Position numbers and translations under genes: made by a program
Shown: positions 1-64,000 of the stretch, one piece after another
Layout of the letters: each line of letters starts with the position of its first letter
How positions within the stretch are numbered: the first letter of the stretch is position 1
Notes under the pieces: model-generated
Database searches by the model: none
The model's input: only the letters and a program-made list of their open reading frames with translations
Told to the model about the DNA's origin: nothing
DNA from: Planctomycetaceae bacterium
Lineage (GTDB): Bacteria; Planctomycetota; Phycisphaerae; Sedimentisphaerales; Anaerohalosphaeraceae
Length of the DNA stretch: 64,000 nt
Assembly (NCBI GenBank): GCA_021372945.1
Contig: JAJFTK010000117.1
Span: forward strand, 23,217 to 87,216
Direction of reading: 5' to 3'

Positions 1-348
1 GATGGGACAGTTACTGATGACGGCCCGTGCACCTATTCGTGGACTGTGCTAACGGCCGGTGCGCCGGCGCCAAGTCATAGTGATACAGTCGATACATCTG
101 TTGTTCTCGATCGCGGGGTTTACGAGTACAGACTTACAGCGACCGATAGCGGTGGATTGCAGACTTCGGACACTGTGCGTATCGTCGTGGGAAATGACGC
201 CTGTGACGCATCGCACCTGGATACAGAGCAAGAGTACAACAAGGCCGATATAAACCAGGACTGCATTGTTGATCTGCAGGATTTTGTTGAGTATATTGCC
301 GCCAATTGGCTGGAGTGCTCCGATACGATGAATCATTGCGCGGATTAA
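1..348 (+). CDS. C-terminal end of a secreted protein with PKD-like and dockerin-like segments (partial, 5' end outside window)
   Basis: The reading frame is open from base 1, so the start lies upstream. The visible 115 residues hold the end of an Ig/PKD-like fold (ending YEYRLTATDSGG...TVRIVV) followed by a short segment ADINQDCIVDLQDFVEYIAANWL, an Asp/Asn-rich half-dockerin of the kind found at the C-termini of many planctomycete secreted proteins. The stop TAA is at 346-348 and is followed by a hairpin. The catalytic or binding part is not in the window, so no function can be given beyond an exported, probably surface-attached protein. A similar tail occurs on the C10 peptidase and on the cyclophilin in this window, which suggests a shared sorting or Ca-binding role (inference). 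Confidence 0.8.
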   Translation, partial: DGTVTDDGPCTYSWTVLTAGAPAPSHSDTVDTSVVLDRGVYEYRLTATDSGGLQTSDTVRIVVGNDACDASHLDTEQEYNKADINQDCIVDLQDFVEYIAANWLECSDTMNHCAD

Positions 349-386
349 GCTAGCTGCAATGTAGTGAAAAGTTGATGGACCAAGCG

Positions 387-424
387 GCGAGCCTGCATTG
401 ATAATCAATGCGGGCTCGCTTTAG
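387..424 (+). terminator. Hairpin terminator after the dockerin protein
   Basis: GCGAGCC (387-393) pairs with GGCTCGC (413-419), and the inner bases GCATTGA and TCAATGC extend the stem around a tiny TAA loop, with one T-G pair. A short TTT follows. The stem is very strong but the U-tract is poor, so it may also act as a 3' stabiliser. Confidence 0.6.
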
Positions 425-496
425 GCGGTTGGGCGAAGAAGATGAGCCATAAAAGATGTCAGTAATTGAATGTTCATTTTTTGCGGACCTATAACT

Positions 497-1324
497 ATGA
501 AGAAGAGACAGAATAAGGGATTCACGCTGATCGAACTGCTGGTTGTCATTGCAATTATCGCTCTGCTTCTTGCGGTGCTTCTGCCGGGACTAAAGAAGGC
601 GAAGGACGTAGCCAAACGCGTGATTTGCAGCGCCAGATTGAGGCAGGTTGGCGTGGCTATGAAGATGTATTCTGATGCGTTCAATGGCGCGCTGCCCGAC
701 GACCAAACGATAACTGGCGGTGCCGAAAGGCACACTTTTATCGTATACAGGCAGGACCAGGTATTTCTCAATGGTAAACTCAAACCGTTTCGGCTGGCGT
801 ATCTGTACGAAATGAACTATATCGATACGCCGGAGATTTTCTACTGCCCAGGAAATAGTCGCAGCGAGGCAGGTAATTACGTTTACGAGAACTATTGTAA
901 TCCGGCACCTTGGGGTACTCTTCCTCAGGTCTACAATACAACTCCGGGTGTGGATAATCAATGGGTACGCGTGGGTTACACATATTTCCCAATTGCGAAC
1001 AATCCGGTGATTGATGCAACCTGGTGTGCGCCGCTTAACTTGCCCAAAAAATATATTCAAGTCAATCCAAGCTTACCTATGATGGCAGATTTGATTCACA
1101 ATTTAAATGCAATCAGCCATCAAAACAACAACGTCTATTCATTGAACGCGCTATACAGTGACGGACATGTCGGTTTCTGCAATGATCAGGCGGTGTTCAA
1201 TAATTTAACCGATTTAGGGGGCGGCCGCGATATATGGGCCACGCTGAAGGGTCCGGGTAGTTTTGACATGAAATTCTACTATACCGCGTACTACACCGTT
1301 TTTCGGGCGGTAGGGACTGAGTAG
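497..1324 (+). CDS. Type IV pilin-like secreted protein with prepilin N-terminal cleavage/methylation motif
   Basis: The 275-residue product starts MKKRQNKGFTLIELLVVIAI, a textbook class III prepilin signal: basic leader, Gly-Phe cleavage site, Glu at +5 and a hydrophobic helix. It should be processed by a PilD-type peptidase and assembled or exported through type II secretion/type IV pilus machinery. The rest is a globular domain rich in Tyr/Asn with an SDGHVGF motif near the C-terminus, typical of the planctomycete 'H-X9-DG' pilin-like group found in many copies per genome next to sugar-degradation genes. I prefer the ATG at 497 over an upstream in-frame ATG at 470, because the latter would put extra hydrophobic residues before the basic leader. 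Its position just before the pectin genes suggests co-regulation, not a proven role. Confidence 0.85.
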   Translation: MKKRQNKGFTLIELLVVIAIIALLLAVLLPGLKKAKDVAKRVICSARLRQVGVAMKMYSDAFNGALPDDQTITGGAERHTFIVYRQDQVFLNGKLKPFRLAYLYEMNYIDTPEIFYCPGNSRSEAGNYVYENYCNPAPWGTLPQVYNTTPGVDNQWVRVGYTYFPIANNPVIDATWCAPLNLPKKYIQVNPSLPMMADLIHNLNAISHQNNNVYSLNALYSDGHVGFCNDQAVFNNLTDLGGGRDIWATLKGPGSFDMKFYYTAYYTVFRAVGTE

Positions 1325-1350
1325 AATAAGGGAATTTCTGAGATATAACA

Positions 1351-2574
1351 ATGATACGAGCGGCGGCCATAGGAACAGAAGGGTACGCCTATAGTCAGCT
1401 TGACCGGATCCTGTCCTTAAACAAGTTGTACCGGCTTGTGGGGGTGTGCAGTGAGCCGCTGCGTCGGGCCAAGGGGCATGCGCTATGTCAAAAGCACGGG
1501 ATCCCGGTGTTCGACAAGAGTGACGACCTGCTTTCGTTCTGCGCCGCTCAAAAGGCCGACGCGGTATTTATCTTTACGGGCATCGACAGTCACTACGAAT
1601 ACGCGCGTCAGTGCCTGGAGGCTGGCTTTGAGGTCTTCCTGGAAAAACCGCCGGTGGCAACGATCCAGCAGCTTGATGAATTGACCGCTCTGGAGCAGCG
1701 GACCGGTAAACGCGTGGCGGTGCTGTTTCAGTATCTTTACAGCGATCTGGTGCAGCGGCTTAAACAACGGATCGTGTCCGGCGAATTCGGCCAAACGCTG
1801 CGGGTGCGGTCGCTTGCGGCCTGGCAGCGGCCGGACGATTATTTCACGCGGACGAACTGGTGCGGGTATCTCAGGACGCCTCGCGGCGAGTGGGTGCTGG
1901 ATGGGACGCTCAACAACCCGCTGGCGCACGTCCTTAGCAATTCGCTGTACCTGGCGAGCATGGAACCGGAGGAAATGGCCTGGCCGCTGCTGATCCAGGC
2001 GGAGCTTTACAAGGTGCATCAGATCGAGTCCGAGGACACGAGCAGTGCCCGCATCTTATGCGAAAACGGGAGCGTGATCGTCAACAACGCCACCCTGTGC
2101 TCGGAATCCGAGGTGCGCAGTGAAACGGTGGTAGAATGTCAGAGTGCCATTATTCATTATTTGAATTTCAACAGTGCGCAGATCTCGTTCAAGGACGGGC
2201 GGCCGGCAGAACGGATGGAGGACCTGACGGACCAACGCATTGGAATGCTGAAAAATGTGGCAGCCAGTTTCGAAAGCGGTCTGCAATATAAGGTTCCGCT
2301 TCGCATTTGCCGGCCGTTCACATTGTGCGTAAATGGGGCATTCGACAGCAGCGGGCAGGCGAACCACATTGGGACAGAGCACGTGATCCGCGGGCGGCGG
2401 AACGGACGTTTGACGACGCTGATCCGCGACATTACTCCGATCATGCAGGAGGCCCATCTAAATTCACAATTGTTGTCGGAGGCGAAGATCCCATGGGCCA
2501 AAAGCAGTCGTCCGATCCACATGAAAGAATACAGTCATTTTCCGGGCAATCATTCGAAAGTTCCTGTTGTTTGA
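1351..2574 (+). CDS. Gfo/Idh/MocA-family NAD(P)-dependent oxidoreductase
   Basis: A 407-residue cytoplasmic protein with an N-terminal Rossmann domain (residues about 2-120) in which the usual GxGxxG is relaxed to GTEGYA. The family signature EKP occurs at about residue 98 (EVFLEKPPVAT), with the catalytic Lys. A C-terminal alpha/beta domain follows with the sequence NNPLAH, resembling the usual substrate/His region. Family members oxidise or reduce sugars, sugar acids or derivatives using NAD(P). Being first in the same-strand run of pectin genes, it may act on a galacturonate- or rhamnose-derived product, but the substrate cannot be read from the sequence. No signal peptide. Confidence 0.85.
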   Translation: MIRAAAIGTEGYAYSQLDRILSLNKLYRLVGVCSEPLRRAKGHALCQKHGIPVFDKSDDLLSFCAAQKADAVFIFTGIDSHYEYARQCLEAGFEVFLEKPPVATIQQLDELTALEQRTGKRVAVLFQYLYSDLVQRLKQRIVSGEFGQTLRVRSLAAWQRPDDYFTRTNWCGYLRTPRGEWVLDGTLNNPLAHVLSNSLYLASMEPEEMAWPLLIQAELYKVHQIESEDTSSARILCENGSVIVNNATLCSESEVRSETVVECQSAIIHYLNFNSAQISFKDGRPAERMEDLTDQRIGMLKNVAASFESGLQYKVPLRICRPFTLCVNGAFDSSGQANHIGTEHVIRGRRNGRLTTLIRDITPIMQEAHLNSQLLSEAKIPWAKSSRPIHMKEYSHFPGNHSKVPVV

Positions 2575-2645
2575 CCTCGCCTTCCGTTATGATGGAATTA
2601 ATCGGTTGAATCCTTTAGTCCCTCTTCCACGCAAGGATGTAACGT

Positions 2646-4415
2646 ATGATTGTGAGAAAAAGCGGAGTTTTGTGTTTATGCGGCATCCTGCCGTGGATCG
2701 CGGCAGCAATCGTCGGCGTTTGCCGGGCCGAACCTGCACCGGGTTATCAGTTGCTCAAGGATATTGAATACGGCCAGGCGGATGGTCAAAAGCTGCTGCT
2801 GGATATCGCGCTGCCGCAGCAAGCAAACGCAGCGGCGGGCGTTATCCTGATCCACGGAGGCGGATGGGGCAGCGGCGATAAACAGGATATGCAGTTGTGG
2901 TTTGAGCCGCTGACGAAGGCGGGATTTGTCTGCTACAGCGTGAATTACCGGCTAGCGCCGGAGCATTGCTGGCCGGCGTGCATTGATGACGTCATGGCAG
3001 CCATGCGCTGGGTGAATCAACATGGCGGCGAATACCGGACCGACCGCAACCGCGTAGCGCTTATGGGTTACTCGGCAGGGGGGCATCTTGCGTGCATGGC
3101 GGCCGTTCAGGCGAGCAAAGAGGTAAAGCCGACAGCAGTCGTAGGGCTGGCCGCACCAACGGATCATGAAGCGGATTCCGGGCGGCGGGGGGGCCTGAGC
3201 CCTTCGATGCAAAAACTGCTGGACCGCTCGGCGGACATTGATGTGTCCAGGAAATTGCTCCGGCAGATCTCGCCGATCCACTACATCAGCGAGGGCTTGC
3301 CTCCCTTCCTGCTGGTGCATGGGACCGAAGACAAAAGCGTTCCCTATTCGCAATCCATTGAATTTCAAAAGGAATTGCTCGCAAAGCAGGTTCCTTGCGA
3401 ACTGATCACATTGCCCGGGGCGGCGCATAATATTGGCCAGTGGGAGCAATTTGATCCGGAGTACCAGTCTAAGATCGTGCGATGGCTGCAATCGACACTG
3501 AAGATGTCCGGCCGGGCAGAGACTCCGCGCGTTCTCAAGGTCGGTCAGGAGAAGGGACAGTTTACGACGGTGCAGGCGGCAGTGGATTCCATCGCGGAGG
3601 GCAATACGGCACCGATCATTATCGAGATCGCCGAAGGCATCTACAAGGAGCGGGTTACGGTCCCAAGGTCAACGCCATTTGTCTGTTTCAAAGGGAACGA
3701 TGCAGAAAAGACGGTCATCACGTTCAATCTGAGCGCGCGGATGAAGGGGCCCGACGGCAGCGAAATCGGGACGTTCGGAACCCCAACGGTGACGATCGAG
3801 GCGGATAGTTTTTGTGCGGAGCATATCACCTTTGAAAATAGCGCCGGCGACGTGGGACAGGCCCTGGCCGTCACGGTGCTGGGCGACCGAGCCGTGTTCA
3901 AGAATTGTCGATTTCTCGGTTGGCAGGATACGATCTATGACCAGTCGGGGCGGCATTATTATGAAAACTGCTATATCGCCGGACATTGTGATTTTATCTT
4001 CGGCGGCGGCACGGCTTTTTTTGAAAGTTGTCATATCCATTGCCTGAACGGCAGCTACATTACGGCAGCGTCCACACCGCAGGATCAACCATACGGTTAC
4101 GTTTTTTCAAACTGCACCATCAGCGGTGAGCCGGCCAATGCGAAGACTTACCTTGGCAGACCTTGGCGCGATTACGCGAATGTGATTTTCTTGAACACGC
4201 AGATGGAGGGCGTGATCCGCCCGGAAGGCTGGCACAATTGGAACAACCCGCAGCGCGAGAAGACCGCTCGCTATGCCGAATACAACAGCCGGGGCGAAGG
4301 TGCCGATACATCGGCCCGTGTCGGGTGGTCGCGACAGCTCAATGATTCCGAGGCGGCGGCGATTACCGCTGCAAACGTTTTGAAAGGCACGGATGACTGG
4401 AATCCGCTGCAATAG
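2646..4415 (+). CDS. Secreted fusion: alpha/beta-hydrolase esterase + pectin methylesterase (CE8)
   Basis: 589 residues with an N-terminal signal peptide (basic MIVRK, hydrophobic stretch, cleavage near CRA-EP). Residues about 40-275 are an alpha/beta-hydrolase of the acetylesterase/BD-FAE type: oxyanion motif HGGGW, nucleophile elbow GYSAGGH, Asp in HGTEDKSVP and catalytic His in GAAHNIG. Residues about 295-585 form a right-handed beta-helix pectinesterase with EGIYKERV, the catalytic Asp pair in GWQDTIYD and CDFIFGGG, and the substrate Arg in YLGRPWR. The pair would remove ester decorations (acetyl or other acyl, and methyl) from pectin before backbone cleavage. The first domain's substrate is inferred. 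It is followed closely by the GH28-GH105 gene on the same strand. Confidence 0.9.
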   Translation: MIVRKSGVLCLCGILPWIAAAIVGVCRAEPAPGYQLLKDIEYGQADGQKLLLDIALPQQANAAAGVILIHGGGWGSGDKQDMQLWFEPLTKAGFVCYSVNYRLAPEHCWPACIDDVMAAMRWVNQHGGEYRTDRNRVALMGYSAGGHLACMAAVQASKEVKPTAVVGLAAPTDHEADSGRRGGLSPSMQKLLDRSADIDVSRKLLRQISPIHYISEGLPPFLLVHGTEDKSVPYSQSIEFQKELLAKQVPCELITLPGAAHNIGQWEQFDPEYQSKIVRWLQSTLKMSGRAETPRVLKVGQEKGQFTTVQAAVDSIAEGNTAPIIIEIAEGIYKERVTVPRSTPFVCFKGNDAEKTVITFNLSARMKGPDGSEIGTFGTPTVTIEADSFCAEHITFENSAGDVGQALAVTVLGDRAVFKNCRFLGWQDTIYDQSGRHYYENCYIAGHCDFIFGGGTAFFESCHIHCLNGSYITAASTPQDQPYGYVFSNCTISGEPANAKTYLGRPWRDYANVIFLNTQMEGVIRPEGWHNWNNPQREKTARYAEYNSRGEGADTSARVGWSRQLNDSEAAAITAANVLKGTDDWNPLQ

Positions 4416-4466
4416 AAAGCGGCAGAGATGCCGTTCAATATTCATCATAATGCCCGGGAGAACAGA

Positions 4467-6959
4467 ATGAAACGACATGAATGCACTCTCAAGCACTTAA
4501 TCTGCTGGATGGTCGCGGTCTCATCCTTCTGCATGGCCATGACGGAAGAGCAGGGCTGGAAGGTCATGCCCGAGATCCTTAGCCGAATCCAGGCGCCGGT
4601 ATTTCCGGACAAGGACTTCGCGGTCACGCAGTATGGCGCCAAGGGAAACGGCGACGTTGACTGCACAGAGGCATTTCGAAAAGCGATTGCGGCATGCAGC
4701 GAGGCCGGCGGGGGGCAGGTGGTTGTCCCGGAAGGGACCTTTGTCGTTGGGGCGATCCACCTGAAGAGCAATGTGAATCTGCACCTTGAAAAGGGCGCGA
4801 TAATCAGTTTCTTTACCTCGCCGGAGGATTACCTGCCGATGGTTTACACGCGGTTTGAAGGAACCGAGTGCATGAACTACTCGCCGCTTGTTTATGCCGA
4901 TGCGCAGGAGAATATCGCCATCACCGGAAGCGGGACGTTGGACGGCAATGGCGGCATCACCAACTGGTGGCGCTGGAAGTGGACGCAAAAAGCGGATGTG
5001 ACGGCTTTGACAAAGCAGGCAGAAGAGCAAGTGCCGGTCGAACAGAGAATCTACGGCGACGGACATAAGCTGCGGCCCAGCATGATCCAGCCGTACCGCT
5101 GCAAGAATATCCTGATCGAGGGGGTGACCATCAAGAACAGCCCCATGTGGCACATTCACCCGGTGCTGAGCCAGAATATTACGGTACGCAACGTAACCAT
5201 TGTCGGGCACGGACCGAACAACGATGGATGCAACCCCGAGTCGAGCAGGGATATTCTCATTGAGAAATGTTTCTTCGATACGGGCGATGACTGCATCGCA
5301 ATCAAATCAGGGCGAAATGCTGACGGCAGGCGCGTGAACGTAGCCAGCGAGAACATTATCGTCCGCGGCTGCACGATGAAGGACGGGCACGGCGGCGTTG
5401 TGATAGGCAGCGAGGTCTCGGGCAGCGTGCGCAATGTTTTTGCTGAAGACTGCGTGATGGACAGCCCGAACCTCGACCGCGGTCTGCGGATCAAGACGAA
5501 CAGCGTGCGCGGCGGCGTGATCGAGAATATCTTCATGCGGAATGTGATGATGCCGCAGGTACGGCAGGCGGCCCTGCAAATCGATTACTATTACCAGGAA
5601 GGCGATGGCGGACCGTTTCAGCCGACCGTGCGCAATGTTTTCATGACCAACGTGCAATGCAAGAAGAGCGAGTATCCGTGGCATATCCGCGGGTACGCCC
5701 ATAATCCGGCGCAAAATGTCGTTCTAAGGGGATGCACGTTCGAGAATACGCTAAAGGATGGTATTGCCGAAGGGGTCGAGGGATTCCAGGTGATCCCGGC
5801 GGTTGAGACCGGCACGGTCGCTGTTCAATGGCCCGAGATGACTGCCTATTCGGTGATGAAACGATGCCCCGATATCTGGAGCCTGGACTTTGGCAGCAAA
5901 CCGAAATGGAGTTATACGTATGGCGTTGTTCTAAAGGCCATGTGGCAGGTGTGGGAAAAGAACCATGACCCTGCGATCCTGGCTTACATCGAATGTTACT
6001 ATGACACCATGATCAATGAAGAAGGGCAGATCATTGGCTACAATGTGAAAGATTATAATCTTGACAATATCAACGCGGGCAAGGTCCTCTTCGAACTTTA
6101 CGCGCTGACGAATAAAGACAAATACAGCAAGGCCGCCGGTATTCTGCGGGATCAGATGAAAGATCAGCCGCGTACAAGCCCCGGCGGTTTTTGGCACAAG
6201 CAGCGCTACCCGCACCAGATGTGGCTGGATGGGATCTACATGGCAACACCGTTCCTGGCCCAGTATGCAATCGTTTATGATGAGCCCGCTTTATTTGATG
6301 AGGCCGCCAAACAGATCATCTTAATGAACAAGTATGCCCGTGATGAAAAGACAGGCTTGCTGTACCACGCATGGGATGAATCCAGGACGCAAAAGTGGGC
6401 AGATCCCAGAACCGGCGTATCGCCCAATTTTTGGGGACGAGCCATGGGCTGGTATTCGATGGCTCTTGTCGATACGCTCGATTATCTTCCCAGGGAGCAT
6501 CCGCAGCGGGCCGCAGTGATCGAAATACTGAACGACTTGATGGAAGCCGTGGTTCAGTACCAGGACCCGAACAGCGGGTTGTGGTATCAGGTGGTCGATA
6601 AGGCAGGCAGTGAAGGCAATTACCTGGAATCCTCATGTTCAGGCATGTTCGTCTATGCGATGCTTAAATCCATTCGCAATGATTACATTCCGGAGAGCTT
6701 CATGGATGCTGCCGAAAAGGGGTACCAGGGGATTCTGAAGCAGTTCATTGAAGTGTCGCCGGATCAGCAGGTACACGTGCTGAAAGGCTGCTCGGTGGCC
6801 GGGCTTGGAGGCAACCCCTACAGGGACGGTTCTTACCAGTATTACATCGGCGAACCGGTGCGAACGGATGACCCAAAGGCCGTCGGACCCTTCATTTTTG
6901 CCTCACTTGAGCACGAGAAGGTTAATGTTGCCGAACCGGTCCTGGCTTCTGATCATTAA
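4467..6959 (+). CDS. Secreted fusion: GH28 polygalacturonase-like + GH105 unsaturated rhamnogalacturonyl hydrolase-like
   Basis: 830 residues from ATG 4467, chosen because GGGAG at 4456-4460 is well placed and a signal peptide (MKRHEC...CMAM) follows; an upstream in-frame ATG at 4428 has no such site. The N-terminal half is a GH28 beta-helix with all hallmarks: NNDGCNPES, DTGDDCIAIKSG (catalytic Asp pair), GHGGVVIGSE (His) and RIKTN. The C-terminal half (about residue 460 on) is an (alpha/alpha)6 GH105 domain: DYNLDNINAG, RYPHQMWLDG, a WGRAMGW motif and SSCSGMF. GH28 would cut galacturonan or rhamnogalacturonan and GH105 would remove the unsaturated uronyl residue left by lyases, so the polypeptide couples hydrolase and post-lyase steps. 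Confidence 0.9.
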   Translation: MKRHECTLKHLICWMVAVSSFCMAMTEEQGWKVMPEILSRIQAPVFPDKDFAVTQYGAKGNGDVDCTEAFRKAIAACSEAGGGQVVVPEGTFVVGAIHLKSNVNLHLEKGAIISFFTSPEDYLPMVYTRFEGTECMNYSPLVYADAQENIAITGSGTLDGNGGITNWWRWKWTQKADVTALTKQAEEQVPVEQRIYGDGHKLRPSMIQPYRCKNILIEGVTIKNSPMWHIHPVLSQNITVRNVTIVGHGPNNDGCNPESSRDILIEKCFFDTGDDCIAIKSGRNADGRRVNVASENIIVRGCTMKDGHGGVVIGSEVSGSVRNVFAEDCVMDSPNLDRGLRIKTNSVRGGVIENIFMRNVMMPQVRQAALQIDYYYQEGDGGPFQPTVRNVFMTNVQCKKSEYPWHIRGYAHNPAQNVVLRGCTFENTLKDGIAEGVEGFQVIPAVETGTVAVQWPEMTAYSVMKRCPDIWSLDFGSKPKWSYTYGVVLKAMWQVWEKNHDPAILAYIECYYDTMINEEGQIIGYNVKDYNLDNINAGKVLFELYALTNKDKYSKAAGILRDQMKDQPRTSPGGFWHKQRYPHQMWLDGIYMATPFLAQYAIVYDEPALFDEAAKQIILMNKYARDEKTGLLYHAWDESRTQKWADPRTGVSPNFWGRAMGWYSMALVDTLDYLPREHPQRAAVIEILNDLMEAVVQYQDPNSGLWYQVVDKAGSEGNYLESSCSGMFVYAMLKSIRNDYIPESFMDAAEKGYQGILKQFIEVSPDQQVHVLKGCSVAGLGGNPYRDGSYQYYIGEPVRTDDPKAVGPFIFASLEHEKVNVAEPVLASDH

Positions 6960-6980
6960 CGGTATTAAGGAGAATCCACA

Positions 6981-8639
6981 ATGAAACCTGCGGGTCACTT
7001 TGTGTTGATCGGGTTTGTATCAGCGATGATTGTTTTGGGGTTTGCGTCTGTTTTGTTCGCCGAGAGCATTCAGTTTAAGGACGTGCCGTTCGAGATGGCG
7101 GCGATCAACGTGCCGCAGTTTCCGGACGCGAGTTTCTCAATTTCGAAATTCGGAGCGATCGGGGACGGCCATACAAAGAATACCGAGCCGTTTCGCCGGG
7201 CCATCGAGGCCTGTGCGCAAGCGGGCGGCGGAACGGTGGTCGTCGAGCCGGGAATGTGGCTGACCGGACCGATCGAATTAAAAAGCAACCTCAACCTGTA
7301 TTTGGAAGAGGGGGCGGTCATCCTGTTCAGCACCGAGCTTGCGGATTATCCCTTGCAAGACAAGACTTTTGAAGGTGTTCCGTCGGTTCGCCGCAAGTCG
7401 CCGATCAGCGGATATGACGTGGAGAATATCGCGATCACGGGCGCGGGGATCATTGATGGCAGCGGCCAGGCATGGCGGCCCGTAAAGAAGGAAAAACTCA
7501 CGGAGAAGCAATGGAAGGAGTTGGTTAAGTCCGGCGGAGTGGTGCAGCCCGACGGCAAGATCTGGTGGCCGTCCAAGGAAGCGATGGAGGGCGAAAAGAC
7601 CGCCGCCGCGCTGCGGCAGAAGAAAGCAGGAGTTTCCGAATACGCGGCCGCGGGCGAATTTTTGCGGCCGGTGATGGTATCGCTGGTGAAGTGCCGAAAC
7701 GTCTTGCTTGATGGCCCGACGTTCCAGAACTCGCCTGCCTGGAACCTGCATCCGCTGCTTTGTGAGAATCTGATCATCCGCAATGTGACGGTTAGAAATC
7801 CGTGGTGGAGCCAGAACGGCGATGGACTTGACCTGGAATCGTGCCGGAACGCCGTTATCTATCAGTGCAATTTCGATGTGGGCGATGACGCGATGTGCAT
7901 GAAGTCCGGCAAGGATGAATATGGCCGAAAACGCGGCAGACCGACCGAGAATGCCGTAATTCGCGATTGCGTTGTTTATCACGGGCACGGCGGCTTTGTA
8001 GTCGGCAGCGAGATGTCCGGCGGCGTGCGAAACATTGACGTTCGCAATTGCGTGTTTTTGGGAACCGACGTGGGACTGCGGTTCAAGAGCACGCGGGGGC
8101 GCGGCGGTGTGGTCGAGAACATCTACATCCAGGATATCCGGATGAAGGATATACCGACGGATGCGATACTGTTCGATTTGTTCTATTCAGCAAAGTCCCC
8201 CGGGCCGGAGCAAAGTCTTGATGTTCCGCCAGCGCCTGTAACGGAGGAGACGCCGCAGTTTCGGAATATACAAATGAAGAATATCGTTTGCACTATGGCT
8301 GAAAACGCGATCTTCATGCAGGGCCTGCCGGAGATGCCCGTGCAGAAGATCGCGTTCGAGAACGTGGTCATCTCGGCCAAAAACGGGATCACGATGATCG
8401 ATGCGGCTGGGATCACTTTCAAGAATGTCAGAGTCGAGCCCATGAGCGGGCCGGTTTTGGGGCTTTACAACAGCCGCAATATCACGTTTGAGGGCCTGGA
8501 ACTGAAGCCTTCAGGCAAGATCATTCTTGCGGGTGACAAGACGGCCAATATCCTGTTGAAGGGGCTGGATCAGGCGGCAGTAAGCAGCAAGATCGAATAC
8601 ATCAAGGACGCCAAGCCGGAGGCCGTACGTTGGCAGTAA
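6981..8639 (+). CDS. Secreted GH28-family glycoside hydrolase (polygalacturonase-like)
   Basis: 552 residues, 21 bases after the preceding gene, with AAGGAG at 6967-6972 as ribosome site. A signal peptide covers about residues 1-28 (cleavage near LFAES). The beta-helix core has NGDGLDLESC, DVGDDAMCMKSGKD with the catalytic Asp residues, GHGGFVVGSEMSGG with the His, and RFKSTRG. An insertion at about residues 165-225 rich in Lys/Glu is not part of the minimal GH28 fold and may shape the substrate cleft. Family activities include endo- and exo-polygalacturonase, rhamnogalacturonase and exo-acting RG-II enzymes; the exact bond cannot be set. The last codons overlap the TTG start of the next gene, so the two are translationally coupled. 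Confidence 0.88.
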   Translation: MKPAGHFVLIGFVSAMIVLGFASVLFAESIQFKDVPFEMAAINVPQFPDASFSISKFGAIGDGHTKNTEPFRRAIEACAQAGGGTVVVEPGMWLTGPIELKSNLNLYLEEGAVILFSTELADYPLQDKTFEGVPSVRRKSPISGYDVENIAITGAGIIDGSGQAWRPVKKEKLTEKQWKELVKSGGVVQPDGKIWWPSKEAMEGEKTAAALRQKKAGVSEYAAAGEFLRPVMVSLVKCRNVLLDGPTFQNSPAWNLHPLLCENLIIRNVTVRNPWWSQNGDGLDLESCRNAVIYQCNFDVGDDAMCMKSGKDEYGRKRGRPTENAVIRDCVVYHGHGGFVVGSEMSGGVRNIDVRNCVFLGTDVGLRFKSTRGRGGVVENIYIQDIRMKDIPTDAILFDLFYSAKSPGPEQSLDVPPAPVTEETPQFRNIQMKNIVCTMAENAIFMQGLPEMPVQKIAFENVVISAKNGITMIDAAGITFKNVRVEPMSGPVLGLYNSRNITFEGLELKPSGKIILAGDKTANILLKGLDQAAVSSKIEYIKDAKPEAVRWQ

Positions 8640-11600
8640 GCCTAAAAGAGACTGCATTGATAGTGGCTCTATGGGGGAGTGTCTGCGCCGCGTATGACCC
8701 GCCGGAACGGATCATGGTGGTGAGGCCGACCTTCGAAGGGCAGACCGAAAGACCACTGCGCTATCAGCCGCAGAATCGAGATTTTGTGATTCGTAACGGC
8801 AAGGAGGTTTTTAATCGCCCGCTTTATGGGGGCAACACCGCCTTTCGTATCGACGCGGGAGATATGCCGGAGTTTTCATTGTATCTGCCGGGGCAGGTGG
8901 GCAAGGTTCAGTTTGGGATTGAGACCATTCAGGGATTTTTGCTGCTGCACAAGGCAAAGGATGTAACTGCCAGGTATAGGCCCGGGAGCATGGTCTATGA
9001 GATTCGCGATCCTCTATTGGGCAGCGCTGCACTGAATTTGTCGGTGGCGCGCATGTATGACGCGGAAGGGTTCATCGCACGTGCTGAACTGCAAAACGGC
9101 GGTGACGAAGCGAAACTGGTGATGGTTTACGGCGGATGCGGCGGGAAGAAAGGAAAGCGGGGAGGCGATATCGGCTGCGAGAGTCAACCCGTGAGTGAGT
9201 TCTTCCAGTTCCGGCCGGAGAATTGCAGCGGCAATGTATTCGAGATCAATGCAAATACGTTCATACTCAGCAGCAAGACGGCTACGATGGCAGGCGTGTT
9301 GAGCAGTGGAGCGGCGCTTGCGGTCGCGGATGGTTCCAGGTGGGACAATATCAAAGCATTAACGGACTCCCCGAATGCCAGGGCGGAATATCCTGTACTG
9401 ATGGCATCTGTGCCCATGCGGTCAAATGAGCCTGTTTACGCCGTTATTCAGCGTGCCGGCGGGAGCGTTCAATTGCCCGCATCTGAGCAATTGGACGCGA
9501 TGTGGTCGCAAACGGAACAGCGCCGAACGGCAGTGGCCGAACGTGTCACGGTTGATACGCCGGACCCGTTTATCGATGCAGCAGCCGCGGCTTTGTGCGT
9601 TGCTGCTGACGCGATATGGGATGAGCCGCAGGGGTCGGTGATGCATGGGGCGGTCGCGTGGCGATCGAAATACCTCGGCTGGCGGGGGCCTTATGCCAAT
9701 GACGCGGTGGGGCGGCACGACCGCTCCAAGCGGCACTTGGTTTACTGGGCGGCCCAGCAGAACACCAAGCCGTTTGATCCGAATCTACTCGGGCCCGATC
9801 CTGCATCAAATCTGTCGCGGAGCCATCCGGCCAAACAGACCAGCGGCGATATTGGCGGCAAGCACTATGATATGAACCTGGTCTACATGGATGCACTGAT
9901 AAGGCACCTGTTGTGGACAGGCGATTTGAAGCTTGCCGGCCAATTGTGGCCGGTGATCGAGCGGCACATGGATTGGGAACGCAGACTCTTCCGGCGAACG
10001 TTCGGGCCGGAACAGTTGCCCCTTTACGAGGCGTATGCCGCCATCTGGGCCAGCGATGACCTGGAATATTCCGGCGGGGGGGTGACCCACGCATCGGCTT
10101 ACAATTATTACCATAATCTGATGCTGGCACGACTGGCGGAATTGCTGGGCAAAGATGGGGCGGCCTATCAGAAAGAGGCCGACTTGATTCGCAACGGGAT
10201 GCAGACACATTTGTGGCTGGCCGACCGCGGCTGGTATGGCGAATGGAAGGATCTGCGGGGTGCCCAGCAGGTGCATCCGAGCGCGGCGTTGTGGACGTTT
10301 TATCATACGATCGATTCCCAGGCAGCTAGCCCCGAAGAGGCCTGGCAGATGAGCCGGTTTGTCGATACGCAGATCGCGCATATTCCGGTGCACGGGGGCG
10401 GCATTCCGAGAGGGAAATACTACACACTGCCAACGACGAACTGGATGCCTTATACGTGGTCAACCAACAATGTGGTCATGGCGGAAGTTGCGCATACTTC
10501 GCTGGCGTACTGGCAGTGCGGACGGCCGGATAAAGCTTATGAATTGTTCAAGGGCTGCATTTTGGACAGCATGTTCATGGGCGCCTGTCCGGGCAACGCA
10601 GGAATGACGACATATTTTGATATGGCGCGCGGCGAGGCGCAGCGCGATTTCGGGGATGCCGTGGGAACATGCTGGCGCGCCATGGTCGAGGGACTTTTCG
10701 GTATTCGGCCGGACCTGCTGAACGGCGTATTGGAAGTGCGCCCAGGCTTTCCGGGCGAATGGGATTATGCAAGTATTAAACACCCGGACTTTTCTTTTGC
10801 TTTCAAACGAGACGGGCAAACTGAGACCTATCAAATCGAATCGCGTTTTGCAAAGCCAGTCAGTATTGCTTTAAGTATTCCCGCATTGTCCTCAAGGATC
10901 GGCAGCGTTACAGTGAATGGCAAGCCGACGAGATGGGCCGCGATTGAGGCGGTTGGCAAGCCCTTGATCCGGATCCAGGCGGAACCGGCAGCGCATCACA
11001 AGATAGTCGTCGAGTGGCAGGGTTCGCCTATTCGCCGGATCGCTGTGCCGGAGGTGGTCAACAGCGGCGGCGAGTTGAAGATCGATGTTAAGACTGCAAG
11101 TATCGAAGCTGTAACGGACCCGCAGAAGGCCCTGCAGAATGTTACGACGAAACCTGGATCCATTCAAGGCAAAGTGAACGGCTTGGCAGGGCACCGCACA
11201 GTGTTCGCGACCCTAAAGCAGGATCAAATGCGGTGGAGCCAGCCGCTGACGTTCGAGGTGCGGCCTTCTTACGAGGTCGTTCCTGCACGTGCGCAAGCGG
11301 CGGATTCGATCGCGTTTCGATTACGCAACAATACATCCGACATGCTGAACAATGAAGTAACCGTCACGTGCGGAAACTACGAGATGAAATGCGTCTTGCG
11401 AGCGGATGCGTTTGCGGACTCGGAGGAGATGGTTCTGCGGGCGGTCGAATTCAAGCTGCTGCCGGGGTCAAACGCGGTAACGATCCGTTCCAAACAGGCG
11501 ATCATCGCCGAAGAGATCGTGACCAACTGGAACATCAAGGCTCCGGACAATACGAATTGGAGTGCAGTCGAACTGCGGCCGTTCTTTAATGACAGCGTGA

Positions 11601-12271
11601 CGCAGATATTCCGCAATTCGTATATTTCGCCGCGATCGCCTTATTGTTCGCTGGCGATCCCTAAACAGGGGATCGGAAGCTGGTGCAATTTTGAGAAGAC
11701 TTTTGACGTGGACGACAGCGGCTTGCGGCAGGCCGCGAGCGAACATGGCGGCAAGTACGAGCTGGCCAATGGTGTCGTTTTTATAACACCTGCAGAGCGC
11801 GAAGCTGCCAATACCATGTTTGTATCGCAATGGGATAATTACCCACGGGAGAAGACGATTGAACTGTGCGGCAAGGCTTGCCATATCTATCTGCTCATGG
11901 CCGGATCGACCAATTCGATGCAGAGCCGGTTTGATAACGGCGAAGTCATCGTAACATACGCGGACGGCGAAACCGAAAGGCTTGCGCTGGAGAACCCAAC
12001 CACATGGTGGCCGATCGACCAGGATTATTTTTGTGACGATTACGGGTTTAAGCGGCCCGAGGCGATCCCGCCGCGCGTTCATCTGAAAACCGGCAAGGCC
12101 GTCATCGCCAATGCGGCCGCGTTTAGGGGCAAAGGCGGTGCGATCGCCGGCGGGGCGGCTTCGGTGCTGGATCTGCCTTTGAAACCGGACAAGGAACTTC
12201 AGTGCGTCACGGTGCGGGCGATTGCCAATGAGGTTGTGATCGGCCTGATGAGTGTGACACTGGTAAGATAA
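8630..12271 (+). CDS. Large secreted DUF4450-type protein with (alpha/alpha)6 glycosidase-like core
   Basis: 1213 residues. The start is TTG at 8630, inside the end of the GH28 gene, supported by GGAGG at 8618-8622 seven bases upstream and by a signal peptide directly after it (LIVALWGSVCAA). The N-terminal beta domain (residues about 25-240) carries the RNGKEVFNRPLYGGNTAFR pattern I associate with DUF4450. Residues about 310-720 look like an alpha/alpha toroid of GH15/GH78/GH95 style (HYDMNLVYMDALIRHLLWTGD, WMPYTWSTNN, a DAVGTCWRAMVEG segment). Beta-rich C-terminal domains follow. It probably removes a side chain from rhamnogalacturonan or pectin, which is inference from fold and neighbours. 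The linkage and the acidic catalytic residues are not identified. Confidence 0.7.
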   Translation: MAVSLKETALIVALWGSVCAAYDPPERIMVVRPTFEGQTERPLRYQPQNRDFVIRNGKEVFNRPLYGGNTAFRIDAGDMPEFSLYLPGQVGKVQFGIETIQGFLLLHKAKDVTARYRPGSMVYEIRDPLLGSAALNLSVARMYDAEGFIARAELQNGGDEAKLVMVYGGCGGKKGKRGGDIGCESQPVSEFFQFRPENCSGNVFEINANTFILSSKTATMAGVLSSGAALAVADGSRWDNIKALTDSPNARAEYPVLMASVPMRSNEPVYAVIQRAGGSVQLPASEQLDAMWSQTEQRRTAVAERVTVDTPDPFIDAAAAALCVAADAIWDEPQGSVMHGAVAWRSKYLGWRGPYANDAVGRHDRSKRHLVYWAAQQNTKPFDPNLLGPDPASNLSRSHPAKQTSGDIGGKHYDMNLVYMDALIRHLLWTGDLKLAGQLWPVIERHMDWERRLFRRTFGPEQLPLYEAYAAIWASDDLEYSGGGVTHASAYNYYHNLMLARLAELLGKDGAAYQKEADLIRNGMQTHLWLADRGWYGEWKDLRGAQQVHPSAALWTFYHTIDSQAASPEEAWQMSRFVDTQIAHIPVHGGGIPRGKYYTLPTTNWMPYTWSTNNVVMAEVAHTSLAYWQCGRPDKAYELFKGCILDSMFMGACPGNAGMTTYFDMARGEAQRDFGDAVGTCWRAMVEGLFGIRPDLLNGVLEVRPGFPGEWDYASIKHPDFSFAFKRDGQTETYQIESRFAKPVSIALSIPALSSRIGSVTVNGKPTRWAAIEAVGKPLIRIQAEPAAHHKIVVEWQGSPIRRIAVPEVVNSGGELKIDVKTASIEAVTDPQKALQNVTTKPGSIQGKVNGLAGHRTVFATLKQDQMRWSQPLTFEVRPSYEVVPARAQAADSIAFRLRNNTSDMLNNEVTVTCGNYEMKCVLRADAFADSEEMVLRAVEFKLLPGSNAVTIRSKQAIIAEEIVTNWNIKAPDNTNWSAVELRPFFNDSVTQIFRNSYISPRSPYCSLAIPKQGIGSWCNFEKTFDVDDSGLRQAASEHGGKYELANGVVFITPAEREAANTMFVSQWDNYPREKTIELCGKACHIYLLMAGSTNSMQSRFDNGEVIVTYADGETERLALENPTTWWPIDQDYFCDDYGFKRPEAIPPRVHLKTGKAVIANAAAFRGKGGAIAGGAASVLDLPLKPDKELQCVTVRAIANEVVIGLMSVTLVR

Positions 12272-12290
12272 ATTCAGTAAGGAAGAATGT

Positions 12291-14000
12291 ATGCTTGAAT
12301 TAAAGAGAGTCAAGGGAATGGGGCGTTTATGGCTATTCATCGTGGTTTGTGCATGCGGCATGCTGTCCTATGCGCGTGCGCCATGGAATTATTACCTGAA
12401 TAAGCCGGACGACTGGTTCAAGAGCGACAAGGGCAAGCAGATCCTGGAGAATATCCTGACGTGGCAGGATGACAACGGCGTGTGGCCCAAGAACGAGGAT
12501 ACGGACATCATGGCGTTTACGGCCGACCGCAAGGAACTGCGCGGCACATTCGATAACGAAGCGACGACGGGCGAGATGAGGATGCTGGCACGCGGCTACA
12601 CGGTCCTGGGCGATGAGCGGTATAAGACTGCGTTCCTCAAGGGTCTGGACCTTATCCTGAAGGCTCAATATCCCAACGGCGGCTGGCCGCAGTATTATCC
12701 ATTACGCAAAGGATATTACACGCGCATCACCTTCAATGATCAGTGCATGGTCCGCCTCATGAATATGATGGATGAAGTCGCCAAATCAGATACGTATTCG
12801 TTTGTTGACGCTAAACGACGCGCGGACGCGAAAGCGGCCTTTGACAAAGGCGTGGACTGCGTTTTGAAATGCCAGATACGGGTCAACGGAAAACTGAAGG
12901 TGTGGTGCGCGCAGCACGACGAGGTCGATTTCAGTCCTCGGCCGGCACGCTCGTACGAGCTGGCGTCGCTCAGCGGCGGCGAGAGCGCGGGCATCCTGCG
13001 TTTGCTGATGAGCCTGGATAATCCTTCGCCGCAGGTGGTGCAGGCCATCCAGGCGGGCGTCGCATGGTATAAGCAAAGCGAGATCCACGGATTAGCCATT
13101 CGTTGGGTGGACGGGAAACTAACGGCTGTACCGGACCCGAACGGCAAACCGCTTTGGGGACGTTTTTGCGAGATCGAAACGGATCGCGCGTTTTTCTGCG
13201 ACCGCGACGGCATACCGAAATATGACTATAATCTGATCGACCAGGAACGCAGTACGGGTTATGCCTGGTATGGGCGATGGGGAGATGACGTGTACAAAGA
13301 TTATGAAAAATGGCAGCGGCGCTGGGGGCATTTGCTGGTTTCGCCAGGCGCAAAGGTGCTAATGATCATTGGCGACTCGACCGTTTGCGAATACCCGGAA
13401 AGCGACCGGCGGGCCGGTTGGGGACAGTTTATTCAGGGTTATTTCACGGACGACGTAAAGGTCCTGAATCACGCCAAGAGCGGCCGCAGCACGAAGACTT
13501 TCCTTAACCAGGGATTGTGGACAAAGGCGCTCGCCACCAAGCCCGCCTGGGTCCTGATCCAGTTCGGGCACAACGATTCGCACGACCTGAGCAAGCCGGA
13601 AGCCACTAACGCGGCGACGGATTTTGCCGATAATCTCAGAAAATACATCGCCGATAGCCGCGCCGCCGGCGCCGAACCGATCCTCATTACGCCGATGTAC
13701 CGCCGGAAATTCGAGGCCAATGGCACGCTTGAGGAAAACCTTAAGCCCTATGCCGAAGCGATGAAAAAAGTTGCTGTCGAACTGAAGGTTCCCATTGTCG
13801 ATCTGCATACCGCCAGCGGCGAATTGTATCTTAAACTGGGCCCGGAAAAGACGGCGGAATTGGCCAACGCGCCCGAGGATCGCACGCATTTCAATCGCAA
13901 AGGCGCTGAGATGATGGCCGAACTCGTGATGCAGCAGCTTCCCGGCGCTGTGCCTTCATTGAAGGCGAACTTGAAGAAAGCCTCCGATAAGAGTATTTGA
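12291..14000 (+). CDS. Secreted fusion: PL10 pectate lyase + SGNH rhamnogalacturonan acetylesterase-like (CE12)
   Basis: 569 residues, with AAGGAAG just upstream of ATG 12291 and a signal peptide ending near SYARA. Residues about 25-350 are a PL10 pectate lyase: WQDDNGVWPKN, NGGWPQYYP, RITFNDQCMVRLMN and the segment with CAQHDEV and ARSYELASLSGGES; this (alpha/alpha)-fold family cleaves polygalacturonate by Ca-dependent beta-elimination. Residues about 355-560 are an SGNH/GDSL hydrolase with GDSTVCEY (Ser), the Gly block SGRS, QFGHND (Asn) and the closing D-x-x-H as DRTHFN, matching rhamnogalacturonan acetylesterases. The protein thus links deacetylation to lyase cleavage and supplies substrate for the GH105 domain upstream. 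It is the last gene of the pectin cluster. Confidence 0.9.
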   Translation: MLELKRVKGMGRLWLFIVVCACGMLSYARAPWNYYLNKPDDWFKSDKGKQILENILTWQDDNGVWPKNEDTDIMAFTADRKELRGTFDNEATTGEMRMLARGYTVLGDERYKTAFLKGLDLILKAQYPNGGWPQYYPLRKGYYTRITFNDQCMVRLMNMMDEVAKSDTYSFVDAKRRADAKAAFDKGVDCVLKCQIRVNGKLKVWCAQHDEVDFSPRPARSYELASLSGGESAGILRLLMSLDNPSPQVVQAIQAGVAWYKQSEIHGLAIRWVDGKLTAVPDPNGKPLWGRFCEIETDRAFFCDRDGIPKYDYNLIDQERSTGYAWYGRWGDDVYKDYEKWQRRWGHLLVSPGAKVLMIIGDSTVCEYPESDRRAGWGQFIQGYFTDDVKVLNHAKSGRSTKTFLNQGLWTKALATKPAWVLIQFGHNDSHDLSKPEATNAATDFADNLRKYIADSRAAGAEPILITPMYRRKFEANGTLEENLKPYAEAMKKVAVELKVPIVDLHTASGELYLKLGPEKTAELANAPEDRTHFNRKGAEMMAELVMQQLPGAVPSLKANLKKASDKSI

Positions 14001-14222
14001 CAAATGGCCCCAGCAGGCGAGAACATTTTCAGGTTCACCGTGAGACCGTAAGATTCATTCAACGACGCCCAGAATAGGCCGCGATGGGAAAGTCCCTTGA
14101 ATTAGAACCAATGCAGTTTCTGAAAAAGCCGAATGCAACATAAGATACATTATGGGACGTTCAATATTTTGTTTTTTTCAGGCTTTCCGGTTCGTGAACG
14201 GCCATTTCATCGGCGTCGGCTT

Positions 14223-15926
14223 CTATTTTTCGCCGACGAGGACTTCAGCGATGTTGAAGGCATGATCCTTGATCCTGCGATAGGCTGTCAGCATATCCGT
14301 GTATGTGAGACTCATGATGGGGTTAACGATCCCATCGCTGACGCGTTGAAGATGGTTGCCGCGGCATTCCTTCATCAAGGTCGTGACGGCCAGTCCCTTG
14401 GTCTGCATTTCACTAAAGTACTCGGGCGAGCTGTCTTCACGCTCGAGGGCCTCATTGATCAGGCCCAGGTACTCGTCCACTTTATCATGCAGCCGGTTTA
14501 TATCCTCCAGGCCTTTTGGACTGAATCTCTGATTATTCTCCTGCATCTTCAGCCGGAGTTTCATTAACCCCTGGATATAGTCGCTGATGGATTCGAGTTC
14601 GTCGGCGATGCGGATCTGGCCATTGGCGTTCTGCATCAGGTCATGCGGGATGTTGCCGGTCAGGATTTCGCCAATGAATTCCACGATCTCTTTCTGAATA
14701 ACATCCAGATCGTTTTCTTTCTGGAAGATGTCTTCTGCGATCTTGCGGTTCGGCTCGGCATTGGTCATGAACGGCTTGAAATTACGCAGCATATTCCGGC
14801 AAATGTGGCTGGTTCGGACCAGTTCTTTATAAGATTGCTGGATGCCGATCGCGGGCGCATCAAACAGCCGCATATCCAAGAACGTCAGCTTGGGTTTTTC
14901 GCGTTTGGCTTTCTCGGGCAATAGCCAAATCAGGAACCGCGAGTAAGGGCCGACCCACGGAAGAAACACGAGGACGTTAGCAATGTTGAACCATGAGTGC
15001 GTGGCGGCGATCGCTCGCTGGGCGTGCGGAAACGTCTGTTCGCCATTGATCATTACAGGCACATCGGGGGCATCGCCGCCGAGAAACGTTTTCACGAACC
15101 AGATAATAAACGGCGTATAAACAAAGAACAATGGCGTGATCCAGAGCACGCCAATGGTATTGAACAACATGTGAGCATAGGCCGATCGTTTGGCGTTGGT
15201 GGTGGTTCCAAACGAGGCAAAAAAGGCCGTGACCGTCGTGCCGATATTCTCGCCCAGGACCAGGGCCGCGGCGGTGGGAAAGCCAATGAGACCGACGTTG
15301 GCCAGGGCCATGGTCATGCCGATCGTGGCGGCCGACGCCTGCACGATTGCGGTCACGAGGGCGCCCACCAGGACGCACTTGATGACCCCGAAATAATTGT
15401 CTGCTGTGAAGCGCTGAAAAGCAGCTTCGAATTCAGGCATTCCGCGAATGGGAGCAAGCCCTTTGGTCATGAGTTCCATGCCAAAGAATATCATGCCGAT
15501 ACCCATAATGATCATGGCCGTAAAGCGGACCCGATCGCCTTTCGTGAAAAGATAAAAGAAGGCCGCCATGCCCAGAATGGGCAAGCCATATTTGGTCAGA
15601 CTGTACGCCATAATCCAGGCGGTCAGCGTGGTGCCGATATTTGCGCCAAAGATCACGGGAATAGCCTGTTTGAGCGTCATCAGGCCGGCGTTGACCATGC
15701 TGACCAGCATCACGGTGGTGGCGGAACTGGACTGAATAGTCGCCGTGACGCCGGCGCCGACGCCGACCCCCATGAGACGGTTATCGGTCACCGCGCCGAT
15801 CATTCTGCGGAGACGGTCGCCCGAAATGGCCTGCAAACCCTCGGACATGTTCTTCATGCCGAAAAGAAAAATGCCAAGCCCCCCTACTACGCAGGAGAAC
15901 ATCTCAAGGCAAATACCATACGTCAT
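14223..15926 (-). CDS. Na+/phosphate cotransporter (NptA/PNaS type) with C-terminal PhoU-like domain
   Basis: 567 residues from ATG 15926; upstream codons in the frame are Arg/Trp-rich and unlikely to be coding. The membrane half has the duplicated PNaS motif: GVTATIQSSSATTVM and, in the second repeat, GALVTAIVQASAATIG, each with the QSS/QAS signature for Na and Pi binding, plus LGENIGTT and FGANIGTT. Residues about 370-560 form a PhoU-like helical bundle (ELESISDYIQGLMKLR, CRGNHLQRV). It moves phosphate with sodium across the inner membrane, and the PhoU domain probably gates it. It lies downstream of phoU on the same strand, so low- and high-affinity phosphate systems are grouped. Confidence 0.9.
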   Translation of the reverse strand: MTYGICLEMFSCVVGGLGIFLFGMKNMSEGLQAISGDRLRRMIGAVTDNRLMGVGVGAGVTATIQSSSATTVMLVSMVNAGLMTLKQAIPVIFGANIGTTLTAWIMAYSLTKYGLPILGMAAFFYLFTKGDRVRFTAMIIMGIGMIFFGMELMTKGLAPIRGMPEFEAAFQRFTADNYFGVIKCVLVGALVTAIVQASAATIGMTMALANVGLIGFPTAAALVLGENIGTTVTAFFASFGTTTNAKRSAYAHMLFNTIGVLWITPLFFVYTPFIIWFVKTFLGGDAPDVPVMINGEQTFPHAQRAIAATHSWFNIANVLVFLPWVGPYSRFLIWLLPEKAKREKPKLTFLDMRLFDAPAIGIQQSYKELVRTSHICRNMLRNFKPFMTNAEPNRKIAEDIFQKENDLDVIQKEIVEFIGEILTGNIPHDLMQNANGQIRIADELESISDYIQGLMKLRLKMQENNQRFSPKGLEDINRLHDKVDEYLGLINEALEREDSSPEYFSEMQTKGLAVTTLMKECRGNHLQRVSDGIVNPIMSLTYTDMLTAYRRIKDHAFNIAEVLVGEK

Positions 15927-16083
15927 AATCCCGCAATCCCTTTGACGAACCCATACTCCATGTCGATCCGGCTGCAATCGAAAAAAGCCCCTGCCTGGAT
16001 CGAAAAACAGGGACCAGAGAAGTCTTGCAGACCCCTTTGAAAATGTCAAGAATATTCCGTTGCGAAAGCACGCTTTCGGTGGG

Positions 16084-16749
16084 TTAATACCGTGAGATAT
16101 TCAGGTCCTTGGGGTTTGAACCGCTTACAAAGTAAACGATCCGTTCACAGATATTGGTTACGCGATCGGCGATTCGCTCCAGATTATGGGCGGCCCATAT
16201 CACGTACGTGGCGCGCGTGATGACCCGCGGGTTTTCGATCATTTTATTCAACAGTTCCTGATAGATCTTCTCGTGCAATTCGTCCACGCGATCGTCCATT
16301 TTGCAGATCTCCTCGGCGGCCTTTGCGTCACGCTCAACAAAGGCTTTCAGGCATCGCCGCAGCATATCGGCGGCGATTTGGGCCATTTGAGGAATGTCCT
16401 CGAATGATTTGACCGGCTCTTCCGTCCCCAAAAGCAGCACAATTTTGGCAATGCCCTCCGCGTGGTCGCCCATGCGTTCCAGATCGGTAATCATGTTGAG
16501 GATCGCGATCACCTCGCGCAAATCCGAGGCAACCGGCTGCTGCAGTGCGATCAGGTTAATGCACTCATCTTCCAGTTTCCATCGCCGCTCGTTGATCAAT
16601 TCATCGTCTTTGATGATCTTTTCGGCGCATTGCAGGTCGCGATGCTTCAAGGCCTCCACCGAGGAAAGGATAGCTTCTTCCACGGCCTTGCCCATCGAGA
16701 TCAGGTCCAATTCCATCGCGTCGATAGTTTTGCGAAAGCTCGTTGTCAT
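16084..16749 (-). CDS. phoU: PhoU phosphate-signalling regulator
   Basis: 221 residues, the usual PhoU size. Two related three-helix repeats are visible, each with an acidic E/D-x-x-x-D metal-binding motif (MITDLERMGDHAEGI and AHNLERIADRVTNIC). PhoU links the state of the Pst transporter to the PhoR-type sensor kinase and restrains phosphate uptake. It begins 14 bases after the second pstB. No PhoB/PhoR genes are in the window. Confidence 0.95.
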   Translation of the reverse strand: MTTSFRKTIDAMELDLISMGKAVEEAILSSVEALKHRDLQCAEKIIKDDELINERRWKLEDECINLIALQQPVASDLREVIAILNMITDLERMGDHAEGIAKIVLLLGTEEPVKSFEDIPQMAQIAADMLRRCLKAFVERDAKAAEEICKMDDRVDELHEKIYQELLNKMIENPRVITRATYVIWAAHNLERIADRVTNICERIVYFVSGSNPKDLNISRY

Positions 16750-16763
16750 TTTTCGTTCCCCGT

Positions 16764-17528
16764 TTAACCAAAGTTTCCGCTGATATAGTTATCGGTCATT
16801 TTCTGACGCGGGTTAGTAAAAATATGCGCGGTCGGACCGAATTCGATCAATTCGCCCAGATAAAGAAAGCCGGTATAGTCGGAGGCCCTTGCGGCCTGCT
16901 GCATATTGTGCGTTACGATCACCAGCGTATATTGTTCCCTGAGGACCTTAAGCAGTTCCTCGATCCGCATGGTCGCGATCGGATCCAGTGCTGAGCAAGG
17001 TTCATCGAAGAGAATAATCGCAGGCGTCAATAGAATGACACGGGCAATGCATAACCGCTGCTGCTGTTCGAGCGACAGGGTGCGCGCATTCTTACGAAGC
17101 TTGTCTTTCAAGACATCCCAGAGGCCAACGTCTTCAAGGGATTTGTGGACGAGATCCATTGTTTGGCTGCGCGAACGCATCTGCCGGTGAATGCGCATTC
17201 CAAACAGCAGGTTGTCCAGGATCGACTGATCGAAAACATTCGGTCGTTGAAAGACCATCCCCACTTTTTGGCGCAACGTCACGACATCCATCGACGGGTC
17301 CAGGATGTTTTGCCCGTCAATCAGGATCCGCCCTTCCGTGCGAACATTTTCGATCAGGTCGTTCATGCGGTTAATCGTGCGAAGCAGCGTTGATTTTCCG
17401 CAGCCGGAGGGCCCGATCAGAGCGGTCACATTGTTTTGCGGGATATGCAGCTGTATGGATTTCAGCGCGTGAAAATCCCCATAAAACAGATTCAAATCGT
17501 CAATGCTGATCTTGGTCGTGAATTCCAT
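16764..17528 (-). CDS. pstB: Phosphate ABC transporter ATPase PstB, second copy (degenerate LSGGQ signature)
   Basis: 254 residues. Walker A is GPSGCGKST (K45), the Q-loop is MVFQRP (Q94), Walker B is IILFDEP (D175, E176) and the switch His is VTHN (H207): all canonical. The ABC signature is LSLEQ (residues 151-155) instead of LSGGQ; the DNA reads CTG TCG CTC GAA CAG with no ambiguity. The C-terminal half otherwise matches Escherichia coli PstB closely (QQQRLCIAR, YLGELIEFG). It lies 3 bases after the first pstB. The loss in this copy is complementary to the losses in the first copy, so the two are likely to work as a heterodimer with one competent ATP site (inference). Confidence 0.93.
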   Translation of the reverse strand: MEFTTKISIDDLNLFYGDFHALKSIQLHIPQNNVTALIGPSGCGKSTLLRTINRMNDLIENVRTEGRILIDGQNILDPSMDVVTLRQKVGMVFQRPNVFDQSILDNLLFGMRIHRQMRSRSQTMDLVHKSLEDVGLWDVLKDKLRKNARTLSLEQQQRLCIARVILLTPAIILFDEPCSALDPIATMRIEELLKVLREQYTLVIVTHNMQQAARASDYTGFLYLGELIEFGPTAHIFTNPRQKMTDNYISGNFG

Positions 17529-17531
17529 TGG

Positions 17532-18290
17532 TTATCCGAATTTTCCGGTCAGGTAATCATCTGTTCGCTTATCGGACGGGTTGGTATATAGAACCTGCGT
17601 GTTATCGACTTCAACCAACTCTCCCATCAGGAAGAAAGCGGTGCGATGGCTGACCCTTGCCGCCTGCTTGGTATTATTGGTCACCAGGATCTGCGTATAT
17701 TGCTGCGAAAGCTGCTGCATGGCATCCTCGACGCGGGCCGTCGAGATCGGGTCCAGGCCGGAGCAGGGCTCATCATAGAGGATCACATCCGGCTCAACGG
17801 CCAGCGTCCGCGCGATGCAGAGCCGCTGCTGCTGTCCGCCGGAAAGCTTTGTCGCAGAGGTTTGCAGACGATCTTTGACTTCATCCCACAAATATGCTTT
17901 TTGCAGAGATTCCATAACCAGCGCGTCGATACGCTGCCCGTCTTTGACCCCGTGCACCCTGGGGCCATAGGCCACGTTTTCATAGATCGTGATCGGCAAT
18001 ACCTGGGGCATAGCGAAAATGATCCCGATCTTGCGGCGGAGAACCGAGTCTGGGATCTGCGTGGCGTCTTGGCCTTCGAAGCGGATGACGCCCTGCTGAC
18101 GGTAATTGATGTTGAGCGAATTAAGGCGGTTCAACGCCCGAAGAAACGTCGTTTTGCCGCTGTTGGCGGGGCCAATGATCCCCAGGATCTCATTGCGATA
18201 GATCTCCAGATTGATATTGCGCAACACCTGCAATTCATCATAAAAGCAGTTCAGGTCAAGCGTTTTGATGATGGCGTCTTGTTCTACCAC
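17532..18290 (-). CDS. pstB: Phosphate ABC transporter ATPase PstB, first copy (Q-loop and switch His lost)
   Basis: 252 residues. Walker A GPANSGKT (K46), signature LSGGQ (149-153) and Walker B VILYDEP (D173, E174) are intact. The Q-loop, normally VFQKP, reads IFAMP with Ala at 93. The switch region, normally VTHN, reads VTNN with Asn at 205; the DNA there is ACC AAT AAT. Such changes usually abolish or slow ATP hydrolysis at the site built on this subunit. It overlaps pstA by 7 bases. The family role is powering phosphate import with PstC/PstA. Confidence 0.93.
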   Translation of the reverse strand: MVEQDAIIKTLDLNCFYDELQVLRNINLEIYRNEILGIIGPANSGKTTFLRALNRLNSLNINYRQQGVIRFEGQDATQIPDSVLRRKIGIIFAMPQVLPITIYENVAYGPRVHGVKDGQRIDALVMESLQKAYLWDEVKDRLQTSATKLSGGQQQRLCIARTLAVEPDVILYDEPCSGLDPISTARVEDAMQQLSQQYTQILVTNNTKQAARVSHRTAFFLMGELVEVDNTQVLYTNPSDKRTDDYLTGKFG

Positions 18291-19132
18291 TGTTTTTTCT
18301 TTCTAAAATGCGCACGCAGGACAATGCTGACCACGTTCATCAGACAGACCAGGGCAATCAGTACCAGGCCGGTTCCAAAACTGAATTTCTCGGGCACGTT
18401 GGGCACCTGCGTCGAGATGACGTAAAGATGATACGGCAGCGCCATGACCTGGTCGAACACAGAACGCGGCAGATGCGGCAGATAAAAGGCCGCGACGGTA
18501 AAGAGAATGGGTGCGGTTTCGCCGGCGGCCCGGCTGAGACTGAGCACCGTGCCGGTCAGGATGCCGGGAATGGCATAAGGCAGAACGCAATAACGGATCG
18601 TTTGCCAGCGCGTCGCGCCGAGCGAAAGACTGATCTCGCGATAGGACATCGGCACGGCCTCAAGCGCTTCTTTCGTGGAGGTAATGATTACCGGCAGGCT
18701 CATGATGGCCAGCGTAAGGGACCCTGCCAGGATCGAGGCGCCAAAATGCAGGAACACAACAAATACGGTAAATCCGAACAAACCATAAACGATCGAAGGA
18801 ATTCCGGACAGATTCACGACGGACAGCTTGATCATGCGGGTGAATAGATTGTCACGGGCATATTCGACCAGGTAGATGGCTGACAAGATGCCCAGTGGCA
18901 GCGAAAAAGCCATCGTTCCGATCACCAGCAGGATCGTGCCGACCAGAGCGGGAAAGATGCCGCCTTCCTTCATGCCATTTCGCGGGTTCTGCGTGAGAAA
19001 CTCCCAACTCATGGCTCCCCAGCCGCGGCTAATGACATAGTAGAGGATAAGCAGAATGGGCAAAATGACCAGCAGCGTGACAAACCCGAGAACGGTAAAG
19101 GCGATCTTTTCGCGCAACTTGGCGCCGTTCAT
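18284..19132 (-). CDS. pstA: Phosphate ABC transporter permease PstA
   Basis: 282 residues from ATG 19132, which overlaps the pstC stop in an ATGA and is preceded by AGGAGGACACGC. About six membrane helices; the coupling-helix EAA-type loop is EALEAVPMSYREISLSLGATRWQ. An upstream extension of the frame is Arg/His-rich and is the shadow of pstC. PstA and PstC form the inner-membrane channel for phosphate. Confidence 0.93.
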   Translation of the reverse strand: MNGAKLREKIAFTVLGFVTLLVILPILLILYYVISRGWGAMSWEFLTQNPRNGMKEGGIFPALVGTILLVIGTMAFSLPLGILSAIYLVEYARDNLFTRMIKLSVVNLSGIPSIVYGLFGFTVFVVFLHFGASILAGSLTLAIMSLPVIITSTKEALEAVPMSYREISLSLGATRWQTIRYCVLPYAIPGILTGTVLSLSRAAGETAPILFTVAAFYLPHLPRSVFDQVMALPYHLYVISTQVPNVPEKFSFGTGLVLIALVCLMNVVSIVLRAHFRKKKQW

Positions 19133-19998
19133 CTGCGTGTCCTCCTGAGAAAGCGCTCGGCGGTGAAATTCAGAATAAAGGTAATGATAAACAGAACCAG
19201 ACCGACGGCAAACAAGGCGTAATAATGATCCGAGCCGCTGACCGCTTCGCCCATCTCGCCGGCAATCGTGGCGGTGAGTGTTCGCAGCGGCTGCAGAAGC
19301 GATGTGGGAATCACCGGGGCATTGCCCGTAACCATCATGACGACCATGGTCTCGCCGATGACCCGGCCGATGCCGAGCATGATAGCGGCCATGATGCCCG
19401 ACGATGCCGCCGGAAGCACGATCCGCCAAAGGGCCTGCCACTTGGTGGCGCCCAAACCGTAAGCGGCTTCTTTATACATGCGCGGCACGCTCGCCAGGGC
19501 ATCCTCGGAAATGGTGATAATGGTCGGCAGGGCCATGAATGCCAGCAGGAATACGCCCGTCAGCCCGCACATTCCGGTGCGGAGATGAAATAGATTCTTG
19601 ACAAAAGGTCCAAGCCATACGATGCCGATGAAGCCGAGCACTACGCTGGGAATGGACGCGAGCACTTCGATCAGCGATTTCAGGATCGTTTTGAGAAAGC
19701 CGGGAGCGATCTCAGCGATATAGAGGGCGGCGGCCACGCCGATCGGCACACAGATGGCGATGGCTCCCGCGGTCACCATGAATGAGCCCATGACCAAAGG
19801 AACGATGCCGAACGAGGGAGGTTCTGAAATAGGCAGCCATTTTGTTCCCGCGATAAAGTCAAAGAACGGATACACACGAAACAAAGAAAGCGAATCCTTA
19901 AGCAGAAACAAAAAGATCAGGAAAACAAATGCGATCAGCAGGAATCCGCTGAGGCGAATTGCCGCTTCGATAACCGTTTCCGTCCACTTTCTATTCAC
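19129..19998 (-). CDS. pstC: Phosphate ABC transporter permease PstC
   Basis: 289 residues with an N-terminal membrane helix (LLIAFVFLIFLFLLK), then a typical binding-protein-dependent permease core. The cytoplasmic loop is EDALASVPRMYKEAAYGLGATKWQ. It overlaps pstS by 8 bases and pstA by 4, a tightly coupled operon. Confidence 0.93.
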   Translation of the reverse strand: MNRKWTETVIEAAIRLSGFLLIAFVFLIFLFLLKDSLSLFRVYPFFDFIAGTKWLPISEPPSFGIVPLVMGSFMVTAGAIAICVPIGVAAALYIAEIAPGFLKTILKSLIEVLASIPSVVLGFIGIVWLGPFVKNLFHLRTGMCGLTGVFLLAFMALPTIITISEDALASVPRMYKEAAYGLGATKWQALWRIVLPAASSGIMAAIMLGIGRVIGETMVVMMVTGNAPVIPTSLLQPLRTLTATIAGEMGEAVSGSDHYYALFAVGLVLFIITFILNFTAERFLRRTRR

Positions 19999-20860
19999 TT
20001 AAGGCCTCCCGCGGAACAAACCCGGTTTCGGCAAACTGCCGCTGGCCTTCAGGGCTCAGCGTGAAATCGACGAACTGCTTAACAATCCCGACCGGGTCGC
20101 CATTGGTATAAAAATACAGCGGACGCGAGAGCGGATATTGTTTGCTCAGGACATTCTTTATGTCAGGCGCATAAAAATGAACGCCATCGCTGCCGACCTT
20201 TAGCGTTTTGGCGCGGTCGGAGATATACCCCATTCCAAAGTAACCGATGGCGGCTTGATTATTGGCGACTTCCTCAACGATCGTCTGCGAGGAGGTCAGC
20301 AGCAGCGCATCCGGCGAGAATTCGGCGGTGCTGTCGCGTTTGCCTTCGCGGATGACTTCTTCCTTGAAATAGATGTGCGTGCCGGAACTGACTTCCCGTG
20401 ACAAGAGGACGATCGGCAGATCGGGACCTCCGAATTCCTTCCAGTTGCCCGCCTGCCCCGTGAAGATTCGGTTCAGATCCTTCATGGTAAGCTGTTCGAC
20501 GGGGTTTTTCAAATTGACGATCACCGCGATCCCGTCGTAGGCAACAACGATCTCTACGGGATTACCCCCCCGCTTGCGGGCCATTTCGATTTCCTTGGGT
20601 TTCATTTCGCGCGAAGCCGTCGCAATATCGCAAGTCTCATTGATCAACGAGGCGATCCCGACGCCGCTGCCGCCGCCCGTGATTGCGACGAAGATGTCCT
20701 GATACTGCTGCATGAATTTTTCGCTGAGCAACTGGGCGGCGTTGACCATCGTATCCGAGCCCTTGATCTGGATGTATCTGCGGTCGGCGGAGCGTTTGCA
20801 GCCATCAAAAAAATAAAACGTCGCGAGAAAACAAAGAAGATAAAGCGTTCTTTTTTTCAT
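19991..20860 (-). CDS. pstS: Phosphate-binding lipoprotein PstS
   Basis: 289 residues. The signal peptide ends in a lipobox-like YFFDGC, so the protein is probably lipid-anchored at the periplasmic face. The PstS core is clear: IKGSDTMVN (phosphate-binding Ser/Asp), GGGSGVGI, IATASREMK, and the SREVSSGTHIYF segment. It captures phosphate for PstCAB. It is the first gene of the phosphate operon and has its own promoter and a palindrome upstream. Confidence 0.93.
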   Translation of the reverse strand: MKKRTLYLLCFLATFYFFDGCKRSADRRYIQIKGSDTMVNAAQLLSEKFMQQYQDIFVAITGGGSGVGIASLINETCDIATASREMKPKEIEMARKRGGNPVEIVVAYDGIAVIVNLKNPVEQLTMKDLNRIFTGQAGNWKEFGGPDLPIVLLSREVSSGTHIYFKEEVIREGKRDSTAEFSPDALLLTSSQTIVEEVANNQAAIGYFGMGYISDRAKTLKVGSDGVHFYAPDIKNVLSKQYPLSRPLYFYTNGDPVGIVKQFVDFTLSPEGQRQFAETGFVPREALSE

Positions 20861-20930
20861 ATAAAAATCCCCTTATAGCATCATCCAGGCAGCATAAATA
20901 TCAGGATAAAACGAACCTTAAGATGAGGGT

Positions 20931-20954
20931 TTTACGTAGTTCTGAATACGTAAA
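20931..20954. promoter_or_regulatory. 24-base perfect inverted repeat in the pstS leader
   Basis: TTTACGTA (20931-20938), an eight-base spacer, TACGTAAA (20947-20954). It lies between the predicted promoter and the pstS start, where a bound dimer would block transcription. It does not resemble the direct repeats of an E. coli Pho box. An operator for a regulator of phosphate uptake is inference. Confidence 0.45.
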
Positions 20955-20965
20955 GGATTGAAGGG

Positions 20966-20994
20966 AGTTAAACCACCTGAAGTGCTATTGTCAA
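20966..20994 (-). promoter_or_regulatory. Predicted sigma-70-type promoter of the pst operon
   Basis: On the minus strand TTGACA (20994-20989), a 17-base spacer and TTAACT (20971-20966). The -35 is perfect and the -10 is weak, as expected for an activated promoter. The start point would be near 20959, about 100 bases before pstS. Confidence 0.45.
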
Positions 20995-21056
20995 GCACAA
21001 AAAAAAATTAACCAGATCCGCTGCGAATCACCACGTCGGGCCGTTCTGCAAATCCC

Positions 21057-22181
21057 TTAATTACGTTCTGTTGCCAATTTTTTCAGGATGTCCAGACCTT
21101 GTTCGATCTTTTGATCCGTGGTCGCATAGCTGATCCTAAAGTGCGTATCCCGTTCGCTGAAGACGTTGCCTGGAATCACAAGCAGATTGTTAGCAATTGC
21201 TTTCTTTACAAACTCGCTTGCATTCGGATAATGCGACGGGATCTTGGGAAAGATATAAAAGGCCCCTTCCGGCTTGACGACTTCGTAGTGTTTGGCAAGA
21301 CCTTCAACCATGCGGTCTCGCTTGGCCCGATAGTGAGCGATATATGCATCCATGTTATAATCCAGCGCAGTCACCAGGGACATCTGGAAGGGAGACGGGG
21401 CACAGACAAACGTGTACTGCTGGATCATCAGCATTTTTTCCATCAACGGAGCCAGACTAGAATGGCAGACGGCGTATCCCAAACGCCATCCTGTCATGGC
21501 GTAGGTCTTACTGAACCCTTTGAGCACCAGGACCTTGTCATACTGTGATGCCGCGCTGGCATTTGGGCCGGCGTAGGCGAAATCCTCGTAGATCTCGTCG
21601 CTTACGATAAGCAGATTGTGCTTTTTGGCAATTTCAACGACCTGCTTGATCTGATCAGCGGAATTGACGACACCCGTTGGATTCGTGGGGGAATTGAGAA
21701 CGATCACCTTGGTCCTGGCCGTCACGGCATCAGCGATCTTGTCCGCCGGCAGCTTGAAATCCGGGTAGGTGTCAACGAAAACGCATTTGCCGCCGAGCAT
21801 ATTGACCAGATGCTTGTACATCACAAAATACGGTTCGGGAATGATCACCTCATCGCCGGGATTGATCAGGGCCATGAACGCCAGCAGTAAACCGCCCGTG
21901 ACCCCGCTGGTAAGCATCGCGGGGGCATTCTGCCAACCGTACCGGGCCTGCATCCTTTCGTTGAGTCGGGCCAGGACCTGCGCATCGCCGGCCGTCTGCG
22001 AGTAACGATTGTTACCGCGACGAATCGCCTCGATCGCCGCTTCTTTAATAGCATCCGGAACGTCAAAGTCCGGCTGCCCGATCGAAAAATTCACGGGATC
22101 CTTCAATTGGGCGGCAAGCGCAAAGACCTTGCGGATGCCGCTGGCATCAATCAAACGGGTACGGTCGGCAAGATAATCCAT
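21057..22181 (-). CDS. Class I/II PLP-dependent aminotransferase (aspartate aminotransferase-like)
   Basis: 374 residues from ATG 22181, preceded by GTGGGGAATTG; upstream in-frame codons are Cys-rich and not typical. The fold-type I signatures are present: NFSIGQPDFDVP near the N-terminus, LNSPTNPTG, SDEIYEDFAY with the PLP-binding Asp and Tyr, VLKGFSKTYAMTGWRLGY with the Schiff-base Lys, and the C-terminal Arg in THFRISYAT. Members transfer amino groups between aspartate, aromatic or other amino acids and 2-oxoglutarate; the exact substrate is not readable. Confidence 0.88.
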   Translation of the reverse strand: MDYLADRTRLIDASGIRKVFALAAQLKDPVNFSIGQPDFDVPDAIKEAAIEAIRRGNNRYSQTAGDAQVLARLNERMQARYGWQNAPAMLTSGVTGGLLLAFMALINPGDEVIIPEPYFVMYKHLVNMLGGKCVFVDTYPDFKLPADKIADAVTARTKVIVLNSPTNPTGVVNSADQIKQVVEIAKKHNLLIVSDEIYEDFAYAGPNASAASQYDKVLVLKGFSKTYAMTGWRLGYAVCHSSLAPLMEKMLMIQQYTFVCAPSPFQMSLVTALDYNMDAYIAHYRAKRDRMVEGLAKHYEVVKPEGAFYIFPKIPSHYPNASEFVKKAIANNLLVIPGNVFSERDTHFRISYATTDQKIEQGLDILKKLATERN

Positions 22182-22263
22182 ATTCAATTCCCCACAGATC
22201 GGCGCATAGGAATTGCCGCTTGTACAGCAGACTGTACACAGCGGCAACGCGGATATGCACTTA

Positions 22264-22425
22264 TTACTTCGGCTTGCGATGACTGACTTTCGGCAGCCCC
22301 GTTACCTTGTTTCCTTCTTCCCAGCGTTCTTCTTCGCTGAGGACCTTGACGCGTTCTTCTCTGGATAAAACATTGCGGTGCCGCTTTAGGGCGCCTTTTA
22401 CTTTTAGCGAACGATCAACTGACAT
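22264..22425 (-). CDS. 53-residue small basic protein of the PVC-group family (TIGR04137-like)
   Basis: The product starts MSVDRSLKVKGALKRHRNVL, continues with a Glu/Arg block (REERVKVLSEEERWEEG) and ends GLPKVSHRKPK. This matches the small basic protein described in Planctomycetes, Verrucomicrobia and Chlamydiae, of unknown function and possibly ribosome-associated. GAGAGG lies six bases before the ATG. It sits between the aminotransferase and a membrane protein gene on the same strand. The family call is from memory of its conserved pattern. Confidence 0.8.
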   Translation of the reverse strand: MSVDRSLKVKGALKRHRNVLSREERVKVLSEEERWEEGNKVTGLPKVSHRKPK

Positions 22426-22449
22426 ACAAAACCTCTCTTAACTTAGATT

Positions 22450-23238
22450 CTACTTCAACAATCCGTAACAATCCTGAAACGGTTTTAATCCAAATTTCGT
22501 GTCGCCTGTCTCCTTGGCGTACGCCAGTCCGAGCGTGCGGATCTTGCGCACCAGTTCATACCCGGGCGTTCCCTCGCTCTCGGGATTTACGTTAAAGCCC
22601 TGCGATGTTACCAGCAGTGCGTAGCCATTGCGAACAATAATGTCGGTCGGAACCTCTTTTTTCTTAAAGAAATCCCGCAGCACCAGCAGTTCATCCTTGC
22701 GCGACTCCTGTATGCCCTGGATCACGATCACGTTGTTTCCGTCACCAGGGTCCGCCTGGGCCGCAAGCGATTTGCTTTGAGACCGCACTGGCTCTTTCGG
22801 GGCCTCAGGCTTAATGGGCCTGGGCTCCTGGATCTGCACGGCGATGGACGTCGGAGTCTGGCGTTTCAGGTCCGGCACGGTTGGCTGAGATTTCGTTGCC
22901 GCCGCCGAGGCGACGTTTTCATCTGTTTGCCCGCCGCCATAATAAAGGGCGCCAATCCACACCCCAAGTCCCAATACCACAACCTGAGCGGCCACTGCGA
23001 TTATAATTAACAAGGTTTTTGCGGACAAACCGGAGCCCGTACCGCTACTGACCTCTTCATCTGCCGTTTGTTTCGACTGCGCCGTATTCTGGGAGGCCGC
23101 ATACAAACCACTTTGCGTCAAATGATTAAAACGCTTTCGATCGGACCTCATCTGACCGGTCTTGAGACCCTCTGCGATACGCACTTGTCCCTGTCGGATC
23201 GCTTCGTACAATGCCTTTTGGTTTTGTTTTCGGGCCAT
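22450..23238 (-). CDS. Conserved single-pass membrane protein of unknown function
   Basis: 262 residues, not assigned to a named family. Residues 1-70 are polar and basic (KALYEAIRQGQVRIAEGLKTG), residues about 77-100 form one membrane helix (LLIIIAVAAQVVVLGLGVWIGAL), residues about 105-165 are a Pro/Gln/Ala-rich linker, and the last 90 residues form a small alpha/beta domain starting NNVIVIQGI and ending with QDCYGLLK. The topology (cytoplasmic N-terminus, periplasmic or cytoplasmic small domain) recalls SPOR-type proteins, but there is no clear SPOR motif. Same strand as the small basic protein, 24 bases apart. Confidence 0.6.
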   Translation of the reverse strand: MARKQNQKALYEAIRQGQVRIAEGLKTGQMRSDRKRFNHLTQSGLYAASQNTAQSKQTADEEVSSGTGSGLSAKTLLIIIAVAAQVVVLGLGVWIGALYYGGGQTDENVASAAATKSQPTVPDLKRQTPTSIAVQIQEPRPIKPEAPKEPVRSQSKSLAAQADPGDGNNVIVIQGIQESRKDELLVLRDFFKKKEVPTDIIVRNGYALLVTSQGFNVNPESEGTPGYELVRKIRTLGLAYAKETGDTKFGLKPFQDCYGLLK

Positions 23239-23607
23239 AATCTCATCCTTCGACTCAGAGAGAAATCTTCCCCACGCCCATCAGCGGCGACTTGCCGCCC
23301 GGCACATATCCCAATACTTGCAGAACGCATTAACATACACGCGGACAGCGGACTTTTCAACCGTAAACTTAACAAAAAACTGATTTTATGAGCGTCTTTT
23401 TGAGAATTAAATTCTTGACTTCGTCCGGTTTATCGACTATAGAATTGCCTTTTCCGGAATATTTTACTTTACGGTAGATTTGTATTTTGATATACGAATC
23501 GGGATGGAGTCATTGTAAAAAGACCCTTTCGGCCCCGGAAAGTCGGCAACCTTAAGGGAACGTATCTTTTTAATTCGATCAGAGATTTAACGGAGATGCA
23601 ATAAGTT
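23239..23607. other. Gap with the rpmF-fab operon promoter and a long leader
   Basis: The first 160 bases are the upstream region of the divergent membrane protein gene, with no clear feature. The second part holds a good plus-strand promoter (23415-23443) and then a leader of about 150 bases before rpmF. The leader contains GC-rich stretches such as CCTTTCGGCC near 23522 and could fold. A minimal ATG CAA TAA with GGAG just before it sits at 23596-23604, directly in front of rpmF. Confidence 0.4.
23415..23443 (+). promoter_or_regulatory. Sigma-70-type promoter of the rpmF-plsX-fab operon
   Basis: TTGACT (23415-23420), a 17-base spacer, TATAGA (23438-23443). Both boxes are close to consensus and spacing is ideal. 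The start would be near 23450. Confidence 0.6.
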
Positions 23608-23796
23608 ATGTTACCGGTAAAGAAAACCAGTAAATCCCGAACCCGTACGCGACGTAACCACAAGAAGCTCAGTTCTGTGAATTATTCGCTGTGCAAGAAA
23701 TGCGGAGCCGCCAAACTGCCGCATGCCGCATGCAGCCAATGCGGTTTTGTAAATGACAAGATAACGCTTAAGCTGGCCAAGGAGGCCGAAAGCTAA
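23608..23796 (+). CDS. rpmF: 50S ribosomal protein bL32
   Basis: 62 residues, MLPVKKTSKSRTRTRRNH, matching the conserved bL32 start (VPKKKTSKS), then a zinc-ribbon of the CxxC...CxxC type (CKKCG and CSQCG). It is part of the large ribosomal subunit. Its place in front of plsX-fabH-fabD-fabG-acpP is a widely conserved arrangement that ties ribosome and lipid synthesis. Confidence 0.95.
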   Translation: MLPVKKTSKSRTRTRRNHKKLSSVNYSLCKKCGAAKLPHAACSQCGFVNDKITLKLAKEAES

Positions 23797-23798
23797 AA

Positions 23799-24815
23799 AT
23801 GCGGATCGCTATTGACGCTATGGGCGGCGACCATGCTCCGGACGAGATCGTAGCCGGGGCGCTGGAGGCTAAGGATGTCCTCAAAAGCGACGACGAACTG
23901 ATTCTCATCGGAGATGAGGGAATCATCAAATCGTGCCTGGTCAGGCTAGGCGCGTCACCGGACACATTCCGGATCTTTCATGCGTCTGAAGTGATCGGGA
24001 TGAATGAATCCCCTGTTGAGGCGCTTCGGCACAAGCCGAAAAGCTCGATCGCTATTATGGCACGAGCAGCTTCTCACCGGCAGGTGGACGCGGTGCTTTC
24101 GGCCGGCAATACCGGGGCCTGCGTGGCGGGCTGCCAGCTTCGCATGCGTAATCTGGAAGGCGTGCAGCGGCCGGGCATCGCCATCGTGCTGCCAACCTTG
24201 GGCGGCCCGGTGACCATGTGCGACGTGGGCGCCAATATCGCGTGCAAGCCCATCCATCTATACCAGTACGCGGTCATGGCCAGTATTTATGCCGAAGCGA
24301 TGTTCGGAATCCAGCGCCCGCGGGTGGGCCTGATGAACATCGGCGAAGAGGAACGCAAGGGTACCGACCTGGTCAAGAAGACGCATGCCCTGCTGCTGAA
24401 CGACCCTAAGATTAACTTTGTCGGCAATCTTGAAGGACGCGATCTGTTCCAGGGCAAATGCGATGTGGTCATCTGCGAGGGATTCCTGGGCAATGTCGTT
24501 CTAAAGTTGACCGAAGGGCTGGTCGAGATGATCTTTACCGCGATCCGGCAGGAACTGACGACCCGCAGCAAACTCATGGCCTTGTGGTTCAAGTCCGTGA
24601 TGAAGAGTGTCTTTCGCAAGTACGATTATCATGAATACGGCGGCGCCATGCTGCTGGGGGTCAATGGACTTTCGATCATCTGCCATGGGTCCAGCAAGGC
24701 AAGAACCATCAAGAATGCCATATTCGCATGCAAGAAATTCGCTGATAAGCACATTAATGAGAAGATCGTAGAACGCCTGTCACAGATGGCGATGGTGGAT
24801 AGCAATGGTCAATAA
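23799..24815 (+). CDS. plsX: Phosphate acyltransferase PlsX
   Basis: 338 residues, the family length. Starts MRIAIDAMGGDHAPDEIV, the PlsX hallmark, with further motifs SAGNTGAC, LPTLGG and NIGEEERKGTDL. PlsX converts acyl-ACP and phosphate to acyl-phosphate, the donor for PlsY in phospholipid synthesis; peripheral membrane enzyme. Two bases after rpmF and overlapping fabH by 11 bases. Confidence 0.95.
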   Translation: MRIAIDAMGGDHAPDEIVAGALEAKDVLKSDDELILIGDEGIIKSCLVRLGASPDTFRIFHASEVIGMNESPVEALRHKPKSSIAIMARAASHRQVDAVLSAGNTGACVAGCQLRMRNLEGVQRPGIAIVLPTLGGPVTMCDVGANIACKPIHLYQYAVMASIYAEAMFGIQRPRVGLMNIGEEERKGTDLVKKTHALLLNDPKINFVGNLEGRDLFQGKCDVVICEGFLGNVVLKLTEGLVEMIFTAIRQELTTRSKLMALWFKSVMKSVFRKYDYHEYGGAMLLGVNGLSIICHGSSKARTIKNAIFACKKFADKHINEKIVERLSQMAMVDSNGQ

Positions 24816-25818
24816 TCCGACAATCGAGACGCCGAAGCGCCGCGCGGTAGTGGCGGGTACGGGGTCTTGTGTACCTGACAAGATATTAAGCAACCAGGAT
24901 CTTACGAAGATCGTGGAAACCTCGGATGAATGGATCACGACGCGGACGGGCATCAAGACGCGGCGGATCGCTCAACCCGGGCAGACCACGGCCACTCTTT
25001 CGGCGCAGGCGGCCCGCAATGCGCTTCAGGATGCGCAGATGCAGGCCGATGAGATCGAGATGATCGTGATCGGTACCGTCACGCCGGAAATGGTTTTTCC
25101 TTCGACCGCGTGCTTTGTGCAGGATATGATCGGTGCGCGAAACGCATGGGCATTCGATCTTTCGGCCGCGTGCAGCGGCTTTGTTTACGGGCTTTCGATC
25201 GCTCATCAATTTGTCAGTTCGGGACGGTACCACAACGCCCTGGTGATCGGCGCCGAAACGCTCAGCCGCATCACCAATTACCAGGATCGCGGAAGCTGCA
25301 TCCTGTTCGGCGACGGCGCCGGCGCGGTGATCCTTAAGGCCGCTAACGAGGGATCGCAGGGAATCATGTACAGTACATCCTTCAGCGACGGCCGCGGTTG
25401 GACCGCCCTCAATTGCCCAGCCTTCGGCTCGCGGAACCCGGTCAGTAAACCGCTGGCGGACCCGTCCATGGTGTATATGCAAATCAACGGACGCGAAGTG
25501 TATCATACCGCCGTTCGAAGGATCGTGGAACTGGTGAACGAATGTCTCGAAAAATGCGATCTGGGGGTAGAGGACATCGCGATGTTCATCCCGCACCAGA
25601 TGAACGCGCGCATTATCGAATCCGTCGGCAAGCGTCTGAACTTCACGGATGACCGTATCTTTATCAACATTGACAAATACGGCAACACGTCCGCCGCTTC
25701 GATCCCTATCGCCCTGGATGAGTGCCGCAAGAGCGGCAAAGTTCACAAAGGCGATATTATTCTTCTGGTGGCATTCGGCGGCGGACTGACGTGGGGCGCA
25801 AACGTCATTCAGTTATAA
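24805..25818 (+). CDS. fabH: 3-oxoacyl-ACP synthase III (FabH)
   Basis: 337 residues. The Cys-His-Asn triad is visible: Cys in SAACSGFVYG, His in IPHQMNAR and Asn in DKYGNTSAAS. It condenses acetyl-CoA with malonyl-ACP to begin fatty-acid synthesis. The overlap with plsX indicates translational coupling. Confidence 0.95.
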   Translation: MVNNPTIETPKRRAVVAGTGSCVPDKILSNQDLTKIVETSDEWITTRTGIKTRRIAQPGQTTATLSAQAARNALQDAQMQADEIEMIVIGTVTPEMVFPSTACFVQDMIGARNAWAFDLSAACSGFVYGLSIAHQFVSSGRYHNALVIGAETLSRITNYQDRGSCILFGDGAGAVILKAANEGSQGIMYSTSFSDGRGWTALNCPAFGSRNPVSKPLADPSMVYMQINGREVYHTAVRRIVELVNECLEKCDLGVEDIAMFIPHQMNARIIESVGKRLNFTDDRIFINIDKYGNTSAASIPIALDECRKSGKVHKGDIILLVAFGGGLTWGANVIQL

Positions 25819-25838
25819 CAGGGAAGGTTGAATTTGAA

Positions 25839-26780
25839 ATGAAGACCGCATTCTTGTTTCCAGGTCAGGGCGCCCAGTACGTTGGGATGGGCAAGGACCT
25901 CGCGGAGAAGTATCCGCAGGCAGCGGCCCTTCTGACGCGAGCCGGCGACGTCGTCGGATACGATCTGCTGGAGATCTGCGGCAGCGGCCCGGAAGAAAAA
26001 CTGAATTCCACAATGTACTCGCAGCCGGCGATCTTTGCGGTTTCAGCCGCCCTGCTCGACCTGCTTATGTCGCGGGCTCCATCGTTGAAGCCGGACGTGA
26101 CGGCCGGATTGAGCATGGGCGAATACACGGCGCTTTACGCGGCCGGATTGATCTCGTTCGAAGATACGCTCCGCTTAGTGCAAAAGCGGGGGCAGGCCAT
26201 GCAGGCGGCCGCCGAACTCACGCGCGGGGCAATGGTAAGCTTGCTGGGGCTGGATGAACTGAAGGTGATCGAGCTGTGCGAGGAGGCTTCCGGCGGGGAA
26301 TTGCTGGTTGCCGTGAATTTTAACTGCCCGGGACAAATCGTTGTCAGCGGAACGGTCAGCGCCTGCAAGCGCGCCGAGGAACTGGCGCCCAGGTACGGGG
26401 CGATGAAGGCTGTGCCGCTGAGCGTAGCCGGGGCGTTTCATACGGAAATGATGGATCCGGCGGCGCAGGAACTGGCGGCCGCGCTGGCGCAATGTGCCAT
26501 TAAAGAACCCGGACAGGTCAGCGTTATCGCCAACATCAGCGCGGAGTATTATGCGTCGGCTGACGCGGTTCGCAACGGATTGGTCAAGCAACTGGTGCGG
26601 CCTATTCTGTGGCAGCGCTGCATGGAGCGGCTGCTCGCGGCGGGCGTTGAAGAGTTTTACGAGATCGGACCGGGGCGCGTGTTGACGGGGCTGATGAAAC
26701 GGATCAGCCGCCGCACCAAAATCACGAACATCAGCTCGGTCGAATCCTTCGAGGAATTTTTAAAAGGTAATCTGAAATAG
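25839..26780 (+). CDS. fabD: Malonyl-CoA:ACP transacylase (FabD)
   Basis: 313 residues from ATG 25839, with GGGAAGG at 25821-25827. Starts MKTAFLFPGQGAQ (family N-terminus), nucleophile elbow GLSMGEYTAL and His in GAFHTEMM. It loads malonyl groups on ACP. In-frame codons before 25839 overlap fabH and are not coding. Confidence 0.95.
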   Translation: MKTAFLFPGQGAQYVGMGKDLAEKYPQAAALLTRAGDVVGYDLLEICGSGPEEKLNSTMYSQPAIFAVSAALLDLLMSRAPSLKPDVTAGLSMGEYTALYAAGLISFEDTLRLVQKRGQAMQAAAELTRGAMVSLLGLDELKVIELCEEASGGELLVAVNFNCPGQIVVSGTVSACKRAEELAPRYGAMKAVPLSVAGAFHTEMMDPAAQELAAALAQCAIKEPGQVSVIANISAEYYASADAVRNGLVKQLVRPILWQRCMERLLAAGVEEFYEIGPGRVLTGLMKRISRRTKITNISSVESFEEFLKGNLK

Positions 26781-26801
26781 CAGTTTTTTAAGGATGATGT
26801 G

Positions 26802-27539
26802 ATGGCAGAAAAACGCTTGGCGGTTGTTACCGGTGCCGCTCGAGGGATCGGGCGGACAATAGTTTTGGAACTGCTCAAGCAAGGGCGGCAGGTGGCCGGC
26901 CTTGACCTGAACAGGCAGCAGCTTGACGAATTGGAAAAAGTTTGTGCAGAGGCCGGCTATGAGGTCGTTACGCGGTGCGTCGATATCACGCAAACGGATA
27001 AGTTGACCGAAACACTGGAGTCGCTGGCCGAAAGCTATGGCGGGATTGGCATTCTGGTGAACAACGCCGGGATCACTCGTGACAAACTGATGATCCAGAT
27101 GGATGACGAGGATTTCGATAAAGTTATCTCGGTCAATCTGCGGGCCGCTTTTGTCGCCACGCGCGTGGCCGCCCGGTCGATGGTTCGCAATAAATTCGGC
27201 CGGATCGTGCATATCAGTTCGGTGGCCGGCGTCATGGGGCAGGCCGGATCTGCCAATTACGCCGCCAGCAAGGCCGGCTTGATCGGCATGTCCAAATCGA
27301 TCGCGCGCGAGGTCGGCAAAAAGAACGTGACCTCCAACTGCATCGCGCCGGGCTTTATCATGACGGACATGACGCAGATTCTGCCGGAGCCGGTCAAAGA
27401 GGCCGCGATGGCCGTAATCCCGATGAAACGCTTCGGAAAACCGGAAGAAGTCGCCCGCGCGGTGGCGTTCTTAACGGCCGACGAAGCCGGCTATTTAACG
27501 GGCCAGGTTTTGTGCGTGGATGGCGGCATGGCCATGTAG
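26802..27539 (+). CDS. fabG: 3-oxoacyl-ACP reductase (FabG)
   Basis: 245 residues from ATG 26802 with AAGGA seven bases upstream; a GTG directly before it is less likely. SDR family: NADPH site GAARGIG, NNAG, and the Ser-Tyr-Lys active site ISSVAG...YAASKAG. Reduces 3-oxoacyl-ACP. Confidence 0.95.
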   Translation: MAEKRLAVVTGAARGIGRTIVLELLKQGRQVAGLDLNRQQLDELEKVCAEAGYEVVTRCVDITQTDKLTETLESLAESYGGIGILVNNAGITRDKLMIQMDDEDFDKVISVNLRAAFVATRVAARSMVRNKFGRIVHISSVAGVMGQAGSANYAASKAGLIGMSKSIAREVGKKNVTSNCIAPGFIMTDMTQILPEPVKEAAMAVIPMKRFGKPEEVARAVAFLTADEAGYLTGQVLCVDGGMAM

Positions 27540-27658
27540 AAAATTGAATAAAAAAAGATTGAAAAGGCGCCGTGCGGCCGGTATATTACCGCCGAAAACT
27601 CAAAAATACATCTAAAAGGACTGAATTACATAACTCTTTTAATTTAAGGAGATTGGAC

Positions 27659-27922
27659 GTGGCAGACGTGGATATTCAAGCCATTGAGGCGAAGGTTATT
27701 GAGATTGTCAGTGAACAGATGGGCGTTGACAAGAGCGAGATCAGCCGGGAGACATCGTTTATTAACGATTTGAATGCCGACTCGCTTGATACGGTCGAAT
27801 TGGTCATGGAATTTGAAGACGAATTCGACATGAGCATTCCGGATGAAGAGGCAGAAAAGATCCAGACGGTCGGCGCGGCGATCGATTACATCGCCGAGAT
27901 CATGAAGAACAAGGAAGATTAA
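27659..27922 (+). CDS. acpP: Acyl carrier protein
   Basis: 87 residues from GTG 27659, preceded by AAGGAG. The acidic helix-bundle protein carries the phosphopantetheine Ser in [12 protein letters not shown]. Upstream in-frame codons are basic and unlike ACP, so the GTG start is well supported. It holds the growing acyl chain for the Fab enzymes. Confidence 0.95.
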
Positions 27923-27930
27923 GGATAGCC

Positions 27931-29175
27931 ATGACCGAACGTCGCGTCGTCATCACTGGATTAGGGTGCATCACCGCCCTCGCTGAATCTCCTGACGAAC
28001 TCTTCGAAGCCTTATGTCAGGGCCGCAGCGGCATCTCGCTCATCGAATCGTTCGACACCACCGAATATCCTGTCAAATTCGGGGGCGAAGTAAAGACTTT
28101 CGATATTGGAAAATATACCGGCGTGCGGGAAGCCAAGCGCATGGACCGGTTCACGCAAATGGCACTGGCTTCGGCGGTTCAGGCCGTAAACGACAGCGGA
28201 CTGGATTTTGAGAAAGAAAATAAGCGGCGCGTCGGGGTCATCGTCGGGACAGGCATTGGCGGCATCAAAGAAATCGAAGAACAGCATATCCGTTTGCTGG
28301 AGAAGAGCCCCCGCAAGGTATCGCCCTTCTGCGTTCCCAAATTAATGGGCAACGCGGCCAGCGGGTGTATTTCCATCGAGTACGGTTTAAAAGGTCCGAA
28401 CTTCTGTGTTGTGACCGCGTGCGCATCGGCCAGCCACGCGATCGGCGAGGCGTTCTGGAACATCCGCAGCGGCCGCTCCGATATCTGCATCACGGGCGGG
28501 TCCGAGGCGGCGCTGACGCCGATCGGCTTGGCGTCGTTCTGTGCCCTCAAGTCGCTGAGCACGCGCAATGACGATTATTCGCATGCGTCGCGCCCCTTCG
28601 ATAAGGACCGGGATGGGTTCGTATTGTCGGAAGGTTCGGGCATCCTGATCCTCGAAGACTACGAACACGCCAAGAAACGCGGCGCCAAGATCTACGCCGA
28701 ACTGCTCGGATACGGAGCGACCGGCGACGGATTCCACATCACCGCCCCGCTCGAGGACGGCGACGGCGCAGCCGAGGCGATGCGGTTGGCGGTGGAGCAG
28801 TCGGGGGTCGCGGCGGAAAAGATACAGTATATCAACGCGCACGGCACGAGCACCGAACTCAATGACGCCGCGGAATGCCGGGCGATTAAGACCGTGTTCA
28901 ATTCACACGCCTATAAAATGGCCATCAGTTCCTCCAAGAGCTGCCTGGGGCATTGCCTCGGGGCAAGCGGCGGGGTCGAGCTGATCGTTTGTGCCAAGTC
29001 CATCGAAAAAGGCATGATCCATCCGACCGCCAACCTGCAGGAAGTCGCCCAGGATTGCGACCCGAAGATGGATTATGTGCCGGGACAGGCCAGGACAATG
29101 GATCTCAAGTACGCGTTGAGCAATTCACTGGGATTCGGAGGTCATAACTGCAGCCTGCTCATCGGCAAGATCTAA
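27931..29175 (+). CDS. fabF: 3-oxoacyl-ACP synthase II (FabF)
   Basis: 414 residues. Cys in TACASASHAIG, His in NAHGTSTELND, His in KSCLGHCLGAS, and a GFGGHN C-terminus. It elongates acyl-ACP. Eight bases after acpP; last gene of the operon, followed by a terminator. Confidence 0.95.
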   Translation: MTERRVVITGLGCITALAESPDELFEALCQGRSGISLIESFDTTEYPVKFGGEVKTFDIGKYTGVREAKRMDRFTQMALASAVQAVNDSGLDFEKENKRRVGVIVGTGIGGIKEIEEQHIRLLEKSPRKVSPFCVPKLMGNAASGCISIEYGLKGPNFCVVTACASASHAIGEAFWNIRSGRSDICITGGSEAALTPIGLASFCALKSLSTRNDDYSHASRPFDKDRDGFVLSEGSGILILEDYEHAKKRGAKIYAELLGYGATGDGFHITAPLEDGDGAAEAMRLAVEQSGVAAEKIQYINAHGTSTELNDAAECRAIKTVFNSHAYKMAISSSKSCLGHCLGASGGVELIVCAKSIEKGMIHPTANLQEVAQDCDPKMDYVPGQARTMDLKYALSNSLGFGGHNCSLLIGKI

Positions 29176-29202
29176 GCATTCATGTAATTTGGACCAAGCA
29201 TC

Positions 29203-29232
29203 AACCCCGGTTATTAGATCGGGGTTTTTTAT
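29203..29232 (+). terminator. Rho-independent terminator of the fab operon
   Basis: AACCCCG pairs with CGGGGTT around a loop of about nine bases, followed directly by TTTTTTATT. Strong and well placed 28 bases after fabF. Confidence 0.85.
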
Positions 29233-29260
29233 TGCGCCGCGCAAAATGGCATCTTGCCGT

Positions 29261-30196
29261 CTATCGAATCTGCTGGGTCTTGAGCCAATTGACCGGGGCT
29301 CGATCATCGGTCAGGAGCATCGCTTCGGAATCCTCTACAAAGCCGGGATCAAGCCTGCGGGCGATTTGCACCATGTCAAATTCAAACCCATGACGATCTT
29401 GCAGTTGGCCGGCGCGCTTTACGGCGGCTTCGATGGTCAAGGCGGGCCCTTGGGCGGCTGTCGCTGCGAGCATGGCATTGCCCGAACGAATGCCCGCGAA
29501 AACCTGGCATTGTCCAAAAACGGAACGGAATGTTTTCAATTCGGAATCGAAGAGGCGATTGGATAGAAATACATTGGCGACCACGACGCCGTCATCGGTC
29601 AGAATGCTCTTCACTTCCTGCAGAAACTCTTTTGTCATCAGATGAAACGGGATGTAGTCGCCGTTGAACGCATCCAGAATAACCCAATCGTACTTCTGTC
29701 CGGGTTCGCGCAGCAACTTCTTCTTGATGAACATGCGGCCATCGTCCACGCGGACCCGCAGTTTTTCATCGGTTCTGAAATCAAAGTACTTCTCGGCAAC
29801 TGCGGAAATCTCGCCGTCGATCTCGACCACATCGATCATGGCATTTGGAAAATAATGATGAACATCTCGCGGAATAACGCCGCCGCCCTGCCCTAACACA
29901 AGTACCGCGTTCGGATCCGGGTTAAAAAGAAGTCCGCAAAATGACATCTCCGTATATTCGAGCATGTGCCTCCGCGGATTGTCCAGATCGACCTGGGACT
30001 GGATCGTTGATGAGTCTCGCATTCCGAACCGGAGCGTAACGATTGAATCACGCTGATAGACGTAAATGGCAGTGTAGAGCGAGTTTTTCCTGCAGAGCAA
30101 TTCACCGAAGGCAGGATCGGCCGGTTTGGCCCCTGACACAACAATACTCGTAAGCCATAGCAGGCAAAACGCCCTATACATGCAGAATTTATTCAT
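29261..30196 (-). CDS. Spermidine synthase-like SAM-binding enzyme domain protein
   Basis: 311 residues. An N-terminal hydrophobic stretch (AFCLLWLTSIVVSG) acts as signal or membrane helix. The Rossmann methyltransferase-like core is of the polyamine-synthase type: LVLGQGGGVIPRDVHH, VVEIDGEISAVA, VDDGRMFI and VILDAFNGDYIPFHL. The Asp of the aminopropyl-acceptor site in true spermidine synthases (GxGDG...E, DSTD) is changed to DAFN, as in the membrane 'fused MFS/spermidine synthase' group, whose function is unknown. The frame is the same as that of the membrane gene upstream, from which it is separated by a TGA and one codon. Confidence 0.8.
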   Translation of the reverse strand: MNKFCMYRAFCLLWLTSIVVSGAKPADPAFGELLCRKNSLYTAIYVYQRDSIVTLRFGMRDSSTIQSQVDLDNPRRHMLEYTEMSFCGLLFNPDPNAVLVLGQGGGVIPRDVHHYFPNAMIDVVEIDGEISAVAEKYFDFRTDEKLRVRVDDGRMFIKKKLLREPGQKYDWVILDAFNGDYIPFHLMTKEFLQEVKSILTDDGVVVANVFLSNRLFDSELKTFRSVFGQCQVFAGIRSGNAMLAATAAQGPALTIEAAVKRAGQLQDRHGFEFDMVQIARRLDPGFVEDSEAMLLTDDRAPVNWLKTQQIR

Positions 30197-30199
30197 GAA

Positions 30200-30850
30200 T
30201 CATTCGTCCGCGGCGGCAAGTTCCGGTTCGATCTGTAAATGATGTTCAGATGCAGCCGGCCCAAGCAGGGAGAGGATAAACACGGAGATTCCCAACGCCG
30301 CGATCATTAAACCGGATATAATAAGGGTTTGCCGCATTGATAAAAGCACCAGGTAAAAGGCTGTAACCACGCAGCCGGCAAAACTGGCGATGGTCGATGC
30401 GGCAAGGACCAGGCCGGCATTGTATCCGGAATGCCGGCACTGACTGGAAAGCCAACGGATCACCGTCGGGGAAACCGTGCCCAGCAGGATCGTGGGCAGA
30501 CCGAACAACGCGAGCGACGCGATCAGGGATCCCCATTTCTCATCCATCCCAAGTCTGAAGATCCAGTCGCAGATCGGCTCATCAATAAGAGGTAAAGCAA
30601 CAACCCAAAGTCCGGCCAGGAGCAGATCCAGGCCCAGGGCAGACTGCCAGATCTTTTTCGTAGATAACCATCCGCCCAGCATATACCCCAGTGCCAGGCT
30701 TAGCAGGAAAACGCCGATCACGCTGCCGGTGACGACATATACGGCGCTGCCAAAATAAGGCGCCAGCATACGAACGCCAAGGATCTCCAATTCCATGACA
30801 AACCAGCCGCAAACGCACGCGATCAATAGTACCATGAATGCTCTAAACAT
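30200..30850 (-). CDS. Integral membrane half of a fused-MFS/spermidine-synthase type protein
   Basis: 216 residues from ATG 30850 with about six membrane helices. The opening FVMELEILGVRMLAPYFGSAVYVVTGSVIGVFLLSLALGYMLGG has the ELxxxRxLAPxFG pattern of the N-terminal domain of planctomycete and proteobacterial spermidine-synthase-like membrane proteins. It ends in TGA at 30202-30200. In most relatives this domain and the enzyme domain are one chain. Function unknown; probably acts with the next gene. Confidence 0.75.
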   Translation of the reverse strand: MFRAFMVLLIACVCGWFVMELEILGVRMLAPYFGSAVYVVTGSVIGVFLLSLALGYMLGGWLSTKKIWQSALGLDLLLAGLWVVALPLIDEPICDWIFRLGMDEKWGSLIASLALFGLPTILLGTVSPTVIRWLSSQCRHSGYNAGLVLAASTIASFAGCVVTAFYLVLLSMRQTLIISGLMIAALGISVFILSLLGPAASEHHLQIEPELAAADE

Positions 30851-31023
30851 ATCTTGACACTCGCTTTTCAAATCAGTCGCATCGTAACACTGATCCCGCG
30901 CATTTGCAAACAATTGTCACGAGATCTCACGAGGACTAGGGGATAGTACATCTAGCAGGATTAAAGAAAGACCGTATGGCGGCGGAGGAATAAGTCGATG
31001 GCGGGACTCGAATAAAAAACCAC

Positions 31024-31107
31024 TGCCCAGGACTGGATTTGAACCAGCACGCCCTTGCGGGCATTAGGCCCTCAACCTAACGCGTCTGCCAATTCCGCCA
31101 CCTGGGC
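31024..31107 (-). tRNA. tRNA-Leu (anticodon GAG)
   Basis: Acceptor GCCCAGG (from 31107) pairs with CCTGGGC, followed by the discriminator A at 31024. The D-loop is GGCGGAATTGGCAGACGC, the anticodon stem TTAGG/CCTAA holds the loop TTGAGGG with GAG at 31073-31071, a long variable arm (TGCCCGCAAGGGCG) is typical of Leu, and the T-loop is GGTTCAAATCC. CCA is not encoded. Confidence 0.95.
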
Positions 31108-31119
31108 AATGAAAGCGAG

Positions 31120-31148
31120 ATTGTATAGAATTGATTGGGTAAAATCAA
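31120..31148 (-). promoter_or_regulatory. Predicted promoter of tRNA-Leu
   Basis: Minus strand TTGATT (31148-31143), 17 bases, TACAAT (31125-31120), ending 12 bases before the tRNA. Confidence 0.5.
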
Positions 31149-31197
31149 GCCCGATGGTTGAAATTTCAGGAAAAACCTCCGGCGGTCAATGGTATCC

Positions 31198-31878
31198 CTA
31201 TTTGCCTCTTTGATTGTCCCAAAGCATGACTTGCAGACGCGGCGAAAACGAAAACCCGGTTTGCAGGCAGAAATCGGCCAGCCATCGCGATTTCTGCAGG
31301 TATTCCTCTAAACGAACCGCCTGCGGCATCAGGTAAACCTTATAGGGGTCAACTTCGGGCAATTGCCCCAGGCACTCGGCGATTTCATCGAGGTCAGCGG
31401 GCACATCGACCACAAACTTGAGCTGATAAGGATAGGTTTCTATCAGGCACTGCAGGGAAGCCGGATCGAATCTCGCCAGTCCGTGCTGTTTGGCAGTGTC
31501 GCCATCGAGCGGTGCAGAATTTGCCAGCTTTGGGCTTATGCTCACCAGGTCGGCCATCAGATCAGTCGGACACTTGATGCCGGAAGTCTCCACGGTGACA
31601 TGGCAGCCGTGCTGGTGGAGCAGACAGGTCAAAGGCGCCAGATCAGCCGACAGCAGTGGTTCTCCCCCCGTCAAAACGACATAGCGCGTGGGATGATCCT
31701 TTATTTGCTGCATGAGCTGGTCGGGGCTCATTTCAGTTCCTGCCGCAAAGTCCCATGCGTATTTTGTGTCGCACCATTTACAGCGCAAAGGGCAGCCCGC
31801 CAGACGAATGAAGACGCTGGGCACGCCGGCAAGGGATCCTTCGCCCTGCAAAGAATAGAAAAGCTCGTTAACAATCAT
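31198..31878 (-). CDS. queE: 7-carboxy-7-deazaguanine synthase (QueE), radical SAM
   Basis: 226 residues from ATG 31878 (GGGGGA nine bases upstream; a TTG two codons earlier is possible). The start MIVNELFYSLQGEGSLAG and the cluster-binding motif CPLRCKWC are typical of QueE, followed by LTGGEPL and the ETSG motif. It makes CDG on the path to queuosine-type tRNA modification. No other queuosine genes are adjacent. It has its own promoter. Confidence 0.93.
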   Translation of the reverse strand: MIVNELFYSLQGEGSLAGVPSVFIRLAGCPLRCKWCDTKYAWDFAAGTEMSPDQLMQQIKDHPTRYVVLTGGEPLLSADLAPLTCLLHQHGCHVTVETSGIKCPTDLMADLVSISPKLANSAPLDGDTAKQHGLARFDPASLQCLIETYPYQLKFVVDVPADLDEIAECLGQLPEVDPYKVYLMPQAVRLEEYLQKSRWLADFCLQTGFSFSPRLQVMLWDNQRGK

Positions 31879-31893
31879 ATTCAATCGTCCCCC

Positions 31894-31922
31894 TTCTTAG
31901 CAGAAGTCTGCCGTACTGTCAA
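31894..31922 (-). promoter_or_regulatory. Predicted promoter of queE
   Basis: Minus strand TTGACA (31922-31917), 17-base spacer, TAAGAA (31899-31894) preceded by TGC, an extended -10. Confidence 0.5.
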
Positions 31923-32031
31923 GCATACCGCCAAAACGGCAAACAAGGAAAGGTAAACGCTGAACCGCTATTGGCATTTTCCCGCCTTTAAAGATTTTAC
32001 GCAAATTTATACCGTATTGTGGAAGAAACCG

Positions 32032-34650
32032 ATGCGCAAGATAAAACCCACAAACAGATCCTCTATCCTGTGGTGGATGACGGCATTGCTATTCTCCTTT
32101 TCGAGTGCCGTTGCCATGCGAATTGACGCTTACGAAGCTCAAAAGACGACCCGTCAATGGCTCAAGAATAGTTCTCGGTTTAAGCACGGGCAATTTGCAA
32201 TCAAATCAGTCGAAACAGTAATCTTTAATGAGGAAACGGCTTATTTCGTTGTCAATCTAAGTCCTTCCGGTTTTGTGATACTGGCGCCCGATGAATGCCT
32301 GGAGCCGGTCATTGCGTTCAGCACAGAATGGCAGCATGTGCCTGATGAACAGAGCCCGCTTTATCAGTTTGCCAAACGCGATATGACGGCCCGTTTGCGC
32401 TGCCTCAGGCGTAACCCGAGACTTCATGCTGAAAATGCGGCGAAATGGAAAAAGTACCTGGCGAGCAGCAGTCTTGACAGCCGCGAAATTCATACGCTGG
32501 GTGACAGGGAAGTTCGCGTTGAACCGCTTATCTGGAGTATCTGGGGACAGCAGGATGAGGAGGATCTGCCCTGCTATGATTATTATACGCCGCCGGGCAG
32601 CGAGCCGGATGGAGATCCCAACAACAACATCCGATGCGGATGTGTTGCCACGGCCATGGCGCAGGTCATGCGGTACAATCAGCACCCTTCCGGTTCGGTC
32701 GGCGTTTCCGCATTCTCCATTTCCGTCAATGGCAACTACTACACCGCGTACACGCGGGGAGGCGACGGCGCCGGCGGACCCTACCAATGGACCAATATGC
32801 CGCTGGACCCAGGCCCTTTCACGAATGACATCCAAAGACAGGCGATCGGTGCACTCTGTCATGATGCGGGACTGACCGTCAACATGAGTTATTCACCCAG
32901 CGGTTCCGCCGCGGCGATGCGGAAGATCCACAGCGCCCTTTCTGATTTTTTCCAGTACTCGTGCGCCGTTTACGGGATCGGCAGTTTTGATTCCGGCGGA
33001 TTGCAGACAAACAGCCTTATCCAGCTTTCAGGCTCCATGCCCATGCCTGACATCAATCGAATGATCAATCCAGGGCTGGATGCGGGATACCCGTCGATTC
33101 TTGGGATTGACGGGCCGGATGCCGGCCATGCGGTCGTCGTTGACGGCTACTGCTACCAGGAGGGGACGTTGTACCATCATCTCAACATGGGCTGGTACGG
33201 CCGGGATAATGTTTGGTACGCCCTGCCGGACGTCACCAGCATGCCGTCGTACGACGTGATTGACGCGTGTATTTACAACATCTTTCCCGATGGAACCGGC
33301 GAGATCGTCAGCGGACGTGTTATCGATCCAGAAGGGTTGCCGATGGAAAACGTAAGTGTTTCGGCATTGCTCGATGCAGCGATTGTGCAGCAGGACATGA
33401 CCGATGCGAACGGCATTTATGCACTGGCCCATTTACCGTCCGAACACACGTACATGGTGCGCGCAGAAAAGCAAGGATGCCGTTTTGCGGATCAAGTCGT
33501 CTATATAGGCAAAAGCGGCAGCCAGGGGCAGCCTCATACGGATGTAACGGGTAACGTATGGGGGGTGGACTTTCAACACCCCGGCGAACTTCCGCCGCTT
33601 GCGATTGAAGACCCTAACATAGTTGATTCCAATTCCATTAGCCTGGTGCTGACGGCGTTGGATGAAGGCATGCCGAACCCGCCGGGACGCGTTCGCTACT
33701 TTATCGAAGCGTTGCCGCGGCATGGACGACTATATGACCCGAATTTCGGCCAGATCATCGACATCCCGCATGAACTGCGAAATGACGCCAACTCGGTCAT
33801 TTATGAACCGTGCAAGTACTTTTGGGGGTTGGACAGCTTTGCGTTCAAGGCAAACGACGGTGGCGTACCTCCTGGCGGAGGCGACTCCAATACAGCCGAG
33901 ATTTGGCTGGACGTCATGGAAAGCCAGACCGGCGGAACCGATTACTTCTCGGATTATCCCTTGCACACATGGAAGCACGACAGCCGCACGCAATTGATCT
34001 ACACGGCGGCGGAGTTTGGGCACGCCAAGCGCATCGGCGCAATTTCATTGCATATTGTACAGCCGCCGCCGAGTTTACTGACTCACTTTCGCATCCGGAT
34101 GCAGCCGACGGCATTGATTGAATATCCGCTGAATCGCGATTTCGTCAACACCGGCTGGACCAATGTCTATGAAGCGGACGAATGGATCGTATCCGGCGGG
34201 TGGAGGCGATTTAATTTTCAAACTCCGTTTGATTACAATGGCCGGGACAATATACTGCTGGATATCAGTTTTGACAATTGGTCCTGGGCCGCCGCCAACG
34301 GGCTCGTGTATGGTCTTTATGCCGCCAACCAGGACATCTCGCAATCATCAGATAGTCAGCACGGTGATCCCCAGTTTTGGACGATTTCCATGTTTGGCGG
34401 ATACCTCAGTGAAAATATGAAGCCGAGCATCAAGGTGCATGCTATTGTTTCAGACGTGCTGACGGCCGACTTCAATACCGACTGCCGCGTTAATCTTTCG
34501 GACTTGCTGCCATTGATGGATGCCTGGCTGACCCAGGCCGGGATGGCAGGTTATAGCGACGCTTACGATATTGCAGAGCCCTCGGATGACAAGATCAACC
34601 TGGGAGACTTCGCCGCACTTGCGTTTGAGTGGTTAGAAAGCGTTCGGTAA
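32032..34650 (+). CDS. Secreted C10 (streptopain-like) cysteine peptidase with beta domains and dockerin-like tail
   Basis: 872 residues from ATG 32032, with GGAAG six bases upstream. Signal peptide (WWMTALLFSFSSAVAM), then an inhibitory propeptide of the Spi/C10 type (AYFVVNLSPSGFVILAPDE, residues about 60-100). The peptidase domain has the catalytic Cys in CGCVATAMAQVMRY and the His in DAGHAVVVDGY, followed by HLNMGWYGRDNVWY. A carboxypeptidase-regulatory-like Ig domain (about 430-520), a cadherin-like beta domain (GRLYDP...DSFAFKANDGG), another beta domain and a C-terminal pair of Asp/Asn loops (ADFNTDCRVNLSDL...DDKINLGDFAALAFEWL) follow. It is predicted to be an outward-facing protease activated by propeptide removal; its target is unknown. 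Confidence 0.9.
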   Translation: MRKIKPTNRSSILWWMTALLFSFSSAVAMRIDAYEAQKTTRQWLKNSSRFKHGQFAIKSVETVIFNEETAYFVVNLSPSGFVILAPDECLEPVIAFSTEWQHVPDEQSPLYQFAKRDMTARLRCLRRNPRLHAENAAKWKKYLASSSLDSREIHTLGDREVRVEPLIWSIWGQQDEEDLPCYDYYTPPGSEPDGDPNNNIRCGCVATAMAQVMRYNQHPSGSVGVSAFSISVNGNYYTAYTRGGDGAGGPYQWTNMPLDPGPFTNDIQRQAIGALCHDAGLTVNMSYSPSGSAAAMRKIHSALSDFFQYSCAVYGIGSFDSGGLQTNSLIQLSGSMPMPDINRMINPGLDAGYPSILGIDGPDAGHAVVVDGYCYQEGTLYHHLNMGWYGRDNVWYALPDVTSMPSYDVIDACIYNIFPDGTGEIVSGRVIDPEGLPMENVSVSALLDAAIVQQDMTDANGIYALAHLPSEHTYMVRAEKQGCRFADQVVYIGKSGSQGQPHTDVTGNVWGVDFQHPGELPPLAIEDPNIVDSNSISLVLTALDEGMPNPPGRVRYFIEALPRHGRLYDPNFGQIIDIPHELRNDANSVIYEPCKYFWGLDSFAFKANDGGVPPGGGDSNTAEIWLDVMESQTGGTDYFSDYPLHTWKHDSRTQLIYTAAEFGHAKRIGAISLHIVQPPPSLLTHFRIRMQPTALIEYPLNRDFVNTGWTNVYEADEWIVSGGWRRFNFQTPFDYNGRDNILLDISFDNWSWAAANGLVYGLYAANQDISQSSDSQHGDPQFWTISMFGGYLSENMKPSIKVHAIVSDVLTADFNTDCRVNLSDLLPLMDAWLTQAGMAGYSDAYDIAEPSDDKINLGDFAALAFEWLESVR

Positions 34651-34677
34651 ACGCTCCGTTAAGCCGGCTTACAGCGC

Positions 34678-34716
34678 AAAAACAAGGGCCTGCGACTCGC
34701 GACGAATCACAGGCCC
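34678..34716 (-). terminator. Terminator of tRNA-Tyr
   Basis: On the minus strand GGGCCTG (from 34716) pairs with CAGGCCC, the inner GATTCG/CGAGTC extends the stem, and TTGTTTTT follows. It begins two bases after the tRNA end. Confidence 0.8.
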
Positions 34717-34717
34717 A

Positions 34718-34800
34718 TGGGCCGAGGAGGATTCGAACCTCCGTAGGCGCTAGCCAATGGATTTACAGTCCATCCCCTTTAGCCACTCGGGCATCGACCC
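34718..34800 (-). tRNA. tRNA-Tyr (anticodon GTA)
   Basis: Acceptor GGGTCGA (from 34800) pairs with TCGGCCC, with discriminator A at 34718. The anticodon stem ATGGA/TCCAT holds CTGTAAA with GTA at 34766-34764. It has a long variable arm (TGGCTAGCGCCTAC) and the T-arm GGAGGTTCGAATCCTCC. CCA is not encoded. Confidence 0.95.
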
Positions 34801-34812
34801 TGAATCCTTAAT

Positions 34813-34839
34813 ATTATACGGCCCAAAGCGGTTTTGCAA
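34813..34839 (-). promoter_or_regulatory. Predicted promoter of tRNA-Tyr
   Basis: Minus strand TTGCAA (34839-34834), 15-base spacer, perfect TATAAT (34818-34813), 12 bases before the tRNA. Confidence 0.5.
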
Positions 34840-34880
34840 TAGAAAAAAGGCTATTTTGTGAGGCTTTTGACACCAGCAAC

Positions 34881-34905
34881 AAAAAAGCCCGCACAGAGGC
34901 GGGCT
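34881..34905 (-). terminator. Terminator of the trpR-trpB operon
   Basis: AGCCCGC pairs with GCGGGCT around a short CTCTGT loop, followed on the minus strand by TTTTTG. Confidence 0.85.
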
Positions 34906-34927
34906 CGCATTTGAAGCATCATGTTTT

Positions 34928-36316
34928 TTACCATTTCCCGGTTTTACGCTGCGGGGCCTTGGGGTGTGTCTTGAGACAGGCCTCTGTCTTTTCAAGCATT
35001 ACATCGGGAAGCTGATATGGCTGAAGTTTGCCGGACATAAATGCGTCGTAACCCGACAGATCCATCAGGCCATGACCGCTATAGGAGAAGAGGATCACTT
35101 TCTCCTTGCCTTCTTCTTTGGCCTTGTTGGCTTCCTGGATGGTCGCGGCGATGGCATGGCTGGTTTCCGGGGCACAGATAAAGCCCTCGGTTTGGGCCCA
35201 GGTCAGAGCAGCCTGGTAGCATTCCACCTGATCGATGGCACGAGGCTTGTGAAGGCCTTCGACGACGCACTGGCAAACAAGCGGTGACATGCCGTGGTAG
35301 CGCAAACCGCCGGCGTGAATGGGCGGCGGCACAAAATCGTGACCGAGACTATACATGGGAAACAGCGGCGTCATGCAGGCCGTATCGCCATGGTCATAGG
35401 CAAATGGCGCTCGTGTCAGCGTGGGGCACGCGGCGGGCTCGGCAGGGATGATCTCGATGTTGGCGCCGTTGATCTTGTCGGCGGTGAATGGAAACGCGAT
35501 GCCGGCAAAGTTACTGCCGCCGCCGGCACAACCAATGACGACATCCGGAAGCCGCTCGCCAATCTTCTTGAGCTGAGCCTTGGCCTCAAGGCCGATGATC
35601 GTCTGATGCAGCATGACATGGTTCAGCACGCTGCCGAGCGAATAGCGGGTCTGGCCTTTGGGATCGGTGACGGCCTGTTCAATGGCCTCTGAAATCGCCA
35701 TGCCAAGGCTGCCCGGCGTATCGGGATATTTTTCGAGGATCGCACGACCGGCATTTGTTTCGCTGCTGGGGCTGGCTACGCAATTGCCGTCCCACACCTG
35801 CATCATCAGCTTGCGGAAGGGTTTCTGGTCGAAGCTGATGCGAACCATAAAGATCTTGCACTCAAGGCCGATGAGCTTACAGGCAAAGGCCAGGGCCGCC
35901 CCCCACTGGCCTGCGCCGGTTTCGGTCGTAAGGCGTTTGATCCCAAACTGTTTATTGTACCAAGCCTGCGGGACCGCGGTATTGGGTTTGTGGCTTCCCG
36001 GAGGGCTGGTGCTTTCGTCTTTGTAGTAGATGCGGGCAGGCGTCTTGAGATACCGCTCCAGATACACCGCCCTTCTCAGGGGTGCCGGCCGCCAGCGGTA
36101 AAGGATGTCGAGGACTTCCTCGGGGATATCGATCCAACGCTGCGTGCTGACCTCCTGCTCAATGATGTTCATCGGAAAAACCGGGGCCAGCATCTCGGGC
36201 TTGACGGGGTTTCCATCGGGCCCGAGCGTCGGAAGCATCGGCGTGGGCAGGTCAGCGGCAATGTTATACCATTGACGCGGGATGTCTTTTTCATCCAGGT
36301 GAATTTTTCGATCCAT
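34928..36316 (-). CDS. trpB: Tryptophan synthase beta chain, TrpB2 type
   Basis: 462 residues, longer than the about 400 of TrpB1. The PLP Lys lies in [11 protein letters not shown]; the region [13 protein letters not shown], a Gly-rich [12 protein letters not shown] phosphate loop and the C-terminal ILFSYSGHG complete the fold. TrpB2 enzymes make tryptophan from indole and serine, often without a tight TrpA partner. It overlaps the trpR end by 26 bases, which points to translational coupling and self-contained control. No trpA or other trp genes are next to it. Confidence 0.92.
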
Positions 36317-36611
36317 TTTCTTCTCCTGAGTCTAAATAGGAATTACTGATTGATTCGGAATTTTTGAGAACCTTTGCTCCCCGCGTGATTTTGCATAGAC
36401 TGATCCCCAATTCGGAGGCGATCTGACGTTGAGAAGTACCTGCCTTGAGGCGTTTCATCAGATCCCATCGTAAGGCCAGGTCTCGCCGTTCTGCCGGCGT
36501 TAGAATCTCTTCCAAAAATGATTGCATCTTTTTAGAGTCCGTAATGTCACACAGGGCTTTGACAACTGACACATAACCGGATGCGATTTCTCCTGATCTG
36601 TTTCTAACCAT
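36291..36611 (-). CDS. trpR: Trp repressor-family DNA-binding protein
   Basis: 106 residues from ATG 36611. The alignment to TrpR is clear: a helical N-terminus ([23 protein letters not shown]), the helix-turn-helix [24 protein letters not shown] and a C-terminal helix. TrpR binds tryptophan and represses trp genes. The predicted start point falls at or next to the ATG, so the message may be leaderless. The target is probably its own operon with trpB. TrpR is best known from gamma-proteobacteria and Chlamydia. Confidence 0.85.
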
Positions 36612-36617
36612 AGAATC

Positions 36618-36645
36618 ATTATAGAGGAAATCGGTAGAATGTAAA
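36618..36645 (-). promoter_or_regulatory. Strong promoter of trpR-trpB
   Basis: Minus strand TTTACA (36645-36640), 16-base spacer, perfect TATAAT (36623-36618). The expected start point, about seven bases on, is at 36611, the A of the trpR ATG. Confidence 0.65.
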
Positions 36646-36725
36646 GCATAAATGCCGATATTTAATGGACGTATGAGAAAATCGATCGCGATTCTAAGGA
36701 GCCATCGCGGATCGCAGAACATTGG

Positions 36726-37769
36726 TCAGGAAATTGGCGAGTTTTTGGACGCGATCAGCGGCTCCGCTTTTGCCGCATCGCCGCCGACTTTTTTCACGAA
36801 ACGCTCGACGATCTTTTTGACCAGAACTGCTTTTTGTCTTTCGGTAAGGCCTTCCAGCGACAGTTGCCCTCCCGCGTAGCTTGGATGCCCGCCGCCAGTG
36901 CCTTTGCGAGCAACGAGATGGCGGGCCACCTTGTCAGCACTCGCATCTTGGCGCGAGGTTCTCAGCGAAAGCAGCATCTTATCGCGGAAAAAACCGCACA
37001 CCATGACCCACTCGGTGCTATCCTCACGAAGCAGCAGATCGGCTACTTCGCCAATCATGTCCGGATTTTCAACCTCCCCCAGGTGAGTTACGATCGCATG
37101 GTCAATGACACGCGCGTTTTTCAGGGCGTCCACGAGCATCTGAAAATAAACCCGCTCGACTTTGCCGCGCTGAATATCGCTCAGCATGCGTTTGTTCGCA
37201 AGCGGGTACAAGTGCGTAATGGCCCGGATGTCGGCATGTACCGTATCCCTGCCCAGGTCCTGGGTGTCGGAGCGTATGGCATACAAGAGCGCCGTGGCCA
37301 GCGACATCTCCAGCTTGATCTTCGCGGCATTGAGGTATTCCACAAGGATCGTCCCCGTGGCGCCATACCTGCTGCGGATATCCGTAAAACGACAATGCCG
37401 GGTCAGCGGCCTGCAAGGGTGGTGATCGATCACGATGTCTGGTTCGATCTCGGAGGGCAGAGAATTGTTTCCCGCTCCGGGCTGAGTATCCACCATGGCG
37501 AACAATTCAAACTGTGACAGATCGAGCTGGCCGATCTGCCTCAGATTCAGGCCCAGATATTCGACCAGCGCCCTGTTCTCGGCGCGGCCAACCGTTCCGC
37601 CATGAGCGATCGAGCATTGCACTTCAGACAGCGTGTTCGCCAATTTCCGCAACGCGCAAGCCGAGGCGATCGAGTCGGGATCAGGGTTGTCCTGCATCGT
37701 GATCAGCATCGTGGTATGTCCCCGCAGGACCTGCGTCAATTGCTCCAGCTTGGATAGTGTTCTCCTCAT
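36726..37769 (-). CDS. DHH-family phosphoesterase (NrnA-like oligonucleotidase)
   Basis: 347 residues. Motif I is QDNPDPDSIASA, motif II is in AMVDTQPG, the DHH signature is VIDHHPC, motif IV is YAIRSDTQDLG, and the DHHA1 tail has GGHPSYAGGQL. Such enzymes degrade nanoRNA, cyclic dinucleotide products or pAp in the cytoplasm. Motif I usually has a His three residues before the Pro (THDNPDPD); here it is MQDNPDPD, with Gln in that place, which may affect metal binding or reflect a subfamily. Upstream of a DUF2179 gene in the reverse direction of transcription, same strand, six bases apart. Confidence 0.85.
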   Translation of the reverse strand: MRRTLSKLEQLTQVLRGHTTMLITMQDNPDPDSIASACALRKLANTLSEVQCSIAHGGTVGRAENRALVEYLGLNLRQIGQLDLSQFELFAMVDTQPGAGNNSLPSEIEPDIVIDHHPCRPLTRHCRFTDIRSRYGATGTILVEYLNAAKIKLEMSLATALLYAIRSDTQDLGRDTVHADIRAITHLYPLANKRMLSDIQRGKVERVYFQMLVDALKNARVIDHAIVTHLGEVENPDMIGEVADLLLREDSTEWVMVCGFFRDKMLLSLRTSRQDASADKVARHLVARKGTGGGHPSYAGGQLSLEGLTERQKAVLVKKIVERFVKKVGGDAAKAEPLIASKNSPIS

Positions 37770-37774
37770 AACGG

Positions 37775-38386
37775 CTATTTTCCTTTTCGAAATGGGCGCA
37801 ATAGAACGGCCGGTCCCAATGCCAAGCTGCGTGGAGCCATAAAGCGGCTGGCAGAAACGCTTCCGATCTCTTCGATCGTATAGAATGCCTGCGGATTAAA
37901 TGTTTTTATAATATCAATGATCTCGGTCACATTCCGCCGGGGCACCACCGTAAAGACAATATTTACAGAACCATAGGCCCCGGTGCCTTCAATGCAGGTC
38001 ACGCCGTATTCGCTTTGCTTGAAGGCCTCTACCAGTTTGGATGCGTTCTGATTAGTAATGATGCGGATCAGAACAACGCCCAGGGACAGCTTCTCGGTTA
38101 AGGTGATGCCGATGAAATTGCCTATCGCAAATCCCGAAGCATAGGCGACGTAGCACGCCGGATTGGTCAAGTTTGTCATGATCTGCCCGATCGCGGTCAG
38201 CCAGATCAAGACCTCGAAAAAGCCGGCACAGGCCGCCAAAACGCGGTACCCGCGAGAGACAAAGATAACCCTGGCGGTGCCGATGGTAACATCGCAGATA
38301 CGGGCACACAAAATGAACAAAGGCAGCAGCAGCCAGGAGAACAGCGGCGATCCTGAGAATGTTTCAAATATCGTCATCGCGTTCAT
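37775..38386 (-). CDS. DUF2179/DUF5698 (UPF0316) membrane protein
   Basis: 203 residues: three N-terminal membrane helices (SWLLLPLFILCARICDVTIG, VLAACAGFFEVLIWLTAIG, a third around CYVAYASGFAIGNFIG) and a soluble DUF2179 domain with VPRRNVTEIIDIIKTFNPQAFYTIEE. The family has no proven function; related soluble domains bind nucleotides in some proteins. Same-strand neighbours suggest an operon with the DHH gene. Confidence 0.85.
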   Translation of the reverse strand: MNAMTIFETFSGSPLFSWLLLPLFILCARICDVTIGTARVIFVSRGYRVLAACAGFFEVLIWLTAIGQIMTNLTNPACYVAYASGFAIGNFIGITLTEKLSLGVVLIRIITNQNASKLVEAFKQSEYGVTCIEGTGAYGSVNIVFTVVPRRNVTEIIDIIKTFNPQAFYTIEEIGSVSASRFMAPRSLALGPAVLLRPFRKGK

Positions 38387-38404
38387 CCGCTCCTTAACAC
38401 GACC

Positions 38405-39340
38405 TCAAAGGCAAGATCCCGTCACAGGTCGATCATGCACCGGCGGTTTGCGCCCGGCCGGCGCTGTCAAGCTCCGCTGAGCTTTCACGGATTCCTTGCA
38501 GTTTTTCCATTCGCACAGGCTGATCGTACCGTCCGGCGCAATACGCACGAAGTTCATCCGCATGCCGATCCAGCAACCGCTGTTACAATACCAGTCCCGG
38601 AAAAAACCGGCGGCGTGCGTATGCCCGGTAATGAGGTAGTCATAGTTTTCACGACGTTTGTGCAAATGATACAAAGCCATGATACCCCTGATCTGGCCTG
38701 GGTCTTGTGCGGGCGTGAGAGAATCCTGCAGCTTATGCGGCGGCTGGTCACTTGCGCTCTTTTCGAACAGGTTCAATGAATTGTTCCACACGCGCATAAA
38801 ACTACGGCTGACGGTCAGAAGGCTTTTTTCCGTAAAGCCGCCCGCCGATAGCAAAGGATGCCCCTTGCGGTCCTCCAGGATACCGGCCAGGATGGCCAGG
38901 ATGCGGCCCCATCGAGGCGTGCCATCGCGGCTGAACGGATCCAGTTCGTGGCCGTGCATGAACATGACCCGTTTGCCGGCGATGATCCGTTCGAAAGGAC
39001 CGGTCATTCGCTCTAAGAGCGGGTGTGCGAAAAGCCGTGTGCCGATGAGGTCCTCAAAATCACAATCATGATTTCCAAGAACATATGCCGCCTGCATGCG
39101 CCCCAGCCGGTCCATAATTCCGAGCCGCTGGATCAACACCTTTCCAATGTTGGATTGCCAAAACTCAAATAAGTCACCAAGAATAAAAAGCTCGGCATTG
39201 AGCTGCTCCACGTAGTCCAGAAAACGGCTCAGGTCACGTTCCTTGTGATCGAACGCGAAGTTATCACGGGGTCCGCCGTCACCCATGTGCAAATCGCTGA
39301 TGACAACGATCTGCCTTTCGTTTTTCATTGAACCGCTCAT
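38405..39340 (-). CDS. LpxH-like metallophosphoesterase
   Basis: About 311 residues from ATG 39340, one base after the upstream stop; ATG 39328 is an alternative. The calcineurin-type metal motifs are complete: ISDLHMGD, LGDLFEFW, LGNHDCDF, MHGHELD and TGHTHAAG. The length and DLFEFW resemble UDP-2,3-diacylglucosamine hydrolases of lipid A synthesis. An LpxH role fits the Kdo/Lpt genes elsewhere in the window but is not proven. Confidence 0.8.
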   Translation of the reverse strand: MSGSMKNERQIVVISDLHMGDGGPRDNFAFDHKERDLSRFLDYVEQLNAELFILGDLFEFWQSNIGKVLIQRLGIMDRLGRMQAAYVLGNHDCDFEDLIGTRLFAHPLLERMTGPFERIIAGKRVMFMHGHELDPFSRDGTPRWGRILAILAGILEDRKGHPLLSAGGFTEKSLLTVSRSFMRVWNNSLNLFEKSASDQPPHKLQDSLTPAQDPGQIRGIMALYHLHKRRENYDYLITGHTHAAGFFRDWYCNSGCWIGMRMNFVRIAPDGTISLCEWKNCKESVKAQRSLTAPAGRKPPVHDRPVTGSCL

Positions 39341-39341
39341 A

Positions 39342-40205
39342 TCAATCGAGTCGCACACCCCTGCGCTGCAGCCACAATTTTAACTCACCCATTTCCGAAT
39401 CGAACACTTCGTTGTCGTAGATCTCTTCGATTTGCTGGACCCGCTCCAGCAGTTCCGGCTCTTTCGCAACCAGATCAGTGACGCGCTTTTCAAATTCGTC
39501 CCCAAGCACGCGCAGGTCCTCGCAATCCAACTGCAGCCCGAGGATCCCGGAGATAAAACGCATCGCAGTCTCGATGCTCTTTGGGTTGTATCCCTGCACA
39601 TACGCCGGAACCTCGGCCACAAGCGAAATCATATCCAGGCCGACATGTCCGCAGCGGTCCAGCAGATAGATGATAAAGCTGCTTGGCCCCTCATAATTGC
39701 TGAAATGAAAGCCCTTCTTATCCAGCAGCCGCCGGAGTTTTTCGTTGCTGATCGAGCACGTGATCCTGGCTTCGCGCGTATGCGGTATAATGCCGGTTAC
39801 GGAACCAATAAACAAGACCATCTCTACGTTGAATTTCTGGCAAAGTTCAAGAAGATTGTCCGCATACCGGGACCAATTGATATTCGGCTCCTGGCCTTCA
39901 AAAAGAATAATTCCTCGTTCGGGATCGATCGAAAAGTTGTTTTTCGGGTAGTCAAATGACTCGATCACACCTTCCTCGAACTTGACGAAAGGACGAAATA
40001 AGGACGCATATTCCATTGAACCCGGGAAATTGAGGATATAAAAACCGTTTTCGTTCAATGTGGCAAAGGGCACGGCTCCCAGTTTGAGCTTAAGATACTC
40101 CATGCTGCCGGTCGAGACATCTCCCCCATCCATCCATCCGCTCAATCCCACGATCAAGGTGCATTTTTTTAATTTCGGCTCATGAAAGTACGTAATATCA
40201 CTCAC
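39342..40205 (-). CDS. PAC2-family protein (proteasome assembly chaperone-like)
   Basis: About 287 residues. I prefer GTG 40205, six bases after AAAGGG, giving MSDITYFHEPKLKKC; ATG 40218-40220 just upstream is an alternative. The PAC2 fold is shown by LIVGLSGWMDGGDVSTGSMEYL near the start, VLFIGSVTGIIPHTREARI in the middle, and the AEVPAYVQGYNPKS region, followed by a C-terminal coiled-coil (ELLERVQQIEEIYDNEV). Bacterial members occur in actinobacteria with and without proteasomes, and in planctomycetes, with unknown function. Confidence 0.8.
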   Translation of the reverse strand: MSDITYFHEPKLKKCTLIVGLSGWMDGGDVSTGSMEYLKLKLGAVPFATLNENGFYILNFPGSMEYASLFRPFVKFEEGVIESFDYPKNNFSIDPERGIILFEGQEPNINWSRYADNLLELCQKFNVEMVLFIGSVTGIIPHTREARITCSISNEKLRRLLDKKGFHFSNYEGPSSFIIYLLDRCGHVGLDMISLVAEVPAYVQGYNPKSIETAMRFISGILGLQLDCEDLRVLGDEFEKRVTDLVAKEPELLERVQQIEEIYDNEVFDSEMGELKLWLQRRGVRLD

Positions 40206-40576
40206 GTGCTGCCCTTTCATAAAAAGTCGAATTTATCGTGACATAATTCCCAAGGAGCGTCAATTCTTCTTTTTACTAAAAAAAATAAAAATTCTCACTA
40301 ATTTTTATCAATCTTTCCATTTGGTATGACTCTTACATCATGACCGCTTATGGCGACGGCAGAAGAAAAATCCATCTCTGCAAGGGTGAACAGCAGGACG
40401 ACAAATAATCACCCTTCACCATCCGGGGACGTTTCACCTGGTTACCTTTCACATCGTCCCCGGATTTCTTTTTCTCCCCTTCTTTCGAACATCAGGCCCG
40501 ATTTGAGGTAAACCTCATATTTACTTGCGTTTGGGCCGAAAGTATTCTAGGATACAACTTTTATTAGAGATAAGAG
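40206..40576. other. Divergent intergenic region
   Basis: Holds an A/T-rich stretch (40268-40312) next to the PAC2 start, the candidate RNA at 40382-40475, a palindrome TGAGGT-AA-ACCTCA (40504-40517), and a predicted promoter for the next gene directly after it (TTTACT 40520-40525, 17 bases, TATTCT 40543-40548). Confidence 0.5.
40382..40475 (+). ncRNA. Candidate small structured RNA with terminator
   Basis: Two hairpins follow each other: AAGGGTGA (40382-40389) with TCACCCTT (40409-40416), and ATCCGGGGACG (40421-40431) with CGTCCCCGGAT (40455-40465), an 11-base perfect stem. TTCTTTTTCT follows. The region lies between divergent genes (PAC2 and the secreted unknown) and contains no open frame of note. 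It could be a small RNA or the 3' end of one; no promoter is certain and I know no matching family. Confidence 0.4.
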
Positions 40577-41422
40577 ATGTCTAGAAGCTACTTTTTCTAC
40601 TCTATTATATCTTCTATAATTTATTTGGGCTGCAATGTCACCGCTGCAAATTCTGCAACGGGCCCGACACTGCAACTGGCATACGATTCCGCTGCGGAGG
40701 CATCCAACCCGGTGGATGCCTTCATGTACTTTGTGCCTCTGACGTCTCCCACTTCCATTGTTATTGCCACGCAGTCGAACAATACCCTCCGGGCAAAAGT
40801 TACCAGTTGGAAAACTGAACAGGCAGATGGCAAGGCGTATGTTGAATGTGATTTCACGATCAGCGGCGACGGGTCATACTGCGCATTCTATGATCCGAAC
40901 GAGATGATCCAGGATTGCAGTCATGAAAACGGACCTGAGGCTAGTGAGTACCCCGAACTGCTTGAGTGGATTCGGCTGAGCGGTTCCTGCCTCGGGCATA
41001 TCAGAGCGGTAGGCAAAGTGGCCGGCAATTCGGTAAAAATGGAGCGCATTGAAGTACGGTTCAATTACAGAGGAACGCAAAGCCCTGTTGAGGTCAGCAT
41101 TTACGATGTCCCCCGGGTTGATGGAGAGTTTCTCTATGCCAATCGCCGCAACTGCCGGATCGCGCGCATTAATAGCCTGCAGTTCAAACAATGCAGCAAT
41201 GGCCTGCCCCGCATGTCCGTCCAATTGGCGTCTATTCGGAAAGCGCATAGGCGAGATGGTTTTCTTTCCGGTTTGACGGCAATGATCGCGAATCTGCTTT
41301 CCACCACCACGCCGGTTTCCACGATTGGAAATGCGACGATGATGGAATTTGCCAAAGCCCTGTACGAAAAAGAACAAGCCTTTACTTTTCCGCAGGCGCG
41401 GAATTTCAAGATTCAGCTTTAG
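40577..41422 (+). CDS. Secreted or lipoprotein of unknown function
   Basis: 281 residues that I do not recognise. A short N-terminal hydrophobic stretch ends in IIYLGCNVTA, a possible lipobox or signal-peptidase site. The remainder is beta-rich and polar with five to six Cys residues (CSHENG, GSCLGH, RRNCRIARI, FKQCSNG), which could form disulfides in an extracytoplasmic place. A start ATG at 40577 follows GAGATAAGAG. Its 3' end overlaps the convergent folP end by 17 bases. Confidence 0.65.
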   Translation: MSRSYFFYSIISSIIYLGCNVTAANSATGPTLQLAYDSAAEASNPVDAFMYFVPLTSPTSIVIATQSNNTLRAKVTSWKTEQADGKAYVECDFTISGDGSYCAFYDPNEMIQDCSHENGPEASEYPELLEWIRLSGSCLGHIRAVGKVAGNSVKMERIEVRFNYRGTQSPVEVSIYDVPRVDGEFLYANRRNCRIARINSLQFKQCSNGLPRMSVQLASIRKAHRRDGFLSGLTAMIANLLSTTTPVSTIGNATMMEFAKALYEKEQAFTFPQARNFKIQL

Positions 41423-42275
41423 CTGTCCGCTCCGCGCGAACAATGGCATTCGCAACTGCCGCCGCATCGGACATCCCCTCGACATTGTGAACGCGCACGA
41501 TAGAGGCTCCCCTGGCGATGGAGATCGCCACGGCGGCGGCCGTACCAAAATCCCGCTGCGAAGCGCTCACCCGGCCGGTAAGTTTGCCGATGAAGCCTTT
41601 TCGGCTAGGCCCGGCCAAGACCCTGTAGCCTGAAGCGCACAGGACATCCAATTTGTTGAGCAACTGCAAATTGTGGTCCATCGTTTTGCCAAAGCCGATG
41701 CCAGGATCGAGAAAGATGTGTTCTCTTGGAACGCCGCTGCTTTCGACATTTTTGGCCCGCTCAAGCAAGAACTTGCAGACATCCCGCGTTACATCCGTAT
41801 AAACCGGGTGCTTCTGCATCGTAGCGGGCGTTCCCTGCATGTGCATGAGGATGACAGGCACGCCTTCCTTTGCGGCAAGGTTGACCATTGCCGGATGGGC
41901 CAGGGCAGTGATGTCATTGAGGATGCCGGCGCCGGCTTTTATGGCGGCGGCAGCCGTCTCGGGATCGGTGGTATCAATGCTGATTGGAATATTGACCGAC
42001 CGCGCCAATGCCCGGATGACGGGGACGGCGCGCCTGATCTGTTCCTGCGGGGCCACCGGCTGCGATCCGGGGCGCGTGGACTCAGCGCCGATGTCAATGA
42101 TGGCTGCGCCGCTATTGGCCATTTGGATGCCGTGCTCAACGGCCGCATCGATGTCCAGATAAAGTCCTCCGTCACTGAACGAATCCGGCGTGACATTTAG
42201 AATGCCCATGAGGATCGCACCGCGGGAAAAGTCCAGACGCCCGCGGGACCATTCAATTTTAGTCCGCAATTTCAT
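41406..42275 (-). CDS. folP: Dihydropteroate synthase (FolP)
   Basis: 289 residues from ATG 42275 with GGAGG four bases upstream; in-frame codons before it overlap pdxB and are Cys/Arg-rich shadow. Family motifs: GILNVTPDSFSDGG, IDIGAESTRPG, the DTTDPE and NDITAL strands, MHMQGTP, DPGIGFGKT, GPSRKGFIG and the final RVHNVEG. It joins pABA with the pterin pyrophosphate in folate synthesis. Coupled to pdxB by a 17-base overlap. Confidence 0.95.
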   Translation of the reverse strand: MKLRTKIEWSRGRLDFSRGAILMGILNVTPDSFSDGGLYLDIDAAVEHGIQMANSGAAIIDIGAESTRPGSQPVAPQEQIRRAVPVIRALARSVNIPISIDTTDPETAAAAIKAGAGILNDITALAHPAMVNLAAKEGVPVILMHMQGTPATMQKHPVYTDVTRDVCKFLLERAKNVESSGVPREHIFLDPGIGFGKTMDHNLQLLNKLDVLCASGYRVLAGPSRKGFIGKLTGRVSASQRDFGTAAAVAISIARGASIVRVHNVEGMSDAAAVANAIVRAERTAKAES

Positions 42276-43428
42276 GATCCTCCACGCGAAAACCGATCCC
42301 GCCGATCTTGTCACGAAGATCATCATTGCCCGCGGGCAGTTCAACGCGCGTATTTTGAAACTCGCGCCGAACGGGGTAATTCTTGCGCAGATTGTCGAAG
42401 AATATACCGCGCTCGGTTTCTTTCTGCAGAAGGATCTCCCGCATATTGAAATCGTCCCGGTTGATGACGTAAACCTGCTGCACAATATGATGCAGGATCG
42501 ACTCATGCGGCTCTTTTATATCCGCCGGAGCCAGGCGGATCCGCTCAACAGGCGGAGGCGGCAAAAAATCATTGATCGTGTGCGACGGCGTAATCCCGAA
42601 GTATCTGCATGCGGCCTCGTAGATCATTAGCAGCCCCGCGACTTTGCCATCAAAGGAATAGCCAGCGATGTGCGGCGTGGAAATGTTCACCTTTTGAAGC
42701 AGCCAGGGATCGACAGTCGGTTCGGTTTCCCACACATCCAGGACAACACCGCCGAGCCGCCCTGCCTGCATGGCACGGCGAAGCGCGATCTCATCGTGCA
42801 CCTTGCCCCTGGACGTATTCAAAAAGACGGCGCCGGGTTTTAGGGCGTCAAAGAACTTATCGTCCGCCAGATGCCAGGTTTTATCGCGCCCTTGCTTTGT
42901 AAGCGGCGTATGCAGGGTCACAAAATCGCAGCCGAAAACCTCTTCCAGCGGCCTATACTTGGGGTCCAGTGTTTTTCGGGACAGGGGCGGATCATTGAGT
43001 ACGACACGCATGCCAAGCGCGCGACATTTTTTTTCAACACGAGAACCAACATTGCCGACGCCGACAATGCCGATGGACTTGCCGTCCAGCGTCCACTTTT
43101 TCTTATTGGCTAAAACCAGCAGAGCGGCCGTAATATATTCAGCCACACTGTTGGCGTTGGACCCCGGCGCGGACGCAAATCCGATCGAGTGTTCCTGAAG
43201 AAAATTCAGGTCCACATGTTCAAAACCGATCGTCGCGGTCGCGACGAACTTTACCGGGGTACCGGCGAGCAATTGAGGTCCGACGTTGGTTATGCTGCGG
43301 ACAAGGAGAATATCCGCGTCGGCCAGCATTTGATTGGTCACTTGCCTGCCGCCAACCGCCACCACCTCGCCGAGTGAAGAAAAACATTCCCTGACGAAAG
43401 GGATATTCTGATCCGCTACAATCTTCAT
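42259..43428 (-). CDS. pdxB: Erythronate-4-phosphate dehydrogenase (PdxB)
   Basis: 389 residues. The N-terminus MKIVADQNIPF, the Rossmann motif GIVGVGNVGSR, LNTSRG, the catalytic region DVWETEP and HIAGYSFDGK are diagnostic for PdxB rather than general 2-hydroxyacid dehydrogenases. It oxidises 4-phosphoerythronate in the DXP-dependent pyridoxal phosphate pathway. Best known from gamma-proteobacteria and Bacteroidetes. Confidence 0.93.
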   Translation of the reverse strand: MKIVADQNIPFVRECFSSLGEVVAVGGRQVTNQMLADADILLVRSITNVGPQLLAGTPVKFVATATIGFEHVDLNFLQEHSIGFASAPGSNANSVAEYITAALLVLANKKKWTLDGKSIGIVGVGNVGSRVEKKCRALGMRVVLNDPPLSRKTLDPKYRPLEEVFGCDFVTLHTPLTKQGRDKTWHLADDKFFDALKPGAVFLNTSRGKVHDEIALRRAMQAGRLGGVVLDVWETEPTVDPWLLQKVNISTPHIAGYSFDGKVAGLLMIYEAACRYFGITPSHTINDFLPPPPVERIRLAPADIKEPHESILHHIVQQVYVINRDDFNMREILLQKETERGIFFDNLRKNYPVRREFQNTRVELPAGNDDLRDKIGGIGFRVEDHEIAD

Positions 43429-43470
43429 GGGCTTCCTCGTCCAGGCTTAATTCTGTGTATCTTATCTAAT

Positions 43471-44274
43471 TTATTCGTTGACGGCAATCGCTTTAAACCA
43501 CGTATAAAAAAAGGTGCCTTCATCGATCTCATCGACACGACTCAGATCCTTAATACCGGTTTCATAAACTGCGGCATCGACCAATTTGTCCGTCAGGATC
43601 TGCTCCTGGGCCGACTGGACCATCGGCACGATAATATGATCGACCATACCGTCCCGCAAGGGCCGATCCAATCGATCCGCGTAAAGCCAGGCGGGCGAAC
43701 AGGTCTTGATCCGCAAGCCTGCCTGCTCAAGCAGCGGCGTAAGTTTGCGGCCTATCGTGGGGTCGTGCCCCATCGCTTTCTGAGCGCGAATCAATCCATT
43801 CCATGCGGTTGCGGAGGCGGCCGTTTCCGGATGCCAGAAGCATGAGCCGTGGTCGCCCTCGATCACGGTTGCAGAGCCGCCGGAACGAAGCACCCTCTTC
43901 AATTCCCGCAAGGCCTTGACTGGCTCAGTCAAATGTTCCAGAACGAAGCAGACGAACACGTGGTCAAAACTTCCCTCGCTAAACGGCAATTCGTAAATGC
44001 TTGCCTTTTTAAGGGTCACATTTTCAAAGGCCTCAGCTTTTTTTAGCTGCGCCGCACAGGCAAGTGAATCCTCGGAAACATCGATACAGGTGAACTCTGT
44101 ATTCGGACTGCGGCGGACCAGCAGGCGCGTTTGAGCGCCGACGCCGCAACCCGCCTCCAGGACCTTCTCGCCGGCCCCGAATACAGTTGAGCCATGAATA
44201 ATAGCCTCCAGTATCTCAGCCTGTTCATAAAGCCGCTGCGTTTCTCGTTTTGAGTATCCATGCACATACGCCAC
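43471..44274 (-). CDS. Class I SAM-dependent methyltransferase
   Basis: 267 residues from GTG 44274 (AGGAG upstream). Motif I is VLEAGCGVGAQT, the acidic end of beta-2 is FTCIDVSE, and motif post-I to IV is FDHVFVCFVLEHL. A UbiE/menaquinone-methyltransferase-like fold without a clear substrate signature. It has a good promoter. Confidence 0.85.
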   Translation of the reverse strand: MAYVHGYSKRETQRLYEQAEILEAIIHGSTVFGAGEKVLEAGCGVGAQTRLLVRRSPNTEFTCIDVSEDSLACAAQLKKAEAFENVTLKKASIYELPFSEGSFDHVFVCFVLEHLTEPVKALRELKRVLRSGGSATVIEGDHGSCFWHPETAASATAWNGLIRAQKAMGHDPTIGRKLTPLLEQAGLRIKTCSPAWLYADRLDRPLRDGMVDHIIVPMVQSAQEQILTDKLVDAAVYETGIKDLSRVDEIDEGTFFYTWFKAIAVNE

Positions 44275-44328
44275 TTATATGCTCCTTTCAACGCCGGAAT
44301 CATGCAATAGTTGAGTACATGGTGCTTA

Positions 44329-44356
44329 ATAATAGACCAAACAAAGCGGTTGTCAA
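44329..44356 (-). promoter_or_regulatory. Promoter of the methyltransferase gene
   Basis: Minus strand TTGACA (44356-44351), 16-base spacer, TATTAT (44334-44329); both close to consensus. Confidence 0.6.
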
Positions 44357-44376
44357 GGAGTCGGCTTAATTAAGAA

Positions 44377-44404
44377 TTGAAGAGCCCAACAAGCAGACTA
44401 TAAT
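44377..44404 (+). promoter_or_regulatory. Promoter of the MtfA-like gene
   Basis: TTGAAG (44377-44382), 16-base spacer, TATAAT (44399-44404). Confidence 0.55.
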
Positions 44405-44483
44405 GTGCATGCGTTTGTTGTTCGGCAGGCAGCCAAGAAATGAAAACAGTTGGGTACAAGGCAGATTCGGGATTTGATTGACA

Positions 44484-45320
44484 ATGGATAATCTCCAATG
44501 GTTCATGCTTTTGCCGGCGATCGTAGTGACCGGCCTTTTGTGGGCGGTTTTTTTGCGCGTGTCGCTGCTTTGGAGGAGGAGGCGTCTCTTAAATACCCCC
44601 CTCCAACCTGACTACATTGAAATTCTCAGCAAATATGTACCCCTTTACCGCAGAATCCCGGCGGACTTGAAGCCGCAACTGCACGGCCTGATCAACGTTT
44701 TCCTGGCGGAAAAGAGATTCACGGGCTGCGGCGGACAAGAGATCACAGACATTGTCAGGCTGACAACGGCATCCCAGGCATGCCTGCTGCTGCTGCTGCT
44801 GAATCGCAGAACGCGGATTTATCCAAAGCTCAAGACCATTTATGTTTATCCGGATGCCTATGTTGCCAAATGCATCGAGTCCGATGGGTTTCTGGTTGTT
44901 GAGGGCCGCAGCGTCCGGCTGGGCGAATCGTGGGAAAACGGGCCGGTCGTGTTGGCATGGAACAGTATCGAGCACAGTGCGCGGGGCGCACATGACGGCT
45001 ATAATGTCGTGCTTCACGAATTTGCCCACCAGTTGGACCAGGAAGACGGTCAATCCGACGGCATTCCGCTGCTGGAAAATGAATCGCAATATCGCCAGTG
45101 GATTTCGGTGTTCGACAGCGAGTTCGACAGACTGGAGGCTTTGCACAGGTGCGTTTTGGACCGTTACGCCTTCGAGGATGACGCCGAATTCCTGGCTGTC
45201 GCAACGGAGGCATTCTTTGAAAAATCTATCGAATTGGAACAACAAGCCCCCAAGCTGTATCAAATACTAACAGAATTCTACAAAGTCGATCCGGCCGCAT
45301 GGATCAAAAATGACAATTAA
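44484..45320 (+). CDS. mtfA: MtfA-like zinc peptidase (M90 family)
   Basis: 278 residues from ATG 44484. One N-terminal membrane helix (LLPAIVVTGLLWAVFL), then the MtfA core with the zinc motif HEFAHQLDQEDG (HExxH), preceded by the conserved W-segment SWENGPVVLAW and followed by a Glu-rich AVATEAFFEKS. In enterobacteria MtfA binds Mlc and controls glucose PTS genes and has peptidase activity. The window also has a regulatory PTS chain, so a link is conceivable, not shown. Confidence 0.9.
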   Translation: MDNLQWFMLLPAIVVTGLLWAVFLRVSLLWRRRRLLNTPLQPDYIEILSKYVPLYRRIPADLKPQLHGLINVFLAEKRFTGCGGQEITDIVRLTTASQACLLLLLLNRRTRIYPKLKTIYVYPDAYVAKCIESDGFLVVEGRSVRLGESWENGPVVLAWNSIEHSARGAHDGYNVVLHEFAHQLDQEDGQSDGIPLLENESQYRQWISVFDSEFDRLEALHRCVLDRYAFEDDAEFLAVATEAFFEKSIELEQQAPKLYQILTEFYKVDPAAWIKNDN

Positions 45321-45364
45321 AGGCATTTGGGGCCCCGGAATTGGCTTTTTCATGCGGGTTTTTG

Positions 45365-45373
45365 TGCTATAAT
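45365..45373 (+). promoter_or_regulatory. Extended -10 promoter of the sigma fusion gene
   Basis: TGC-TATAAT at 45365-45373 with no clear -35 box at the right distance; start near 45380 and AAGGG at 45386-45390 as ribosome site. Confidence 0.5.
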
Positions 45374-45395
45374 GCCGTTGAATACAAGGGTCTTG

Positions 45396-47966
45396 ATGGA
45401 ATCACACTGGAACAAAAAACGCGTGGGGCTTCTGCTGGCCGGGCAGCAAGATGCTGTTGAAGAGCTGCTCAACCAGTACAAACCTGTCATTTATACGTGG
45501 ATGTATTACCAGGTGGGCGCCGACGCACGCATTGCCGCGGACCTGACGGCCAGAACGTTTATCCAAGCGCTGGAACGCCTTTCAGAATTCAACCCAAACG
45601 AGCATACCCTGTTCCAATGGTTAAAAGAGCGGGCCCGCGCATCTCGGGACGAAGGGCTCTTGCATTGGCAGCTCAAAGCGCAGCGTCCGTGGGCCTGGTC
45701 TCAGATGCCTGATCCGCTGCTGCAAGCGCTGTCTCAGTTGCGATCCGAACCATTGCGGGAGACCGTCGCGGCTAATCCGTTCGTGCAGGAGATCGTTCAG
45801 GCCAGTCTGGCCGAACTGGAACAGGCCGACCGCGAATTGATGATGCGGCGCTACAGTCGCCTGGATACGCCTGACAAGATCGCCTCCGATATGAACCTGA
45901 GCGTCGAAAAGATCAACGATCGCCTGTACAAGTGCAGGCATGCATTCCGGCGGGGCTTTTTTCAACTGATCGCCTCCGTTAACCCCGGATTTAACGAATC
46001 TGCCGCGGGCTCCGGAATCGAGATGCTGGACAACAACCTTGAGAAACTGCTTCGCGCTGCGGCTATGTACCAGTTGCCATCGGCGGAATATGACCTTTTG
46101 ATCCGTGATCGCGTTTTTGAGGCTGCGCAGAAAATGGTCCCGTCCGGGCCGTCGGCGAGCAAATGGCCGACGGTCTTAATCGCTGCCGCAAGCGCAGCAG
46201 TTTTTCTGCTGGCGGCAACGGCTGTTTTCCTTTGGCTTTTCAAAGCAAAGCCTGCGCAGAATATGCAATCCGCCCAATCCGACAAACCTGCCGTGATACC
46301 AACGGCTGTCAAGAACGCAGCCGTTAAGCCGCAAGCCAATCCGCAGGACATGGATGAAGAGGAGCTGAAAATGGTGTTTCAGCTTGGGCAGAACGGCAAC
46401 CTTGAGGCGCTGCTGGAGGTTCTCAAATCCGGCCACTTCAGCAGTCAGTTGGCGGCCGCTCATTTTCTAGGAAAGCAGGGACAGCCTTCGGCAATCGCCC
46501 TGCTGGAGCAGGCAGAGAACCAGTGGTATCCCAACGGCCCGGCGGACAACCCGTTTGCCGAGGCGATCGATCAGATCATACGCCGGCACCCGCAGTCCAG
46601 CATCATGCTGGACAAGATTGCCCTTCAGGCGGCCCCGGCTGACGTCAAATCGGAGGTCATCGCGGCCCAGGGCATTGTTCTGGACTCAGCGGAGCGGCCG
46701 CTGGCGGGCGCCGAAATCCAACTATTTAGAAATCCTGCTGGGGTTGGCGACCTTTCCAAGCCGGTCGCACAAGCCGTTTCGAAGGAAGATGGCCGTTTCG
46801 TGATTTCGCAGCCGCTGCAGGGATCATTCATTCTCAGGTGCAAACCCTCTAAAGCTGAACCCGATTACTGCAGCCGGGCTATTTGGTGCGGCAAACAGAA
46901 ACCAGCCGTCGTCCAATTCGGAGGCAGGACCGTTGTGGCCGGCCGGATCCACGCCGCCGAACGGGCGTTAAGCGGGCTTAAGCTGATTCTGACGGATGTG
47001 CTTGATCGGGATAAAGCCGCATTCCGTGCCGAGACCGTCGCCCAGGCGAATGGAAGTTTTGTATTCAGCGGGCTAAGGCCGGGGTTTTATCATCTGCTCA
47101 GCTCGAGCGAGAACCAAAAACTGGTTCGGCTGAGTACGCTCGATATCGCCGGAACCGACATCGCGGCATTTGATTTGGATGTGCAGCCGCTTTCGATCAT
47201 TGTGGAATACCCTGAACCCAATGTGATCGAGAGCGCGAAACTGGCCTACCAATTCGAACCGCTCACCATTCTGGAGGAAAAGTCGGCGAAGATCGGAGAC
47301 TATGGCGGCATGCGGTTTGAAAACGTGCTGGCCGGAAGGTACTTGCTGAAGGCCAAGACAAGCAGCGGGATCACCTTACAGCAGGAAATTGAGATCCAGC
47401 CTCGTATCGATGAACAAGTAATTACGCTGGAGCCGCTGCCGGAACAAATGGCCTCGTTAAAAGGCAAGGCGACGTCGAGCCGCGCCGGGTTGTTCCTTCT
47501 CTCTTCTGACCGATCTATACAGATCGATCTGCCGATTAGGGGCGATGGCACGTATGAACTGACCGACGTGCCTGCTGAACTTTATAGTCTGTCCGCTTTC
47601 GCGGACGGCAAGCTTGTTGAATTCACAAAAATCGACCTGCAAGCATCGGCGGAAGTCCTGATGGACCTGGACGTGGAGCAAATTACGGGACCGTACAGCC
47701 CTTTCTATGTTATGGTCACTGACGACGGCGGTGCAATTCTGAGCGGGGCAAGGGTTTGGCTCACAAATGGCAACGACATCTTTCTTGGCGAAAGCAATGG
47801 AAGAGGCGCATTCTTAGCGGCGCCGGCAGGAGCTTATACGCTTCAAACGGTCTTCGGCGGCTATCCGCCGCAAACGCGGCAGATCACGATTCACAAAGCG
47901 CCCCTTACGGCAGGTCCATCCGCGGACAATACGATCCTTATCGAATTGGTACCCGATGGTCAATAG
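45396..47966 (+). CDS. ECF-type sigma factor fused to a membrane anchor and extracytoplasmic beta domains
   Basis: 856 residues from ATG 45396, five bases after AAGGG and downstream of an extended -10 promoter. Residues about 10-85 resemble sigma region 2 ([20 protein letters not shown]...[16 protein letters not shown]); residues about 130-190 resemble region 4 with a helix-turn-helix ([40 protein letters not shown]). A membrane helix follows (about 256-282, [22 protein letters not shown]), then a HEAT-like helical pair (about 325-380) and several carboxypeptidase-regulatory/CnaB-like beta domains (423 to end; [44 protein letters not shown]). Such chains put the promoter-reading part inside and a possible surface sensor outside. 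The mechanism (proteolytic release or tethered action) is unknown. Confidence 0.85.
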
Positions 47967-48935
47967 TGCAGCAGCCAATTGCCGCTCAATAACGCAAAAT
48001 CCGCCAAATCAACGCGCCCATTATGATTGATATCCGCGCCGCGGCAAAAATCATTCGCCTGGCCGCAATCTGAATCCAGCCAGCAAGCCGCCACCGTGGT
48101 CAGGTCCGCAAGATCGATCGAGCCATTTACGCTCAGATCGCTTGCCTGCGGTTCATACCCCGCAGGGCCGGCCCAATGTTGGAGAAAGATTTGCAGATCA
48201 ACAACATCAACGCCGCCGCTAAAATCCAAGTCGGAACCTTGGCAAAAACCATTCGCCGAGGTACATTGATCAAGCCAATTGACGGAAAATAAAGCGCAAT
48301 CGGCCAGGCCTACCCTGCCGTCCTTATCAAAATCAGAGTCATACGAAAGCTCGCACGGTAATACCTGAACCTGGGACATGATCACCGGAGGATCATACGG
48401 AAAATCCGCTAGACCGCCGCCTACATTCGCAGTTGGCACACTTGCGATCATATCTACAACATCCATTCCTTTGATAACTCGCCCGAAAACGCAATACCCC
48501 CAGCCCTTTGGATCGTTTTCACGATCCAAGTGGGGATTATCGACGTGATTAATGAAAAACTGTGAGGTTGCTGAGTGAGGCTCGCTTGTGCGAGCCATTG
48601 CGATGGTGCCGCGAAGATTTTCCAGTCCATTACCACTTTCGTTAATAATCGGTCCTGCTGTCGAAGGGGCAGGCGTAATCCAACGACCATCCAGATAGTA
48701 GCCCCCACCCCTGGACCATAAAGCCGGGGATCACACGATGAAAAATCAGGTTGTCGTAGAACCTTGTGTTGACGTAGAACAGGAAATTGTCAACCGTAAT
48801 GGGTGCCGACTGCGGGTACAGTTCAATTGTGATCTGACCAAGATTAGTTTCTACAAAGACACGCGGGTTCGAAGCATGCGCCGCAAAGGCCGATGCAAGA
48901 AAGAGAAACACAAAAGCGTTTTTCAGATAAATCAA
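47960..48935 (-). pseudogene. Secreted cyclophilin-type peptidyl-prolyl isomerase with dockerin-like repeats, frameshifted
   Basis: From TTG 48935 (GGGG upstream) a signal peptide (NAFVFLFLASAFAAHAS) leads into a cyclophilin domain: [29 protein letters not shown]. At 48702-48711 the frame is lost: reading VQGWGLL where cyclophilins have QGGGY; dropping one G from the GGGG run at 48711-48708 restores [10 protein letters not shown]. The second frame then continues to [40 protein letters not shown] and four dockerin-like loops ([40 protein letters not shown]), stopping at 47960. Sequencing error, recent mutation or programmed slippage cannot be told apart here. If intact the enzyme would speed proline isomerisation in exported proteins. 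Confidence 0.85.
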
Positions 48936-48967
48936 TGGAACCCCAAAAGGAAAATGTTTAAGACAAG

Positions 48968-48996
48968 ATTATACCACATATTTAAAGCAAATGCAA
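48968..48996 (-). promoter_or_regulatory. Promoter of the cyclophilin gene
   Basis: Minus strand TTGCAT (48996-48991), 17-base spacer ending TGG, perfect TATAAT (48973-48968), an extended -10. Confidence 0.6.
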
Positions 48997-49152
48997 GGCC
49001 CAAGGCGAACACTTGTCGTATGTTATTATGTACAAAGAGATTATCGATTAGCGATTACAGAATGACCAGGTGATTCAGCTTAAGTTTTGGACGGGAAAAG
49101 ACCGATATGAACTCAAAGGTTGCAGGGCCGGATTGGCCCCGACGGATTTATT

Positions 49153-49962
49153 ATGATCGAAGAACTGGGCCAGTGGACCATTAGAAACGTGAATGACCTG
49201 GGGCGATTCTCCAGGTTCGGCGCCGCATCTTTTGCGGCGATTCTTCGGACGCTCTGGCTGCCGCGAACGTATCCGCTGATTTTCACGCAGATGAATGCGA
49301 TCGGGGTTCAATCCGTTCCCGTGGTCATGGCAACGGGAGCGTTTGTCGGCATGATCCTGGCGATCCAGGCCTATGGGCAGCTTGCAAGCATGGGACTGGA
49401 GGAACGGCTTGGGGTTTTGATCAATATCGCCGTAGTCAAGGAGTTGGGGCCGGTGCTTGCGGCGGTTATGCTGGCCGGACGCGTCGGCGGCGCACTGACG
49501 GCCGAGCTTGGAACGATGAATGTAACCGAGCAGATTTCGGCCGTTCAGAGCATGGGCACTAACCCCATCCGCTACCTGGTGGCCCCGCGCGTGATCGCCT
49601 GCCTGCTGCTGACCCCCTTCCTGATCATCTTTGCGGACCTGCTGGGTATCCTGGGCGGCTGGGCAGTCAGCGTTTTCCAGTTACGGATCAATGCCGGCGC
49701 CTACTGGAACTACAGTGCGATCGGCGTTGAAATGTGGGACATTTCAACGGGTATCCTTAAAGGTTTCTTTTTCGGCGGCGCGATTGCCCTGATAAGCTGC
49801 TACAAAGGGTTTACCTGTCGAGAGGGAGCCCAGGGAGTCGGGGAAGCGTGTACCGAGGCGTTCGTGGGATGTTTTATCTCCATCTTGTTCCTGAATTACG
49901 TTTTCGCAGTCGTCCTGGACGCCATCTACAAGACGTTCTGGCCGCTGCGACCTTTGTTATAA
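49153..49962 (+). CDS. mlaE: MlaE-type ABC permease for outer-membrane lipid transport
   Basis: About 269 residues; ATG 49153 preferred, a TTG at 49120 would add eleven residues. The MlaE core is clear: FVGMILAIQAYGQLASMGLEERLG, ELGPVLAAVMLAGRVGGALTAELGTM and a C-terminal AVVLDAIYK region with about five helices. With MlaF it should power phospholipid movement between inner and outer membranes. An MlaD/MCE protein is not adjacent. Confidence 0.9.
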   Translation: MIEELGQWTIRNVNDLGRFSRFGAASFAAILRTLWLPRTYPLIFTQMNAIGVQSVPVVMATGAFVGMILAIQAYGQLASMGLEERLGVLINIAVVKELGPVLAAVMLAGRVGGALTAELGTMNVTEQISAVQSMGTNPIRYLVAPRVIACLLLTPFLIIFADLLGILGGWAVSVFQLRINAGAYWNYSAIGVEMWDISTGILKGFFFGGAIALISCYKGFTCREGAQGVGEACTEAFVGCFISILFLNYVFAVVLDAIYKTFWPLRPLL

Positions 49963-49977
49963 AGGCGTTTGATCCTG

Positions 49978-50814
49978 ATGTCTCCCAAAACAATACAGCC
50001 CCAGGACGGCATCCTCGTGGTGCAGAATCTTTATAAAACGTATGATCAGCGCGTGGTCCTGAACCATTTGTCCCTGGCGATCGAAAAAGGGAAAACCACG
50101 GTTGTCATCGGGCCTTCCGGCTGCGGCAAAACGGTTTTCATGAAGCATCTGATCGTGCTGGAACGCCCCACCGATGGGCAAGTCTATTTCCAGGGACGCC
50201 GCATCGATGACCTCGATGAAAGAGAACTGGCGCAAATCCGCACGCACTTTGGGTTTTGTTTTCAGGGCAGCGCGCTCTTCGACAGCCTGACTGTTTACGA
50301 GAACATTATTTTCCCGATCGAGCAGCACGTCCGCGTGATCGACTACAAGCAATTGAGCGAACTGGTTAAACACAAGCTGGCCATGGTGGGAATGGATGGT
50401 TATCAGAATCAATATCCCGCCTCTTTGTCCGGCGGCCAGAAAAAACGTGTCGCCCTGGCCCGGGCGATCGCGCTCAACCCGGAGGTGATCCTTTATGATG
50501 AGCCGACAACAGGACTGGATCCGATTATGTCAGATATTATTAACGAGCTGATCCTGAAGCTGCAAAAGGAATTGAAGGTCACCAGCATGGTCGTGACGCA
50601 CGACATGAAAAGCGCCTACAAGATCGCTGACCGCATTATTATGCTTCACAAGGGACGCATTATCGCCGATGGCGGCCCCGACCATATCCGCACGCATCCG
50701 AATGATATCGTCCAGCAGTTCATTCACGGCAAAGTCGGAGAAGCGGAGCTTGCGGCACTGCGGCTTGGGGGCACGCGCTTCGAGACGCAATTTCTGCCGG
50801 AAGATTTTAAGTAA
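49978..50814 (+). CDS. mlaF: MlaF-type ABC ATPase
   Basis: 278 residues from ATG 49978. Walker A GPSGCGKT, Q-loop FCFQGSALFDSL, signature LSGGQKKRVALAR, Walker B VILYDEPTTGLDP and switch His VVTHDM are intact. FQGSALFDS is typical of MlaF. It pairs with mlaE 16 bases upstream. Confidence 0.92.
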   Translation: MSPKTIQPQDGILVVQNLYKTYDQRVVLNHLSLAIEKGKTTVVIGPSGCGKTVFMKHLIVLERPTDGQVYFQGRRIDDLDERELAQIRTHFGFCFQGSALFDSLTVYENIIFPIEQHVRVIDYKQLSELVKHKLAMVGMDGYQNQYPASLSGGQKKRVALARAIALNPEVILYDEPTTGLDPIMSDIINELILKLQKELKVTSMVVTHDMKSAYKIADRIIMLHKGRIIADGGPDHIRTHPNDIVQQFIHGKVGEAELAALRLGGTRFETQFLPEDFK

Positions 50815-50829
50815 TCGCCGCGCGGCTGC

Positions 50830-53802
50830 TCATTTCGTATAAACGCTCGGAACGGTCGAAAGCGAGGTCTCTATCCGCCCGGTATCAACATTGACAAAAA
50901 TGGACGGCACGCGGGCGCCGTTCAGGAAACACGGTACCGCGGGCGAACCGATGATCTTGAGCCAGCCGCCTTCAACCGGATTGTAGTCCAGCGATTGACC
51001 GATCATTTCATTGAGCGTTTTGGATTGATCGGAATCGAGTTCCCGGAAGGTAATCCCCGTATCCGTATAGGCACGCTTGACCACGATCTTTCCGGCAGGA
51101 TCCTTCATCAGGAATACCTCAAAGCGAACGGAACTGGCGTAGAGGAACTTCTCGGGCGTTCCGTTGAGCAGCGGCACGTACGCCAGTTGCAGTGTATCTT
51201 TGTTGCCATCCGCTACCAGCGTCTGCGCAGCCAGGTCCCAGTTCAAGACGTCAAACCCCGTTACGCGGGCAAAGGCAGGGCGCTTGGATAGCGCCGGTGA
51301 ACTTACCGCGGCGTTCGGCTGTTCGATCTGGCTGTTATCCAGTTCCATTTGGCCGGGACCTTTGGCAAGGATCCTGTTGGCCAGACGGTCCCACGCCATA
51401 TCGGTGCAGGATAGTTTAATGTGCGACAGTTTCACGTTATTCTGCGTTCGAACCGACTCGGCAAAAACATTGCCCTCCGTCAGCTGAATGCGGTTGATGC
51501 CCCTGCGGCCGGCCTCCGCCTGTCCAAGGTAAACGGTTAGCACATCGCCATGGAATTGATCGGTTTGTGTATAATTGAACGATTTGAAAAGCCGGCTGGC
51601 CAGCACATTCTTATGGAACACGATATGATCCATTGCGCCGGACTCGTCCGACAGGAATTCCGTATTCTCCTCGGCGGTAATGACAACCGGGATCCACGGT
51701 TCAACGGAGGAACTGCCGGCTTCTGCTTCGTGATAAAATGTAAACCGCACGGGCCCGTAGGCCATGCCGCTGCGGGACTGCAAGTCATAATCGATCTTAC
51801 GGGCCTCGAAACGGGCCGGCGGTTCATCCGCCGCGGAAACAGCCGCCAGGAGCACGGCATTGCCCGCCGTATATACTTTTCCGGGTTTGAGAACGCCGGC
51901 CGCATCCGCGGTAAAGTCAATCGTCGCATCCGCGGAGGCAACCTGCCCTGCGTCCGAGGCAAACTGAACATCCCCTTCGAGATTGGCCGTTCGAATCTTG
52001 CTGTTATCGAAGAAGAAAACAGCTTTTTGAGCCTTGGCCTTCGCCGCTTTATCCTTTTCACGGGATTCGAAGAACACGCCTCCCGTCATTTCCGCCGTAG
52101 CCAGCTTGTTTTCCGAGCCGAACTTAAATGCGGCTGACTGAGAGGACGCCGATTGCGGATTGGCCTGAGCCAGTGACTCAAACTTCACTCCGCCGTCAAG
52201 AAATGCCTGCGAGAGCATGTTGCCGGGACCGAAATCCAATTGGGCCGACTGGGCGGAAGTCTTGTACCCCCCGTCATCCTTGAGAACGGCGTCGATCCCT
52301 CCTGTTAGATTGATCTTCTCGATCGAAGAGGATTGATCGGATAACTGTGAAAAAAGAAGCTTCATCTCTCCCTGGAAAGCAACCTCGTTCTGTTCCCTGG
52401 CAGGATTGCCCGCATTGGAAAGGTAAATCTTGCCGGGTCCGGCAACGTTGGCCGTACGAGCGGGCCTGTTCCATAACATGCTGCCCTGCGTTTCAATACG
52501 GCTATTGACAGACTGCGCATCAAAGGTAATTTGCCGCTGCTGTGCGTTGGTAAACAGCCGCAAGACATCCTCCTGCGGGTTGTACTCAAGACGTCCGCAT
52601 TGGACGAGCGTCTGATCCTGCCCCGCGGAGGCAAAATGCTCAATGCGAAGCGGAGCGCCGCTCATTCGGAGGTTCAGCAGGCTATTGGCTGTGTTCGACA
52701 CTGTTTTCATCGGTTGAAAGATAATGCCGCCGTCGCAGGTGACGATGATGTCCCTGCCCTTGATCGGCTGCTCTGCTGCGCCGGATTCGGCGGCGACCTG
52801 CGGCTCTTTGTTTTCGGGCGCCGTGCGCCCGCGCATCGCGTCCAGCTCGCCAGCCGGCGTCTTGCCCGCGGGCGGAGGAGAATCGCCCGAGACTTCTGAC
52901 GCAGCCGATTTTAGAAGGATGTTTTGGATCGTAAGATTGTCTGCGCCTGTCACAACCAATTGTTCGCCGTATCGAATCAGGACATTGTTATCCATCGTAC
53001 ACTGGTAAAGATCACCCTGTGCGCCGTTCGCTCGCTGTGCGGTCTCTTGCGCAGGGCCTGGCGTAACCGCATTGACCGTCTCGGAACGCTGCTGGCGTGC
53101 GGCAACGGTCTGCGCCGGCTTGGAGGGTTTGTCGCTTCCCGGCTCAACGATGTTTTTCAAAACAAGCTGTTCCAAATCGCGGATGTTCACGTATTCGAGC
53201 TTGCCTGTTCCCGTGTTAAAAATCAGGATCATGCCGAAACCCTCAAGCAGCATCTGCTCGGAAACCACTCTCACGGGGCCGTCCGTAGAGAATTCGGAGC
53301 GTTCGCTGCTGAAAGCCAGGTCATCCATGTAGATATATGTTTCGCTGAATTTGCTGCCGGGTTGAGGCTGGATATGGATCACCACGCTGCCCTGCAGCCG
53401 AGCGTCGGTTGGAGACATGCTGCCGCCCATCGAACTAACCGTAAAAGTGCCCTTCTGAGAATCCATGCGGCACGAGTAGGTGGGTTCATAAAATTCGATA
53501 TAAGGTTTTTCCACCTGCCACAACGTGCTGTCTGTGCCGGGGTTCAGCAATGTTTCAAATCCCAGGACCCGGCTCAGTCTCTTGGTCACCGGATCTAAAA
53601 TGGTGTATCGGGCCTGGACGGCCGTCTGCAGAATGGTTTCCCCCGGGCGTGCCGGCATGATGTTGGGCGGCGGCATCGTCAGATCCTGCACGTCGGAAGT
53701 ATCGGCGACATCGCCGGAAGAACTGCCTGCAAACCGGAGATAACCCCAGAAAGCCATCGCGACCACAGCCGCGGAACAAAGGATCATCGTGAATTTTCGC
53801 AT
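50830..53802 (-). CDS. Very large LptC/LptA-like LPS export protein
   Basis: 990 residues from ATG 53802 (16 residues after a longer in-frame start). One N-terminal membrane helix (MILCSAAVVAMAFWGYLRFAG), then long beta-rich OstA-like repeats in which short strands recur (GGVKFES, GGVFFESRE, GDVQFASD, the DATIDF and GAMDHIVFHKNVLA segments), consistent with a periplasmic beta-jellyroll bridge. LptC and LptA are normally 190 and 185 residues; here one chain is several times longer. It follows kdsD-kdsC, as lptC does in E. coli, which supports an LPS transport role. lptB is not adjacent. Confidence 0.7.
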   Translation of the reverse strand: MRKFTMILCSAAVVAMAFWGYLRFAGSSSGDVADTSDVQDLTMPPPNIMPARPGETILQTAVQARYTILDPVTKRLSRVLGFETLLNPGTDSTLWQVEKPYIEFYEPTYSCRMDSQKGTFTVSSMGGSMSPTDARLQGSVVIHIQPQPGSKFSETYIYMDDLAFSSERSEFSTDGPVRVVSEQMLLEGFGMILIFNTGTGKLEYVNIRDLEQLVLKNIVEPGSDKPSKPAQTVAARQQRSETVNAVTPGPAQETAQRANGAQGDLYQCTMDNNVLIRYGEQLVVTGADNLTIQNILLKSAASEVSGDSPPPAGKTPAGELDAMRGRTAPENKEPQVAAESGAAEQPIKGRDIIVTCDGGIIFQPMKTVSNTANSLLNLRMSGAPLRIEHFASAGQDQTLVQCGRLEYNPQEDVLRLFTNAQQRQITFDAQSVNSRIETQGSMLWNRPARTANVAGPGKIYLSNAGNPAREQNEVAFQGEMKLLFSQLSDQSSSIEKINLTGGIDAVLKDDGGYKTSAQSAQLDFGPGNMLSQAFLDGGVKFESLAQANPQSASSQSAAFKFGSENKLATAEMTGGVFFESREKDKAAKAKAQKAVFFFDNSKIRTANLEGDVQFASDAGQVASADATIDFTADAAGVLKPGKVYTAGNAVLLAAVSAADEPPARFEARKIDYDLQSRSGMAYGPVRFTFYHEAEAGSSSVEPWIPVVITAEENTEFLSDESGAMDHIVFHKNVLASRLFKSFNYTQTDQFHGDVLTVYLGQAEAGRRGINRIQLTEGNVFAESVRTQNNVKLSHIKLSCTDMAWDRLANRILAKGPGQMELDNSQIEQPNAAVSSPALSKRPAFARVTGFDVLNWDLAAQTLVADGNKDTLQLAYVPLLNGTPEKFLYASSVRFEVFLMKDPAGKIVVKRAYTDTGITFRELDSDQSKTLNEMIGQSLDYNPVEGGWLKIIGSPAVPCFLNGARVPSIFVNVDTGRIETSLSTVPSVYTK

Positions 53803-53816
53803 AATGTTCGGCTTTA

Positions 53817-54335
53817 TCAGATTAGATATCGTTCCATCGCCTGGTCCCACCTGCCGCTTTGCTTCAGCAGGTACTCTATGATCTCCGCAACTGCGCCTTG
53901 GCCGCCCCTTCGGCTGGTTACGTATTGCGCATACCTCTTCAGCTCCTCGGCCGCATTCGCCACAGCCGCGCCAAAGCCTGCCCTTCGCACAAGGGGAATG
54001 TCGATGACATCATCGCCGACGTACGCGACCTGGCTCGGATCGAGCCCGACGGTTTTCAGCAGTTCTTCAAACGCGGGCAGCTTCTCCGTGCAGCCCTGCA
54101 GAACGTGTTCGATCTCAAGCTGGCGCGCTCGCATTTCAGTGGCGGCGGTTTGTCGCCCGCTGAGAATGGCCGCGATCCCCCCTGCCCGCTGCCACATCCG
54201 GATACGGTGCCCGTCCATAACATGGAACCGCTTGCTTTCCGTGCCGTCGGCATGAACGATGATGCCTCCGTCGGTAAGGACGCCATCCACATCAAGGATC
54301 AACAGCTTGATCTTTAAGAAATCCGCGCGGTCCAT
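53817..54335 (-). CDS. kdsC: KdsC-type 3-deoxy-D-manno-octulosonate 8-phosphate phosphatase
   Basis: 172 residues, HAD fold of the small tetrameric KdsC type: motif I LILDVDGVLTDGG, the conserved HVMDGHRIRMW, motif II ILSGRQT, motif IV VAYVGDDVIDIPLV. It releases Kdo from Kdo-8-phosphate in LPS core synthesis. Seven bases after kdsD. Confidence 0.93.
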   Translation of the reverse strand: MDRADFLKIKLLILDVDGVLTDGGIIVHADGTESKRFHVMDGHRIRMWQRAGGIAAILSGRQTAATEMRARQLEIEHVLQGCTEKLPAFEELLKTVGLDPSQVAYVGDDVIDIPLVRRAGFGAAVANAAEELKRYAQYVTSRRGGQGAVAEIIEYLLKQSGRWDQAMERYLI

Positions 54336-54342
54336 TGTGCTC

Positions 54343-55332
54343 TCATCCGACTATCTTAATCGCGACAATATCCTGTACGTCGATCATGCCCACCGGCTTA
54401 TCGCCGGCATCCACGACCGGAAGATCATCGATACGGTACTTGTGAAAGATCGCCATGGCCTCGGCGGCCAATTCATCTTCCCCGATCCGTTTGCAATTGG
54501 GCGTCATGACCTCGCTGCAGGCCATCGAAAACGCGCCCGTTCCATGCGCGGCAACCGTGCGGCGAAAATCCGCATCGGTGATGATGCCCGCCAGGCATCC
54601 GCGGTCATCGGTGACCATCACGGCGCCGTGGCGTTTCGAAGCGGCATTCTTATCCAGCATCTGGCTGAGCGTATCGCTCGTGCGGGCCAGCGGCAGCGAT
54701 TCGCCGCGCTTGAACAGCATCGTCTGGCCGACCGTTAGAAGTTTGCGCCCCAGGGCGCCGGCCGGATGAAAACGGGCATAATCTTTGACGCTGAAATTGC
54801 GGGCCTTCATCGTAGTCAGTGCCAGGGCGTCGCCCAGCGCAAGCATACACGTGGTTGAAACGCTTGGCGCAACCCCCAGCGGACAGGCCTCTTCCAGCAT
54901 GCCCATGCTCAGGGCTATGGTGCTGTGTCGTGCCAGGCGGGAATTGGCGTCTCCCACGATCGAAAGGAGCTTAACTTGGCGCTGTTTGAGAGGCTCGATC
55001 AGGCGGACGATCTCATCGCTTTCGCCGCTATGACTGAGGGCCAGGACGACGTCCTTGGACTGGATACGGCCCAAATCGCCGTGAACGGCCTCGGCCGGGT
55101 GCATAAAATGGCTTGCGGTGCCGGTCGAGGCGAGCGTTGAACTGATTTTCCCGCCGACCAGGCCTGCTTTGCCCATCCCGGTGACGATCACCGAACCTTT
55201 GCACTGCAATAGCGTCATAACCGCCTGCTCGAATTCGGGCCGGCCGGCCAGTTTGGCCAAACCCAGAACCGCCTGGCCTTCCGAGCAAATCACATGCTCG
55301 GCAAACTGCAAATCAATCTTGATCCTTGCCAT
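54343..55332 (-). CDS. kdsD: Arabinose-5-phosphate isomerase (KdsD)
   Basis: 329 residues from ATG 55332. An SIS domain with VTGMGKAGLVGGKISSTLASTGTASHFMHPAEAVHGDLG and two C-terminal CBS domains (AGIITDADFRR; LPVVDAGDKPVGMIDVQD). It makes arabinose-5-phosphate for Kdo synthesis. Confidence 0.95.
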   Translation of the reverse strand: MARIKIDLQFAEHVICSEGQAVLGLAKLAGRPEFEQAVMTLLQCKGSVIVTGMGKAGLVGGKISSTLASTGTASHFMHPAEAVHGDLGRIQSKDVVLALSHSGESDEIVRLIEPLKQRQVKLLSIVGDANSRLARHSTIALSMGMLEEACPLGVAPSVSTTCMLALGDALALTTMKARNFSVKDYARFHPAGALGRKLLTVGQTMLFKRGESLPLARTSDTLSQMLDKNAASKRHGAVMVTDDRGCLAGIITDADFRRTVAAHGTGAFSMACSEVMTPNCKRIGEDELAAEAMAIFHKYRIDDLPVVDAGDKPVGMIDVQDIVAIKIVG

Positions 55333-55367
55333 ATTCAACTCTCTGCCGCACCGCTGCAAGCGTTTGC

Positions 55368-56888
55368 CTAAAACCGAACTACACTGCCTCTTTCATCGGA
55401 GCACACGATCCTGGCTAACCCGGGCTGGCCCGCCGGATCGGGATGGATGCGAATCTCTTTTTCACACGTGGTTTCGATATGGACCAGCACAGTACGGCGT
55501 TGATTGAGCAGAAAGTCCGCTACTTCGGGCACCACGCTAACTTCGATCCGGCGGATCTCTTTCTTGGAAGCCGCGATGCGAATGGTCCTGAGCAATTCGA
55601 TCGACTGGGCGTCCACGCTTTTGACGATGCCCGACCCCTTGCAGTTGGGGCAGGTCAAATAAGAAGCGGATTGCAGCGACGGCCGCATGCGCTGGCGGGT
55701 CAGCTCGATCAGGCCGAATGCGCTCATCCGGAGCGCCTTCGATCGAGCCCGGTCGGTCCGGAGCGCATCGCGAAATTCTTTTTCGACCTGGCGCTTGCTG
55801 CGGTTCTCCCGCATGTCGATGAAGTCGCAGATGATCAAACCGCCCAGATCCCGCAGCTTCAACTGCCGCACGATCTCCTTGGCCGCCTCGAGGTTGATCT
55901 TAAGCGCGGTCTGCTCGGCGTTGGTCTGTTTGCGGTACCGGCCGCTGTTCACATCTATGGTAACCATCGCCTCGGTCGGCTCAATGATCAGCGAACCGCC
56001 GCTCTTGAGTTCGACCCGCTTGGACTGGATCCGCTCGATCTCTTTTTCGATGTTGTACCGGTGAAAGAGCGGGCTTTTGCCGTCATAATATTCGACGCGA
56101 CCCTTCAGACGCGGTTGGACGATGGACAAGAAGTCCCGAATCAGCTTGGTAACCTGTTCGTTATCGCAGAAGATCTTATTAATGCTCGTATCAAAGATAT
56201 CTCGAACCGTCCGGATGGCCAGGTCCGATTCCTCATAGATCTCCGAAGGCGTTTTGTCGGCGTCAATGCGATTGCTGATGACGCCCCACAGTCTTTTCAG
56301 ATAGGCAATGTCGTTCTGCAGTTCCCGTTTATTGGCCGCCTGTGCCGCCGTTCGGATAATCAGTCCGGCATTCTTGGGAGGAGAAATATTCTCCACGATC
56401 TCGCGGAGCCTCTTTCGTTCCTCCTCGTCCTCGATCTTCTGTGAAACACCGACGCGCGACATCCAGGGCATCAGCACCAGGTACTTGCCGGGCAGCGAGA
56501 CGTACGTGCTCAGCGTCGGCCCTTTGGTATTGATGCCTTCCTTGGTGACCTGGACAATGACGTCCTGGCCTTTCTTGAGGCACTTCTGAATGGGGGGCCG
56601 ATGCGCCAGCGCCTGCCGGCGGCCGATATTCTCCACGCTTTCCTTCTGACCAAAGTACCGCGGATGCAGGTCGCTGATATGCAGAAACCCGTTCTTTTCG
56701 GCGCCAAAATCAATGAATGCCGCCTGGATGCCGGGTTCGATATTAACCACGCGCCCCTTGTAAATGTTTCCCACGTGGCTGGCCAGGCTGGCCCGCTCAA
56801 TATACAATTCTTCCAGCGACCCGTTTTCCACAACGGCGACGCGACATTCTTCCCCTTCGGAGACATTGATCAACATTTCTCGTGACAT
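55368..56888 (-). CDS. rng: Ribonuclease E/G
   Basis: 506 residues. An S1-like RNA-binding domain (HVGNIYKGRVVNIEPGIQAAFIDFG), the catalytic DNase-I-like domain with TIDVNSGRY and LGGLIICDFIDM (metal-binding Asp), and a C-terminal zinc-link CPNCKGSG. The length and lack of a long disordered tail fit RNase G or a short RNase E. It processes rRNA and degrades mRNA. Followed by kdsD and preceded by the DUF2344 gene, a common planctomycete order. Confidence 0.93.
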   Translation of the reverse strand: MSREMLINVSEGEECRVAVVENGSLEELYIERASLASHVGNIYKGRVVNIEPGIQAAFIDFGAEKNGFLHISDLHPRYFGQKESVENIGRRQALAHRPPIQKCLKKGQDVIVQVTKEGINTKGPTLSTYVSLPGKYLVLMPWMSRVGVSQKIEDEEERKRLREIVENISPPKNAGLIIRTAAQAANKRELQNDIAYLKRLWGVISNRIDADKTPSEIYEESDLAIRTVRDIFDTSINKIFCDNEQVTKLIRDFLSIVQPRLKGRVEYYDGKSPLFHRYNIEKEIERIQSKRVELKSGGSLIIEPTEAMVTIDVNSGRYRKQTNAEQTALKINLEAAKEIVRQLKLRDLGGLIICDFIDMRENRSKRQVEKEFRDALRTDRARSKALRMSAFGLIELTRQRMRPSLQSASYLTCPNCKGSGIVKSVDAQSIELLRTIRIAASKKEIRRIEVSVVPEVADFLLNQRRTVLVHIETTCEKEIRIHPDPAGQPGLARIVCSDERGSVVRF

Positions 56889-56903
56889 GACGATTTGATT
56901 TCC

Positions 56904-57572
56904 TTATGCGGCAATGGGATGCCAATAGATTTCTGTTCTTCGCACCGGTTCCCGCAGGTGTTCGGGCTGCAGTTTAAGCCACTGCATCAGTTCGTCCACA
57001 CGAACCGTTCCCTCCTGCGAAACCCGGCAGCGTACATCAATATTCAAATTCACCAGGGCCGCCTCTTCAATGAATGGCGCGATGTCCAGCGGCCTGATGA
57101 CCGCTTTCTTGGCCATGAATCGCTGCACCATCACAGGTTGCCCCGCGCAAAACTCCCGGAGCGCTTTGGCCAGGTCTTCAAGCCGAGCAGAGCTGATCAT
57201 CTCGCTTAAAGCGAAACGCAGGCGATAGCCGGCCGGATGAACAACGACCTTGCCTGCAAGCAGGGTTGAGGCCAGGATCTGGCACCCACAGGGCAATTGC
57301 TCATTAACCTGCCGGCACAGCGCATCACAGGACGGCGCCTCAACAGCCGCCAGGACCACACAAAGACGTTCAGCCCCCGATTGCACGCCGACGCTCCTGG
57401 GCAGCGGTATCGACAGATGGGGCCGCGGGTTAAAGCCGGCGGAAAACGAAAGCGGAACCCTCGCTCGAGCGAGCGTCCGCTCAAACAGCGCCAGGGTTTC
57501 CTGGTGTGACAGGTACGCAAGCCTGTCTTCTATCTTGAAGTCCGCTATCCATGTATAGACCTGTTCCTGCAT
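56904..57572 (-). CDS. DUF2344 / TIGR03936 radical-SAM-associated protein
   Basis: 222 residues from ATG 57572. The N-terminus FKIEDRLAYLSHQETLALFERTLARARVP and SAGFNPRPHLSIPLPRSVGVQS are diagnostic. In many bacteria this domain is fused to, or next to, a radical SAM protein and rng; here the radical SAM partner is absent. Function unknown, probably linked to RNA modification. Confidence 0.88.
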   Translation of the reverse strand: MQEQVYTWIADFKIEDRLAYLSHQETLALFERTLARARVPLSFSAGFNPRPHLSIPLPRSVGVQSGAERLCVVLAAVEAPSCDALCRQVNEQLPCGCQILASTLLAGKVVVHPAGYRLRFALSEMISSARLEDLAKALREFCAGQPVMVQRFMAKKAVIRPLDIAPFIEEAALVNLNIDVRCRVSQEGTVRVDELMQWLKLQPEHLREPVRRTEIYWHPIAA

Positions 57573-57574
57573 GA

Positions 57575-59311
57575 TCAAAATGTTTCCGGTAAAATGCGAG
57601 TGGCGGCGTCGCGCAAGTAATTTTTGATCTGGCGAGGCGAATCCATGGTCGCAACCTTGCGCGACAATTCATTGCATTCTTCGATCGTCACCGACCGGAT
57701 GATCTTTTTGACCTCCGGGATCATGGGCGGCGCCAGCGACAGCGTTCGAACCCCCATGCCCAGCAGCAGCATGATAAACTCGGGATCCGAGGCGACCTCG
57801 CCGCAGATGCTCAGGCCGATGCCGGCCTTAAAGGCGTCCTGCACGACATTGCGGATCAGACGCAGGATCGCCGGCTCAGCGGCTGAAAAGAGAGTGGACA
57901 CATGTTCATTCGCGCGGTCAACGGCCAGCGTATATTGGATCAGATCATTGGTGCCGATGCTGAAGAAATCCGATTCGTTGGCCAGCAATCCCGCCGTCAG
58001 CGCCGAACTGGGAGTTTCGATCATGATCCCCACGGGCATGTGCGCATTGTAGGGCACCGCGTACTCATCCAGGTCTTCCATGACATCGCGAAGGATCATC
58101 TTGGCCTGGCGAAGTTCCTGCAGATTGGTGATCAACGGAAACATCACGCGCACATCGCCCAGTACGGACGCTCTCAAAATGGCCCTTAGCTGCGTCTTGA
58201 ACAACGGCAGGTCCTGCAGACAATAACGGATCGAACGCAGGCCCAAGACCGGGTTGGCCTCGTTCGGCCGCCAGCCCGAGTGCGGCAATTTGTCGGCGCC
58301 GAGGTCCATCGAGCGGATCACGACGGGACGTTTGCCGACCGAACGCACCGCCTCGGCATAAGCGTTGTAGTGGTCCTCCTCCGTAGGCTCCTGGCCGCCG
58401 TACAGATAAAGAAACTCCGTGCGGTACAGACCGATGCCCTGCCCGCCTTTGGCGATCACCATCTCCGCTTCGTTTGGAAATTCGATATTGCCCAGCAGTT
58501 GCACGTCAATGCCGTCGCGCGTTTCGGCGGGCAAGTCGCGCAATTCATTCAGCTTGCTGATGAACTGGGTCATTTGCCTGGCGTACTGATTGTACTGGCG
58601 CAGCGTCTCCTCATCGGGGTCGATCACGACCACGCCGCGATTGCCGTCAACGATCACCACGCTGTCGGCAGACACCTCAGAAGACAGATCGCCCAGCGCA
58701 ACGACCGCCGGGATTCCAAGCGAACGCGCGACGATCGCCGTATGGCTGGTACGGCCGCCCTTTTCCGTGGCAAAGCCAATGACAAAGGACTTGTTGAAAC
58801 CGGCCGTCTGCGTTGGCGTCAGATCCCGCGCAAGAATGACCACCTCTTCGCGCAGATGATCGAGTTCTTCCTGACGCTTGCCCAGCAGGTGCGTCAACAG
58901 ACGTTTTTCAATGTCATAGATGTCTGCGGCGCGCTCACTGATATAAGAGTCATCGATCCCTGCGAAATGGGAGGCGATCTCCCGTAAAATAGCCGAGACG
59001 GCATATTCAGCCGTCACCAGTTCATTATTCACCATGTCTGAGATGCGCCGGCGAAAACTGCGGTCCCGCAAAAACCGCATATGCACTGCGAAAATGTCCC
59101 GGATCTTGCTTTCTTCGATATTTTGCGCCGCTTCGATCTGCTCCAGTTCCGTCAGCGCAGTCGCGAAGGCCTTGCGCAGCCGTACGATCTCCCGGCTGCG
59201 CTGCGAAGGTAAGATCGAACGACGCGGGATGCGATAATCCTTGGAGTCGATCAGCATCGGGCGGGCAATGGCGATGCCGGGCGAGACCGCAATTCCTTTC
59301 CTGATTTCCAT
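57575..59311 (-). CDS. ptsI: Phosphoenolpyruvate-protein phosphotransferase (EI)
   Basis: 578 residues. The active His lies in EKGGRTSHTAIVARSLG, an N-terminal helical HPr-binding region and a C-terminal PEP barrel (GIGLYRTEFLY, GTNDLIQYTLAVDR, ICGEVASDP) are all present. It passes phosphate from PEP to HPr. No sugar-specific EIIB/EIIC genes are present, so the chain is probably regulatory. Confidence 0.95.
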   Translation of the reverse strand: MEIRKGIAVSPGIAIARPMLIDSKDYRIPRRSILPSQRSREIVRLRKAFATALTELEQIEAAQNIEESKIRDIFAVHMRFLRDRSFRRRISDMVNNELVTAEYAVSAILREIASHFAGIDDSYISERAADIYDIEKRLLTHLLGKRQEELDHLREEVVILARDLTPTQTAGFNKSFVIGFATEKGGRTSHTAIVARSLGIPAVVALGDLSSEVSADSVVIVDGNRGVVVIDPDEETLRQYNQYARQMTQFISKLNELRDLPAETRDGIDVQLLGNIEFPNEAEMVIAKGGQGIGLYRTEFLYLYGGQEPTEEDHYNAYAEAVRSVGKRPVVIRSMDLGADKLPHSGWRPNEANPVLGLRSIRYCLQDLPLFKTQLRAILRASVLGDVRVMFPLITNLQELRQAKMILRDVMEDLDEYAVPYNAHMPVGIMIETPSSALTAGLLANESDFFSIGTNDLIQYTLAVDRANEHVSTLFSAAEPAILRLIRNVVQDAFKAGIGLSICGEVASDPEFIMLLLGMGVRTLSLAPPMIPEVKKIIRSVTIEECNELSRKVATMDSPRQIKNYLRDAATRILPETF

Positions 59312-59314
59312 TGT

Positions 59315-59623
59315 TCAGTGACCCTCTTTTTCACCGGTCTTCGGCAGCGATTCCGGTGCGAACCGATCGAAGAGGTCGCGGAGGGCATCGACCGCTTCAC
59401 GAGCATCTGTACCCACGGCCCGGATCTTCAAACGCGTCCCAAACGTCGCCGCCAGCATGGTCATCTGCATGATGCTCTTGGCGTCAACTGTATCATGGCG
59501 ATTGCTGACCGTAATGTCCGATTCAAAAGAATTGGCCAGGTCCACAAACTGCATCGCAGGACGCATATGAAGGCCTTCCGGGTTGCGAACCTCGACTTCT
59601 GTCTCGCAGATAGGTTTAGTCAC
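59315..59623 (-). CDS. ptsH: HPr phosphocarrier protein
   Basis: 102 residues from GTG 59623. His of phosphorylation in PEGLHMRPAMQFV and the Ser of the regulatory site in AKSIMQMTML. The C-terminal tail (SLPKTGEKEGH) is longer than usual. Relays phosphate from EI to EIIA-type proteins. Confidence 0.93.
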   Translation of the reverse strand: MTKPICETEVEVRNPEGLHMRPAMQFVDLANSFESDITVSNRHDTVDAKSIMQMTMLAATFGTRLKIRAVGTDAREAVDALRDLFDRFAPESLPKTGEKEGH

Positions 59624-59655
59624 TCGCCGGTTCCCTTGTGAAAATGGCTGCTGGT

Positions 59656-60126
59656 TTAATTCCCATCCTCATCGGCGTCTTTAATGGCATCAATAATGGC
59701 TTCCTTGCTTTGAGCCTGACGCAAAAAGCGTCGGAAGTCATCCTTCTGTAGGTTCTTAAAAATGGTCTCCATTGCCTGCAAATGCTTGTCCGGATTTGAC
59801 GTTGGGCTCAGCAGAAGAAAAACCGAATAGACCGGCTGTTTGTCCAGAGATGAGAAATCGATGCCTTCCTGAGAGCAGCCGACCACCGCGACCGGGTTTT
59901 TGATCGATTCATGTTTCACGTGCGGTACGGCAACCCCTTTGCCTATCCCCGTGCTGGCTTCATTTTCACGCTTAATGACCGCTTTGGCGAGCATCTTGGT
60001 GTCGGATTCCTGTATTTTCCTGCATTTGGCCAGAGAATGAATGAGTTCCTCGATTACCTTGTCTCGGTCCGTGGATTTTAACTGGGCCGCGACCGCATCA
60101 AAACAAATGATGTCAGCCAATTTCAT
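59656..60126 (-). CDS. ptsN: PTS EIIA domain protein, nitrogen/fructose type (PtsN-like)
   Basis: 156 residues, one EIIA domain. The phospho-His lies in GIGKGVAVPHVKH, followed by AVVGCSQEGIDFSSLD and VFLLLSPTSNPDKHL. In proteobacteria PtsN regulates potassium, nitrogen and phosphate responses. The gene order hpf-ptsN-ptsH mirrors rpoN-hpf-ptsN-ptsO. Confidence 0.92.
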   Translation of the reverse strand: MKLADIICFDAVAAQLKSTDRDKVIEELIHSLAKCRKIQESDTKMLAKAVIKRENEASTGIGKGVAVPHVKHESIKNPVAVVGCSQEGIDFSSLDKQPVYSVFLLLSPTSNPDKHLQAMETIFKNLQKDDFRRFLRQAQSKEAIIDAIKDADEDGN

Positions 60127-60201
60127 AATTTCTCCTTAGGAAGAAACAAGTCTTCCTAATGCGAGGCGAATGCCTCTATGTTCCCTTACTATAGTGACTT
60201 A

Positions 60202-60540
60202 TCAATCCGCCTGTTCCTTGGGCGCAATTATTTCTCCGGTCGGCGTAGATTTATGTTCACGCTCGCGTTCCTTGAGTTTATTCAACTGTCGTTCCATTTT
60301 ATGGACTGCCATATCGATGCACGTGTAAAGGTCCGGGCCTATTTCCTTAGCCGCCAACGGACTGTAACGCTCCACGTTGGCAACTAATTCAACGCTCTGC
60401 TGGGCGCCTGCCGTTTCGATCACGACTTGCATTTCACTTAGACTGTCAAAATAACGCGGCAACTTATTGATCTTATCTTCCACACGCGATCGAATGGCTG
60501 GTGTAATTTCAACGTGCTTACCTGTAATTTTTATAAGCAT
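60202..60540 (-). CDS. hpf: Ribosome hibernation promoting factor, short form
   Basis: 112 residues from ATG 60540, five bases after GGAGG. Beginning MLIKITGKHVEITPAI, it has the beta-alpha-beta-beta-beta-alpha fold of HPF/YfiA (EMQVVIETAG, DLYTCIDMAVHKMERQL). It binds the 30S subunit in slow growth. The basic/acidic tail is short, so it is not a long HPF with a dimer domain. First gene of the PTS-rng-kds-lpt operon. Confidence 0.9.
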   Translation of the reverse strand: MLIKITGKHVEITPAIRSRVEDKINKLPRYFDSLSEMQVVIETAGAQQSVELVANVERYSPLAAKEIGPDLYTCIDMAVHKMERQLNKLKEREREHKSTPTGEIIAPKEQAD

Positions 60541-61017
60541 AGTCGCCTCCACAGGTTAAAGAACAAAAGCTCCATTTGGCGCGTAGGGAAAACCCGATTT
60601 TCCAAACGCTGCTCACGCAAGTTATTGATAGCATAGCGGCAATCGTAACCTTGACCACAAATGCCTGGACATGCCTTGGAAGGATAAACAAGCACAAGAA
60701 TAGACCCAAGATCGTGCACAAAATCCCAGTTCGAACGAATCGCAGGCAATGAATCGGCCTTTAAACGACAGAAAAAGCTGCAAAGGTTCCTTAAAGCCTG
60801 CATTTGCCTATGCAATCCCCGGCCTCATGCCATAAGTTTATTAATAATCACGACAGTCGTGACCAGTAGTCAAGCAGTTTGGTCCAAATAAACAGGTTCA
60901 TTATGCAACTATCGAATATCGGCGTCAATAAAAATCTAACTGAATTGTGGGCAGGAGAATACAGTTGCCCAACTTTAAACCAACTTTATTTCACAACGTG
61001 CGATATCTTGATATTTG
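60541..61017. other. Intergenic region upstream of hpf with a 15-base palindrome
   Basis: TCACGAC-A-GTCGTGA at 60848-60862 is a perfect inverted repeat. A minus-strand frame of about 94 codons (60531-60815, TTG start) crosses the region but I do not accept it. The first 300 bases are otherwise featureless; no confident promoter for hpf was found. Confidence 0.35.
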
Positions 61018-62037
61018 TTAGTCTGACTTTGACCGATATGTCCCGGAAAGATGAAACCACAACCCAGGTATGGACGACAGTACCCAGGTGAGCCTTTGAC
61101 AAAGCGCCAGCGTCATGGCGGTTTCCGGATCACAGCCGCCAAATTTAACAAACAGAAAAACCACGCCGCCTTCGAGGATGCCGATCCCCGCGATGCTGAT
61201 AGGGATTGAACCGAATGCCCATACCATGGGAAAAAAGACAAGATAATAGCCTACAGGCATGGCGATATCGAGATCCTTGCCGATGCCCCAATAGGATACG
61301 ATGATCGCTGCCTGCAGGATGAGCGTCAAAATGATACAGATGAGGAAGAGAGCGGGATGATGGTAATAGACTCGCAAGACTTGCCAAAATTGCGAAAAAA
61401 AGTGGCTTGTATGCCGGAAAAGCCTAAGCGCAACAGCCTTAAAGGTCTTGGACGCCAAAAGAATGGTCACTACTCCGGCAATTATGAAGGCCGCCGATAA
61501 GAGCAGAGGGATCAAGTAGTCAGGCTCAATCTGCCAGACGCGTCCGTCGGCTGCTTTGGGCGTGATTCGCAGGATGTCCTGGCCGCGCATGAAGAGCAGG
61601 TAGCTGCTGAATGCCAGCAAAAAAGTGCTGATAAGGCCAACCATTCTATCAACCGCCACGCCCAGGGCCGCCTGCAGCTTCTTGTTCTCGCTATGGCGGG
61701 AAATGTACCAGGCACGGACCAGATCGCCGCCTACGGAGCTGGGCATAAACTGGCTGAAGAACTGGCCGACAAACGTAAGTCTCAGGGCAAGAACAAGCGG
61801 AATGCGGATGCCCTGGGCCCGCAAGACCAGCCACCAGCGAAAGCCGACCATGCACTGCCCGATGCCGTAAGTGACAATGGCGACCAGAAGAACCCAGAAA
61901 TGCAGACGCTCAAAGGTGCGGCCCAACTGGGCAAAATCAAGGTCCTTGACAATGATCCAGCAGGCCACAGCGGCGATGCCCACGCGGCAAAAGAGAGAAA
62001 ACCGCGATTTCAGCTTGTTTTTTTCAGCTTTTTGCAA
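61018..62037 (-). CDS. Lysylphosphatidylglycerol synthase TM-region/UPF0104-family membrane protein (flippase-like)
   Basis: 339 residues from TTG 62037 (no ATG near). Eight or so helices: CWIIVKDLDFAQLG, FVGQFFSQFMPSSVGGDLVRAWY (the conserved F-x-P-x-x-x-GGD-x-x-R motif), VDRMVGLISTF, and the C-terminal GSIPISIAGIGILEGGVVFLF. Members transfer or flip lipids or glycolipids; the substrate is unknown. Divergent from hisI. Confidence 0.85.
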   Translation of the reverse strand: MQKAEKNKLKSRFSLFCRVGIAAVACWIIVKDLDFAQLGRTFERLHFWVLLVAIVTYGIGQCMVGFRWWLVLRAQGIRIPLVLALRLTFVGQFFSQFMPSSVGGDLVRAWYISRHSENKKLQAALGVAVDRMVGLISTFLLAFSSYLLFMRGQDILRITPKAADGRVWQIEPDYLIPLLLSAAFIIAGVVTILLASKTFKAVALRLFRHTSHFFSQFWQVLRVYYHHPALFLICIILTLILQAAIIVSYWGIGKDLDIAMPVGYYLVFFPMVWAFGSIPISIAGIGILEGGVVFLFVKFGGCDPETAMTLALCQRLTWVLSSIPGLWFHLSGTYRSKSD

Positions 62038-62099
62038 AGAATATTTCCGAAACGCTTGTTTTTGCGTAAAATACCGTTTAAAAGAACCGGCTTCAAACT

Positions 62100-62165
62100 A
62101 AATCCTAAATACGGATATCGAAATTCGAGACAAATACGAATAGAAAATCCAAGATTCAAGACAGA
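62100..62165. repeat. Degenerate AT-rich intergenic repeat
   Basis: Runs of related short words such as CTAAATCCTAAATACGG, TCGAAATTCGAGAC and AAATCCAAGATTCAAG. This pattern recurs in planctomycete and other uncultured-bacterium intergenic regions as many imperfect copies, from memory. No open frame. Confidence 0.5.
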
Positions 62166-62183
62166 ATAAATTGGAGTGTGAAC

Positions 62184-62600
62184 GTGGGCGCAAGCAAGCA
62201 AATCGAAGAAGGGCTGGAATTTGAGCCGAAGTTTGACAGCAACGGGCTGATCACCGCCATCAGCCAGGATGCGCGCACCGGCGAGGTGCTGATGGTGGCC
62301 TATATGAACGCCGAGGCGCTTAAGATGACGCTAAGTACAGGCAACGCCGTATTTTACAGCCGGTCACGCAAGAAGCTGTGGCGCAAGGGTGAAGAGTCCG
62401 GGCACGTGCAGAAGGTTCAGCAGGTGCTGGTGGACTGTGATCAGGATTGCCTGATCCTGAAGGTCGCGGTGGACCAGGGCCAGTGCCATGTGGGGTACCA
62501 GTCGTGCTTCTATCGGCAAGTACAGGCCGGCACGCAAGATAAACTCAGTTTCGTGGCCGAAAAGGTCTATGACCCGGCAGAAGCGTACAAGAAGTCGTGA
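62184..62600 (+). CDS. hisI: Phosphoribosyl-AMP cyclohydrolase (HisI)
   Basis: 138 residues from GTG 62184, seven bases after TTGGAG. Motifs: [32 protein letters not shown], and the zinc Cys in DCDQDCLIL and [12 protein letters not shown]. It opens the ring of phosphoribosyl-AMP in histidine synthesis. No other his genes are near. Confidence 0.93.
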
Positions 62601-63152
62601 GTCGGTAGTCCAGTCATCATATTTCACGAATTGTTTGGGCTTGAAAGTTGAGAACCTGCGGCGACGTCGGACGACCATCGCACGACCTCCGGCGACCAAA
62701 AATGACGCAGAAAAGTACTCGCCCAGCGCTTATATGAAGCGGGTATGACCGCAAAAACTGGCAAATCCAGAATATCCAAATTGCAAATTGTAGATTGTAT
62801 ATTGAAAATCTTCGAATTGAACCAGTGACGGAGTTGATTTGTGGTTCGGGCTGGGTACAATGGGCGGTGAGAATGGCTTACGATTGTAGATGGACGATTG
62901 ATGAGGGACGATTGATTGCCCATTTTCAATTTCCTATTTCCAATTGTTTCAAAGAGAAAAATCGCTCGTTGCCGAGTTAGTACTTGAGAAAACGGGAAAA
63001 TTTCAGTTTTGCAGTTCGGAAGGAAAGAAAATGGGAAGGAGAAAACATCAACAGTCAACAGTGATCAGTTATCAGCAATCCTAAGTAGATTCCAAACACA
63101 AAATACTAAGTTTAAAACGAATGTTAGTTTATTCCACGGGCTATGAAGGAAT
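62601..63152. other. Long intergenic region with low-complexity repeats
   Basis: About 550 bases without a gene. Segments 62760-62825 (AAATTGCAAATTGTAGATTG) and 62880-62950 (GATTGTAGATGGACGATTGATG, CCAATTGTTTCAAAG) are built of repeated short words, and 63048-63080 has CAACAGTCAACAGTGATCAG. These match the style of degenerate planctomycete intergenic repeats. A minus-strand open frame in 62624-63058 has unlikely composition and no homology that I recognise. Confidence 0.5.
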
Positions 63153-63425
63153 ATGCACAAGAAAAAGAAATTAAGGGATCGCAGTACAGGGGAGAAGGTC
63201 ATTTCAAAAGCGGACCGGATGAGGCGGCTGGGGGCGTGCTGCGGGGTCGCCGGATGCTTCCTGGCATGTCTTGCCGCCCTGCTCAACTATCATCAGCATC
63301 TTCAACCTTGGCAGGTAAACCTGCTCGGCACGATTCTGATCGTTTGCATTGTCATTATCCTTGCGTACGGGTCGGTGTGGGTGTGGATCGTTAATTTATA
63401 TCAGAAGGGAAAAGGCAAAAGGTAA
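63153..63425 (+). CDS. Small membrane protein of unknown function
   Basis: 90 residues, basic N-terminus (MHKKKKLRDR), then two membrane helices (about residues 28-45 CCGVAGCFLACLAALL and 57-80 LLGTILIVCIVIILAYGSVWVWIV) and a basic Lys-rich end (YQKGKGKR). ATG 63153 has only weak ribosome-site evidence. It sits between the repeat region and the helicase gene; I do not recognise a family. Confidence 0.55.
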   Translation: MHKKKKLRDRSTGEKVISKADRMRRLGACCGVAGCFLACLAALLNYHQHLQPWQVNLLGTILIVCIVIILAYGSVWVWIVNLYQKGKGKR

Positions 63426-63496
63426 GAATGGAAATAACTGAATGATGGAACAAGCCATTGAAGACGTTCCCGCTATCACTATTAAGGAATTACGAA

Positions 63497-64000
63497 ATGA
63501 GGAAGGATTTGTTTTCGGATATTGATGACGTAATAAAAAGTGAAGAGCACCTGAAGGTTGCATATCATAGAACGTATCAAGGCCAAGATGCTGAATATGT
63601 GTCGCCTGCAAGAGTTGGTTTGCATCCGCTGCTTGTTTCCTACGTGAACTTGAGATATCCCTCTGGCCTGTTCACACATCAAGCAGATGCGATTAAAGCA
63701 ATTCTAAGTGGAAAGAACACTGTTGTGGCAACCAAGACATCTTCAGGAAAGAGTCTGTTGTTTACACTGCCTATATTTAACGCTCACCTGAACGATCCTA
63801 ACTCAACTGCGTTATTCATATACCCGCAGAATGCATTAGCGAATGATCAGTTATCTAAGTTAACTCAAACTGACCGAATTTTAGGCCGCCAAGAGTTTTT
63901 CCAAGCGGCGGATAACAGTTTTTTCATGGCTATAGTTGATCACATTCTGAACCTCCTGACGCCAGATGATCTGGTGCATCCGGGCTTTGAGTTGACTCAT
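63497..64000 (+). CDS. N-terminal part of an SF2 DEAD/DEAH-type helicase (partial, runs off the window)
   Basis: Open from ATG 63497 (AAGGA eight bases before) to the end, 168 codons. A Q-motif-like LFTHQADAIKAILSGKNTVV precedes Walker A ATKTSSGKSLLF, and motif Ia follows at LFIYPQNALANDQ. The style is that of YprA/MrfA/DrmA-like helicases with DUF1998 relatives, used in DNA repair or in defence islands; the rest is needed to decide. The codons are AT-richer than those of the housekeeping genes. After residue about 130 the sequence (LGRQEFFQAADNSFF) no longer looks like the usual helicase path. Confidence 0.65.
   Translation, partial: MRKDLFSDIDDVIKSEEHLKVAYHRTYQGQDAEYVSPARVGLHPLLVSYVNLRYPSGLFTHQADAIKAILSGKNTVVATKTSSGKSLLFTLPIFNAHLNDPNSTALFIYPQNALANDQLSKLTQTDRILGRQEFFQAADNSFFMAIVDHILNLLTPDDLVHPGFELTH

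Follow-up and report, generated by a model that had tools for sequence, protein, structure and literature searches.

In ABC transporters, each ATP site combines the Walker A and B motifs, the Q-loop and the switch His of one subunit with the LSGGQ signature of the other. It has long been asked whether importers of the Pst (type I) class need one hydrolysis event per substrate or two, and engineered mixed-site mutants have been the main approach so far.

The PstSCAB importer of E. coli (cryo-EM 9k3x, 9k3s) has a single PstB, modelled as a homodimer in the accessible sections of PMC5775613. Two adjacent pstB genes, PstB1/PstB2, are present in the pst locus of Enterococcus faecalis. According to the available text of the 2025 study describing them, both copies are canonical and no other published study addresses the contributions of tandem pstB paralogs (PMC12096839). 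In Bacillus subtilis, PstBA/PstBB are likewise listed as the NBD pair of Pst.

Degenerate ATP sites have been described in ABC exporters such as TAP1/2, TM287/288, BmrCD, MRP1 and Pdr5, in which one NBD has an altered signature and the other an altered H-loop, both falling into the same composite site. Bacterial importers are not without precedent for such a site. The fused NBDs of the type II importers RbsA and NupO have one degenerate ATP site each, in the account given by the accessible portion of PMC11466899. There, a single polypeptide has lost the Walker A Lys, and in NupO Walker B as well. DppD/DppF, in turn, is an importer with two different NBD genes, both sites of which are treated as catalytic in the part of PMC12136057 at hand.

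Here we describe a Pst operon with two adjacent pstB genes. In contrast to the single PstB of E. coli, and to the Firmicute-type tandem with full ATPase motifs in both copies, these two genes have complementary motif losses. The pair shares with the degenerate-site exporters that the altered signature and the altered H-loop belong to one composite site. Its nearest likeness among them is yeast Pdr5, which has the same Gly-to-Glu signature change (LNVEQ; available text of PMC7756269). Unlike these exporters, however, it belongs to an importer, consists of separate soluble NBD subunits, keeps the catalytic Glu and has lost the Q-loop Gln. Unlike in RbsA and NupO, the Walker A Lys and Walker B are both intact. 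Searches of an open-licence library brought up no description of PstB pairs that are degenerate or complementary, earlier reports elsewhere being possible. As far as these searches reach, a degenerate site is new for Pst and for an NBD pair encoded by two genes.

A Pst operon with two different pstB genes

The window (the whole 64,000-nucleotide stretch of DNA that was analysed) stems from a genome of 3.58 Mb in 146 contigs that is 96% complete. On its minus strand lies an operon with the order pstS-pstC-pstA-pstB1-pstB2-phoU, followed by a Na/Pi symporter gene:

19991..20860, minus strand: pstS, phosphate-binding protein (NCBIfam TIGR02136, 243.6 bits, cut-off 206.6)
19129..19998, minus strand: pstC, permease (NCBIfam TIGR02138, 284.8 bits, cut-off 196.45)
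18284..19132 (about; the start is the first ATG of the translated stretch), minus strand: pstA, permease (NCBIfam TIGR00974, 296.7 bits, cut-off 193.45)
17532..18290, minus strand: pstB1 (copy 1), 252 aa, with a GTG start that overlaps the pstA stop
18012..18014, minus strand: codon of copy 1 Ala93, Q-loop position
17832..17846, minus strand: copy 1 LSGGQ, residues 149-153, the signature predicted to complete the canonical site
17676..17678, minus strand: codon of copy 1 Asn205, switch-His position
16764..17528, minus strand: pstB2 (copy 2), 254 aa, with its ATG three bases past the copy 1 stop
17247..17249, minus strand: codon of copy 2 Gln94, Q-loop
17064..17078, minus strand: copy 2 signature LSLEQ, residues 151-155 (Glu in place of the second LSGGQ Gly)
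16908..16910, minus strand: codon of copy 2 His207, switch His
16084..16749, minus strand: phoU (NCBIfam TIGR02135, 232.7 bits, cut-off 130.25)
14223..16049, minus strand: Na/Pi-cotransporter II-related protein, directly behind phoU (TIGR00704, 223.4 bits, cut-off 210.1)

Neighbouring Pst genes overlap or almost abut, and PstS, PstC, PstA and PhoU each score above their own NCBIfam cut-off, as expected for the operon of a Pst importer. Copy 2 passes the PstB family TIGR00972 (358.6 bits against a curated cut-off of 343.2). Copy 1 scores 320.8 bits and thus stays below this cut-off, although no other family matches it nearly as well as PstB; we refer to it as a PstB-derived subunit.

The Na/Pi-cotransporter-like neighbour is probably a second phosphate route and not a part of the pump. 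Among the best 80 of 445 relatives, many of whose loci end too soon to tell, such a protein was recognised behind the pair in two loci (L031 and L032), indicating that the two phosphate routes share one locus. The phosphate operon of the window also adjoins a plant-polysaccharide locus, with two-domain pectin-degrading enzymes at 12291-14000 (pectic acid lyase and GDSL esterase) and 4428-6959 (GH28 and GH88). A 1,213-aa protein with DUF4450, a domain of unknown function, is encoded at 8630-12271 inside this pectin gene cluster.

Re-reading of the sequence placed both open reading frames where the first-pass annotation had put them (18290-17532 and 17528-16764, minus strand) and bore out its account of their motifs. 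Copy 1 has both Walker motifs (Walker A GPANSGKTT, Walker B VILYDEP) and an LSGGQ signature, with Ala for the Q-loop Gln at position 93 and Asn for the switch His at position 205. It retains the Walker A Lys and the Walker B Asp and catalytic Glu. Its Walker A is unusual too, with GC changed to NS, and its D-loop reads SGLD, not SALD. Copy 2 has Walker A GPSGCGKST, Gln94, Walker B IILFDEP and His207, and its signature is LSLEQ.

The complementary losses are fixed across lineages

The first-pass annotation had proposed to look in related genomes for matched losses of the same residues, against which random losses in either copy would speak. In a first set of 60 genomes, comprising the window's own and 59 relatives, copy-1 orthologs (E < 1e-100) were present in nine, own included, drawn from the genus, the family and the order. 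Each of the nine adjoins a copy 2, one of which is cut by a contig end. The changes from Q to A and from H to N were seen in 9/9 copy 1 sequences, while Gln, His and a signature ending in EQ were seen in 8/8 readable copy 2 sequences.

We then turned to the GTDB species collection, which was scanned with residues 1-140 of copy 1 and yielded at least 80 copy-1 loci, the best 80 of 445 relatives being analysed. The search patterns lay in and before Walker A and the ranking relied on residues 1-140, Q-loop included, and the scan selected for neither the H-loop of copy 1 nor any part of copy 2. In these best 80 of 445 relatives, the switch His of copy 1 is Asn in 80/80, and the Q-loop position is Ala in 79 and Thr in one. 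The second signature Gly of the partner is Glu in all 78 loci that contain copy 2. Among the matches listed, record titles with the pair name Planctomycetota, Omnitrophota, Elusimicrobia, Firestonebacteria, WOR-1, Aminicenantes and Spirochaetales, as well as Zipacnadia (Armatimonadota), Auribacterota and single bins with a Bacteroidota or Actinomycetes label. Almost every one of these titles reads 'MAG' or 'uncultured', and an individual bin may be mislabelled. The sole copy 1 with Thr in place of Ala at the Q-loop position, among the matches listed, comes from a MAG labelled Actinomycetes (L108).

An early tally of distinct ORFs from the first 209 loci, with classes set in part by motif and hence partly circular, comprised 125 copy 1, 119 copy 2 and 65 other sequences. 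The full tally covers 235 loci and 330 distinct ORFs with at least 200 aligned residues each, and assigns classes by identity outside the motifs to chosen seeds (7, 7 and 14). One distant non-PstB ABC protein with LSGGE (L117) was left out. In the copy 1 class (n=140), the Q position is Ala in 139 and Thr in one, the switch His is Asn in 140/140, and the Walker Lys, Asp and Glu are present in 140/140. The signature is LSGGQ in 132 and MSGGQ in 8, and the D-loop is SGLD in 139 and SALD in one. All 132 members of the copy 2 class keep Gln and His and have Glu as the fourth signature residue; their signatures are LSLEQ (89), LTLEQ (19), LSGEQ (5), LSAEQ (4) and rarer forms. In the canonical or other class, Gln, His and Gly at signature position 4 were found in 58/58, seven of which have an LSxGQ-type signature.

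No member of the copy 1 or copy 2 class in the full tally (140 and 132) shows mixed or further motif loss. Every pair read has the matched losses, and random ones were not seen. The complementary motif pattern is neither chance nor an assembly error.

Motifs of the proposed intact composite site are the more strictly conserved ones

Under the standard cross-dimer assignment, all motif defects of the 140 copy 1 and 132 copy 2 sequences fall into one composite site and the other is complete, as in degenerate-site exporters. Replacement of the Walker B Glu, which is frequent but not universal in those exporters, was not found, the Glu being kept in 140/140 copy 1 sequences. As there are only three fixed losses, the chance that all of them come to lie in one composite site is 1/4 by coin-flip, and our argument therefore rests on retention and differential conservation.

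If the two copies form a heterodimer, Walker A of copy 2 and the signature of copy 1 should be strict, and Walker A of copy 1 and the signature of copy 2 relaxed. This is what the weighted column entropies of the full tally reveal for both motif pairs (in bits; copy 1, copy 2 and canonical, in this order). Walker A has 0.32, 0.03 and 0.09, and the signature 0.02, 0.49 and 0.24. Constraint is thus strong on either half of the intact site and weak on either half of the damaged one. The D-loop has 0.01, 0.27 and 0.41, and the whole protein 1.18, 1.15 and 1.22, so that the two copies are equally conserved overall. Walker B of copy 1, in which the Glu is kept, is not relaxed (0.44, 0.58 and 0.66).

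The residues themselves, their fixation across lineages, the co-inheritance of the two genes, the operon context and the stricter conservation of the canonical-site motifs are established. To explain them, we propose that pstB1 and pstB2 very probably encode the non-identical NBD subunits of one PstSCAB importer, working only as an obligate heterodimer in which one ATP site is hydrolytic and the other degenerate. A canonical site could be built by neither homodimer. In the heterodimer, the Walker A and B motifs, Q-loop and His of copy 2 would join the LSGGQ of copy 1 to form a canonical site that hydrolyses ATP. The second composite site would comprise Walker A and B of copy 1, without the Gln and the His, opposite the LSLEQ of copy 2, which places a Glu at the gamma-phosphate position. 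This site may bind nucleotide with poor or absent hydrolysis and act as a fixed clamp or allosteric half-site, and the cost of each phosphate may be about one ATP. The physical heterodimer, its nucleotide occupancy, the ATP stoichiometry and the placement of each NBD under PstA or PstC are parts of this model that we infer.

The first-pass annotation had also arrived at a heterodimer with one canonical and one degenerate site. The matched losses and the motif conservation agree with it, while heterodimerisation and unequal hydrolysis are inferred. Its comparison with TAP-type exporters holds in so far as the defects lie within one composite site; the signature change from Gly to Glu, however, is that of Pdr5, and we set the label aside because the catalytic Glu is kept.

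A variant that shares the heterodimer with our model would have two hydrolytic sites, the second being slower. We consider it the less likely form, although one with a real chance of being correct. The second site may still hydrolyse ATP to some degree, given that copy 1 keeps its Glu and shows no relaxation of Walker B. In line with this, the Walker A Lys and the Walker B Asp and Glu are all present in 140/140 copy 1 sequences, and Asn can stand in for the switch His: transport stays wild-type-like when the H-loop His in site 2 of MRP1 is replaced by Asn or Gln, as described in the accessible part of PMC7756269. The degenerate site may thus not be fully dead. In all pairs read, however, the Q-loop Gln is lost as well and a Glu lies opposite the gamma-phosphate, and Walker A of copy 1 is relaxed relative to that of copy 2 (0.32 versus 0.03 bits).

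Alternatively, the two copies could divide their labour without forming a heterodimer, with copy 2 homodimers carrying out transport and copy 1 being regulatory or accessory. The tandem PstB genes of E. faecalis have non-overlapping roles, PstB1 being accessory and PstB2 required, as stated in the available sections of PMC12096839, and E. coli PstB relays a signal to PhoU and PhoR in the portion of PMC5775613 that covers it. A copy 2 homodimer, however, would have the signature Glu in both of its sites (132/132). Moreover, the copy 1 signature is the most rigid of the three classes (0.02 bits) and is relevant only opposite another NBD. This renders a division of labour improbable.

The pair is inherited as a unit

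For phylogenetic analysis, 36 copy 1, 36 copy 2 and 36 other sequences, less than 80% identical, were combined with the window's two and an outgroup (111 rows). The rows were picked in locus order, mainly up to about L081, and include few LSGEQ or LSAEQ forms. With the motif columns removed, copy 1 forms one clade and copy 2 forms one clade (SH-aLRT 100 and 96; 99 and 97 in a second run). The topology test does not reject a single clade of both copies (p-AU 0.892). Distances among the copy 1 sequences correlate with those among their copy 2 partners (r = 0.84 over 112 pairs), a value reached in 0/999 permutations, and the two copies are inherited together. In the copy 1 tree, the window's order falls into two separated groups, one of them within a mainly Omnitrophota group (support 96), which suggests that the pair was transferred between phyla.

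The gene neighbourhood is similarly stable. Among the best 80 of 445 relatives, copy 2 lies behind copy 1 in 78 loci, phoU lies behind the pair in 66, and the full order pstS-C-A-B1-B2-phoU is present in 54, most of the others being cut by contig ends. Of the 14 loci without phoU in this set, L057 and L105 lack copy 2 in the locus and nine stop within 1 kb of copy 2 or directly at its end. In L063, L080 and L088, phoU was not recognised by single-sequence search despite more than 4 kb after copy 2. In the first 209 loci, copy 2 is immediately downstream of copy 1 in 115/125. The remaining ten copy 1 genes sit at a locus or contig boundary or reflect artefacts of ORF calling, L072 and L057 being the exceptions. 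In L072 (6864-8091), the copies are separated by two ORFs that measure 145 and 246 aa from stop to stop. In L057 (Elusimicrobia), copy 2 and phoU are on another contig than copy 1, and both copies have the complementary motifs.

The pair was found in 29/162 genomes of the window's order and in 7/392 genomes of a sample across its phylum (both at E <= 1e-84, own included). In the phylum of the Omnitrophota record G441, 107/285 genomes matched at E < 1e-93, a threshold set there because a match at 2.4e-92 (G631) proved canonical; 40 of the 107 were read at motif level, and 40/40 are copy 1. In the phylum of the Elusimicrobia record G446, 75/198 genomes matched (E <= 1e-93), nine of which were read.

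In 12/21 genomes surveyed for PstB, the window's included, no other PstB was found besides the pair (E <= 1e-55); 13 of the 21 have no stated completeness. Provided that these 12 genomes are complete, uptake there has to be driven by the pair. Another PstB or a PstB-like protein is present in 9/21. In 14 loci of the best 80 of 445 relatives, the pair is preceded upstream by a canonical PstB, within a Pst operon often cut by the locus edge. The pair can thus be the sole ABC motor for phosphate that was found, and it is also retained next to a canonical one. Such tandem phosphate pumps with the canonical PstB upstream were seen in L032, L035, L036, L038, L043, L064-L066, L070, L072, L076, L079, L082 and L106. 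The canonical neighbours and the further PstB or PstB-like proteins in 9/21 genomes would fit a scenario in which one or both copies are duplicates degenerating beside a canonical Pst, but this is extremely improbable and already contradicted by the absence of mixed or further motif loss in either class, by the 12/21 genomes in which the pair is the only PstB found, and by a mean column conservation like that of canonical PstB (1.18 and 1.15 versus 1.22 bits).

A different PstB-like protein lies behind PstC/PstA in L111-L116 and L158 (genomes G019, G033, G011, G026, G041, G056 and G448). It has the Q-loop context LSQ(T/N/K)P, the signature [ILV]S[IV]GQ and the switch VTHILRQ, and the five sequences of this type included in the tree form their own clade (support 100). 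PstS and PhoU were not recognised in these short loci.

Structure prediction and covariation

Seventeen in-frame copy 1-copy 2 pairs were joined for AlphaFold2. The domains of the joined pair are confidently predicted (pLDDT 90.9), but this confidence does not extend to their relative placement (pTM 0.55). Structure matches over both domains of the joined model are fused DppD and OppD chains, at an rmsd of 10 to 12 Å.

Mutual information between the Walker A region of copy 1 and the signature of copy 2 was not enriched over 129 pairs with kinship uncontrolled, the best rank being 308/26,240. With kinship likewise uncontrolled, one of the highest-ranking combinations links copy 1 residue 147, which immediately precedes LSGGQ, to copy 2 residue 184, which lies past the D-loop. 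No fusions of PstA with copy 1 or of copy 1 with copy 2, from which the geometry could have been read, were recognised in the loci of the best 80 of 445 relatives. Long ORFs considered as fusions were ruled out, being merely open upstream frames.

The coupling helices of both PstA and PstC differ between asymmetric and canonical operons, with kinship as a full confounder. Under the same confounder, PstA position 156 is Thr in 112/118 asymmetric operons versus Arg in 37/56 canonical ones, and position 163 is Glu in 67/118 versus Arg in 37/56. As kinship confounds these comparisons fully, we draw no conclusion on docking from them.

Implications for phosphate import

A broader proposal, whose chances we judge to be evenly balanced, is that the pair defines a class of importers built on an obligate asymmetric NBD heterodimer. 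Here, one site would be hydrolytic and the other permanently non-hydrolytic, with a Glu at the gamma-phosphate, about one ATP would be spent per phosphate, and the dead half-site would serve as a clamp or sensor that is read by PhoU. Each copy would be fixed in its own clade, having probably arisen from a single duplication, and the pair would have moved as a unit between phyla.

Nature seemingly offers an importer that runs stably on one site, and in some of the genomes concerned a canonical PstB upstream can serve as a control. The annotation of tandem pstB genes may mask a functional heterodimer. If our model is true, PstB, the relay to PhoU and PhoR, would be intrinsically asymmetric.
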